From Lepidurus packardi (taxonomy: Eukaryota; Arthropoda; Branchiopoda; Notostraca; Triopsidae), in assembly GCA_023053545.1 (NCBI GenBank), contig JAKZAN010000002.1, forward strand, positions 7,002,790 through 7,066,789: a stretch of DNA of 64,000 nucleotides, read 5' to 3'. Under the pieces are notes generated by a model. It was not told the origin of the DNA and made no database searches. It saw only the letters and a program-made list of their open reading frames with translations. Positions 1-64,000 of this stretch are shown piece by piece; position 1 is the first letter of the stretch; every line of letters starts with the position of its first letter. A program made the translations under genes and the position numbers.

Positions 1-2573
1 AAAAAATCCTAAGCCTTCGACATTGGATACTTTTACTTGTTCTTCGGACTTGCTACGTTTGGACGTGCTACACTTCCTACTTTTCGTACTCTATCGGATT
101 TACCTTCTAAAAAAAGAAATTGGCCAGTTTTCGTCTCCAAACAAGAAAAAGGCTTGAAAAACGCAACAGTGCCTTCTTTATTCAAGTTCGTGAATGCATA
201 TGAGGAGGAATGAGAAGTTATCAATAATTGATAATAATTGAGACGCAGGTGAGACAATATATTTTTTATTCTATTTACGCCAGTTTTATAAACATGTCTA
301 GTGTGCCTTACGTTTTGTTCGAGACTTGGCAAAGTTTTCCAAAGAAAGTTGATTTGAGTGAGGTGAGGAGTGATTAGCAGATGCGGGTCTTGTTAGTGTC
401 AAAAGTTGCCTAATTTGATTAGGTTTCTTTTGAATGGACTATCGTTTCCGTTTTGCGCTGGTGTGGAAGCACATATTAAGGTTTTTTATACCAAGACGAT
501 GAAAAAGTGTTGAATAGACCCACCGTTTCAGTTTCACGCTTGTCGACCTGGGTTACACTCGTGCTCTCGGAGCAAAATGTTCCAAAAAAAGTACGTAAAA
601 ATTGGAGCTGGGATATTATTAATGTAAAAACAAACAAAATGAATCAAACGAAACAAATCAAATCAAACAAAATGAAACAAACGAAATGTATCTATCAACA
701 CGAACCTTACGATCCTATGGATAATTCCTATATATTTATTTTGTATATGATTTATTTAGTCAGTGAAAATAAGTATTGTCATAAGTATCGAACCTATAAA
801 TTTGCAGAGATGAGTTTTGTGTATTTATTTATTCATAAGTTGTCGTTTACAATTTTTTTTCATGAATAATGTCCCAAATATAGTAAAACTATTGCTAAAG
901 CATTAAAGCAGCTGGCATTTGCTCCGAGATATTCTCTTTCCAATTGGACTAAGACACACAGCGACTTTGTTCATATTTCGTGGAGCGCACAGATAAAAAA
1001 TGAGCTACTTGTAAACTTTTGAACGTACATCAAGCTTCTTTGCCATGCAGGACTTTGTCAGTTTGTGTAGTAACAACAAGCCGACAAGCCCGTCTAGGTT
1101 TACCTTGATAAACCGTGCCTCGCTAACCCGTTGCTCAATGACAACGACTTGGGATCCGAGAGACCAGGACCTAAGACCACTTTTTTCCAAGTGATACCAC
1201 GTCCTCCTTCTTTATTTTAATTTTGCCCTCTCTCCGTCTCTTTTTCTCTTTCCGAAGCCTAGAAATCCATTAATTAAGCCTGTACGGGAGAGCTCGACGT
1301 AGTAAGGATTTTGATTTCCTTTTAAGCGTTTGCCCGCCATAGTCAGTCAAGTCTCGTAATTCTAATTTTCCGTTACAAACTTTTGGACTGTAACTATGAT
1401 TTCCCTTTTCCGTTTTGGCCCGTTTAAAGAAAGAAAAAGAGTTCGGGGCTGCAGATGAAGAAAAGAATGAAACGAAGAGGAAATGTCCAATTAAGACTTT
1501 TCTCGCTCTCTTTTCTTCGGCGTAAGTTTTTCTCGGAAGAATTTTTATCATGATTAAGGGAGGGGGGGGGAGCTTTAAGAGAATCTTAAACAGTAAATTA
1601 CAAGAGTTTGCCACAGCTTTTGTTTAGTGCCAGTTTGGAAAGCAGTTGGAACTTGTAGAATACCGTCATTTCCGGAGCCTTTTTAGACCTCAAAAATGCT
1701 TTGACGCGTGGCTCTTTTATTTTTCTGTTTGTCTGTTTGCTTCCCTAAAAATATGAGTCCTTCCATATAACGCTTGTGTAAACACCTTTAGCGCTCTCGT
1801 CACCTGTTCATTAAAAACGCGCTGACACGAAAGGGATCTGTTTCACGAAGACTTTGTTAGGACAAGTCTCATCCTGTAATTTACTTAGATATATCGGAAT
1901 AAGTTGAGCCGTATATTCTTTGTTCCAATTTGTGTCTCTGAAAAAAGGGGACATAAATGGGTTAAGTTTGTGGTTACATGAAAGGGAGAGAAAATGAGAG
2001 AAAACTATGGGAATAAAATGAAAATAAAATGGAAAAGGGGGTTTGGAATCCATTAGCATAATGGCCCATCTCTTTTTTTACCCCGCCTTTCCCAAACACG
2101 AAGCAAAAGGGGTTTTCTAACGAGGTATTACAACCCTCGTAAAGTTTCTACCGTGTTACACCCCCGAATGAGGTGAGAATGTGAACAAGTTCTTTGGATT
2201 TGTGTGTTTAAATATATATACTCTTTTCCCTTTCCCACCGCGTTTTCTTTTGGGTTACCTGTTACGCTGTCATGAAAAAGACCTAACCTAAACCGTTCTC
2301 GCGTCTTTTTTAATTTTCAACTAAAAGGAAAAGCTTAGAACCCACAAGGTATGATGACGGCGAAGGGAAAAAGGTAGCTTGTCTTGTCAGTGACCATCAT
2401 TTGGACAGCAAACGCGTGTCCCATCAATGACCATATCAACTTGACCACGTGCGAAGGCTTTTGGCTCCTCCTGGGCTCGCTACTCACAGGTCACCCTCCC
2501 CCTTCAACACCTTTTCGTCATACCAGAGCCTTTTGGGGAAAGTTTATCTTTCCTTTACTCTGAGAACGAATTA

Positions 2574-3373
2574 CAGTAGAGGCCGCTAATTGTGACCACT
2601 GGTTATTAGAATCAGCCGCTTTATGGAATCCAATTGTAAAGGACCGATTCAAAATGGTAAAAGTCGTAGCATTTGAATCGGTTATTAGAATCACACTTTC
2701 GGATATTAGAATCAATTTTTAAAAGAATCTTCACATGTACAATAACCAAACTGCATCAACGGCAACGAGCATTAGCTCACGCTGAGCTTTTCAATAAAAA
2801 AAAAAAAAAAAAAAAAAAACTGCAGCAGTGATTGCTACATAGACTTTGCTCATTGACCAATGACATCGCTTTTGCGTGATTTTGATGAATCCTGTCATTT
2901 TCTGACTACTTCTACGCTTAGAGAAAATTCAATCTAAACTCCCCAATCAGTTAAATGAGCAGGTTATTCAATTGAGTGACCAGTTCCTTTAATTGACTGG
3001 GAAAAATAGAAGGGATAAGTGGATAACCCTACCTAAAGCGTGGGAGTAGGCTTCAAAGGTGCAGTGTTAGCTGGATTTGAGGTGCGTGGTTATATAAAAA
3101 TGGCGACGAACAAGAAAATAGTTGATGTAAATGTAAAAGAGAAGTTGCGGCTCATGAAACTTATTACAAGTTAAATTTAGAAAATTTACCACAAAAGGAA
3201 GCGTCCGTTAAATTAGGAATTCCTCAATCATCTTTATGAAAATTGTTGAAAAGCTCGCTACGAAATAAACAATAGTGGGTGCAGTGAATCACAAAAGGAA
3301 ACGTGCGGGGAAGTGTAAAAAATAGACAATGCTTTGTTTCTTTGTTTAAAACAAGCCAGTAACCCATCTACTG
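2574..3373 (+). mobile_element. pogo/Tigger-like non-autonomous DNA transposon, copy 1
   Basis: The element starts CAGTAGAGGCCGCTAATTG and ends CATCTACTG, flanked on both sides by TA (2572-2573 and 3374-3375), the target duplication of the pogo/Tc1 group. Inside, starting at ATG 3100, is a decayed reading frame. With one frameshift it gives a helix-turn-helix of the pogo/CENP-B type (KLRL, then QKEASVKLGIPQSSL). Only the 5' end of a transposase is left, so this is a non-autonomous derivative. A 24-A tract (2796-2819) and a roughly 60-bp imperfect palindrome (about 2940-3000) lie within it. Two relatives sit in SF3B1 introns in the opposite orientation. Confidence 0.8.
3100..3330 (+). pseudogene. 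Transposase N-terminal fragment (pogo HTH), degenerate
   Basis: The frame opens with MATNKKIVDVNVKEKLRL, hits a stop, then resumes after a one-base shift with a helix-turn-helix rich in the residues typical of pogo/Tigger proteins (Q-K-E-A, L-G-I-P-Q-S-S-L). There is no catalytic DDE domain downstream. The corresponding region of copy 2 at 54000-54262 (-) continues into a CENP-B-like stretch (VDDA, WIKQAS), which supports the family assignment. Confidence 0.65.
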
Positions 3374-3424
3374 TATGTAATCAAAATCGGGAACAATTGC
3401 TGAATTAACTATTACAAGACGTAC

Positions 3425-3860
3425 ACTTTAAATTTCTTGAATTATTCTTGTATTTAATTCTTGAATGATTCAAGGATTCAGTTCTTAAAAGTTTACTTTA
3501 TTTAATTCTGGATTGACATTCTCGGGAATTTTATTTCTGAAATGTTGGCTTCATTTTAAGTCTTGAATTACGGTTGGACTGAATTTTTTCTACTTAGGTT
3601 CGATTCTTGTTTTTCTTCTAGACTTAATTTCTGAACTATTGAATTATTTCTAGATTGAATTCTTCAGTTATTCTGTTGTGTTGTTAGATTTCTGGAATGT
3701 CTGTTCATTGTTTAATTTTTGTTTCTCTTGAATTCATTTTTTGGAATTATGAATTTATGGAATTATGAATTTTGGAATGGAATTCTTGAATTAATTTCTT
3801 AATTAAATATTGGATTGAGTTCTAGTTCCGCTGAATTATTTTGAGTTTTAATTTTCGATT
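3425..3860. repeat. Cryptic AT-rich repeat based on GAATT/TTGAATTATT
   Basis: Variants of TTGAATTATTTC, TTGAATTCTT and TTCTTGAATT recur at irregular spacing for about 430 bp. No unit is exact for long, so this looks like an old, mutated short tandem repeat rather than a satellite. It begins about 50 bp after the right end of the pogo-like element. Confidence 0.5.
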
Positions 3861-6800
3861 TTTTAAAAATAATTTTTCGAGTTCAAAGAATCGATTACTG
3901 GTTTAGACGTTTAATCCAACTGTCCGTCCATTGGCTTTTGAGACTTTAACCAGTAAGATTTTGAGCGATAGCAGGGCATCGTTGGCGCATGTAATTCGAC
4001 TTGCGTCATATCTGTCTCAAATCGCATGAAATGTCCGTTTCAGAGTTTTTCTGACAACTTTTCAAGTCTTGCAGTTCATTAAAGTACAGTGCTATATGTA
4101 TCGTGTAAGCAAGTTTCTTTGGTACGTTCATATTGTGCATGCTGCTCTTATTTGTCACGGTAATTGTTTCCTCTTCAAAGCAAAAGATATTAGCCCGGTT
4201 TAATCAAGGGAAGCGTTTATGCCCAATGGGTAAAGGATGTAAAAATGCAACGTGAGTGTGGTTTATATCTTTCCAAATGGATCATTACATGACGATTTTA
4301 AACAGCTGTGGCTCTGTACATGTACAGTAACTACGTAATAGAGCCAATGGAGCTCCCTGCCAGCTCATAACTCTCCATCTCCACCTGCGCGTGCAATTAT
4401 TAGCGCGTACAAACAAGAAACAATGTGGCACCGATTTCACTTCACTTCGGTTAAATCACTACTGGGCTGATTATAGCGTCCCGGTGAATAGTATGTTTTT
4501 TTTTTCCCCTCTTAGGAAGCTATATACTTGCCTCCAAATATATATTGCCCTACTATTCATCAAAAACGAGTTAGGACTGTTGGGAAAGCTTGGGCTTCCT
4601 TATATTCTATTCGACGCATTTTTCTTGAGTTAAGCCTCCTTTTGTTAGCCTACAGGAAGTAATATTGTCGTAGGCGTTTTTATTGTTATATATGCGCTGT
4701 ATATATAAGCGTTGTAAAACCCGAAAAAAAAGTGATAGGCTTTTCACGCCAGGTGTGTGTCGGATCTGGGAAACGTGTGCAAGTGTGAAAACGACAGACT
4801 TGTCCGGCCAGTACTCTAACCTCTCAAAGCAAGCAAGATTCTTTGAAAAACTCGCACACATCTCAGACATTTGCGAAGGAAGTGTGACTTGTTAAGGTCT
4901 TTTACCTGGTTTGCCAAGGAATGAAGTAAAATAGGGAAGGATATACATATTAAAGGAAAGGAAGGGGAAAAGTGGAATTATGGGGGAGTTTTCTCGCTTT
5001 TCAGCTTTTCCAGGGATTAATTTAGAGAGGTTTGGCTCCTTTTATGTGAAATAATTACAGTCGCAACAGAAAAAGAAGGAAAAACCTGGAAATGTTGGAG
5101 TATTTTCCTTTCCAAGCTGGGGAATGAACTTACGAAATATGAGTTACGAGCGTATGCGTAATTCAAAAAACTTACAACACTCGAAAGGGGGAAAGAAAGG
5201 ACAATCACTTATAGTGGAAATTTTATCTTCCGGAAAACGGAAAATGAAAAACAGGGAAACTTAGCATGTCAAGTTAATAGGAAAAAGTGAGTAATTTGTT
5301 ACAAAAAGGTGCCAACATCTTAACGAATTATCGTGACCAGTCTGTGTGCAAACCTTTGGGGATTTACTGACACGTTTTTTTTTTTTTTTTTTTACTATTT
5401 TTTTATTATTTCCTTCTCTTCCAAATTCCTTTATTCAAGGTTTCGCAAGACTATTGTGACCGGTCACGTGCTGCCTTGTACAAAGAACCATTGAATAAAA
5501 CTGCCTAGGACAGTGGAACTCTAAGGAATTGATTGTTGCGACTGTAACAGGATTGATTGTTGTAACGTTTTTAACGTATCTGGCCCAGAAAAATGTGCGG
5601 GTTTTCAAAGTGAGTGAAGTTTTTCCTGTGCTAAGCAACGGGTTCACTTCGTTTATCCAACTCGTAGTTAAAAATTCAGTGTTGGCTCGGGTCCGTTTTT
5701 ATTATTGTTGTCCCTTTTGGAAGCCCTCCTGGGAGTTTGGACACGACTTGATTATAAGCTTCACTGTTGACCAACAATGAAAATACTACTAACAGCGAGA
5801 GAATATTCGGAATTTTTTGAGGCATGTAAAAGGAAATGTTAGAGATTTGGGAGTCAAAAGCATGTAAGCACCCTTTGTAGCTTGCGGGAACGGATCCAAG
5901 ACAACATGTGAGTTGTGCATGTGAGTCGATCTGAGTTTTTCACATCCTTAGTAACTGCACGTAACATTGGTATTATTTTTTTCAATCTTCTTTTGACCAG
6001 CGTCAACAACATGAAATTCCAGTGCAGAGCAATATTGCGCAAGAGTTGCACAAGAACTTACTGGTAATGTGAGATTGCGGGGCAAAAGTTTGCGCGAAGC
6101 TTTCTTATATCCGTTAATCAATAGTTTGCCAGACAATAACAGGTTTTTAATGCTCGAGGTTTCTAGAACAATTGCGCCAAAAGCAAAAAAAGCCATTGCT
6201 CATCTGAGAAAGAAACTCCCGTTTTTGGCAATGGGGAGTCCGTGTAAATTGCCAATTTATGCGCGAAACAATGTTTCATACATGTTGGGCGAGATTCAAA
6301 GAACAATTTATCTATCCAGGTTCTTCCCCTTCAGAACTCCTTAACCCCCGAAATTGCGTTTTTTGGCCTTGCGCCGTCCCCAGAAAACCTTTAATAAGTG
6401 TTTCGGCGCCAGACTTTTATATTCTTTCAAAAGAAACTAAAGGAAATCTATTAAAAATAGCCTTACTTGCTATAGTGTGCTATAATGGAGTAAAAAAAAA
6501 AAGTAATTCTAAAAAGTAATATAACAAAAAGTAGCACGAAGAGGGAAATTAGTGCGAATGAACTCGATCCCCTTCTTCAACGTCGCTTCATATGAAAAAG
6601 GATGCCACAAAAGCCTTCGTATATATGTGTTATGTTTGTATGAAATGCGCAGATTTGCATAAGCTGACGTCATGTTAGCTGTGTGCTGCTTGCCTATCTT
6701 TGGAGGATTTAGCATTTTCCATTCCTCTTTCTAAAAAAATACCCCAAGTGTTCATTTTGTAGTAACTATTTTTTGTTTAATTTTTGGACAAGAAACATCC

Positions 6801-9284
6801 TTGCAAAGAAGCCCTGGGTAATAACTCCTCCCTTTTTCCAGAAGTCAGCTCTTACAAGTGAAACCAAAAAGAAAAAAGCGGAAAATAAGAAATAAAAAGC
6901 CCCAGCCTCATATCGTATGCATGATGGTGGAAAAGAAAAGAGTATTACAAAACCTATAGAAACGTTTTGCTTTTTGCCTTTTTCCAATGGCATTATATAA
7001 ACCCTTTAGGGCTTATGGAATGCCAAGGCTGTCTCGTCTGAAAACAGCTAAGAGAATACAGCCTCCCGGCAGAGCTTCTCCCGGCACTCACGCTTTTGCT
7101 CTCCGCAGCTCCAAAATTTCACGATGCATGTGTGTGGATGTGGATGTGTGTGGAAAAGGAGAATTTCTGGGGAGAAACACGCCCATAGCGGAGCGGAGAG
7201 GCTTTTCATGCCTGTCTCGTGCGTTCTATACGGCTTGTGGATATATGAAAGTCCTGTATTCTTGTACTTTTTTTTTTTTTTTAATCTTAAGACCCCAAAC
7301 GAGGTCCGGTTCAGTAAAAAACGGTTTTATTTATGTCTTTTACCTTCACGCTCATACTTTTTTATATGTTGATGCATACGAAATGAGGCGAGACCAAAGA
7401 CCTTTGGCGCAAAATGGAAAACCTGATAGATTCTTTATCCCACAGAGTCCTTGATAAAAATTCTTGAGAAAAAAATTTAAACACCGGAATTATCCTGTAA
7501 TATCTTTTTTGGGGTAATTTTTCGTCGTTTTAGTTTTTTTTTTCTTAGTATGTGAATGTCTAATTTTTGGGTGTTGTCAGTGAAGAAGAATTAAAAGATG
7601 CTGGAAACATAATTTTTTGTTAGGAGAAACGTCAGTGTCAAGTATAATTTTTTTTTTTTTTTTTTAAAAAAAGAAAAGAAAAAGACTGAGACAGTGTAAG
7701 AAAGTTTAAGAAAGACTTGGCATATAAGGGAAGAAAGACATGACCAGCAGGAAATGCTTTTGCCATGCAGCAGCGAAGCCTGCTGCTGACCTCACCATTA
7801 TTCTATAAAAAATAATAAACAGCACAAAAAATAGCGACTTTTTTCTTTCCTTCGTTTTGAGACCCTCGCAAGCTCTATTCCTCCCCGGTGCCCATATGCC
7901 ATCAGTATTTTTTATGAGCTAGACACTGCGCAACCCAGCCACGACTTTATATTACATTTGGGAGCTTTGAAGAATCTTTTACACCCGAAATGGTTATAAA
8001 ATCTTAAACTTCTTTTTTAAAGCCAGCTCTAAGTAAGGGGGACAATTAAACCAAAAGTTAAGTCTAATTTTAGCGTTAAAACTGTTAGAAATGAATGCTT
8101 TCAAAAAAAGCTCATTGCTATATAAAGTCTCGCTCCCGTCAGCAATCGCTTAATATTTTAATAGACAAAGAAACTTTTTTTTTTAAATTTATTTTAGCTT
8201 TTTTAACGATAGAAGGTAAGTTAAATGAACTGTTGAAAATTTTCAATTCAAGGCAGTAGTACCGTTACGTCTCTAAACAGGGCAGATTTTAATTGAAAGT
8301 TTGACACTAGAATTAAAGTAAGCTAAATTACCTTAACAAAAGCGTAGAATTATTATACACGTAAAATTACGGGTACTGGAATTAGAAGCGTAATATAATT
8401 TAGTTTACGGTTGAAACGCACAAAATTGCTGTACAAACTTTATAACTATGAGAAAAATTAGTAGAATTCAGTAAGAAATGTGCATCATTGCAGTGATTTC
8501 TGTGTAAAAAAAAATACCACTAAAGATTACGAATTCAAAATCACGGAAAACGGAATTTGAAGGTGACTTAATAACAAAACCCGTAAGTCTGACAAAGGAA
8601 GTATCGTGAACGTATCGTATCGTAATCGTGAATAAATGCAGTAAAAGAAATCCTAATATACATCGTAACTTAGGTTTTTCACAGCAGGCTATGCAAGGGA
8701 TAGTTTATTTTTATACATTTAATCACTGCTTCGAAAGTAATTCTATTTTTTAATGTACCCAATCAATCATTTCATTTGAAGAATAAAGCTAGCCTATGAA
8801 GGATACCATGACGTACACCGTTACTTGACCAAAGCTTGCTCACTTTTGCCCCTTGATCAGCCCATGGACTGATGTATGGCTTACATTTGGTAAAGGGATT
8901 ATAATGATGTCATGCTTCGTTAGAGTTAATGGTCAGATTAATGGCTTGAACGATGCGAATCTCGCCAGGTCTCAAGGCATCAACTTAAGCTCACTAACGC
9001 GCGATTGGCAACTCGTTTTTTTACAACTCTCTTATTAAAAAAGATCTTGAATGGAAGTACTTTGCGTTTACTCGAGCAAAACGATGGTTTCTCCTACCAT
9101 TCCTATTCTGTCCCAATCCAGTAAAGGCCATTCAAACATTACGTTAACGTGAACTTGAAAGAAAAGCAATAAACAAAACCCACTTCTGACCCATCCCTTC
9201 ATTGTTTGTCCCATTAGGTTGTAAGGATGCTCCCGAAACGGCACGCATTGAAGATAAGAAGTGGTTCCTTGTCCCATCCCCAAC

Positions 9285-12200
9285 ATGAGTGCCTTGTGTA
9301 GTACATCTAGTTCAGCCACGTCGGCCACGCCGGCTTCAGCATCCTACCTTCGAATGCTGCCCAGCATGAGCTTACCATCAGGTACGGGGAAGACTATGTG
9401 TTCTATTTTAAAAAAAGATCAGAGATCGAAAACCTTTGAATTTCTTGTGTGGAAAAAAGAACGTGAGATGGGAAAGAGAAGGAGACAAGAGAGATATAGG
9501 GAAACAGTAAACGGTACAGTACAGATAAGGTTAACTTTATCGTTTTTGATGTAGGGTTAAGATTGGGAGCACCTGGAGAAATGGGAGATGACGACTGCAA
9601 CGGTGTTGGGGACGAAGATAACCTGGCCAGGGTGTCAAGCCAGAAGCAGCAGCAGCAAGAACAACAACCAAGTCGGAAGAATAAACGTAAGAATTTCCAG
9701 CCGCGGAATATCCGAGTGTTGGACGACGAAGTGGTAGCAGAAGAAGCCAGTGTTGACTGTGATAGTCTCAAGATTCGTCTTCCGCAAGCTTCGACTGCCT
9801 CTTCGGCGTCTTCGCCTTCACCGTTAGATCTGAGTGAAAGTGCTGCGGCAGTTGCAGTTGCCTCCAATTCCAATCCTGCCATGTCCGCACTCAAGAGAAC
9901 TTTGTTGTGGCCAGTCAAAGTCAGCTGTTCGGCACCAGCAATGAGTGACCACTTAAACCTCTTAACGTCGTCTCAGGCAATTCAGACAGGTAATTCGGAT
10001 TGTAGTGAACCTCCGCGTGAAGACGAAGGCGAAGATGACGACGATGAAGATGAAGAAGATGACGAAGACGATCGCGTGGCCGATGTGGAAGCGCCACGTG
10101 ATCCGGTGGACCTTACGCTCAAGTTGGACTGTGACAATGGCGACATGATGGACCAGGACGAAGACAGTGGCGACGAAGAGTTCATGGGCGAGGAAGACGC
10201 GGAAGAAGATTCGGATGGCGAAGGTTCCGAGCATCAACCAGCACAACTTTCCGAAGCTGAAGTTCAGCATAGTTTATGGCTTTTACATAATCAATATTTA
10301 ACCCAACAACAGCAACAACCACCAAATAAGTCTTCTCACAGCACTGAAGCCTCCATGCAAGATTATGCAGAATCTACCATGAAAGAACTGCTTAGTCTAT
10401 ACGGTCTTCAACGCCACGACTCCGCTCCACTCAACCATAAAGGTAAAAAAAACGCTCCTTTTTTATTTTTGTTTTATTATTACTATTTTTTTTTTTGGTC
10501 CGTTCGTCCTTCCTTTAACTTCCACGAACAGAATGAACGTTTCTATGGCTCAGCAGATATTTATGATCGAGAAGTCGGTATTTATGCAAAAGATAAAAAA
10601 AAAAAAAAAATTTTAAATGAGGCCTCACCCCTTTTGGCTTTAGTTCTTTCTCAAGATATGCTTGTAGTATTTATATGTGGACGTTAGAAAGTTTTCAGTT
10701 TTGCTCCGAGAAAGAGCATCGGGAGGCCAAAAAAAGGAGGAAACACGAGAGAAAAATAAAAAAGGCGCGAGGAGTTACTGGAGAAGTTTTAAGAGTCTGT
10801 AATAATTTCTGGTAGATGTCTTTCTTTCTTTTTTTTCGTGAAAAAAAAAATTCCCCAAGTTTTGCCTTTTGCTCGGTAAAGAACGGAGGAAAAAACGCTA
10901 ATGGGAGTCTGGGAATTTGTTTCTCCCATTTGGAAGCTTCGTTTAATGGTAACGAGCTCCGGGAAGCAACTACTTCTCTCTTTTCTTGGCCTCTTCTTAT
11001 TTTCCATTCTTTTTTATGTTCTTTATATGCGTATAGTTTCTGCTCAACTTTTCTTGGTGCACGGAGGGGTCTTCAAAAACCATTTTTGAAAAAATTTCTA
11101 TTTGCGGTTTTGGCAGAAGGTGCCATAGGGCAATGTCACATACCTATATCGCTTTTTTAGCTTTTTCTTTACCTATATAGAGTTCGCTTTTCCCCTCAGA
11201 TTTATTTTTATTCTTTTTTTTTCCTGCCGGAATGGTGAACCGAAATGGGAACCTATCAAAATATGACCTTCATTAATTCAATTTTGGGATTGAAAATCCT
11301 TAACTTGTTCTTATGGCCTTGCTACAGCGATTTCTCACCGAGCGACATCTGATAATTATAGCTTCACGAGTATAAAAGTAAAAACCGGATACCAAAAGGG
11401 TTACGTCTCAGTTTTTTTTTTCTTTGGAAAATAACCCACCTTTTTCCTTGGCTTTGCCCGCTCTCTCTTTTTCTTATATGTGAAAAACTTTTCCAAAAAG
11501 GCTTTTTGCCCAAACGAGCAAGTTTTTTTTTTTTTTTTTTTTTTTTGGTGGTCCCAATCACGAAAATGTTCGGTTCATCGAATGTTATATACCTGCATGG
11601 CCTGGCCTCGTATGCAAATGAGCCCCTGTCAAGAGGGAAAATTGGGAGAAAAAAGAAGGAAAAAGAAACCAAGTTGAGGTTTCCCGAGCCTTTTTTTGAT
11701 GGCCGGAGGCTGCGTCAGTTCCGCACATATGCGTTGTTACATGTATTTTTAATGACAGAACCGAATAGACACAAACTGGTTAGCTTTTTGGGACTCCTTT
11801 ACATCTTCACACGTTTAATACGTGTTCCGAAATGTCGACCTCTTAGCAAGAATGTGTACAAATGTGAATGCGATGGAAAAAGGTCTTTTATATCCGTTGC
11901 AACTTCTGGAAGTCTTTGGAGACGCAAAAATGAAAATGAAAACTTTTTTTCGGGAAAAAAAAAAGGTTTACTCATTTGTGGCGCTTTTAACGACACCCAA
12001 ATGTGTTTTGTTCTACAGCATTTCCTTACGGTTTGACAATGGCGTCCGTTTTACGAGGATAAACCTGTCCGAAAGTTATATAAAAGAAACACTGTAGGTT
12101 ACCTTTAAAACTAGATGAATTTCCGTGAAAATTTATTGGAGCTTCAAACCCAGAAAAGGGGACGCTTTTTTGTACGTACTCAACTTGTGATGGCCAGCTT

Positions 12201-15200
12201 GCCAAACTACAGGCTTCGGGCCAGAAAGATGTGGCTAATGTTCATTGTTGATGGGCAGTGGCGCCATTAGTTTTGTTGTCAAAGACTCTGGGCAACGTGT
12301 GACAGATTTTTTGCTCATTTGTAAGTCAGTTCTCACCTTGTTTTGAAAGCTAATTTCCGTTATAGAAGAGCAATTCTCTTTATTCCATCCTGCACAGTCT
12401 TATTTCTTAACTTGTCGCAATGGTTTCACTGACCTCTGTGATAACTAACAATGAATTTTAAGTTTGGCAAAGAAAGGGGGAGCACTTGTGCCGCTAAAAC
12501 TAGAGTGCGCTGAAAGAACAACGAAAAAGAGTCACGTGGCAGACTGCTGTTGGTTGATTCCAAATTTAAATATAGATTTACAGTTGCAAGTCAAGTAATG
12601 GCGTCTTTATTTAAATAAAAGACCGGAATATCTAACTGGGAACTAGACACTGACGCCTCTGATCTTATCGCCTTTTGAACTTGGTGAACGTAACCGAAAA
12701 AAAGAATAAAAAGAGAGCAAGCCAAGTGTTGTATGCATTAAGAACATTGTCAGCGATTGGCCTTGGCTTTTGTGTTAACCTTTGGCCGGCCAGCGTTCAA
12801 AAAGCAGGTAAAAAGTCACGAAATTTTTGGGTTCGAAGCTCTTATTTCTTCCAAAAGGGCGGAGAAAAGCTCCAAAATCCTTATGTGTCGAGAGACTGTG
12901 GTCAGCATCCTTCATATGCGTTGTTGTGGTTGGGCTTTGTGGTAGTTTAGCTGGGTTGTAGCACCCCCAAACGCCCTCAAGCCCTTTTCAGCTTGTATAC
13001 TTTTTTGTTTTCGTACTCTTTACTTCTCCTGTTAACTATTTATGTGTTGTGTAATGACCCCCGACGCCGCCTTCAGCCTTAAACAACAATTTTCCCTGAA
13101 CTTTATTCCCTTGCCACTGCGACTTGCTCCCCAACGCTTCTTAATTCGACAGTAAATTCCAATGCAACTAATTACGAATCCTGACAGCAGCTTGGTAGAG
13201 CAGTTGGTCCATACATCAATTCACAAAGAACCCTGTTTTCTTGATTAGCACAGATTCCTTATTACACAGAGCCAAAGTTGTGTTACCCTCTTCAAATTGT
13301 ATTAATGATGGCTAGTCAACATGGCTTTGATGGATGGGCTCCATCAAGGCGCAAGAGTTACGTAGAACTCCCCAAGTGTTTTCACAATTGCCTACGGTTT
13401 CATTGTTCAAACTTGAGACATACAAGAACTTAGTAGCAGCCTTAAGCGACTTCCATTATCGCGGTTTTGGGAGCAACTAGCTTATTTCGTAATGAATTTG
13501 ACCTTTCCAGAAGGAGCCAAAACTTTACTGATCTTTTTTCTCCTCCGACTTTCGGTGGTCGAAACGTGCAATTTGAAAACTCGAAGCATTTTGAGGCCAT
13601 CCCCTAGCTACTCCTGGGAATTACGGAATTACTCCGAAAGTTGGGACTGAAAAACAACAAAACTTCCGAAAACCTCTTCAGCAATGCGAGTTATGTTCCG
13701 AGAAAAATGTTTCCAATTTCGGGATACATTTTCTTTTAACATAGCTCACATTCTCTTCATCTTTTCACTTCATCCAAGCGAAAACGAAAAAGCTGCCAGG
13801 GTGGCAAATAGAAAAGAAAATGTGTAAAAAGTGATGGAACATTTTTCTTGATCAGGTTTTCGGTTTTCACTTAATGAACAAATGGGCTCAAAAAGCTTCA
13901 GCAGTGTTGGCGTTCCGGACCATCAGCTTCTTTCCTTAACTATCTATAAAAAAGAAGAAAAAGGAAAAAAAAAAGGAAAACAGTCATATAGCACCGAGGG
14001 TTCCCAATGCTATCGCTGTTGGTACGAGATGGATGAGTCTGTTTTGTCACTACGTGTGTTTTCTCCCATCTGTGACGCTGTAATGAAAGGTATCCGTTGG
14101 GGCTATCATGTGACATGTGTGATATGAAGCTCATACTATTACCTGAGCTATTCAGGTGAAGTGCGGTGTGAACAGGACCTTGATGGATGACGACTTCCAT
14201 TTAGGAGGGGGGTCCGTGGGCACTTCTATCCCGCCGTGGTTCTCTTAACGGTCCTTAAATCCATATACTTAGAAAAAAAGAAAAAAACAGCTCATCCGTC
14301 AACTCCTGACATCCGACCGAGTCTATAAAAAATGTCAAGAAATAACTACCAAATTTCGGGCTGCCTTTTTACAACGTTAGATTTCATGTTATATCTTTGA
14401 ATGAATGTTCACTAAGGCTCTCGTATACCTTAGCTTATTGATGCGAAAGAGTCACAGATGGCACTGATGTTTGTTATTGTTTTGCGACAGCTTTGCATAA
14501 GAAAGTAAAAAAGAAATATATAGTTAATTGCTGGCAAATTTTCAAGTCTTCTGAAAACTGCAGTTTGTGCTGTAGCGGCACAATTTCTCAAATCATGTCG
14601 TCTAACTTTCGAAACAAGATTTCTCGAAAACGGTTGCTCAGATTTGAACGCAAGGACATATTTTTATTGAACGTACTTCACATAGTTGCAAACTTGATTG
14701 GCATGTTACAAATATATTATTCATTAGAAAAAGGTAGATTGCTTGTGTCCTAACTATTAGTAAGTTCACATTTACTGTCAACGCATCTTTTCACGAAGTG
14801 TACTGGTATTCTCAAAAAGGTGTTCCGAATTTCCCCATGCTAACGGCCTATACCGAGCTAAGGTATATGGGAGCCTTAACTTAATTTGTATCGATTTTTT
14901 ATGAATCTATTTTATTTTGTTTCCTACTCTTTAGTTCACCCTCCGTCCCCTCATCTTGAGCAGAAATCCCGAGCCGATATTTCGCGGTCCGTTTTGGCAT
15001 CGCCCCGCCCCTCATCCATTGCTGTCCCGCAAACCAACGGCAGCAGTAGCCATCACGTGGGCGTGGCTTCGAACCCACCGACTCCCCCGCACACGCCCAA
15101 ATTGGATCCGTCCTTAGCAGCGTTGCAAGCGCATATGCAAAACGTCCTTCGAGCAGCGGCTCAAGAAAACCATGCCCATTTGACCAATTCGCACGGATCC

Positions 15201-18200
15201 AGCTCGGGACTTTTCCCACCTTCTGCAGCCAATTTGTCCTTACCTCGAACCAATTCACTAGACCGGGTAAGAATATGCTTCAACCAGTTCTACGATATCT
15301 TATTTGTTCCGAGAAAAAAATTCGAAAAATAATAAAACGGTAATGGATGTGTTTTCCTGTAGTCATGCACCTTCACACCCAATATGGCAGCATACATGGC
15401 CATGGCAGCTTCCACATCCTTCGCACCTCCACAACAGCAGCTTTTGATGCATGGCCGTTGAAGCATATTCTTACCCGGTCTAGTGAATTGGTTCGAGGTA
15501 AGGACAAATTGGCTGCAGAAGGTGGGAAAAGTCCCGAGCTGGATCCGTGCGAATTGGTCAAATGGGCATGGTTTTCTTGAGCCGCTGCTCGAAGGACGTT
15601 TTGCATATGCGCTTGCAACGCTGCTAAGGACGGATCCAATTTGGGCGTGTGCGGGGGAGTCGGTGGGTTCGAAGCCACGCCCCACGTGATGGCTACTGCT
15701 GCCGTTGGTTTGCGGGACAGCAATGGATGAGGGGCGGGGCGATGCCAAAACGGACCGCGAAATATCGGCTCGGGATTTCTGCTCAAGATGAGGGGACGGA
15801 GGGTGAACTAAGTTCACCCTCCGTCCCCTCATCTTGAGCAGAAATCCCGAGCCGATATTTCGCGGTCCGTTTTGGCATCGCCCCGCCCCTCATCCATTGC
15901 TGTCCCGCAAACATTCGAAAAATAATAAAACGGTAATGGATGTGTTTTCCTGTAGTCATGCACCTTCACACCCAATATGGCAGCATACATGGCCATGGCA
16001 GCTTCCACATCCTTCGCACCTCCACAACAGCAGCTTTTGATGCATGGCCGACGATTGGAAGAACGAGGCGGTAAGTTGGATCAAACTTCTTTTTATTTTA
16101 TTTAAAAAAGACAGCCAGTTTTTTCAAGTTCTTTTCGGTCTAAAATTGGTCTAGGATTACAAGGCTTTGGGGAAGAGTTGAAGGCAGCTGCAAAGCTTGA
16201 CTTAAAACTCTAAAAGGATGGACCGTACGTTTTTTTTACCATTCCTTTCTCTTTTATAAAACTCCTTTAATTTTTGTAAAAGACTTTTTTTTTTAAGTTT
16301 TGGGCAATGGGAAGCCTCACCCAAGACGAAGATGAGGGGTTTTTGGGTCCCAAAAATTGCCAAGCATATTTGTGTGTAGTAGGACTTTGGGGAAAAACGC
16401 ACCTGGCCTTCTCTTCTTGTTTTCTCGTCATATGTGTATTAGCAGGACTGCTCTAACCAAACTTTTTCCTTTTTCCTTGGCACTTTTTCCCCCTATCGCC
16501 GAATAAGGGCCATTTGATATTGAAAGGGTTAGTACTATCTCAAAAACTCCCCTTTCTTTCGGATTTTATCCATTTTATCCACTTTATCCACTCCACCGGT
16601 TCTTACTTCCCACCTCTTTCAGAAAGAAGACGAAAATGAAAAAAAAAAGACTTTAAAGTTTCGGTTTTAACGTGAACAAGCGAAGAAGGCCGACAATGAT
16701 GTCGGAAACGTTGAGAAAAGGGGTGAATTCATGCCAAACGTTTTTCCTCAACCACGTATGAAGGGGTTGAATGCCGAACCCGATAGAACCCCTTTTACCT
16801 TTTTCTAGATATTTTTTAGATTATTTTTTTTCCCTTTAACCCAGCACCTTTTTTTATTGATAACTGCATCATCTCTCTAGCATATGGGGTTAGATGCGCC
16901 TTTTTTTCACTTAAGGGAAAGAGGGGGGGATTGGAACTCTCGGAAAAAAATCTTTTTAAACCTTGAATAGGATTTTAAGCCTCACTCGCCGGATCTGAGA
17001 GCAGGGGGGGGGATACAAGGAAGAGACAGCAAAGAACTAAGAGGGTGAAATGGGAAATGGAAATCTCCGCGTCCAGGGAAAGGGTAAATTTTAGAAATGT
17101 GGCATCGCACCCTCATCATCTGGCGACCCCTTCCCTGTATTCAATTCACATTTTCAATCCTTTCAATCAAAAACGCTAAAGAGCCCGAAGAAGAGGGGGT
17201 CCGGTTGGAAAATTCTTGAAATTGGGCAAAGGGGGTGAGCCATAAGTTGAAAAAAAAGAGTAGGGATGGGAAATTTCGTTAAGTTTAAGTTTTTTTAAGA
17301 TGAAATTGTGTCGTATTTTTTTAGAGAAAAGAAGAGAAGGATATGATGGGGGGGGGGGGGTTCGCAGGCGTTATCGAAGCTTTTTATCAACTGAAAAGAG
17401 GCCCCTGTGTGACACAAAACACAAAACCAACCCCTTTAGCGACCCATTTTGGGGGGACAGAGACATTTTTCATAATAATCCGTCACCCTCGCTTTATTTC
17501 CTTTGGCCCAACTGTTATTCCAATTGAGACCAGACCAGACGGCGTATGTACGGTTTTAAAGCGATGATAAAGGGGAAAATTTAATCCAGATTAAGGCTTT
17601 GCCGTAAACTAAAAAGAGTGAGAGATATTCTGTTCAAAGGGCAGGGACTTGGGCTTCAAAACGCCCCCACTCACTTTTTGGGTTCGTTTATTTATTGCTT
17701 TGTTAAGGAGTAAATTCAATGTTGGCTTGAGTCTACGGTTTAATGGTTGGCGCGTTTCTCAGTCCCTTTTTGGAACATTCTTAATGAGTTTAAACTTTTC
17801 ATTGTTGACAAGTTTTTGTTTGTCCTCGTCTGGACATTTATAGACATTTATTTAGTTAAAAAGCTTTCATTGTTGGGTCACAATGAGGACAAACTAGGAA
17901 CTTGGGCAGTGCGTTTTGTGTGGATACTCGGAGTTAATATTCCAAGAAACTGTCATTGTTGGCTCGAGTCTCGTTGTTTTCGTTATGGCCAATTTTTTGC
18001 CCTTCTGTATTTCGAGGCGAGTTGGAAATTTATTGATGCCAAACGATGAATATAAAACTTGGGTATTTCATGCCTGTTGGATAAACTTAGTGTACATTCG
18101 TAAATTGTAAAAAAAAAAACAGAGTGAAATTTGGGATTCGAAGCGGTCAAAAGCAATATCCTTTGGAGATTCATTTTAAGTGATATTCAAGCTACTTGGG

Positions 18201-20030
18201 TTCTTTTCACTTGGGTCTTTCTATGAATACGATTTCTTAATATTAAGTAGAGAAATGCGTGAGTGTCATAGTAAAAACAGGAATCTTAAGGGTCCCGTAT
18301 ACCTTAGCTTATTGATGCGAAACAGTCACAGATGGCATTGATGTTTGTTATTGTTTCACCAAAGCTTTGCACAGGAAAGTAAAAAAAAAAAGAAAGAAAT
18401 AGATAGCAAATTGCCGGTGAAGTTTCTACGCTTGTTTTGCTTCTGAAAAGTACAACTTGTCACCAATTTGCTGTAGCAGCACATTGTCCTAAATCAAGTC
18501 GAGAACTTTCGGAACAAGATTTCTCAAGAACGGCTTGTCAGGTTTGAAAGCAATTTAAAAGAAAAGTTTTCTTTTGTTAGCAGCTAGTGCACTATCAAAG
18601 GACAGATTTTTAGTTAATGAATTGCTCATAGTTTCAAACTTCATTTGTATATTGCTAATTCATTACTTATAAGAAAAAAACGTGCTTTGCTTGTGCACTA
18701 CCTTTAAGCAAGCTCAAGTTTACTGCAAACGAATTTTGTCCTGAAATGTACTGGTTTTCTCATAAAGTTGCTCCGAAATTCCCCATGGTAACCGCCTCTA
18801 TCGAGCTAAGATCTACGGGGGCCTTAAACGATCCGAATGGCATGTTTTTGAATTACTTTTCTAAAATACAATATAATTATTTTCTACATGTACCACACGA
18901 AAATTCTAAACGCTTAATAACTTCTTCTTTTTATGGGTTTAAAGAGTTCTGGAAAGACATTCCGAGCTTCCCGGTTATGTATAACGCATGAGTGGAGTTT
19001 TTTGTTTTCATAACGAAGAAGCTTTTTCCTTTTTAATTTTCAAAGGTTTCACGTTACTTTTTCATGCAAGCCAAGCCCCAGCCAAGCCGGATATTTCGCT
19101 TGCCAGAGTTTCGAGTTGGACGAGTTCAATGTGACTGCTCCACACGCTCGTAAAACTGTACAATTAATTTCCAATTCGCCCAACATTCACGCGTTTGTGT
19201 CTTGGGTTATTTTGCAACGTTAGTACATTCCAGAGGCTCTTGAAAGTTTTACACGATTTTATAAGTCTCCCTCCTACCCTCTTCATATCTCTTCCCCCAT
19301 CTTATCCCCCTCCCCGTTTTTTATTGTTCAGATATAGCTTTTGATTCCGCAACAACGGTTAAGCAAGTTGCTCAGCGCATCTTTTTCAGGCTTTTCATGG
19401 TTCCTAAATCCCAGAAAATCGAAAGCTCACCTTTTGATTTTTTTTTTCATTTCCCTTTTTCTACCACATATCTAGTTTGGAGAGCATTAGAACCGTTCTT
19501 TTCAGATTCCATTGAAACCTCCACTTTTTGACCCTTTTAAGAGTGAAAAAAGGCTTAGCAAGAAATTCAATAGGAACCCCTTGCTTTTTTAACTAAAAAA
19601 AAAAGGAAAAAAGAAGGGACGCCCTTTTGGATCTGGACGTGGAAACCCGTTAGTTTCGTGAAGCGTGTAGCACACGTTAAATGCCACATGTGTGGATGCT
19701 GAGTAAAGAGTTTTGGGGAATCGAAATTCACCCTATTCATGATAGGGTTAAAAACGGGGAAAAAGGGGTTTTCTCGAGGTTTCTCTAACGGAAATTTTTT
19801 TTACCTTATTTTTTTTTACACATAGCTTATTCTGTTGAGCTACTCCCATCCAGCATGAATCTCACATGTGCGTGAAAATGAAGCTGTGTTCAAAAGAACA
19901 GAAAAAAATCACCCGCCGCCGCCTGTTTTGCTGAAATGGCAGCTGCAACTTTATTTTTTTTTTTTTTTAACTCTTTTTTTTTTAATTAGGCAATTTTATC
20001 CTTCCCTCCCTGAAAATGTGCTGGATTCGT

Positions 20031-20065
<35 letters not shown>

Positions 20066-23000
20066 CCCATGGATGGAAACATTTGGATTCGTATGACTAC
20101 CGAAAGACTCCCGAGACTGTGCAGAGCATAATTTTGGTGCTTTTGGCATAGCATGGCAGAGCCGAGCTTGATGGATTTTTACGACTCGAATTAGTGTCTA
20201 GTCGGAAGGTTTATGAGGCTCAAGTCCCACGGAATTTAGAATGGCAGCGACCAAAGAGACAGTGTGACGTTTCTTTTTTGTTTTTCTTTTTACGGTCTCT
20301 GTATTGCTGGTGATCCTGTTTGGGCATTAATTTGGCTCTCATGTCTCTCGAGTTGGGGGATAAGACGTTAGAAACGGGTTATAATTTGTAATTTTTTTCC
20401 AAGTTTTTCTTTTTCTGTTAATTTATATTCTTGTCTTTTTGGTTGTTGTTTTGGATTTAGGCGGCGGTGGCCTGTATGGTGGAAGGAAAGATAGCCTGCT
20501 GTCTGGCGGAGGACGCTTATTGTCTGGCGGAGCCAAAACTGTTCCCATTGATTACACACGTTATGTCAAACGTTTCTCATCGGCTTTGGAATGCGGCTCT
20601 CATTATTGCAAAGATCTCAATTATCGGTAAGTTTCCGGGAATCGTGGATTTCGGGCTGTCGGCTCTTGTGTGGCATCTGTAAGGCAAGCCCCAAAATATG
20701 TCTGTCTATGTAAAAATACGCAAGTGTAACGTTTTGGACTGACGAGTTGTGCTAACAATAGGGAGCATTTTCATTGCTTGGATTGTAATGCGAGAGTCTT
20801 TGTCAAGAAAGAAGAGATGATTCGGCACTTCAAATGGCATAAAAAGCGAGACGAATCTTTGCAACATGGATTCATGAGATATTCGCCAATGGACGACTGT
20901 TCGGATCGGTTTCGGGGCTGTTCGCATAACCGCAAGCAAACCCATTATCATTGTCTCAAAGTAAGCCTTTTTTTGCGTTCCAAGACTCCCCTATTTCCTT
21001 TATCTTTCTTTATTTCCCTTTTCATTAGTTTTGGTCGTTATTTCTTTCATACTTATTCTGTGAAAGTTTCCTTGTTAATGTTTGTGATTATTTCTCGCTT
21101 TATTCCGTTCAGTTCTTATCTTCCCATTTTCTTACTTGAGCGTCTTTTCTAGTTTAGCTTTAGTATTCTTTTTAACTCGTTTTATTGTTTCGCTTTTTCC
21201 TCTTGTTGTGTTTGTTTGTTTTATTCCTTGGTACAAAAGTCTTTTGTTCTGAATGTATTAGTTTTCCGTCTTGTTTTTTGCAATCGTGCTTAGCAACTAA
21301 TGCTTTTGTAATGAAGGACGGCTGCGATAAGGTGTACATTTCCACCTCGGATGTTCAGATGCACGCCAATTACCATCGCAAAGATTCCGCCATCATCCAA
21401 GAAGGATTTCAACGATTCCGAGCCACCGAAGATTGCCAGACATCTTACTGCGCCTTCAATGGTCAACGTACTACTCATTTCCATTGCCGCCGTGGCGGAT
21501 GTCTTTATACTTTCAAAAACAAAGCTGATATGGGTAAGTATTTTTTTATTGATCTATTTAAACCTTATGTGTGAAAAAAATCGTTGACATGATATTTGAA
21601 ACTGAATTCTCTGACTAATAAGTTGATGAATTTTGGGATCCTAGAAAAGCACAAAACGTATCACATCAAAGACGAGCAGCTGACCAAAGACGGCTTCAAG
21701 AAATTCATGAAAAACGAAACGTGTACTTTCGAAGCATGTCGTTTTTCGAAAGTGTGCAATCACATTCATTGCATTCGGCCAGGCTGCAACTATGTGCTGC
21801 ATTCCTCGGGCCAGTTATACTCGCACAAACGCAAGCACGAGCGCAGAGATAACGAGTTGGCCTACCGCAAGTACAAACTGGCCCAAAGTGTGATCAAGTC
21901 TTTAAACGGACCTGGAAGTTCAGGAGCTTCAGCTTCCGCGGATGGCGCTAATGCCTTTCCTCCTGCTGTATTAAGTCCAGCGACCTTAGCAGCCTTTGGC
22001 GAGCAGGTAAAACAAGATTAATTGAAAACGTTTCCCCCAAATTACTCGAAAGACTAAAACATTTGGTGTTTGTGTTTTTGTCTTTGTATCTTTAGTTTCC
22101 CTATCACAGTGATAGCAGTCTTTCCGAGTCTTTCTCCGCAGGTGGAGCAGGCCCTTCCACTCCACCTGCTGTGTTACCCATATCCTTTCTATCGTCAGAG
22201 CAGCAGCAACAGCAGCAGCAGTCTCATTTGCAATTCTTGTACAATAGTAGCCGCTCAATCTCACCCTCCATGCTGCATTCCGAAGCGGCGTTGGAGCGGA
22301 AGCTTTTGCCACTCAGCCCAGGACAACCCTGTCCGCTACAGTGCGAACTCACGTGCCAGGAACATTGGCACTGCGGAGAGGAAAATTGCTCGACGGCCTT
22401 CCGGTCCCGGGATGCTGCGCTAGATCATGTCAGGCAGCATATGCAACAAGAACAGATTACAGCGCTGTGTTATGTGCTTGCCGAACCGGGACAAGGGGAT
22501 TGCCCCGCTTCCTGTCCCATGCAAGCTCGAGGAAAACACTACCACTGTCTTTGGGTAATTTTCTTTCGCCTATTTTATTTACATTTTTCGGTTTATTATC
22601 CTGTTGTCCTTATTACCACCTGTTTTCCTACTTATTTGGCATAGGCCGAAACCTATTCTTGGAAGGTGTGTTTAATTTGTTTGATTGTTATTATATTATA
22701 TCATAACTTCTGTTATTAAGGCTCCCGTATACCTTAGCTCGGTTAGGCGGTTGCCATGGGGAATTTCGGAACACTTTTTAAGAATATCATTTCATCAAAA
22801 AAAATTATTTGACAGTAATCTTGAGCTTGCTAACAGGTATTCCACAAACAATGCAAATTTCCTTCCTACGAGTTTTCTTCCCTGTGAGATTGCTTTCAAA
22901 TCTGACAAGCCGTTTTTGAGAAATCTTGTTCGACGATTTGTTTTCGGATATTGCGCTGCTACAGTAATTTGTGGTAACAAGTTGTACTTTTCAGAACCGA

Positions 23001-26000
23001 AACAAGCGTACAAACTTTGCCGGCAATTAGCTATCTATTTCTTTTTTTACTTTCTTACGCAAAGCTTCGGCAAAACAATAACAAACATCAGCGCCATCTG
23101 TAACTGTTTCTCGTCAATAAGCTAAGGTGTACGGGAGCCTTAACTACTTTTTAATGCGTTAAGTTTTTTTTTATATCCCATTTGTAAGTACGCTTAATTC
23201 CCTACAATGATAAGGAAGATTTTTAGGATAGAGAAGAGCGACTTTGATCATTTCAGATTGTAATCGTTATCCTATTCAACTTATCCATCTAGGAGGGCTG
23301 TGGAGAGGTTATTTTGCCCCAAGACAAGCCTTTTCGACGTCTGGATCACTTCAAGATGCATGAGTATACGCGTCGAATGAGTTTGGGGGTCAAAGACAGC
23401 CCTTCGCCGAGCTTCGTTTTACATCCAGGTGCATTAGGAGCAGCCATGGCAGGCGCTTGTCCTCAGGGTTTTACGCTGGACTCGGTTTTCCGACGGAAAC
23501 GGGGCCGTCCGCCCAAAAATCGCGTCATCGAAGTCTGGAATGAATGCGTAAGTGGTTCAAATTAAAATGAATAGAAGAGTTTTAATCTCTTTCTTTTCTT
23601 CTTTTTTGTTTGTCAATTTCCTACCTAGATGTCAACGGCTGCAGGAACGGCCGACTTGCCTCAAGCTATCTTCACTAGTTTTAAACTGCCCAAACCGAAC
23701 TCGCCGCCGTTGCCTCATTTCTTGTCCCCGGCGTCTTTCGCAGCTGTGAAAGCTGAACCGATGAGCGAGACGAGTGCTGCTGCGGCAAATGTGACCCAAA
23801 CGAGCGCTATTGCTGCTTCACCGAGTAGAATGAGCGATTCGCCTCTGAAAGGAGATGCGGAAGCGGCTGGGTCCGGAAGAGATAGTTTTTACCCGATTCC
23901 GGCAGGCTCGGTTTGTCCAGACCCTTTCTGTCTGCTCGCTGGAACCTCCCATTTCCATTGTGCTCATCCACGTTGCTGCTCGGCCTTAGAATCAGCTTCC
24001 GCCTTGGGACCGCACGTACAACAATTGCATAGTCAACAAGATATTCTGGAGGGCTTCGTCTACTTTGATCGTTTGGTGGACTGCAGATTACCCACATGCA
24101 CATAGTAAGCCCCTTTCCATGTCGGAATTGTATTAAAAGACTAAGCCATTCATCAATTAATTTAATTCTTTAATAACTTAATAGTTTAAGGATTAGATTG
24201 CTTAATGATTCATTCGTATAATTATTACTTTTTAACTTCCAGGAATGAATAACGGCAAAATATCATTCTTATTAGTTTTCCGGTAATAATTTCTTAGGCA
24301 CTAAAAAATCTATTCATAAGCGTGAATAGCGTAATCATTTTTACCATTATTTTCTCAACAATCGTTTTATTAATTCCTTTAATACTCGTTTTTAATTGGG
24401 CAAAATCAAGTGTACTCCATTTTTTCTTATTTAACGTTTTTCATTAGAAGACTAATGTGTGCCTGATTCCATTTTCAGTAATAAACAAGAAGGGCACTTC
24501 CACTGCGTACGACCGGCGTGTGGCTTAACGTTCACGAAGCCCTCTGTAATGTTATCGCACGAGCATTGCCGCGACAATAAAAGCAACGAAAACGGGGAAA
24601 ATGGCTCGTCTCGACCAGCTTCCGCGTCCACATCCACCGAAGATAACACCTCGCCGAAGACTGTGAAAGCGGCTGGTACATTCTACCCTATTCCCGCCTT
24701 CAAACCAGAACGGTCTAGTTCGCGAGACGGATCCTGCTCCCGTTCGCCTTCACCTTCTCCTTTACCTGTAACGACGCCGAGTGCCAAAGACGTTTTACAA
24801 CACCAGCATAGGAATCAGTCGCCTTTAGCGTTGATCAAAGCCGGGCCTTCTGCCCAAGCCATGTCCCAGATTGAAATGCCGTTGTTGTACGGTCCGGCTT
24901 CTTCATGCGGCCGGCCGTTTTGCAAACTCAAGAGACGCGAGCATTATCATTGCGTAGTCTGCAATCAAGCTTTCTCGGAGCTGGAACGACTCCAGCCCCA
25001 TATGCTCAAACACTGCTCGGGTGCGTTGCAATGGGGGAACAAAGAGGCAGATGACAGCGATATGCACCTTTCGAGTTCTATTGCGTCTTCCAGTGCGCTG
25101 GCTTCCGCCCAACAAAGACAACAGCAAGTTGAACTCCTGTTGAATGGTCCGCCCGAGTCTTCCTCGCCACTTCCCTTACCGCCACCGCCTTACATGCCGC
25201 CGTTTGGCATCCTTCCTACACATTCAATGTCTCCGAGCTTTTTGCCACCACATTTGCCTCCGCTCTATTCCAGTACGCCTTTTTCGCTGCCTTTTGGGGC
25301 AACACCCCCTCAACTCTTGGGCTCCAAACGCCCCTCACCCTCGCCCACAGACCTGTCACCCACCGACGCGAAGAAATTACGCTTCCCAACCAGCATGAGG
25401 ATACTCAAAGATGAACCTGTGCCAGAAGGGTACATCCGTTACAGGTACTTTCCCTGTCCCTTTTAGAATTCCGTTTTCATTTTTCTTGCTCCTTTTTACG
25501 GTTAATTAACTTGATTTAAAGACTGAATCTAATTTAGAATGATAGTGGAATGCTATAGTTTCTGGGTTTGCCGCTTCGCTATGTAAGGAATTCAGCTGCT
25601 ACTGATGTAGCATTTCGGGAGACGGTTTTGCTACGAGCTTCTAGATAGCTCCCGATAGGGGGCTATGCAGTTGTGTCCCAACTGCTCCATAAATGATGGA
25701 GCTACATTTCCACGTCTCATTTGAGTTAGGTTAAGTTAACTTAAGTTAGGTTAGGTTAAGTTAGGACTCCCCCCTTCCCTCAAGAGCATAGCTCATCATC
25801 TCCATTCCCGTCCCTTGCTCCCGAAACGCATCTTTTTTTAGTAAGGGAGATATTGCTAGATGGCAACATATACCGGTTGCAAACTAGGGAAAAGCTTCTC
25901 CCGAAACGCTATAATTAGTTACGTGTAAGAATGCCTAATTCCGTCTCGTTACGTAACAGGAGTGCTTAGGTGTGACTGTGGTGTTGCTAAGCAACACCAA

Positions 26001-27142
26001 ACGTTAGGTAAGCAGTTCGGGATTCGCTAGTCACGGAACGACGTGATCCAGTGTTTTCAATCCCCCATTAGCCGGAGCATGGCCTATTGGTAAACTAGCT
26101 TGACGTAATTACATGGCGGAAAGTTGTACATCTTAGTTTCGATCCGATGTCGGCAAGCACGGCAGTCCGACGACTAGTACACCATACCACAGCTCTATTT
26201 GTCATCACTAGTTGCCCTCATTAAATTAAAAGGCTTGGCACGAAGTTATGGCAGGAATTTTGCAGCGGCTTGAAAAAACCCTGCAGCTCAAATAGCCGTA
26301 TCGTGACATGCCGCGACCTTGCAGCGATCTGCAACAGAACCCACGGAAAGGGTACCGATAGTAAAACAATAATCGAAAGAAACGTAGTTAGGAAATATAT
26401 ATTATTTTCCTGGTTCTTTTTTAGAGACAAAATTTCTTTATGTGCCTATTACCCGTTTAAGTTATTTATTATGTTATCTGGATTTAGTCATTAGATTTCA
26501 GTCGTTTGTTTAGTTATTTGGGGTAGTAACTGAGATTTAATCCCATTTCTTTCTTTGATAGGTTTAACGAAGATTGTGGCTACCAACAGTGTGGTTATCG
26601 AGAACACCAGACGCACTTCCATTGCATGAGGCCAGACTGCGGATACAGTTTCTGCGATAAGACGCGATTCGTGCAGCATACGGCTCGTCATGAGCGTTTA
26701 GACACGCTTATGGGTGGCGATTTTGCGCAATACCGCGCAGCAGTCCCTTGTGGGCGGAGTCATTGCCTCTATACGGCCGCGCTAGGTGAAATATTATAAA
26801 TAGGTTCTTAAAATACTCAAGCAATCTGTTAATGAAGGGTTCCTTGATATCACCACAGGTTCGGTCCAGAACAAAGCGTCTCATTTTCATTGCCTTAAAT
26901 GCGATTTCGTGTGCACGGATACTAATAAAGTGGTGGCGCATCGCAGACAACATCAGAAGACGGATTCCATTTTGGCGGCTGGATTTGAGAAGTTCACTCC
27001 TGCTCAAGCTTGCCGGGGCGGAGCTGAGGCATGTCCTCATTCTACCAAACAAACTCATTACCACTGCTTGAAATGCGGTTATGCCGTCTTAGGGTTATCA
27101 CAAATGTCGGCTCACAAGTACCGACACATGGAAGGCAACTAG
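9285..27142 (+). CDS. cas: Castor zinc-finger transcription factor (CASZ1 orthologue), 14 coding exons
   Basis: Exons: 9285-9381, 9555-10442, 14935-15266, 15956-16070, 20461-20626, 20762-20960, 21317-21533, 21645-22006, 22096-22554, 23293-23547, 23629-24104, 24479-25444, 26562-26785, 26859-27142. Phases agree throughout, giving about 1679 aa. The start ATG is preceded by in-frame stops. Residues 33-328 hold a Q-rich run, a basic stretch ([11 protein letters not shown]), an acidic block and the motif [11 protein letters not shown], which matches vertebrate CASZ1 (DYAASTM). From about residue 500 come paired Castor-type C2H2-like fingers with signatures such as [24 protein letters not shown] and THFHCRR; I count about twelve. 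KRGRPPKN (exon 10) resembles an AT-hook. In flies, Castor is a nuclear temporal factor in neuroblasts. The odd feature is the rearranged exon 3-4 interval. A proximal, truncated exon 4 copy also exists, so the true transcript needs cDNA support. Confidence 0.93.
10443..14934 (+). other. castor intron 2 (4.5 kb)
   Basis: The intron lies between the acidic N-terminal exon and exon 3. It is AT-rich with long homopolymers (for example T22 around 11525) and no recognisable coding unit. Its 3' end contains a TTAA-flanked MITE (14416-14875) that stops only 59 bp before the splice acceptor at 14934. Confidence 0.7.
14416..14875 (+). mobile_element. TTAA-type MITE, copy A
   Basis: The left end is GGCTCTCGTATACCTTAGCT. 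The right end, read on the other strand, is GGCTCCCATATACCTTAGCT. It is flanked by CTAA on the left (a mutated TTAA) and TTAA on the right. No coding capacity is present. TTAA target duplication suggests mobilisation by a piggyBac-like transposase, which is an inference because no such gene is in the window. It shares internal sequence with copies B and C. Confidence 0.75.
14931..15283 (+). repeat. Source unit A: castor exon 3 plus flanking intron bases
   Basis: This segment covers the acceptor, all of exon 3 (14935-15266) and 17 bases of the next intron. It reappears reverse-complemented at 15458-15811 with one extra G/C in a homopolymer and no other difference that I found. Its first 102 bases (14933-15034) recur a third time in direct orientation at 15811-15912. 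The neighbouring unit B (15320-15457) recurs at 15913-16050. Confidence 0.9.
15320..15457 (+). repeat. Unit B, proximal copy: truncated castor exon 4 with its acceptor
   Basis: The copy includes the intron end TTTTCCTGTAG and the first 95 bases of exon 4 (15363-15457), identical to 15913-16050. It breaks at ATGGCCG, before the splice donor. Reading exon 3 into this copy gives an in-frame TGA within a few bases of the breakpoint, so use of this acceptor would truncate Castor before its zinc fingers. Confidence 0.88.
15458..16050. repeat. 593-bp templated insertion made of inverted A, partial direct A and direct B
   Basis: Order within the insertion: inverted A (15458-15811), partial direct A (15811-15912), direct B (15913-16050). 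Removing these 593 bases restores a simple 96-bp intron (15267-15362) and an uninterrupted exon 4. The centre at 15802-15820 is a near-perfect palindrome (GGGTGAACT, A, AGTTCACCC) whose arms extend about 100 bp with no spacer. The pattern fits replication template switching. It equally fits a chimeric amplification or assembly product. Confidence 0.88.
16071..20460 (+). other. castor intron 4 (4.4 kb)
   Basis: The intron is AT-rich and noncoding, with G runs (17348-17360) and long T runs (20032-20062). It contains MITE copy B (18290-18823). I see no coding unit or RNA gene in the remainder. Confidence 0.65.
18290..18823 (+). mobile_element. TTAA-type MITE, copy B
   Basis: It is flanked by exact TTAA on both sides (18286-18289 and 18824-18827). 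The left end GGTCCCGTATACCTTAGCT and the inverted right end GGCCCCCGTAGATCTTAGCT are diverged versions of the family terminus. The interior resembles copy A in the same orientation (TTATTGATGCGAAA followed by GTCACAGATGGCA). No reading frame of note. Confidence 0.75.
22720..23139 (-). mobile_element. TTAA-type MITE, copy C (opposite orientation)
   Basis: TTAA occurs at 22716-22719 and 23140-23143. The termini are GGCTCCCGTATACCTTAGCT and, inverted, GGCTCCCGTACACCTTAGCT, one mismatch in 20. The interior is the reverse complement of copies A and B, for example CAATAACAAACATCAG near the right end. It lies in the castor intron between the exons at 22096-22554 and 23293-23547. This is the best-preserved copy of the three. 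Confidence 0.85.
25726..25765 (+). repeat. Degenerate TTAGG-like pentamer array (8 units)
   Basis: Eight in-register pentamers read TTAGG, TTAAG, TTAAC, TTAAG, TTAGG, TTAGG, TTAAG, TTAGG. TTAGG is the common arthropod telomere repeat, but such short interstitial runs also occur in transposon ends. It lies in the middle of a castor intron. Confidence 0.6.
26072..26165 (+). repeat. tRNA-like Pol III head (SINE or tRNA pseudogene)
   Basis: A box A-like TGGCCTATTGG (26080-26090) is followed about 45 bp later by a box B-like GTTTCGATCCG (26136-26146). The acceptor and anticodon stems do not fold convincingly, so it is not a functional tRNA. It is more likely the 5' head of a tRNA-derived SINE. 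Confidence 0.45.
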
Positions 27143-28986
27143 AAGCAACTACACAAAAAAAGAAAAAAAACGCCAAAAAATACCCAACGACGTATTAATT
27201 TACGTAAGAAGCAACGAAGTTCACGTAATTCTATGATATTGCTTTAGAGAAACTTCAACCAGGATTAAATCCTGTGTGTGGTTTCCAAATCAACGGTTTA
27301 AAACCATGTTCTATTTTTGATAAAAAAAAACACATTTGCACTGTACACACCTGACTTGACCTGAGCTATAGCCATTTGCATTTTTTTCGTATTTGAAAAA
27401 GGATTTGTCACTTTTTTTTAATTACCAAGATTCACGGGGCTAAACAAAACGGGGCACACGTGTGTGTAAAAAGTGCCTTGGAAGCTTATTTTCACGAGCT
27501 CCGCGAATTTCGGGATATGCAAACAAAAGAGCTTTTTTCGCTACAGTACCACCATATTTACACTAGACCCCACCCGATTTTTGATTTATTACTATGATAT
27601 TTTGTCCAGAGTCTTTAGACAACTCGTACATGGTTTTTATATCTCACGAAAAAAATTTGAAAAAATTATGAAAAATTACGAGATTCTAATGCTCGTCCTG
27701 TGAGAAAGGGTTTTAAAATGTAATTGAACCCGTAGTGCATTGAATCGCTTTCTTCTTGCCAGTCATTTTGTAGTAATCATCATGTCAGTCCCGGTTATTT
27801 AATTTATTTTCCTTGGACAAGTCAGTATTAGAACTTTTTTTGCACACTCCGCCACACACCGTGGTTTCATTTGTTATCTTTTCCCTCCTTTCCCGTAGTT
27901 TTACGATCATTGTTTTTTAGAAAAGGTTTTATCAGCCAAAACTGTCGATTTAAACATCGTTAGCCATATGACGCAAGTCTCATACATCCTCCATTTGCCG
28001 TTTCGTTTTTTTCTCAAAAACGAAACCAGAAGTGCCAAGTAGGGCATTCAAAACCAATTTTCTTAAAGATAAGAAGTAATTTTTTAGAAATAATTAAGAT
28101 CGAATATTGACGGCAGAACTCGAGCAGTTTTTTGTTCCAAGGTTTGCTTAATTATGCGTATGGTATTATCCAAGGAACATGTGTATAGTTGCGGACGGTC
28201 TTTTTTTATGTAAAGATTACGATGAAGAATTCGATGTCGATGTGCCATGTCTGAAACTACTCAAAATGTGTGTACGGCGTCCATTGTATACCAGTGCCAT
28301 GTTTATTTCCCATCCAGTGCAGCTGAAATTGTTGCTTGTGTTCGAGTGTAGGATGTCGTTAGCGTGTTTATAGGGTCTCCGGGTAGGAAATTTTTTATTA
28401 ATATGTCCAATCCAAAAAAAAACTGCCATGTTTTATTGAGGCACATGTGAGCGAATTGTGGAGGAATGTGTTAGATTTTAGGGAGCAATTTGAAAAGGGA
28501 CCATCTTTTAGAATTATTATCACCCAGTACAACCCGTGGAAAATATTTCTTGAAACACGCAAGAGAAAGCGTATGAAATTTGTATGTGACCTCTTCTCGG
28601 TGCCTTTGTCGTTCATAAAAGGGAGGGAAAACCACGTGTGCTAACTCGCTATGTAAATGTTTTCCCTTGCGGGTGAAAAATTTCATGAAAGAGGTGACAA
28701 AAAGCTAAGCAAAGGCCTTCCTGTGATGAATACAACGGTTAAAAATAACGAAACTTGTATTTTTAGGTTGACTTGAAGCGCAAATAAGCTCCAAACGTTT
28801 TAATTTGTTCAAATTAAAATCCCGCGCCCAGGTTAAAAGAAGCCCTACCGTACGAATTGTACATCAAAATTCCGGTTTGAATTTCCCGCCCTGCATTCTA
28901 AGACCCGCCTTTTTCTTAATGGTGGAAATTTGTTTGGCGTTGTTTTTCGACTTATTCTTTGATTCAAATACTATAACCAGCAAAAC
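27143..28986. other. castor 3' flank and castor-SARNP intergenic region
   Basis: This 1.8-kb stretch is AT-rich. It should contain the castor 3' UTR, but I see no clear canonical AATAAA near the stop. The open frames are short and featureless. The SARNP promoter must lie toward the right end. Confidence 0.6.
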
Positions 28987-30142
28987 ATGGACGCAGCGGA
29001 AATCTCCAAAATGAAGGTATAATATCGTGTAGTTTCTTTTTCACTCGTTATGATAAAGATTGGACGGCTTAGGTAGCTGATTTGAAAAAGGAATTAAAAT
29101 CGCGGTCATTGAGCACAGTCGGTAACAAGACTGAGTTAGCTGACAGGCTTGCTGAAGCATTACAAAATGGTAATTTATGTTATATTACTACTCTATCATA
29201 AACTAAACTAAACATTCTATTTTATTTTTTATATAGAAAGCGATATCGGTTTGGATGGCGATAACGACGAGCTCATCGACGAGGATGATGTCCTGGCTGC
29301 AAGTTTTAACTATTATTTTCATACTATCCGTCGCTGATTGTCGCACATGTTTTTCATATAGGATGAGTCTGAAATCTTGGACGAAAATGAAGAAAGCACA
29401 GCTGAGGATGAGTTGCTTGAATCCGCTACTCCTACGACCAAAACAGCCCCCAAAGCAACCCCCTTACCTGTTAGTGCATCATCAGCAACTGGAACATCTA
29501 CCGCAACCACAGCCAAAAAAATCGTACTTAATCGCGCCACCAATCCCGTAGTTCTAGCTGTTTCCGAACCAGAAAAGACTCCAACAGCAGTGACAAAACA
29601 AAGCTTAGGTCAGGAAGCCTCTAGCAATGAAGATGAGACCAAAGTAGTTAAACTAGACGGCATTTCTGCTAAAGAGGTAACTTAATTCCTTGCAAATAAA
29701 ACAAAAAAAAAATTATCAATGTTGCTGTGTTTGCTAGCGTTTGGAACTGAGAGCCAAGAAATTTGGAGATTTGCCTCCTAACGCCGACCTCAAAAAACAG
29801 GCTAGAGCTGAACGTTTTGGTATAGCCAGTGCCGAGGAATCGGCTCCTAAGGTTAATAAATTTGCCATTTTTATTGGTGTTTTTCTTCACTTAAGTAAAA
29901 TAAGGCTCATGTTTGGGTATATTGAACAGGGGGTTGACTTGGACAAGCTAAAGCAGCGTCAAGCGCGTTTTGGGGTAGTAGAATCCGCCGTTTTGAAGAA
30001 AGCCGAAGTGGACGAGAAGAAGGTAAAACGTGCCGAGCGCTTCGGCGGAACAGCCACAGTCGCAGCCGCAGCCCCCAGCAGTGAAGGCAGTAGCGAAGCG
30101 AAGAAGAAAAGAGCAGAACGTTTCGGTTTACAAGCCGCATGA
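28987..30142 (+). CDS. SARNP: SARNP/THO1-type SAP-domain mRNA-export protein, 6 coding exons
   Basis: Exons: 28987-29016, 29073-29169, 29237-29298, 29362-29676, 29738-29851, 29930-30142, in frame, about 276 aa (human SARNP is about 210). Residues about 8-42 form a SAP DNA/RNA-binding helix pair (MKVADLKKELKSRSLSTVG, then KTELADRLAEAL). An acidic linker and a long Ser/Thr/Ala-rich segment (residues 64-168) follow. The C-terminal half has the repeated family motif (A/K)(E/K)(R/K)FG, for example RAERFGIA, RQARFGVV and KRAERFGL. In other animals SARNP works with the TREX complex and DDX39B in nuclear mRNA export. Intron 3 needs a GC-AG boundary to keep the frame. The longer middle segment explains the size difference from human. 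Confidence 0.9.
29299..29361 (+). other. Probable GC-AG intron in SARNP
   Basis: The only donor that keeps both flanking exons in frame is GCAAGT at 29299, the standard GC-AG donor consensus, paired with the acceptor ATATAG at 29361. The nearby GT dinucleotides either give a poor site (GTCCTG) or put the downstream exon into a frame without the acidic and Ser/Thr/Ala-rich SARNP composition. Confidence 0.7.
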
Positions 30143-31872
30143 ATGGCAAATTAATGTATTTCTTTTTACGAAGGCTAACTAAAAGCTGAACTTGTGGGTT
30201 GACATTTGTTGTTGCGTTCTTCTGTAATTTGATCTTCTACTTCGTTCAAGTTCTTTTTCCTGGGAACAGTAAGTGTGCTTGTAAAAGTCAGACGAGGGAG
30301 GGGTGAAATGACCCGAAAGCCTCAGGAAAAAGGCTCCTAATGAGCCCTTGAGGTTTTATTCCTAGAATGCTACTAGGATCCAGACAACAGTATCCCAGAC
30401 CCTGAGTTAACCCTGACTACGTGCTGTTCCAAGTCGTCAACGCATTTTCACTCGGGCCGCTTTTGGCCCCCTAGAAAGCGCAGCCCCTATTGATGGCTAG
30501 ATTTTAAGCCAGTTTCAGCCAGTTGTTACCCTCTAGTAATAAAGTAGGCCTTCTCTTTCGCAATTGTATGCCTTTGCACAAGCCAACGCCTCCCGTAGGC
30601 CTCCTCGTTGCCTAACAAGGTTGCGAGTGATTTCTGACTTGTTACTAGGGAAGACAGTCTTGCTACGGCTCTCGTTCACACGTGACTTCAAAACAACGCC
30701 GGCTCAAGGGAAGTCTTCTATCTAGAGTCTTTACTTTTTGACTTTCAAAATTGCTGTGAATTTCTTTGTCTAGTCAAAATTTCTTGGAAGAAAAGGGAAC
30801 AAGTCAATCAAAAGAGGAATTTTAGCCAGTAACTTTACCTAGCAGTGAAGGAAACATGTTTATTCTGCAGGTAAACCGAAGATTTTGTGCCAATTTTGAT
30901 ACCTTATCGCATTTGGACAATCTCGGGCCAATCAGATCGTAACTCGCAGCTTTTCGCCTTGGGAAAACCAGAACCGTATTTTTGCTTTTAACGGTCGAAG
31001 AAAGGAGGGTATATCTTGACGAATTTATTAATGGTCCCTTGGGAATATTTCAGTCGCGTTTGGAGTTAAGAGGGGCAAATATTCGAAATTTTGACTTCTT
31101 CCCATATTCTATTTTCGCTTCCCTGCTTTTCCATATTCCCATGTTTCAGGTAAAGACCCTTGACCTCGCATTCGTACCCATTCGCCTTTTTATTTGCTTC
31201 CTATTCCTCCTTTCCGTTTATGTCTCGCCTTCTAAGGTCGACCGGTCGACCCTTTAGCTGGCAAATAGGGAGGCCTTGGCGGACTTATGACACAGACTTG
31301 GAAACAGTATGGTGTATGTCAAGTAGGAGAAGTGATCGTATAGAGGAGCGATAGCGAGACTTTTTCCCGGTAACATATGAACAGAGGGCAAACGAACTAG
31401 TTTTCCATTTTTGCTCGCCTGACCAGTCATACTAACGGCTTGTGTGTTTGACCTTGTTAGGGTCATATATTCAGTTGATCTGATATGCGAAGCAACAGTT
31501 ATATTTTAGTAACTGCCCTCGCGTGACTTTCCGACGTTTCGAGAGAGCAATAGTGCGACAAGTAGTGCCGAGCGAAATTCAAAGGGTCCCTCTTTTAAAC
31601 ATTTCTGGGTGTGAGTGAGGAAGTGGATAGTTATGCATCGCTTTTGGAGACGTGTGTGGATAATTTGCGAAAGACCGGTGAGTTGTTTTTCTTGATCTTT
31701 GGTTGTTATCGTTGCCTTGAAAAGTTAAAGCAGTATGAAACGGCGCGCGTCAGTATCAGTTGAATTATGATGGTCACGTGACCTGCCAAAGCATGCCGCT
31801 GACGTTGTTTTGTCAACACCTGCATTACTTGAGGAAAGACTAATATTCGCATTACTAGATTAACATATAGTC
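30143..31872. other. SARNP-TBC1D25 intergenic region
   Basis: The region is noncoding. It holds an AATAAA at 30538-30543 and a nested hairpin at about 30320-30353 followed by T residues. A likely TBC1D25 5' untranslated exon ends at 31677 (ACCG, then GTGAGT) and joins an acceptor at 31870, two bases before the TBC1D25 ATG. The 30300-30720 part is less AT-rich and could be a decayed mobile element, but I found no terminal repeats. Confidence 0.5.
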
Positions 31873-34815
31873 ATGTTTTATGAACGAAAGCCCGGTGATC
31901 CTGTCCGAGTCAAAGCGAAAGTAAAAGTCCACTTAATTTATTGGGGAAAACAAGATACTTTGCCTTTTATAATTGATTGTTATGTAGAGATTTTGGTCTT
32001 CATTTTGGGGTTGATTTTGATTGTTCTTTTGGTTTGGTTGTTTCTAGAAACTAAATGGTCCTATGGTCCCAGACTATCGCAAATTTAGCGTAGATCCACA
32101 AATAACCACGTTTGAAGTGTTACAAACCATTGTTACGCGAGCTTTTGATCTACATGGAGAATTTTTGCTCAGCTATAGGTCGGAAGACAACCAAGGCCAA
32201 GAGATCTATCAGCCTTTACTATCAGATTGGGATCTAGATGCTGCCTTCCTAGAGTAACTAAAAGTCTAGATGCTAAATCTTTCAGTATGTTTTGGCATTC
32301 CTTCTTTCTCTCATTTTAGCGCCTCGGACCCTTACTTGGTACTCAGAGTAGATATTAAGCCTATTGAAGAACATGTAGAAGAATGGGATATCGTGGCTTC
32401 AGGTGAATTTGCACCTGTCGTATCCAGAGAATCCAAGCCTCCAGAAATGCTCTTCCAAGATAAACTCTTTTCTAAGGTATGTTTCATCAATTCGTTAAAA
32501 CAGACTAAAGAATGTTTCATTTAAAACTCCCTTCAATACTCATTTTCAATGTATGCTAGATGGAGCGCACAATTAGTTTAATGCAAAAGGCGTTAAACTT
32601 AACCTCTTCAGAAGGCGAAAACGGGAACTCGGGTATTTCACGTCCTCTTTCAGATGCTGAGTTTAGAAGCTACCTTGACCCCTTTGGGAAGCTGCAAAAG
32701 CCGATGGAATTGAGAAGTAGAATATTCCAGGGAGGCTTAGAACCTAGTCTTAGGTATAAACAATGAAAAGAAAATAAGAGTTAACCGTATACTGTGGATT
32801 TAATTTAATTCTATTATTTACAATGGCAGGAAAGTCGTGTGGAAGCACTTGTTGAATCTGTACCCAGACGGCTTGAATGGCAAAGAGCGGATGGATTACA
32901 TGAAACGCAAGTCAGAAGAGTACTTTAGATTACGGGCGTCATGGCGCGAAAGACTGGAAAACCGAACTTTACCTGAAGATATGAATAGTGTGACTCACAT
33001 GGTCTGGAAAGACGTTCTACGAACTGACAGAATGCACGATTTTTTCAAAGGGGCAGATGACAACTCCAATGTGGTAGCCCTCTTCAATATTTTGACAACG
33101 TAAGATTCGTAAATCCTCCTTAAATTTGACCTTTTTCATTTCGTTCATTTTTATTTTCCTTAGTCATTAGTGTATTTGTCTTTCTTGGTCTTTTTCATTT
33201 CGTCTTTTTCAAATGTTGTTGTTCTTTTTACAGGTATGCGCTCCACCATCCTTCGGTTTCGTATTGCCAAGGCATGAGTGATTTAGCCTCTCCTTTGCTG
33301 GTAACATTAGCAGATGAAGCGCAGGCCTATGTAGCTTTCTGTGGCCTAATGACAAGACTTAAACCCTCATTTATGTTGGATGGTTTGGCCATGACAACAC
33401 GGTTCCAGCATCTGACTCTTGCCTTATCTCATTACGACCCTGTTTTCTATCAGTATCTAAAACAGCACCAGGTATCTCCTTAAAAAAAGAAAACCTAAAA
33501 CTACCTGTTTTTAACCCCAATTTTCAGGCCGACGACCTGCTGTTTTGCTACCGATGGTTATTACTGGAAATGAAACGAGAATTTGCCTTTGACAATGCGT
33601 TGCGTATGCTGGAAGTGATGTGGAGCTCGCTACCCTGTAAACCAGGCGAGATAGGGTTAAACGAGGTAAATACTAAAATTGTAAATAATGTTTATTCCTT
33701 TTACAAGACTTTAAAAGTTGTTTGACACGGTCTTTCTATTGGTTTAGGTCTTGCCAAATTTCGATTACCAGTCACCGCCGCTATCTCGACCTAAAGAAAA
33801 CGTTTACACGAGAGTTTGTGCCATGAGACGGCAAAGCTCTTCAGCTTCGATTTGCTCTACCAGCTCAAGGGCAAGGTGCAACTCAGAGGACCTTTTGGAC
33901 CATTCCCACCCCCCGGAAAACGACAAATTCCAGGAAGAAGTAGTGACTCTGGCCGAAGAAAAATCTTCGTCAGCCTCTTCTTTGTCATCCAGTAGCACAT
34001 GCCCATGTTTGGCAGAATCCCAAGAACTGCTAGGACCTACATCCTTGAGTTCAACCTTGAAAGAGCCTCTCCCGAGCCCTAATCACCTCCCCAGATCGCC
34101 CAACATTTGTATAAAAAAATCTGTAAATTCTGATCCCCATAGCTTGCCTAATGGTTGTGCTTTTGCCTTCCCAAACGAAGATCAGAACGATACTGGGACC
34201 TCGAGGAGAAGACATGAGACACGAGCTTCAGGCAAAGAAAGTGCATTTGGGTCATTGGGCAGTAGTTTTGACACGATTGATGCTTCTCCTAATCCAGAGA
34301 GTCGAGTCCAAGGAGACTGCACAGTAAATCGAGATTCGTTAATTTGCCAGACTCCGGTCATCCCAGTGGAACAAGCTGTTTCGCAAAGCACTTGCTCAAA
34401 CCATAAGAAGAATGGAAATCACTCTTCTCTTCCTACTTTGACGGACTCCGGGTTGCACGACCCTGACCCGATTTGCGAAGAAGCCATCGAATTGACCGGC
34501 GAGAAAAACCCAGGTTCCAGTCATGAATTTGTTGTTACGAATGGACACGGGCCATTGCAGGAATTGCCATCTCCGGACGAGTTTGGAGCAGGAAATCCGT
34601 TTCTAATGTTTTTGTGTCTCGCTGTGCTGCTTCAGCACCGAGATCACATCATGAAAAACCGCCTAGATCATAACGAACTTGCCATGTATTTCGATCGAAT
34701 GGTCCGAAAGCACGACGTAAGCAAAGTTCTGCAGCAAGCAAGGAATCTGTATACGAAGTATTTTGCGCGAGTTTCCAAAGGTTCGCCAAAACATGGCAGC
34801 AATATGAAGGTATAG
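31873..34815 (+). CDS. TBC1D25: TBC1 domain family member 25 (Rab GTPase-activating protein), 8 coding exons
   Basis: Exons: 31873-31920, 32048-32253, 32320-32476, 32560-32753, 32830-33099, 33234-33471, 33528-33665, 33748-34815, about 772 aa (human about 690). Residues 10-100 are the family's PB1-like domain (FSVDPQITTFEVLQ, LLSDWDLDAAF, YLVLRVDIKP). The TBC domain spans about 190-415 and shows both catalytic fingers: KDVLRTDR with the arginine, and YCQGMSDLASPLL with the glutamine. A Ser-rich, probably disordered insert (about 430-680) separates it from the last TBC helices (GNPFLMFLCLAVLL, HRDHIMKN). The human protein has the same arrangement. Mammalian TBC1D25/OATL1 acts on Rab33B in autophagosome maturation; the same role here is inferred. 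An out-of-frame ATG at 31633 in the probable leader exon would be an upstream ORF. Confidence 0.92.
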
Positions 34816-35582
34816 TGAGACGGCGACAAACGAAGGGTACCTCTTGTTCTTATCATAATAATTGTGTATATAAATGGTCTTTGTTTTCGAATCATGTTTA
34901 TTTTGTAAGGTTTGCATTTCTTTTTTTTAATTTTCAACAGTTTGTTTATTCATTTGTTTTCCGGAAAGGGGGGGGGGGGGGGGGGTTGGAGTAGATGGGC
35001 TAGACTGGATTTGTAGCTTGCTTGTTGATCGGGCTGTTCCCTTTTTCTCCGGTTTCTCGGGGATAATCAAGTGTGTTTGAAATGTGCTAGTTCCGTCGTC
35101 AAGGAGTGTTTTCATGATGGCTGGACTGTGATAGATAAGGTATTCCGGCCATGGACAAGATGAAGCCTTGAGCTATTTTAAGGCTTGTTATACAAAATAG
35201 ATTATCTACTATTAATTAGCTGCTTTTAATATTTTCTATGATTAATCTACTGCATTTAAAGGATCGTCTATCACAGCGGCTTTTTAGGGTACCGAAGCAA
35301 GTGTTCTGAAAGAATATTTACTTTTTGAAACGGCGCCAGATAAAAAAATCGATACTTCACAAATAAAACCGATACCTTAATAATCGATGTCCTAGTTATC
35401 GACTAGAATCGCGGCCATTTTGTGTTTTCGCGTCATTTCAGTCGTTCGCTTGTCTGGTGAAAACGTGCATGAAGAGCACGAAATCATATTTCTCTAACCC
35501 ATGCTATTTGAATCGGTAAAAAAACGCAATTATAAACTATATCAGTAGGTCGGCTTAAGCAGTCTAGTAGTTAGCTACTACA
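34816..35582. other. TBC1D25-TTC14 intergenic region
   Basis: The region is noncoding. It contains an 18-G run (34968-34985) and a small possible inverted-repeat element at about 35125-35277 (CTGTGATAGA and TCTATCACAG ends). The TTC14 promoter must lie near 35400-35560, with GCGGCCATTTTGTG at about 35411 as a possible initiator-type element. Confidence 0.5.
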
Positions 35583-38500
35583 ATGGACCCCGAATTGGTC
35601 GCCCAGAGTTTAAATTTCCACGGGCAAACTTTAAACAAACTTTGGGAGTCAGACGGACAAGGTCCAAATGCCCTGCATAATGTAAGTCTGAGGAACGTGG
35701 ACTTCGGAGTTTACAACCAACGTCAAGCAGAATTGGGGTAAGTAATATTTGTTCAACCGATGTTCGGTTTTGTTTTTAAGATTGACGCCGGATTCGAGTT
35801 GTAACCTGATGTAACCTGTTTTACAACTCAGGATCCAGGAAAGGAGCAAGAGGATGAAGGTGCAACAACTTATGGTAAACAAAGCCGCCTCACTCTTTAG
35901 TTATGAGTTAAAGAAAGCTACCAAACCGTGTGCTTACACTCCTGGTGATGAAGGTACAGGTTTTAAATCCTTGAGACCCGCCTCGTCTAATTTTTTTTTT
36001 TTTTTAAAGAAATATGTGCTGTTCCACCACCTTTGGAATGCTTTCTGAAAATTGATCGCAACGACTGTCGTCGTCATTTCTACCAAAGTGCTCGCGTGGG
36101 GCAGCTATTGATAGCACAAGTTGTCCAGAAGAATTACTATGGCGTCACCTTGAAAGTAATTGCCACTGATAGTCTTCATCTGAGAGATTTACGCGACATG
36201 GGAGTGAAGGTGAGTTAAGCTGCACAGTTTTAGTTCGTGTACCACGTCCATATTCTTATGTTGTTACCTTTTCTGGCCATGAAATCAACCGTCTAAAGGC
36301 ATGAAAGCAGATCTGGCTAAATAATTGAAACGCTATTGCATATTGCTCATTGAGATCTGACATTCCCTTTGGATGGGATTGGTTTAAATCTGGGAAACAA
36401 AAAGTCCTTAATGCAAAAACAAATTCGACCTTCTTACGTGTGTGGTTTCACCTTCCAAGAACGGATCACTTAAGAGATTCTAAAAAGTTTGAGAACCCAA
36501 AAATGGTGTGCACAAGCCTATTTCTCCTGTTTATAACTTAACTACATAATGCTTTAGCAATTAGGCGCGCAAATACGTCGTCTTTACATGTTTGGGAATC
36601 TTGGATCCCGTGGATTATAATTATAAACCTCGTATCCTTGCTCGTGGCAGCCAAAACGACTAGTTTTATACTCAAAAAGCGTAGTAGTTGATGCTCTTAT
36701 CCCCCCAAAAACGCTTGAATCTAGAAAAAAAGAGTTCCGAGTCTTGAAAATTGATCCTTTTTGGTATGATCAATGAAACCATGAACTTAACCAATACCTT
36801 TGACTTGCTATCCTACAAGGCGGTGCTCTCTGCGGATCAAATACCCTCCGGAAACAGTTACAACGTCGGAGACTTACTTCGCATTATGGTCCTCGAGGTT
36901 GTAGCCGACGCAGAAAAGTTATACTGCACTTTGCGAGGCGAAGAGAAAGCCAAACTGGGTTTGATCACTAAAGAGGATCTCCCTGCATCGTACAGGTACT
37001 TTACTTACTTTCTTCTTTCAATTTTTCTTAATGATCCATTTATTTTCTTTATTTCTGAGCTTTGGTTCTGTTCAGGCATTCAGGCGGATTTTGTACGTAA
37101 TCTTACAGAAAGTCTTATTGATTTGTATCTTCTTTAGGCTATTGATTGAACACGAGGGACAAAGTTACGAAGAAAGTCTGACGTCATGTAAAGCGTTCGC
37201 CAATCCTAATGCTCTAGAACACATGGCTGCCTCCCTAGGCTTGGATTTGTCGACTGACAACAGTTACTCATTCATTAGTGGATTGAAGTAAGCATCTTGT
37301 TACACAACTTTTAATTATGTGATTTTTTAAGTATTCAATTTATTTACGTTTAAATTGAAATTGTAGGAGAAATTTAAGTTACCTTTTAGCATCTTGATAT
37401 TGTTTTTCAAACAGCTGCATATTTGTTTAGTGTCCCAATCCCTGCGGACGCTTGTGCTCCAGCGTTGCGATTGGCGCAGAATGGCAAATGGGCGTTTCGT
37501 TCTGTATCGGATGGGATTCGCTTATTCAAAGCTGGGCAGCAAACGGAAGCGTTTCAATGCCTCAATAAAGCGCTGTCTATTGACCCGCAAAACGTGGAGG
37601 GTTTGGTGGCACGGGGTGCTTTGTATGCCAATCGGGGTAATTTCGCCAAAGCGGTGCAGGATTTTGAAGAAGCTATTAAGTCTAAGCCCGGCCATACAAA
37701 TGCAGTGTCCTATTTGGGAGAAACTTTAGTCGCTATGGGCAAACAGTAAGTTTTTTTTTATTTGTTTATTTGTTTTAAAGCGTACTCTAAACGTGCACTA
37801 TAGCCTTATTGGTAAGTTATTCGTGTTATTTCTTATACTGTTAGATACACTTACTGCTACATAATGTATTAGTAATAATTTGTACGTTTCTGCTGTCACT
37901 CGAAATGATTTTCCAAAAATAATATGCTTTATTTTTTGTGGAAGGTTCGAGGAAACTAACAAGCGGGACGAAGCTATGGCTGCGTATATGCGGTGCTTGC
38001 AAGTTGTACCGCATCACCAGGAAGCCAGGAAATGTTTGCAGGATTTGCAAAGCGGTGACAAGAAAATGTTCCTAGATTTGGATGGGATCCAGCTCAATTT
38101 GCCTGGTACTGCCAAAGATAAAAACCGAGAAAGTGGAGATAAGAAGGAACGACGCTCAAGATCCAAGTAAGATTTTATTTTTTTTAAATACGTCTTGGAG
38201 AAGAGATTACAATGAGTTGTTTTTGTTTGTAAATAGGAAACGTAGCGGGAGGGGTTCAAGTGGCTCTGACTTTGACAAAAGTCCAGGCGGTTTTTCATCC
38301 AGCGATTCTGATAAGGAAAAGCGCAATAAGTAAGCGCTATTTCCTTATACAAAAATAAAATAATATACATATGCATAATATACATATGAACAAATCTAAT
38401 AATCAATCATAATCATATCTAAAATCAATCAAAATCTATTAAAAACCTACTTACTGTATTTGCGTATTTATATAAGTTAAACATTGCCTTACTTTGTTGT

Positions 38501-40865
38501 CAAGGACTCGAGGTCGCGACCAGTCCTTGTCGCCGTTTAGCAAGAAAATGGCTCAGCAAAATCCCTTAGGAGGAAGGGGCAATGAGAGCGCACCACCGGT
38601 GGTTGCTCCTGTTATCCCGCCACCGCCTGCTAGTGCTGTTACGTATGAGACTCAGGTGATGGATTTCCTAGCTAAGACGAATTTGGATAAGTCGTATGAA
38701 GACCAAGTCAAGTCTTTCTTGGAGCGTTTACAAACTGGAAAACCTGTTGATGATAAGGAGAAAGACAAAGACAAGAAAAAGAAGAAGAAAGACAAGGATA
38801 AGAAGAAAAGTACGGAATTTTATATTATTTAACAAAACTTAGTTAATTTCTTTTTAGTACTACTTTCATTTCTTAATCTTAAATTTGTAATTGATTCCGC
38901 AGAGAAAAGGAAACACAAGGAAAGTCGCAGTTCCAAGAAGAAGAAAAAGGACACCAACAAGGAAGAGGAAAAGGAGAGTCCAGTGTATGTATTGAGTCCG
39001 AATCTTGTTCCGTTATGAATGCCAAGTGTAAGGTTTGATTTAATGTTGGTTTTGCTTTTGCAGGGAGGATTTGGAAGCATTGGGGGCCTTGCCAGGCGAT
39101 TTGGGTGCCAGACTCTCTGCATATTATCGCAAATTGGAATCCAAAGATGGTGACAAGAAAGGCAAGAAACGTCGCAGGCGTTCGTCATCTTCGTCGTCTT
39201 CTTCGGGATCTTCTTCGTCCTCTCATTCATCCCGTTCATCGTCATCCGATTCCGAGCATGAGCGCAAGAAAAAGAAGAAAAAGAAAGACAAAAAGGACGC
39301 GGACGAAGCCAAGAAGCAATTGCAAGCTCTTAAAGAGCAACAGCAGCAATTCCAGCAGCAACAAGAAGTGTATAAGCATCAACAGGAAAGCGTGCCCGAA
39401 CAACAGCTTCAACAGCCACCACCACAACAGCCCAGGTTTATGCCCAGCCGGATTCGCCTTAACATCAACGAAGATTTTCCCCAAGTAGAAGGAGGCTATG
39501 GGGTGCCAGCACCCCAACAAGGTCTGAACATGTATGTATCCAACCTCAAGAACACGGAAGCGCCCAAACCTGTGCCACCGCCTGGAATGGTCCCGCCCCC
39601 TTCTACACATGCGCAAGTCTTTAGCCAACACCATATGCTACCCATGCAAGACGAGAAAAAAGAAGAACCGCCCAAAGGCAAGTGGAGACCTATGGCATTA
39701 CGTCCTATTGGAGGAGGCGGGTACGTCTTTATTTATTTAATTATTCTTTATTAACTCTTAAAATTGAGAGTTGTTTTTTGCATATTTTTTACCTTTTTTT
39801 TTTTGGTTAAAGTAATTTTAACATATGAATTTGATGTCTTTCAGTGCAACGTCAAAGAGTGAAGAAGAGCCAGACGTGGCTCCTCCGGCTGAGGAAGATT
39901 CCGACGATCGTCGCTTATCCATGCGCTCATTGATCGACTCCAAAGGCAAAACTGTAATGACAGGTTCCCTGGCAGCATTAGCTAACCGTCCAATCCGTAC
40001 CGAGCCTCCCCCTACGAATATGCAAGAAAAGCCACCTTTGTCCAAGAGTAGCGCACCCAAGTTGCCTTTTGCGCCGGATAAGTACACGCCCAGTCCGGAA
40101 CGTGCTAATGCTGCTGCAGCAGCTTCTGCTCCTCCACAGCGCAGGCGCGGTTCTAGAGATCGTTCGCGCTCTTATTCGCGCTCGTACTCACGTTCGTATT
40201 CCCGCTCGAGATCTCGTTCGTACTCGCGCTCTCGTTCCCGTTCCCAAAGGAGACGTTCCGGTTCCAGGTCTCGTTCGCGTTCGCGATATGATAACCGGCG
40301 AGGCAGGTACCCGCAAAAGTACCGGCCGAGAGGCTACAATCGTTTCCGCGGAAATCGAGGTAGAAATAGGGGTGGTTATTACAACAACCAACCGCATTAT
40401 TACCGTCGAGGAGGTAATAAATACTATAACAACCGTGGACGCGGAGGGTATCGTCGTGACGACCGTCGTTCGCGTTCCAGATCGCGTTCGTATTCACGCT
40501 CTGGATCGAGATCACGTTCAATGTCTCCTCGTCAGCAGCAAAATAACAATCGATCCCCTCGAGAGCATAGACAGGAGCCCAGACAGGAGCAAAGACAGCA
40601 GAATTACAGACCAGAACGCTACTCACCCAGAGCAGGCAATGGTGGCGGTGGCGGAGGAGACCTGACGCCAGACATGAACCGGAGCGGAGGTGGGAACAAG
40701 AGGATTTCGCCCAATGAAGTGGAAGAAGAACGGCTGAGAAATAAACTAATTGCTCAGATCAAAACGGCACCAGGAGATGCTTTGGAGCCCATTCCTCCTG
40801 GCATAAGCCGCGATTTGGTGGAAGGCAAATGGGGCGGTGAAGATGACGGAGTTGATCATGCTTAA
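35583..40865 (+). CDS. TTC14: Tetratricopeptide repeat protein 14 (S1/TPR/RS protein), 12 coding exons
   Basis: Exons: 35583-35737, 35832-35953, 36010-36209, 36820-36995, 37138-37287, 37431-37745, 37945-38166, 38237-38329, 38505-38809, 38903-38984, 39064-39720, 39845-40865. All phases agree, about 1165 aa (human 770). An S1-type RNA-binding region lies at about 100-235 ([20 protein letters not shown], later [14 protein letters not shown]). TPR repeats follow at about 290-440 ([40 protein letters not shown]). The C-terminal half is Lys- and Ser-rich, with proline/glutamine stretches, an RS domain of many RSRS/YSRS repeats near residues 930-1000, then an Arg/Gly/Tyr-rich part. The RS tail suggests a nuclear pre-mRNA processing context, which is inference. 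The tail is much longer than in human TTC14. Confidence 0.9.
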
Positions 40866-41445
40866 AACTACCATGGAAAAGAATTACTCTTTTTTTCTTT
40901 CTCTTTTTTAATGACGACCTTGTTCTTGACCCCATTCCAATGGCTTTACTTGATTTTTAGTTGAATTAATGTTGGTATTCGCTGAAATTAAGTTTCATGT
41001 AGTAGTAGTTGTCTAATTGGCCGCATTACAGCATATGGGGCAAAATTGACTATTTCATTTAGGCATCTTTCTAGGATCGGTTTTTTTCTGGTATTATGAT
41101 TTATCATATATGGAACATTTTGAAGCCTTTTTAAATCAATTTAATGTGCATATTCTAAAGGCGGTTTATCTACCTAACCTTAATTCATTTCTTCCTTTGA
41201 CAGGCGAACTGGCATCGTATCGTCGTCTGTTGCTTTCTCAATTGGTCTCACTAGTTTTGACTGCTTTCTTAAGTATTTCTTAGCTTCTTAAAAATGTCTT
41301 AGCCGTTTAAATTTGGCGACCTCCACATGTGGCTTGTTTATAGTGACTTCAGGACATAACTATTGGGGTGACTGGCAGTTAAGTTTATGGTACGTAGCGA
41401 CAAGAAGTTGTAATTGAAAAAAAATTACTGTACTTGTGAGCTTAT

Positions 41446-41451
41446 AATAAA
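41446..41451 (+). terminator. Poly(A) signal of TTC14
   Basis: A canonical AATAAA in the context CTTATAATAAAAATAC lies about 580 bp after the TTC14 stop codon. It is the first strong hexamer on the plus strand after the gene. Confidence 0.6.
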
Positions 41452-41714
41452 AATACTTAAAGTAAACACATAGCCTTGTTTTTATTTTTAACGATTTTGG
41501 CACGTTAACCAAAATTAAGTAAGGGCGTTTTATTACGTTTTTAAATACATATAAAGAAATATGATTAATGCAAGCCTACAGAGAATATAAGGTATGGCTA
41601 TAGGCGAACCGTCTAATCTTTATCATTTGGAAAAAATATGGATTATGCCTACAGATAGATAACCAACTTCCTAGAGATTTTGTATTTATATAAGTTTCAA
41701 ATCATATCAAATAC

Positions 41715-41786
41715 AAGCGTGTGGCCGAGTGGATAAGACGCAAGACTAGGAAACGAAAGGTCCTAGGATCGAAACCCGGTCAAGAC
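41715..41786 (+). repeat. tRNA-Ser/Leu-like head, probable SINE or tRNA pseudogene
   Basis: TGGCCGAGTGG (41722-41732) is an exact type-II tRNA D-arm/box A. GGATCGAAACC (41766-41776) matches box B, with a T stem that pairs except for one position. The acceptor strands (AAGCGTG against TCAAGAC) do not pair and the anticodon stem is broken. It is therefore not a functional tRNA, and Pol III promoter retention suggests a SINE head. A 12-bp inverted repeat follows 40-125 bp downstream. Confidence 0.55.
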
Positions 41787-43012
41787 TCTTTATTTAAAAA
41801 AATCAACAAAAAATCAACGACTAAATCCTTTCCCTGTTGTGAAGCTTCGACATCACGAGCTCGAATATCGGGGATAGAAAACCGAGCAGGGCAGTTGGGA
41901 ACAGGGAAAGGGGCGAGGCTCTCAATTTTTCACGATTTTTGAAGGGGACCCCCTTGATACAGCATTATTCCTTATGGAGAAAAGCCCAGAAAACGCTTCT
42001 CCAGCTCGAAAAGGAGCCACGCCCCCTTTTTGATCAAATCCACCAATAGGATTAGTCCTTTTTTAAGAGGCCACACCCCTTTTAGCGGATTTTTTGAAAA
42101 ATCCCGCAAAAATTTCCCAAAATTTTACTTTTATTTAAAAAATTACAAATCGTACAACAAAAAGGATAAATTGGGAAAACAAAAATCTCCCGGGGGAAGC
42201 AAAACGTCTCATTTGCATAATTTTATAATCCAATTTTGGGAGCTAAGAAAAGTCACAGAACAAAAATCACAACACATTTCTGAAACTGAGCGCTAAAACA
42301 ATGTCTGGGAGGGATACATTTATACAGGAAAAGCAAAAAACATACGAAAACAAGCGTTACAATTCTACTCAAGTCTCAAAAATTGTGAAATAATACATAA
42401 AGTCGAACTCAAAAGCTGCTATGCTTAACATCGGGACCTTCTGAAATTGACGTGATGTTTTATTTAATGAACTTCGTGGAGTTTATTTTATTATTCCACC
42501 TTCGCGTAGCTATGGCTTCCCCGTTGGCAGTTGGCAAGGTATTGTATGCTCCAAAGAAAGCGCCTCCCCAGGGACTACCCGGTTCACTGTGGCCCGCTAG
42601 CGATTATGAATGTACTGTATCATCTAAATCACCCATGGAAGGACAAAAAAAAGACAGAAAACTAATTAGCTGAACCTGGGAAATCAATAAACTAAAATAT
42701 CTACCTAAAACCAACAAACTAAAAAGGCGCCCAATATCAGAGTACCTTCTGAAATACCCTTTCACTGAAGAAGATTGAAGAGCTTGTGATCATAAATCGG
42801 TTTATTTAAAGGTTAACGTAAGATAAAGAAATAGACAAAGAAAGACAGCGAAGTCGAAGACGATTTGACCATAGAAGAGTGGAAGAAAATCACCTATGGT
42901 ATTCTTGACGAATCTTGCGCTCTTGATCTGGTAGCTAAAAGTGTAGTTTAACCGACGTAAATCTTCAGTACATTGGAGTGATAATCTTGAAAGTAGGTTC
43001 TTGAGGCTTTTC

Positions 43013-43245
43013 CAAACGACCTGAACGAACCCAACGTAACCGAACCTAACCAAACCCAACAAATATTCATGTTGTAACAAAATAAATAAATTAGTCACAG
43101 TTTAACCAATCACAACACTAAAGGTCGTTTTGACATGCCCTGAACTGCAAAAGCCAGTCGTTATATACAAGGTTGTTTTTTACACGGTCGTTTCTGGACA
43201 CGGTCGTTTTGAAACGACCTGAACGAACCTAGCCTAACCCTGACG
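43013..43245. repeat. Dispersed copies of an AAACGACCTGAACGAACC motif
   Basis: AAACGACCTGAACGAAC plus a CCTAACC-like tail occurs at 43013-43060 and 43211-43245. Just before the second copy, ACACGGTCGTTT is repeated in tandem and forms the near-palindrome GGTCGTTT, TG, AAACGACC. A further GGTCGTTTTGA lies at about 43122. These look like the ends of a decayed mobile element, but no full element could be delimited. Confidence 0.45.
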
Positions 43246-43929
43246 TTAACTTGGTGGACATTAATGTCAATTAAATTTAACACCAACACTTTTTTTTTAC
43301 TGGCGTAGGCCTGATCAGCCTTTTGCCAAACATCACACTTGACACTTTAAACGCTTACTTGAATTGTTTCGAGATTTTCGAACACAACATTTAATTCGAT
43401 TGGTGGTGTTTAACTCACTGTGTTATAAAGCTTAACTACTACCTTATATAGTATCGCATGTAAAAGGCATGTCTGCGCTGACTGCTTGCTAGGAAGCAAC
43501 TGACGTTGGTTTGATGCTTCAGGGGGCACATCCGTTCAGCGAGAACAAATTGAACTTGTCGGGACACGGTTTAGTTTTCATCGGAACTATGCTAATTTCA
43601 CGATTTAATAAAAGAAAAATTGTTCAATGAGCTTACATGAGTGGTTTTCTGGTTATAACCAACGGGATTAGACATAACAATAAAGAAGAATTTAAGGAAT
43701 TAATAATAGTTATAAGGGAAAAAATCTTATTATGGTTACGGAGAAGGCGAGGTAAAGAAAGATTTCCCGGATACTTAAACATAAATTGAATTATGACATT
43801 GAATAAACCTATAACTCTTTATCAGTCAACTAGAAAGGATTGGACTAAAAATGATTTATATTCGGTAAGGGTTACCAATATCCGGAACGTTCTGGAGTCT
43901 AAACTCAATTCCTTGTTTAATCAGTTTGT

Positions 43930-44195
43930 TCTTTAGGAGTATGCGTTCAAACGAATGGTACGAGCATTTCGTCATTTCGTGCTTCACCGTATCTTCCTTC
44001 TCTCCGCATTTATCACATGAGCTATTTCTTTTTAAGTTAACCGTGGATAAGCTGTATAGCCATGGCCACCTAACCTATGGGATATAAGATCCCGCTGAGA
44101 ACAGACCGCACTAACGCCATCTGTTAACAAAGAAGAGGAACATTTATCAGCGCGTAATGTAACGTTGATCTCACGTTTGCTTTTGGCAAGTGGTA
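43930..44195 (-). mobile_element. Non-LTR retrotransposon remnant, C-terminal end of ORF2
   Basis: On the minus strand a continuous frame from about 44195 reads through DLISHRLGGHGYTAYPRL. After a frameshift it continues with CDKCGEKEDTVKHEMTKC and a downstream Arg. The GHG motif followed by a C-x2-C-G-x2-E-D-T-x2-H-x4-C knuckle is typical of the C-terminus of ORF2 in jockey/R1-like non-LTR elements. The reverse transcriptase and endonuclease are absent, so it is a 5'-truncated or decayed copy. Confidence 0.6.
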
Positions 44196-45230
44196 AATAA
44201 GGATCTTTAAACGTTGTAATTCACTATTTCGCATGCGTTTTTGGAGCTGGATACGTCGCTCAAGAATGCGTCAAGTCACTTTTATTACGTGTACTCTACT
44301 TGTAGTTTTGGTTGGTGGGATATCAGCTGCCATCTTCCCTCGTTATCCCTGGCACGCATCTTGCAAAATAAAATAGTATCATATAACCGCTTAGTTTCAA
44401 TCGATTAGTAACAGGTTGAATTATTTAGTACGTTTGGAAAGAATTGTCCTAAAGTTAGCGATGCTTTGGCAAACCAATTGACCAAATGGGAGGGCAGCGA
44501 TTGTGGAACGGGTCAAAAATGTTTATACTCAGTATAACATGAACAGATGAAACCTCTCTTTGTAATTTAGTTAAAGCTCTGATTTTCTAGCTCATTTCTG
44601 CGAATGAGACTTATGTCTCAGGAACACACACAACTCCGGTACGTCAGTATACGGATGACCTCTCGTTTAGTTTGACTCCCACTTTTGCTGGCTGTGATGT
44701 TGAAGTAAATTGTATCAATAATTTTAAAAAAATACTGATAAAAATGAGTTATTAGGCATACTCCACATCGCAAGTCTTTTACGCCATTCTCGACATGGGA
44801 ACAAATTATTGCAACCTTCATAATTTGGTAGAAGGCGCTGGATTGCAGGAAAACGACGCTCACTTCTCCGAATCCACGGGCAATTCTATTTGTACTCAAT
44901 TTACTAGCGCTGACTGTGAAAAATACTAAATTGAAAAATACTACATTCTTGTACTCCAGTTTTATATCCGTGTGTAATTATCGTTTTAATACATGTGTTT
45001 CTTATCCGTATTCAGTGCACTTCCTCTTTCCGTTCTTCTACCATATAAATTTGAAAAAAACAATGTATTAGGATCGAATAAATCTCTTAGAAATGGAATG
45101 TTTTGGTCCAAAGCTCTCATGAATTGCACTCGAAAGAACCAAACTATCCACCACCCAACTTTACAAATACTTTAAACTAAACGAACGAATTCATTCTGTA
45201 ATCTTGACTTTCCAATCCAAACCAAGACGT

Positions 45231-48200
45231 CTAGGCTTGGTAGGTAGAAGCAGAAGTGTTGCCACCACGTCCGGTCCAGTTGGTATGATGGAATTTACCT
45301 GGCTGATCCAATTTTTCGTACGTATGGGCACCAAAATAATCCCGCTGGGCTTGTAGCAGATTGGCGGGTAAGCGCGCACATCTAAAGCCATCGTAGAAGC
45401 TTAACGCAGTCGCGAACGCGGGTATGGGAATTCCTATAAGTAAACTTGTAGTAAAACTTTGAGACTTCAATAGGAAAACTTTTACCCAAAGTTGCAGCAC
45501 TGGCCACTACGCGTCTCCAGGCAGCTTGGCAGCCTCCAATCGCCTTTAGAAAGAAATCATCCAAAAGGAGATTTGAAAGTGCAGGGTTCTTTTCAAAAGC
45601 CGCTTTGATATTGCCCAAAAACACACTATAACCAAGAAAAAACGCATTGTAATCGAGAAAAAGATAAAAAGTTACACTTCTTACCTGCGAATAATACATC
45701 CGCCTCGCCACATGAGCGCAATTCCGCCGTAATTCAAATTCCAGCCGTTACTCTTGGCAGCTTCGCGTAGCAACATAAAACCTTGGGCGTATGACACAAT
45801 TTTGGATGCGTATAAAGCCTGAAATAAAAAGTTGCTTGACAAACCTTCAAGAGCTCTAAACTATGTCATGGTTTACACGTTACGTCAACACGATCGCTTT
45901 AGGTTATAAAAAAGAGCAGATTTTAGCTTATGAAAAGGGAGAACTCTTACCAATCTGACATCTTCAATGAATTGCGTTCGATCTCCGTCATACTTCTCTC
46001 CACTGGGACCTGGCAGAACCGTGGCTGCATGCAGCCTTTCAGCTTGCAAGGCAGATAAGCATCTCGCAAAAACAGCTTCGCCAATTAGCGTCACCGGGAT
46101 ACCGTGATCCAAGGCCGAAATGGCCGTCCACTTCCCTGTCCCTTTCTGTCCAGCCGAATCGCGAATCTTCTCCACCAAATATTCGCCTAAAAGAAATAAA
46201 AAGCTTTTAAATATTAAGATTAAAAAGGACCAAAAATGAGATGGAAGCTCGAAGGAAAAGGAAATTCTACCGTCATCGTCTTTAAACTTGAGAATATTGC
46301 TGGTAATCTCGATGAGAAAGGAATCCAGCTCGCTTTTGTTCCACTGCTCGAAAACCTGGGCCATCTCCCCTGCATTCATGCCCAAGCCACTTTTCAACAA
46401 ATGGTACGCTTCAGCAATGAGTTGCATATCACCGTACTCGATGCCATTATGAACCATTTTCACAAAGTGCCCCGCCCCGTCTTCACCTACCCAATCACAA
46501 CAAGGTTCGCCATCAGCCTTAGCACAAATTGCCTGTAACAAGAAATCGATGTCATTAACTTTATTAACGAGAGACAGACAATTTTTTTGTACCTGGAATA
46601 TAGGCTTAATGTGCGGCCAAGCTTCAATATTGCCTCCAGGCATCAAAGAAGGACCATATCGCGCTCCTTCTTCCCCTCCGGACACGCCCGATCCAACGTA
46701 AAGAATGCCTTTACCTTTCAAGGCTTTAGTGCGACGAGTGGAATCCTGATGTTCCGAATTCCCACCATCAATAATAATATCTCCCTGTTCCAAAAGTGGA
46801 ACTAGCTGGTCGATGAATTGATCCACTGCATCACCGGCTATTGAATAAATAAAGCATTTGAAAATATATTCAGAAGGAAATAGTGATTGTAGTGATCCTT
46901 TTTGCTTCAAATGGATCACAACAATTAAATCACTATTTTTGTAATGTGTTAGTTTTTGAAAATTATACAATACCTTTAACTAGCATCATGACTCGACGAG
47001 GTTTTTTCAACTTGGACACCATTTCTTGCAGACTATGTGCGCCCACGACTTTGGTGCCTTTGGCTTCATTCGCGAGAAATTCGTCTACTTTGGCTGTTGT
47101 GCGATTGTAGGCGCAAACCACGAATCCGTGGTCATTCATGTTGAGAATCAAGTTTTGGCCCATGACTGCCAAGCCAATTAAAGCGATATCCGCGCTGAAA
47201 CAAAAAGAAATACAGGAATCAACAACCGGATCGTGACTTCAGAGTTCAGTACGTTATCAGATTTGAAAAGCGGACGGAAATAACGATTAAATCAAGGGAA
47301 ATCGAATTTGGGGATTCTTACATGGGATTGGATTCGGGGCACTTGAGCGCATGTTTGCAGGCTGCGGTTCCCATGTTAATTAAGGGGGGTCAATTAATCG
47401 GTAAATAGCACTACCAAGGGGGGGAGGGACGATTCAAAATCGAAGGCAAAGAAGCTCAGCGTATACAAGCCACGTCACTATGAGAAAGGAGAACAATTGG
47501 AACTGAAAACTTTCGTAGGACTTTGGCGTATTAGTTATGTTTAGAAAGTGAAACGTTCCATACTTCTATGCGCATATGTTGGGCAATGGTCATGCTTAGC
47601 TGCGCTTGGAAAATATGACGAGAAAAAGTAAGAGTGGGCTGTAATTGGTTGAAGGGTGAGAATTTCTCTCTAGAAACCGTAAATAGTTCCCTTGAGAAAA
47701 ATACCGAGAGAAAGAAATAAGACGGGGTTGTCCAGGTGCTCTCATTAAATAAGGTATGCAGGCTGCGATCTTTTATTTCTATGAAATGAAAAGAAAAAGG
47801 AAAATAGCGGTAAATCGGTCAGCTATAGCAGTTCGTCGTGAACTCGGAGCGTAAGAAAATAGGCCAACTTTGATTGCTTAAGGCAAAGGGTGTGGATATA
47901 CCCTTCAATCAGACAATTCATGTCGTAAATAACTTCTAACAAGAGTTTCGGCTTCGCGGGAGAGCTTGTTTATCCTATGTCGAGTAACGGCAATAGGATT
48001 ACGGTTGAGTGGATTAGGTATAGCTATGACTCAAGGGAAGTCAATTTGTTTTCACACATCCGAAGTAACCACACACTTCCTGGGCGATTGGAAAATCCAA
48101 AGCAAACGCCCAAAGTTAAAGAGATTAAAGTTTCATGAACAGTGATTTTATAAGAATAAGAACGTTCTCTTGGTAATACTTCACACCGATTAGTTTATCA

Positions 48201-48446
48201 TATAAATAGGCCCCTCCTTTTGCTAGAAAGAAGAATAGGGCGCGATATTAGATAAGTAAATTACAAATTAGAAGTGAGTCAGGTGATTAAGTAATCAATT
48301 TTGTCAGGAAGACCTTCGGTCTCATCGTGACTTGCAATGAAGTCGAAAGAGGTTTAACCCGAAAGCTAGAAGCGTGCGAATAGCTGAAGTTAGGGGATTA
48401 TAAAGAATAAAGTGACGTATTTTATTACTTACATTTGTTCAGACAT
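45231..48446 (-). CDS. Pgd: 6-phosphogluconate dehydrogenase, decarboxylating, 8 coding exons
   Basis: Exons in transcript order: 48446-48433, 47194-46974, 46837-46593, 46532-46271, 46186-45951, 45818-45685, 45625-45486, 45433-45231. They join in frame to 484 aa (human 483). The enzyme oxidises 6-phosphogluconate to ribulose-5-phosphate and CO2 with NADP+ in the cytosolic pentose phosphate pathway. Visible signatures: an N-terminal dinucleotide-binding fold ([19 protein letters not shown]), the NADP-contact motif [24 protein letters not shown], the catalytic region [16 protein letters not shown] with its lysine, the PROSITE signature [13 protein letters not shown], and the conserved tail FHTNWTG-like [11 protein letters not shown]. 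The first coding exon is only 14 nt (ATG plus three codons and two bases) and is followed by a 1.2-kb intron. An ATTAAA on the minus strand at 44985-44990 may be its poly(A) signal. Confidence 0.96.
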
Positions 48447-49220
48447 GGTATTTACAGTGGGTAATAAATTATGCGTTCACTTTGAAGAACTTCTGCTTCT
48501 ACTATACAACTTCCAGTTGGAGAGGCGAAAATGGTAATGAACAGCTGAAGAATGGGCGGGCTTATTTGTATGTTTTCTGATCGGCTTAACCATCTAGTGA
48601 TAGGAAGCTAAACTATCTGAGAGAAATCAATCCTACAATACACCAACTGATCTTCGACTTTGCCATGAGGTGGCCATTAACACGCGCTGCAGGGTTTGGT
48701 AAAAGTCGACGTCAAGTGACAAGCAATAAGTAAAATCTCGGGAATTCCCTCATACAAATCTCATGGTCATAAAATGCCCCAAATGTATGCGAATTACCAA
48801 GACATGTAAAGCTTACCCATGGGATAATCTAATGCATGGGATAACCTAATGCATTTCCGTAGTAATAAACTTGCAGCAAAGACGTTCATTCGCCTTGGCT
48901 GAATTTAATTTATGAACAGTGAATTACATAAAGACCACATTCTTTTTGAAGAAAATTTTTTATTCACATGGACCTCTGCGACTAGTAACAACTATCAGGA
49001 GAAATTGGCAATTTCAACAAGGAGTTTGAACTTCAAGAATGGATGAAATTGAAAGTTAACTATCGAGTTTCAGATCCGTCTGACTTTTGCAAAGCAGAAC
49101 ACTGGGAGAAAGAACAAGGGGTAAGAAAGGGGGCGTGACAGAGGTCATTCACAACATCCAACGCACGTCTCCTAACTTTTTAACGGACGATCTTTTGAAT
49201 GGCAAAAAAATAAACGTTTT
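48447..49220. other. PGD 5' flank and enolase 3' flank
   Basis: The region is noncoding. It holds the Pgd leader and promoter, presumably just right of 48446, and the enolase 3' UTR to its right. No TATA box or initiator could be chosen with confidence. Confidence 0.6.
48959..48964 (-). terminator. Poly(A) signal of enolase
   Basis: TTTATT on the plus strand gives AATAAA on the minus strand, about 260 bp after the enolase stop codon. Confidence 0.6.
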
Positions 49221-50772
<1,552 letters not shown>

Positions 50773-51866
50773 TATCAAGCGGCGAATGCTTTAAAGCTGC
50801 AATAAAATCAAAAGAACACTATCAGTTGAAATAAAGGAATTGCACCAAGGCATGCAATATTGCGTCACGAACTCAGTGAGGTCCCAAGGTCACCTCTACA
50901 CGGGATCAATACGTGCGACTGAAAGACACACCGGCTTTAAAGAAAACAGCTCGTTGTTTGTTACCTGAAGTTAAATATTAAGTTTAGCGGTCATTAGAAT
51001 GCCCTAACTGTCCTCAACCTTATCACGTGTCAAGTCAAGGGCATTGTAATGTCAAAGGCTCGTGAGGGGTACCCGAAATAGATGACATTTTGCTCTCAAA
51101 TCTCCCCTTTCCGTACTTCCCGACAAAGTTTTCAGAAAAACCCAGTGAGTAGAGGGGTAATGAACCCTTTACAATTGGGCTGCTTCAGGGCTAAATTTTT
51201 GTTAGTCCAAATGGTCTACGTGTCAAATTAGGCGTTCCGGCAAATATTGCAACAAAAAAAATTTCCGGTATCTAACACTACAGGAATTTTTACACGAAAA
51301 TGTTTTCCTTGGCTAACTATGGCTAGGATAATAAGTACTTACCAAATAATACCGGCAAGGGATGGAATCACGTCCGCTCTGTAAGGAGTAACGTCAAGGA
51401 CAAAAAGATCGAATCGACGGCCAAACCGGCAGGGCGGGGATGGAAAACGAGACTCACTGCGCAAGCGCGTATTTAATGATTTGCGCTTGTAATCGAGAAT
51501 CGTACTTAGCCACTATTATCGAAACTTGTTTGATCAACTGCAATGTCGATATTTACTTTGGAGTTGACTTTCCCGTTCACTTCAAAAGTTGCCGGCGATT
51601 TGGCTCACGGTAGAGCATTGGAACAGTATGAATATGATATACATACATGCTATTTAGACAACTCAATACTTCGTAAACACATTTTTATTGAATAACCTGT
51701 CTGAAGTTATTTTCTCCGAATAGCAAAATTCTTTCTTCCTCAGCTTGTATTACCGAGAACGCCAAGTGACGCACAATTACAAAAAATCGAAATGAAAATG
51801 GTCGACTTTCCGCATGAAAATTTTAAAATGCAGCTTTCTTTCCCCCAAATGTTACTAATCATAAAA
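50773..51866. other. Enolase 5' region and SF3B1 3' flank
   Basis: The left part carries the inferred enolase 5' UTR intron. Its donor is probably GTAAGTACTT ending the leader exon at 51343, with a second candidate donor at about 50972. The enolase leader exon and promoter would then lie at about 51343-51500, a less AT-rich stretch. The right part is the SF3B1 3' UTR. Confidence 0.5.
51684..51689 (-). terminator. Poly(A) signal of SF3B1
   Basis: TTTATT on the plus strand reads AATAAA on the minus strand, 178 bp after the SF3B1 stop. Confidence 0.65.
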
Positions 51867-54800
51867 TTACAACACATAGTCTAACTCGTAGCGAACATAT
51901 TGATTCTTGGGGTCGTTTGTTATTCTCGGATAGCCTGCCACGAGTGCATCCTGTCCTCCAATGTAGAGCGAATTATAAATCTTCCAATAGACGTCGCGAA
52001 CTTTGCGGGCGGGATGAAACAGCCCTTGCAAGGAATACTGCAAGATTTTCAAGGGTCCCAGCGAAACTCGCATGCCTTCAACGGCGTCCATGAAGGCTTG
52101 CACCAAATGGGGCGATGTTTCAAAGATGTTGGGCCAAACGTAGTTCAGCAAGTGAGTTAGGGCATCTTCACAGCCAAATCCGTAAACGCCAAGCGCCATA
52201 TGTTTAATGGCTGCGCAGGAAGTCTGGCGATGGACCAGGTCGCGGTCCATCAGCGCATCTTCCAATAAAGGAGTGACGGCGTAGATGTAATCTTTGCCCA
52301 TCTCGCCAATATACTCGAAGAGGAAAGACAACGATTTAAGGACTCCGTTTTGTACGTTAAGTTCTGGTACTCGGTACTCATTCATCAATCCGGGTAGGAC
52401 AGTGAACGGGGAGCAAGTTTCCGCTACGATGGCAATCGCCACCGTGGTGCAAACTCGGTTTTGACGTTCCTGTACTTTTAAGTTGTTCAGCAAAGTGGCC
52501 AATACATCGTGGGGACCAATAGCTTTAGCGATATAGCCGAATGTGTTAACAGTAGCACGTCGGATAGCTTTTTTGTGAGCTTTGAGCAATTCCAACAACT
52601 CAAAGCAGATTCGCATCCATTCGCGGGCGGAGACGAACTCGGGTCCACGATCCGCAATACGGCCAACCAAGTCAATACAGTTCTCTTGCACTTTTTCGTG
52701 CCGGTTTTTCAAAATGGGAGTCAAACGGGGTAGAAGGTCTTTGATGGGCGGGGTCATCTTCGTCATACCAATCACGTTCACGATGCCTTTCAAAGCGCCT
52801 AAAATTGATCCCAATACTTCGGGATATTCCTCACCCAGGTATTCGTACAAGACAACGCCCAAATGGCCCATCAGTTTCTCTTCCTGGCAAGTTTTCATCA
52901 CTCCGGCAATGCGCGAAATCAAGTCAGCTGCTTGTTGACGCACCTAAACGTAAGCAATATAATATTAGGTTTGCTAAGAATTGTATATACAATTAGCTAT
53001 AAAATTAGATTTTCAAGCTCACCTTGGCGGATTTGTTGTTCAAACGCCACAGAATGGTACCGCAAATTTGGGGCAAATATGGCTTCACCCTTTTGGCAAG
53101 CGAATTAACAACAGTACCAAATCCATTCAGCATGACCACGTCATCAGTGGCCGTTTGTTCCTGGAAGGCATACAAGATGCCGTCAATGAGCTGTTCTTCC
53201 AATCGGCTGTCGATTTCAGCTGCTCCCAAGTTGGCCAGAACTTTCTCGATGGTTTCCAACACCATTTTCCTGTAAGCTTCATTTTCGTCCTTCAAATCAT
53301 CCACAACTCGGCCTACCATCTCTGCCGCACCTACTTTATTGGCAATTTCCACCGTAGTATCCACCAGTTGCCTAAAAAAGCCGAAAGTTACATAACAGTA
53401 AACGGTAAATGGTACAACTAAACGTAATTAGTTACCTGTAATTTCTTTTGTCTAACGCCATTCGATGGTTCCAGAAATGTCGGAAATAATGGGGCAAAAT
53501 TTCTTCTTTGATGTATTGAGGCTCCACACCGTCTGTGGCACAGCATTGCTTGACTACTTTGAGGACAATTTTCTTCATTTCTTCGTCCGGCGACTGAAAC
53601 TCGCGAATGAGGATCAACATCACTTCGCGGGTATAATAATTGGCGTACTCGGCGTCCATTAAAGGGATTAAGTAGCCAATGGCTTTCAAAAACGCAGCCA
53701 AACCTTTGCCACGATGCGTACGAATGCCTTTCCATAACGGTTTCAGCACCGAGTCGAAGCTTTCGATACCGTATGGCGTAGCGGCTTCAGCCAACGCAGC
53801 TAATCCTAACGCAGTAATCGTTCGCACCTACCAATAAACAGTGTTAGATTTTATATCCAAAGCAATTAGCTTGCAAATATACAATATATGACGCTTATTG
53901 TGATCACGTTTGTCAAGTGAGTATTGATTCTACTAAGAGGAGATTCTAATAACCAAAAATGGGAAATATGCAATACAATGCTAAGAGTAATCAGCGCGTG
54001 TGAAACGAACTGGCTTGTTTAATCCAAAGAAACGATGCATCGTCTACTTTTTGACACTTTCCCACACGTTTCCTTTTTCTAGACCCACTATGTTTAATTC
54101 GCAACGATTTTGCAACAATTTTGATAGAGATGATTGAGGAGTTCCTAACATAACGGCTGTTTCTCTTTGTGGTATATCTTTTAGATTTAACTTGCCATAA
54201 GTTTCAATGAGCCGCAATTTCTATTTTACGTTTTACAACTTTTTTTTCTGATTCGTCGCCATTTTTATATAACCACGCTTCTAAGGCACAACTAACACCG
54301 CGCCTTTGAAGCCTACTCCTACGCTTAGGTGGTTCTCAACACGATATCCCTTCTAATTTACCCAGTCAATTAAAGGAACTGGTCATTCAATTGAATAACC
54401 TGCTCATTTAATTGACTGGGAGTTTTGAAGGGATTTTCACCTAAGCGTAGAAGGATGGGAATGACAGGATTGGTCAAAAGTACGTGAAAGCCATGTCATT
54501 GGTCAATACGCAAAGTCAATGAAGCAATCACTACTGTTGTTTCGCTATTGTATATGTGAAGATTCTTTTGAAACTGATTCTAATATCCGAAAGTGTGATT
54601 TTCATAGCCGAGGAAAATGCTATTAATGTTATAATTTTGAATTGGTCCTTTAAAATTTGATTCCATAAAGCGTCTGATTCTAATAACCAGTGATCACAAT
54701 AAGCGTAAATAAACCAAGATTACTGTAAATAAACCAAAATTACTGTAAATAAACCAAAATTACTGTAAATAAACCAAAATTACTGTAAATAAACCAAAAT

Positions 54801-57800
54801 TACTGTAAAAAAAACAAGATTAATGTTGTTGTTACTTTTTGTTGTTCATCGACTAATCCATGTTCCACAATCTCGACCAAGCTCCTCAAATGTGGCAGAA
54901 TGGCGCATCCCATGAGAATCGCAATTTGCTGAACGATTTTTATACCCGTGTGGCGTGCTTGCCAAGATTTCTTGGATCGGCAAACGGCTTTCAAAAAGGG
55001 CAACAACGACGGAATGCCTAACGCGGAAGCCACAACTGCAAAAGCCCGGGCAGTCGTATTTCGGACGTATTCATCAATATTATCGATATCAGGCCTCATC
55101 GTGGAAATCATAGTAGCCAACCCGGCAGCTTTTGCCAAATTTGAGATGATCTCACGTCCTTCAACTCTGGCGTAGTAATCTTCGTCAATCAAGAGAGGTT
55201 CGATGACGACCAAAATCTTGTGGACGTACGGGCGCACCAAATCGTCCAACTTGTAAAGGACTCGGTCGATAACTTTGACCAGGAGATGCCGTTCTTGGTC
55301 CTCCAGCGTCGGGGACATGAGCAACGGCAAAATCTGATTGAAAAGCGGCCCAGCGCCAAATTCTCTCGCTTTATCCGTAATTTGCCTCAAAGCAGATTTT
55401 CGCATTGGAGGTGTTCCGTTTTTTATCTTAAGCAGCAGCTCCATGATCTTCCTTTCCTTCTTTTCCTCGGAGCTTAGCTCATTTTCATCCACGTCCATTA
55501 ACAATTTATCGAAATATTGGGCATCCTCAGGTTTTAAGAAAGGCAGGGTGGGATCCTTGGGTTGATTGTCCATAAATTTGGCCGATTTTTCTTCTTGTTG
55601 GATAAAGAAACCACCGGGTGTAGCTCCCGAGGCTCCTCCACCGCCCATAGGGGTGGGCGTGGCCAATAATTTCCGAGCTGGGGTGCGAATAGGGATGTAG
55701 CCCGCAGGAGGGGGTAAAATCTTATAGCCCTCGGGGAAAATAGCGTCCAAATCTTCATCAGAAAGTGGGCGGTTCCTTTCATCGATTTCTCGTTCCCAAC
55801 GGAACGCTTGCAACTGCTCTGGAGTCATAGCCACGAAATTTCCAGGCGTTGGAGTGGCCATACCCATAGCTTTCGGGCCAATAGGCGTAGAGCCCGATGG
55901 CGTCATCATTCCCATTGAGGGAGTGGAGGGGGTCATGGGGGTAGAAGGAGTCATGCCCGGAGCTGGCGTCATGGGCGTCATTCCTGGAGCGGGGGTTTCG
56001 TCCCAACGTGAACGACGTTTCGAAGCGGATGGAGTAGGCGTGTCTTGAATCAAGTCTCCGCCTCGGTCCTGTCTGGGTGTTTCTGCCCAACCTAAAACAC
56101 AAAATTATTTTTTTCTTCTGTTATTTAACAAGTTTTGACCTATAAGGTTTTTGACGTTCTTGACCTTCTAGTACAGTAGATGCCGCTTATTGTGATCAGT
56201 TTGTCAAGTGAATATTGATTTTATTAAGCGGAACTTCTAATAACCGAGAATCGAAACTACGTCCTACAGATTAGACTGACCATATTGTTTGTTTGTTTTG
56301 TATTGTTTATGTTTGCATTGTATTGTTTGTATTGTTTATTTAGAGTATTGTTTATTTCATAACGATCTTTCAACCATTTTGATTGAGGAATTCCTGGTTT
56401 AAGCAAAAGGTGTCGTTCAAGTAGTTGATCTTTTTTTTAATCAAAAGATGGCACTACTGTCATACCCCTATACCATGAGACTTGTACAACTTGAAAATTT
56501 AGAAGAAACTTACCAATACAATTGAAAAACTCTTTTCTAAAATATCTTAATGAAAATTTTAAGTAAATCAAGTATATAAATCTTGCGACGCAGCGTTCTG
56601 ATATTTTAAAAAAAAATTCAATTGTATCGTTAAATTTCTGTTTCAAGTTGCATAATTCTCATGTAATATTTTTTGAGGTATGACATCTCAGGACAAAAAA
56701 AAAAGATCAACTACTTGAACTACACCTTGGCCTTTAACTACCGCTTCCCTTTGTGGCAAATCTTCTAAATCAAATTGTCATAAGTTTCAATGAACCGTAA
56801 TTTCTCTTTTACATTTAACAAGTTTTTATGTTGTTCGTCGCCATTTTTATATAACCACACGTCTAAAGCACAACTAACACTGCGCCTTTGAAGCCTACTC
56901 CTACGCTTAGATAGGTTCTCAACACGATATCCCTTCTAATTTCCCCGTCAATTAAAGAAACTGGTCATTCCATTAAATAACCTGCTCATTTAATTGACCC
57001 ATTAAAAGAACTGGTCATTCAATTGAATAACCTGCTCATTTAATTGACTGGGAGTTTAGCGGGGATTTCCTGCGAAGCGTAGTAGTAGGCTGTAAATGAC
57101 AAGATTGGTCAAAATGACGTGAAAGCAATGTCATTGATCAATACGCAAAGTCCATGTAGCAATGACTACTACAGTTTCGTTACTGTACATGTGAAGATTC
57201 TTTTGAAATTGATTCTAATATCAGAGAGTGTGATTCTAATAACCGATTGAAATGCTATGAAGTTTAACATTTTGAAACGGTCCTTTTAAATTTGATTTCA
57301 TAAAGCGGCTGATTCTACTAACCGGTGATCCCAATAAGCAGCATCTACTGTAACTAATTATTTATTTACTCATTACCTGATAGTTTATTCATCCAATTGT
57401 TTTATTATTAAGTTTTTAAGTTGTTAAGTTATTAAGTTTAAATTTTTTGCTATTTTGTAAGTACAGTTTCAGCCCTCGAATTAATCTTAAGATATGTTAG
57501 GTTTCTACATTAAACTACATCTACTGTAACTGAAGAAAGTCAATGTTAAAAAGCGGCATTTACCTGAGCCATGTCCTGGCGTTTCACGCTCTGTTCTCGG
57601 CGTCTCATCCCAGCGATTGCGTTTGGTTTTCGGCTCGTCTGTACCAGTGTGCCCTGGCGTCGCATCCCAGCGATGGGGCGTAGCTGCTACTCCAGGCGTC
57701 TCGCCACCTTTCATCCTAGCAGGCGTTTCATCCCAACGGGCCACGGCCGGCGTCTCGGCTTCCCAAGCAGATCGCTTCTTGCCTACAGTGCCATCTTCGG

Positions 57801-59572
57801 CAGCAGCTCCAGCTTCGGCGGCAGCTCCTGCTCCGGGCGCGGGCTGGTCCCACCTGGCAGAACGTTTTTTGGTGGTGGCATCACCATTAGTGGTGTTCAC
57901 TTGAAGGGTACCTTCCTTAGCTTTCTCCACAATCTTCCGTCGGATCTATGGGAAAAACAAGGGGAAGTTAATAATGCTATCACCCGAAAATTTAACTACC
58001 AAACAAGTTATCAAATTTACCTCGTGTTCTTCGCCTCGCAGCTGCTGCTCGCGCATGATTTGCGTATACGAGCGGGATTGGACATCGGGAGTCTTTCCTC
58101 CTAAAAACGAAACAAAAGATCTCGTCACAATCGGTGCTATAAACCGGCGTGTGCTAAATAAAATTGAAAAGCAAATGATTTGAGACACATCGTTCCATTT
58201 TTTCCTTCGCTTGGAGAAGTGGAAAAGACGACAAATCCACTTGGGCTGAAGTCGGCAAACCATACATACCAAACTGGCTTGTGAATCAATGGCCTTTTTT
58301 GTTCTTCGTCGCTTAATTTGATCCGACAACCTAAGGGAAACTGGGTCCATTAGTGCAGGGCTGCTCGACATATGGACAAAGACAAAAAATTGGTGGCCCT
58401 AGCCTTCGCACACTTGGAAAACTTACCGCTTTAATACAGAAATGAGAATGTGATTCAAGCCCTAAGCTAAAGTTTTTTTTTTTAAGTTGAGAGTATTTGG
58501 CCGGTAGCAGGAAGACATGGCGACCACGCGAATTGCCTTGGAAACAAGGGAAATTAGTTGGAAATGCACATTCGAGGCCTAACTGAGGCCAAGAAAGCAA
58601 TCGCAACCCTGTCAAACCGAATTTACATAGTCACATTACCTTATAGGCATATTACTTTGGAGGTGTAAGAGACACGAAGCTTGCCGATTGCTTTGATTGC
58701 CAGGAGCTTTGCATTACACCACTAATTACAAAAATAAACCTAAGGACCCATATCGTTCCAACACTTGCGGATAATATGAAAGGAAACTGGCGTAAAATAG
58801 TCAGGAATCGTTTACCATCAGCGAAAGGATCAGCTCGTTCGGGAGAAATAACGGCATTTCTACGCCTCGCCCGGTATTCATCTTCGCGATCGGCAATTGT
58901 GGGGCGACGATGCTCTGCAAAGGGATCATAGTCCTTGTCTGCTTGGGGAATATCGTTGAGTAAAGCCGCTGGTGCTGAAATTTGGGCGCGTTTAGGTGCT
59001 GCTGTTAGGTTTTCACCGTAGTCCTCCTGAGATAAGAAAAAAATTGAACATCAGTAACAAAAAGGGTCTAGTATAATACATTAACAAAGGATTTACCTCT
59101 GCTTCTTCATTTGAGGCAATCGAAGTTACGTAGCCTTCGTAACGACCAGTTCTGGCGTCGTAGATATCTTGATCAAAAAATCCTCCACGACCCAAACCTG
59201 CTCGGTCTGGTTCACCAACGCCGTCTTCTTCATTTGTGCGTTTTTTGGTTTGTAGTTCTTTAACTTGCTCTTCAATGTCTAAAAAGAAATAGAAACACGA
59301 AATTGTCAAGCTGAACTGTACACTGGGTTTTAAGCTTTCCAATTCGAGCGCAAGGAAAGGGAAAACATGAGGAATGTGGCTGACATAAACAAGCCAAGTA
59401 TGCGTTGTTAGATATTAGCCTAAAAAGGTAAACACGAAATAAATCTTAGCAGATCTTTATTAAGCTTCATAACGCAACAATGAATTACTAAGAAATTGCA
59501 GCTAGATAGCGATTTGGAGATTAATTTTTATCAAATAAGTTTACCTTCGTGAGTTCTTGCGACACCCGCCAT
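51867..59572 (-). CDS. SF3B1: Splicing factor 3B subunit 1 (SF3b155), 9 coding exons
   Basis: Exons in transcript order: 59572-59545, 59278-59097, 59026-58816, 58100-58021, 57945-57564, 56091-54836, 53827-53436, 53371-53023, 52943-51867. They join in frame to 1318 aa (human 1304). SF3B1 is the HEAT-repeat scaffold of the U2 snRNP that clamps the branch-site helix. Residues about 190-310 carry several RWDETP-type motifs, known U2AF-homology-domain ligands, followed by a Thr-Pro-rich tract. The HEAT region begins near residue 480 and runs to the C-terminal YELDYVL. Positions mutated in human cancers are conserved, including the arginine of [13 protein letters not shown] and the lysine of DEQQK (residue 713). 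The intron after that lysine and the intron between exons 5 and 6 consist mostly of pogo-like elements. Exon 1 is only 28 nt. Confidence 0.96.
53882..54705 (-). mobile_element. pogo/Tigger-like element, copy 2, in an SF3B1 intron
   Basis: The left end CAATATATGACGCTTATTG differs at three positions from copy 3 and follows TA (53880-53881). The right inner terminus TGATCACAATAAGCG is intact, but the outermost bases are replaced by a 20-bp tandem array. On the minus strand from 54262 lies a decayed transposase start: MATNQKKK, then [34 protein letters not shown] and, in another frame, [13 protein letters not shown]. This is a pogo HTH plus the beginning of a CENP-B-like domain. The element plus its array occupy over 90% of the intron 53828-54835. 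Confidence 0.8.
54706..54825. repeat. 20-bp tandem repeat, 6 units, next to an SF3B1 splice donor
   Basis: Six head-to-tail units of TAAATAAACCAAAATTACTG occur with small differences in the first and last. The array replaces the terminus of the pogo-like element and ends 10 bp from the GT of the exon 6 donor (54834-54835). The unit end ACTG resembles the transposon tip CTACTG, so the array may have grown from it. Confidence 0.9.
56174..57351 (-). mobile_element. pogo/Tigger-like element, copy 3, with nested insertion
   Basis: Both termini are well kept: CAGTAGATGCCGCTTATTG on the left, and GCAGCATCTACTG on the right, with flanking TA on both sides. On the minus strand from 56844 a decayed transposase start is visible ([24 protein letters not shown]), interrupted inside the helix-turn-helix by a second MITE. 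The internal palindrome present once in copies 1 and 2 is tandemly duplicated here (about 56944-57052). It lies in the SF3B1 intron 56092-57563. Confidence 0.82.
56407..56728. mobile_element. Nested MITE with about 32-bp terminal inverted repeats
   Basis: The left end AAGGTGTCGTTCAAGTAG and the inverted right end AAGGTGTAGTTCAAGTAG continue on both sides as TTGATC plus a T run, giving terminal repeats of about 32 bp with one mismatch apart from run length. No coding capacity. It splits the transposase remnant of the pogo-like copy 3 and is therefore younger. The target duplication could not be fixed. Confidence 0.75.
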
Positions 59573-59769
59573 CTTGCAAATGCATCGGACTGATACAAAC
59601 CTAAAGGATTCTTACGATGAAACGTATCTGGTGCATAAACGATTGCCGTGCCCTCGGCGGAATAGTGACATAAAAGATACCGTCAACAAAACATCCGCGT
59701 AGGTGCTTGAGCAGTAGGTGTCGTTAGTGCTCATATTTTGTTTTCATGTTTCTTTGAAAAATAGCGGAA
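59573..59769. promoter_or_regulatory. Bidirectional promoter of SF3B1 and MLH1
   Basis: Only 197 bp separate the start codons of SF3B1 (59572, minus) and MLH1 (59770, plus). Both 5' UTRs and both core promoters must fit here unless there are distant leader exons. I see no clear TATA box in either direction, which fits housekeeping promoters. Confidence 0.7.
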
Positions 59770-62190
59770 ATGGACAACGTAAGAAATATTATTCGTTTAG
59801 ATCCTGGCGTCGTGAACAAAATAGCTGCTGGGGAAGTAGTTCAACGCCCTGTCAATGCCTTAAAAGAACTGCTCGAGAATAGGTTAAAAAATCCTCCCAC
59901 AGTGTCGTAATTTCGTGTTAATTTCCCGTTTTCATTGTTTAGTCTCGACGCGGGTGCCTCGGAGATCCAAGTCAGCGTTAAAGAGGGCGGTTTAAAACTC
60001 CTCCAAATCCAAGACAATGGCTCTGGGATTCGTTCCGAAGATTTGCCTCTAGTATGCGAGCGTTTCGCCACTTCCAAACTCCAGAAATTTGAGGATTTGT
60101 CTACTATAGCGACGTTCGGATTCAGAGGCGAAGCTTTAGCTTCCATCAGCCATGTCGCTCACTTTACGCTCCTCACTCGTACCAAAGATTCAGTCTGCGC
60201 TTACAAGTGAAACTCAGTTCTTATTACTACTAGAAGAAGCATGAAGAATTTTCTTGTTGCGCTAGAGCATCCTATGTGGATGGGAAGCTGAAAGACAACC
60301 CCAAACCCTGCGCGGGCAATCCCGGGACTTCTATCACAGTTGAAGACTTATTTTACAATCTCCCAACGCGTAAAAAAGCCTTTCGCAGCAACGCAGAAGA
60401 ACATAGTCGCATTGCTGACATGATTAGCCGGTACGCCGTCCACAATCCACACTGTGGCTTTAGTTTAACCAAACAAGGTAGCGAAACTGAACGAGAACTA
60501 CGTACGCCAGCCAAAAGTTCCACTATGGACAACATAAGATCAATCTACGGTCCAGCCATCGCCAAAGAGCTCATTCCGTTTCAATGGGAGGATCCTGCGT
60601 TTCGTTGTAACTTCAAAGGTTACTTCTCGAGTCTCAACTTCACGGGGAAGAAACTTAGTATTATCCTTTTTATCAACGGGCGTCTGGTTGAGAGTCAAGG
60701 CATAAGAAAAGCCATAGAGGCTATTTACACTTCGTATTTACCGAAGGGCACTCACCCGTGGGTTTATCTCGCCTTAAAATTGCCCTCCGAACATGTGGAC
60801 GTCAATGTAAGTCCCACGAAGCATCAAGTTATCTTCTTGCACGAAGACGCAATCGTAGAGAGTCTACAAAGACAAGTGGACCAAGCACTATTTAAAACAA
60901 ACTCGTCCAGGACGTTCCAGGTCCAAAGTGTCCTCTCCCATGTCAATTCTGGCTTAGGATTGGCTACCAATGCAGAGATCTTGGAGCCTAATAAAGCGGC
61001 TAAGATTTATGACAAGTACTTGGTAAGAACTGACGCTCGGGAACAGACCTTGGATACGTTTCTCACTCCAGCGACAAAACGGAAGGCCTCAAATGAGGAA
61101 AATGCAGAATCGAGCGCAAGGATTACGGTTTCGGAGACTGAGACAATACACGGGGGCGAACCGGAAAAGGAGAAACGGGTTTCTCTTGTACCTAAACGAG
61201 ATTTAGGGCTCACTAGCGTGAAGGAATTGCGTTTGGAGATCCAATGTGAAGCATCAAATCAACTCAGGGAAATTATGCGAGGTAATTCATGGATCGTATA
61301 CGTTAGATGTAGAAATTCCTTTTTTAATGCCGATTTTTGTTACGTAGAGCATACGTTCGTGGGATGTGTTAATGAAAAGTGGGCCTTAATCCAATACCAA
61401 GTCAATTTGTACTTGGCCAATACCATAGTATTGGCTGAGGAATATTTTTACCAACTCATGATCCAGGAATTTGGCAATTTCGGATACTTTACTTTCTCGG
61501 TAAGCAATATTTTCGCTCTTGTAATGTAACAGTTATCAATTTCATGGTCGATTAGAAAACTATTACCCACTTAAGCCTGGTTTCGAGGCAAAAGTTATAT
61601 TTTTATTACTATCTTCCTAAAGGAAGCTTTGCCGTTGGAAGAAGTTTTCATGTTGGGTTTAGCGGATCCAGAAGTGGGTTGGAAAAATGCAGAAGAGGAT
61701 GGTCCGAAAGAGGAATTATCACAAGCAATGCTCAATGTGCTCATGGAGCGTAGATCAATGCTTGATGAATACTTTTCGTTTCGTATTGAAGCAGATCAAA
61801 AACTGTACGCCATTCCGTTGCTCTTGGGTAATGAGTGAACCTTCCTTTATTTATATTCATCGTCTAAATTTGTGTTTTAATTTTTAAGAAGGTTATATAC
61901 CTAATTTACATCGGATCCCTGCCTTTTTAACGCGGCTCAGCACCGAAGTGAATTGGGATAGCGAGAAACCCTGTTTCGAGACTCTCTGTCGGCAAGTAGC
62001 ACGCTTTTACGCCCGGATTTGGACCAAGGAAGGTGCTTTCGGTGACCGGGATTGGGCGTGGTCTGTACAGCACATCCTGTACCCTGCTATGAAGAAAGAG
62101 CTTCAACCGCCAAAAACGATGGCTGAGAAGCACATTTTTGTCCAGGTTACCAGTTTACCTGACCTGTACAAAGTTTTTGAACGATGCTAA
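59770..62190 (+). CDS. Mlh1: DNA mismatch repair protein MLH1, 6 coding exons
   Basis: Exons: 59770-59882, 59943-60206, 60266-61281, 61348-61499, 61623-61827, 61889-62190, in frame, 683 aa (human 756). MLH1 is the common subunit of MutL heterodimers acting after MutS recognition in nuclear mismatch repair. The N-terminal GHKL ATPase motifs are all present: [12 protein letters not shown] with KELLENSLDAG, QDNGSGI, and FATSKL with [15 protein letters not shown]. The transducer domain is recognisable to about residue 310 ([17 protein letters not shown]). The linker (about 320-440) is shorter than in human, which explains the length. The C-terminal dimerisation domain ends in the invariant FERC, which in yeast and human contributes to the PMS-partner endonuclease site. 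No key residue appears lost. Confidence 0.96.
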
Positions 62191-62199
62191 AGTGATTTG

Positions 62200-62205
62200 A
62201 ATAAA
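62200..62205 (+). terminator. Poly(A) signal of MLH1
   Basis: AATAAA lies 10 bp after the MLH1 stop codon. A minus-strand ATTAAA at 62239-62244 could serve the convergent carrier gene, so the two 3' ends would almost touch. Confidence 0.65.
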
Positions 62206-62343
62206 CTTGTGGACTTTGTAATTAATCTCTAGTAAAAATTTAATGAATATAGGCTCAGGATTGCCTTGCTACAGTGGAATGGGCTGACTTTGGAAGGCAC
62301 ATCTATACTTCTGTAATCCTAACATATGAAAAGCTCTTTTAAG

Positions 62344-63359
62344 CTAACCTTGCAATTTCTTATACGTTTCGCGTAGTTGGGACCAAATTACCAACGAGAG
62401 AACCGTGTGGGGTCCTACTCGGAGATAGTTGGCTCCCCAGCCTTGGTACAGGCCTCTTAATCCTTCCTTTTTCATGGTTGTTAAGAGACAAGACACCGTA
62501 TTGGCGTAAAGAAGGCCGCGCCCTTTGGCGTCTACCCCTTGGTTGTACATTCGTGTAGAAACTACGTCGAAAGGAGTCATTAAAGCGGCTACGCCCACTC
62601 CACTGACCATACTGGCACAAAATGCCAGAGCCACTCCTCCTTCAGGCCATTCCTGGTAAAATTTATGCATCAAGTGGTGATTCTTATTTAATGTCTTAAT
62701 TGCTTTTACAGTGTACTGCTGTAGATACGGCTTCGACGTAACGAAAATGGATAGTTGGGCAGCAGAACCAATGGCTACGCGGGGTAGAGCTGAGGAACTA
62801 CCTCGCCAAAGGCCCAAGATACCATGACGCAGGTAGATGTGCCTGAGCGCGTGACGTAGACCTAAATCTGCGTGATCATGTTGTGTTCCCACAGCGGCTT
62901 GGCGGATATGTGACCGGGATTGTAAATGGGTTTTGACAAGGTATAACGGACTTCCTACAAAAGCTCCTAGACAGCCTGCGCATGCTCCAGCAACGATACT
63001 ACTCGGGAGGGAAGGTGTCCCTTGCGCATCCCGCGTAAAGTTGTGGTTTTGCAAATAGGCAAATGTACCCAAACGAATGCCGTTCATGCAAAACTGGTAA
63101 CATAATGCAGGAACTAAGCCTTTTTGTAAGCCTCGCCAACCATCGACCTAAAGTGGGAGTTTTGAGAAAGAAAAATTTGTATACTCAGGAATTTTACTTT
63201 GGCTACGAGGTATAATGCATGTAAAGAATGGCGGTAGACTCTGGGTCCGCCTTTTTTTGCGTCCTCGCCTTGCAATTGGAGGCGAGTTTTGACCACATCT
63301 AAGGGATTGGTTGCTAGACAAGCGCCTGAAGCTGCTAATCCGCCCAGCAGAAATTCCAT
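62344..63359 (-). CDS. SLC25A35: Mitochondrial solute carrier, SLC25A34/35 type, 2 coding exons
   Basis: Exons in transcript order: 63359-63198 and 63147-62344, 321 aa. It has three mitochondrial-carrier repeats with signatures PLDVVKTRLQLQG (near residue 20), SPLYLVKTHLQSRS (near 115) and TPFDVVSTRMYNQG (near 225), each in a two-helix module; the second lacks the usual acidic residue. The phrases MEFLLGGLAASGACLATNPL and GVGVAALMTPFDVVSTR resemble the SLC25A34/35 subgroup, related to the yeast oxaloacetate carrier Oac1. The transported substrate in animals is not settled, so I give none. It would sit in the inner mitochondrial membrane. Assignment to A35 rather than A34 is less sure than the family. 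Confidence 0.87.
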
Positions 63360-64000
63360 AACTTAAACTACGTTGGCGCGGTTCGGCTTGAGTTTTGCAA
63401 AGAAAGTTTGCAAGATTTTTCTTTGATTTCAGTACTGTCAGGCTTCTGTGCCAGATAATTTCCCCCTTGCAATGGAAAGTGCTAGGTCAGCAAGTTTTTT
63501 GAGTGCGTTGTTTATTATGCAAAACACATGTGAAGCGTAAGTCTGGTGAGACGTAAAAAGCTGGTATTTCTGATCTATTTTGGAGCCCGGTGAGAAAAAC
63601 TGCTCCTTCCGAAAATCCGCATTACTTGTTTGGGGTGTAATTTGGCGGAATGTGAATGTCTGTGAAATTCTTTGATAGGGCGTTAATCAAATCGACAGAG
63701 CTTGGAATGACATTATGTTTATATAGTAAGTTGGAATCGTACTTAGATTCAACCGAAATTCATTTGAACAGTTTTAAATATTTTTTTGTAAATTTTGGCA
63801 GGGAATTGAGACTTGGGTGCGTTAACACGGGTGTTTGTATGGCAATCAATAATTAATGGAGAGAAAACTAGGATCGGTTATTAATCCAAATGCGAAAGTT
63901 AGGCACGGGAAACAAGTGGGAAAGCTTTCGCCCCAAGCTCCACCCAAAAATGCCAATAGTCATCTTGCAAGCCTTATTCCGACCACCATAACCACTACCG
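63360..64000. other. 5' flank of the carrier gene
   Basis: The region is noncoding as far as I can see. It holds the promoter of the minus-strand carrier gene at its left edge. The longest frame (63656-63856) has no recognisable feature. Confidence 0.6.

Follow-up and report, generated by a model that had tools for sequence, protein, structure and literature searches.

A near-exact direct-inverted-direct rearrangement in a presumed castor-type gene of Lepidurus packardi, tentatively read as a young allele

How does a coding exon come to be followed, within a few hundred bases, by an inverted copy of itself and by further direct copies of its surroundings? We asked this of a locus in Lepidurus packardi, using as the window a stretch of 64,000 nucleotides (contig JAKZAN010000002.1, 7,002,790 to 7,066,789) from an assembly of 108.6 Mb in 344 contigs; coordinates below are positions in that window, and all blocks read on the forward strand except the inverted copy. 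The gene carries putative castor-type paired zinc fingers, and the name castor and the provisional exon numbers 3 and 4 are those of the preliminary description. Pfam returned no family at an E value of 0.001 in any of seven reading frames of the gene region, and at E values up to 5 it gave weak matches in five of the seven, none reaching the curated cut-offs and some but not all resembling C2H2. One frame compared with PDB sequences gave 19 weak matches (best E value, 0.015), mostly to generic zinc fingers.

Pairwise alignment resolves the locus base by base. The direct copy of exon 3 (14935-15266, 332 nt) is in an intact frame, open throughout, between an AG at 14933-14934 and a GT at 15267-15268, and is followed by a plain 96-bp intron (15267-15362) whose GT...AG ends, as read from the sequence, close it at acceptor 1 (AG 15361-15362). 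The end of this intron and the front of exon 4 make up a first block, 15320-15457, with its exon part at 15363-15457. At the first junction (15457-15458, one shared base) the sequence passes into an inverted copy, in which 15457-15811 (355 nt, reverse strand) repeats 14931-15284 (354 nt) with no substitution and one indel, an extra G that makes GGGG of GGG. At the second junction (15811, one shared base) it turns again into 15811-15912, a direct copy of 14933-15034 (102/102 identical) without the pyrimidine tract and without a donor, so that 15708-15912 is a near-perfect palindrome with 102-nt arms and a 1-nt center. The third junction (15912-15913, no shared base) joins 15034 to 15320, skipping 285 nt; beyond it, 15913-16050 is a direct copy of 15320-15457 (138/138 identical) with acceptor 2 at 15954-15955, and the remainder of exon 4 (16051-16070) runs to a donor at 16071. 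A repeat finder, run on 4.5 kb and again on the entire window, recovered these blocks.

These results bear out, to within a base, the repeat coordinates of the preliminary description, together with its report of near-total identity broken by one homopolymer indel in about 350 bp and of an exon 4 front present twice. It had also counted exon 3 with its splice sites three times, which holds for the direct copy and for the inverted one, where both splice sites lie in antisense, whereas the third, partial in that description too, is limited to the AG and the initial 100 bases of the exon. Removal of 593 bp does restore the 96-bp intron and a 115-nt exon 4 identical to 15956-16070, as had been proposed, but such an insert can be placed in more than one register, since a direct duplication forms its end.

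Traced along the undisturbed locus, the sequence advances as far as 15457, reverses over 15284 to 14931, advances once more over 14933 to 15034, and then resumes its forward course at 15320. All extra copies derive from within 14931-15457 and are exact except for the one indel. Copy number is three over 14933-15034, two over 15035-15284, one over 15285-15319, and two over 15320-15457, which is the pattern of a small duplication/inverted triplication with one deletion. We class the locus as a small inverted triplication/duplication that skips 285 bp internally. The three copies with an inverted middle that characterize DUP-TRP/INV-DUP rearrangements extend over 102 bp only (14933-15034), the remainder of 14931-15457 being present twice or once. 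Fully complementary arms of 226 and 131 nt cannot be a product of chance. A search of the locus DNA against the whole 108.6-Mb assembly, in which very common words were skipped and only the best candidates scored, returned its own place and its own inverted self-matches and no other match; a transposable or dispersed element is not favored, since no other place in the assembly was matched.

The rearrangement would matter to the gene through its two acceptors, whose 23-nt stretches are identical. Exon 3 (14935-15266) joined to the second exon 4 copy (15956-16070) gives an open frame, whereas joined to the first copy it continues for 32 codons, of which the last takes its final base from the start of the insert, before an in-frame TGA at 15459-15461, just past the first junction. 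A donor-like site at 15498 in the inverted copy lies downstream of this stop, and skipping of exon 3 (332 nt) would shift the frame. If the allele is real, use of the proximal acceptor would therefore lead to a stop after 32 codons, and use of the distal, duplicated acceptor would leave the protein unchanged, with a 689-bp intron. Introns as short as 96 bp are spliced by intron definition, which favors the proximal acceptor, so damage to the gene would be anticipated. We expect a hypomorphic allele; it would be neutral only if the distal acceptor prevailed.

If the allele is real, exon 3 of its transcript is predicted to fold onto the antisense copy in a hairpin of about 350 bp; the predicted fold of 14931-15912 has an energy of -823.6 kcal/mol, compared with a mean of -324.0 (standard deviation, 8.2) for 20 shuffles. 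We considered whether the locus is a retained functional element, a newborn source of hairpin RNA made from the gene's own exon and yielding small RNAs against the gene. Besides the fold, the 102-bp palindrome would be wholly intronic if acceptor 2 were used, and hairpin RNAs in Drosophila simulans give rise to silencing siRNAs in a report that also cites work on Arabidopsis microRNA genes born by inverted duplication of their target genes (PMC10317233). However, the strong fold is due to the inverted copy itself, a perfect hairpin being automatic with such a copy, and so is no evidence of function or use; the zero substitutions, moreover, give no sign of age or selection. We therefore hold this reading to be extremely unlikely. 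Less likely still is its most specific form, a self-targeting hairpin RNA at birth, in which one step would have placed an inverted exon copy in the gene's own intron, the duplicated acceptor would have spared the gene, and the 102-bp perfect hairpin of the spliced intron, matching the gene's own mRNA, would have provided instant negative autoregulation by RNA interference.

As to how the locus arose, we lean toward one recent and local copying accident, in the animal that was sequenced or in its lineage. A strand copied as far as 15457 would have resumed on the opposite strand at 15284 and run back to 14931, turned almost exactly on itself at 14931/14933 and run forward to 15034, and then resumed at 15320 and continued onward, its ends being joined with almost no shared sequence. 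Alternatively, an inverted triplication with palindromic turns may have formed first, followed by deletions that trimmed part of the palindrome.

The junctions themselves, sharing one base (15457), one base (15811), and none (15912/15913), bear on each of the possible origins. For comparison, we removed the insert and simulated 20,000 triples of joins placed at random in this locus, for which the mean was 0.70 shared bases per junction, the total reached two or more in 57% of triples, and all three junctions had fewer than two shared bases in 57%. The preliminary description had seen here the signature of FoSTeS/MMBIR. Its anatomy stands, with templated insertion from nearby sequence, several switches, and segments in both orientations (direct, inverted, and direct), but microhomology at the three junctions is not above the chance level given by the simulated triples. 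Because this feature of the mechanism was looked for at the junctions and was absent, we do not claim membership in MMBIR. The single shared base at each inverted junction also counts against ODIRA at the tight turn at 15811, although the original turn at 15457 could have vanished in a later deletion. Such low overlap seems most compatible with end joining or with a polymerase that can work with little homology.

It fits poorly with an overlap-based join by an assembler. In principle, an assembly or gap-filling step could have stitched pieces of this one locus together without any such molecule having existed, and a locus with no match elsewhere and with exact extra copies is what a stitching error would yield. 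But overlap joins need long shared ends, the junctions share one, one, and no bases, and the sequence from 13501 to 18000 contains no N. An overlap-based misjoin was accordingly rejected as the main reading on the 0- to 1-base overlaps, and we consider a misjoin of either kind very unlikely. The same overlaps suggest that the junctions were most likely present in the sequenced molecules.

Whether those molecules were faithful to the animal is a harder matter. In an in vitro chimera, one aberrant molecule would have arisen when a strand switched or folded back, whether in whole-genome amplification or in the making of the library, and would then have entered the consensus at this place. We regard this as quite plausible, if short of probable, and the preliminary description was right to name template switching and chimera as the two candidates. 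Inverted joins are the commonest chimeras made by phi29, accounting for 406 of 475 in one set, 337 of them with partners less than 10 kb apart (PMC1855051), and palindromes were reported in amplified PacBio reads from two Arabidopsis samples (47.8% and 43.6%) and in a gorilla set (11.8%), compared with 0.5% in an unamplified control (PMC6218980). The assembly includes probable ciliate and bacterial contigs, as might be expected of a small animal sequenced whole, a setting in which amplification is common. A chimera would also be in keeping with so tight a turn, with copies lacking divergence, with the harm expected to the gene, with an assembly that shows no alternative haplotype, and with a sample of probably mixed organisms, and one indel is what a thinly covered stretch might show. 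On the other hand, at least two bases were shared at 93.5% of inverted and 90.9% of direct phi29 joins spanning less than 10 kb (PMC1855051), compared with none of the three junctions here, so that the little overlap argues, although less strongly than against an assembler join, against phi29 amplification chimeras. A random chimera would also seldom make three switches within 600 bp and regain the exact onward sequence. These arguments leave untouched any library fold-back that forms without shared bases. A missed-adapter (palindromic) read alone is disfavored, given that the first turn skips 173 nt and the third join 285 nt.

If fold-back molecules had often entered this assembly, similar structures should recur. 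We looked for them in the window, in 20 stretches of 10 kb, and in 5 further 10-kb stretches, the whole amounting to less than 0.3% of the assembly. At a first threshold (at least 60 nt, at least 95% identity, and starts within 5 kb), no other inverted pair was found in the window, the first 20 stretches, or eight short loci (L004 to L011), and direct pairs were found in L017, L028, and L030. With low-complexity rows excluded, a second threshold (at least 28 nt, 96% identity, and 3 kb) yielded just two further inverted matches across the window and the first 20 stretches, namely a 32-nt pair at 56407-56438 and 56697-56728 of the window and, in L028, a perfect palindrome of 34 nt; small direct pairs occurred in L023, L024, and L030, and no inverted pair came from the last five stretches. 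None of the 25 sampled 10-kb stretches thus contains a near-identical inverted pair longer than 34 nt, which counts against a chimera and puts an estimated bound of roughly <12 per Mb on other such events (from 0 in 250 kb). Pervasive palindromic artifacts went unseen, at the thresholds used, in the 25 stretches and the rest of the window (<0.3% of the assembly). The window does hold more diverged or more distant inverted repeats, which are of a different kind. Kinase exons were uninformative as a genome-wide sample for inverted pairs, the best 128 of 988 candidates lying mainly on small ciliate-looking contigs. In L007, by contrast, COX1 lies between frames that by eye resemble ND2 and COX2, with a tRNA-Leu-like gap, a gene order suggestive of a pancrustacean.

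Taken together, the unique locality, the three coordinated joins that regain the onward sequence, the little overlap, and the absence of a similar pair from the sample tip our judgment modestly toward a young allele. The genome does hold recent local duplications, as seen in L028, where 234 bp are repeated at 99.1% identity in an ordinary direct arrangement. Several points are unfavorable to an allele: predicted gene damage with no trace of an intact form in the assembly is suspicious, a turn of just 1 nt is suspicious too, and the lack of a microhomology excess counts against it, as does an inverted segment of 355 nt, which exceeds the great-ape maximum of 128 nt (PMC7954356). A real young allele would be a base-resolved example, with three undamaged junctions, in which one local event both duplicated a splice acceptor and created an antisense exon hairpin, and it would allow a test of rescue by the second acceptor. 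Should the locus prove to be a chimera, it would caution that chromosome-scale assemblies can carry fold-back molecules in their coding exons.

Both outcomes correspond to known kinds of DNA event, and neither calls for a new system. By anatomy alone, the locus can be compared with the symmetric and asymmetric tandem inversion duplications of bacteria, which have the same direct-inverted-direct order and in which one turn is palindromic and the other trimmed, although here the gene is an animal one and the scale far smaller. A limited literature search, which is no proof of absence, found no palindromic inverted triplication in an arthropod assembly. Among artifacts, phi29 multiple-displacement chimeras likewise consist of local inverted joins with an intervening gap, but those described are two-segment joins, usually with at least two complementary bases (PMC1855051), in contrast to three joins with 0 to 1 base here. 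FoSTeS/MMBIR events share several switches per event, local templates, and both orientations; that model was built on disease junctions with 2 to 5 bp of microhomology, compared with one, one, and no bases here (PMC2621351).

Inverted triplications and short-range template switches are the nearest known counterparts of the locus. Human PLP1 inverted triplications show the same direct-inverted-direct order with an inverted middle, some blunt junctions, and a recorded deletion in a duplicated copy, of 27 kb, whose junction had "a bp of microhomology"; microhomology was found at one or more junctions in 14 of 16 patients, with blunt junctions in 2 of 16 (PMC4352052). They differ in spanning hundreds of kilobases, compared with hundreds of bases here, where, moreover, no pre-existing inverted repeat is evident at the turns. 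In yeast, two inverted triplications lost one palindrome arm secondarily, a deletion that parallels the two-step version of the origin proposed above (PMC4689423). Short-range four-point template switches also insert a local reverse complement to make a perfect inverted repeat, with a return point behind the first switch, but a further direct jump from 15034 to 15320 is needed here, and inverted pieces in the great-ape gold-standard set reach no more than 128 nt, with a median of 12 nt (PMC7954356). At 355 nt, the inverted piece in L. packardi is long for a short-range template switch and far smaller than the human disease events.

Matches to COX1 were numerous in the 108.6-Mb, 344-contig Lepidurus packardi assembly (GCA_023053545.1). 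Those on contigs C1, C2 (the contig that carries the window), C4, C5, C6, C21, and C38 were mostly partial and contained in-frame TGA, a pattern which suggests that nuclear copies of mitochondrial DNA are abundant in this assembly, among them two near-twins on C4, one at ~0.975 Mb (+) and the other at ~1.022 Mb (−). Stop-free open frames of the COX1 family were found on C43, C52, and C214, almost full-length on the first two and ending at the contig end on C214. Two protein-kinase frames without stops also lay on C214, among the best 128 of 988 candidate kinase matches in the assembly. These three contigs are probably bacterial. Within the same best 128 of 988 candidates, in-frame TAA and TAG were common in the kinase matches on small contigs C73-C337, while TGA occurred in just five of their matches, once in each. 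Given this codon usage, C73-C337 look like contigs of a ciliate that reads TAA/TAG as sense codons, either a cobiont or a contaminant in an animal assembly.

Two dispersed repeat families were recovered by a repeat search of the window. Three copies of a ~100-bp repeat, 87 to 89% alike, lie in the region of the castor-like gene (14413-14516, 18287-18390, and, in reverse, 23038-23143), and a second family is present in both orientations at 2571-3118, 54232-54705, and 56814-57353, with matching pieces 61 to 92% alike. Self-matches in three of 20 sampled 10-kb stretches of the assembly revealed a direct pair of identical 222-bp copies set 4.6 kb apart (L017:1196-1417 and 5826-6047), a tandem array with a period of ~23 bp (L030:3131-4236, from self-match offsets), and a simple tandem duplication of 234 bp at 99.1% identity (L028:7777-8246). 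The last of these is an ordinary recent local event in the same genome as the window.
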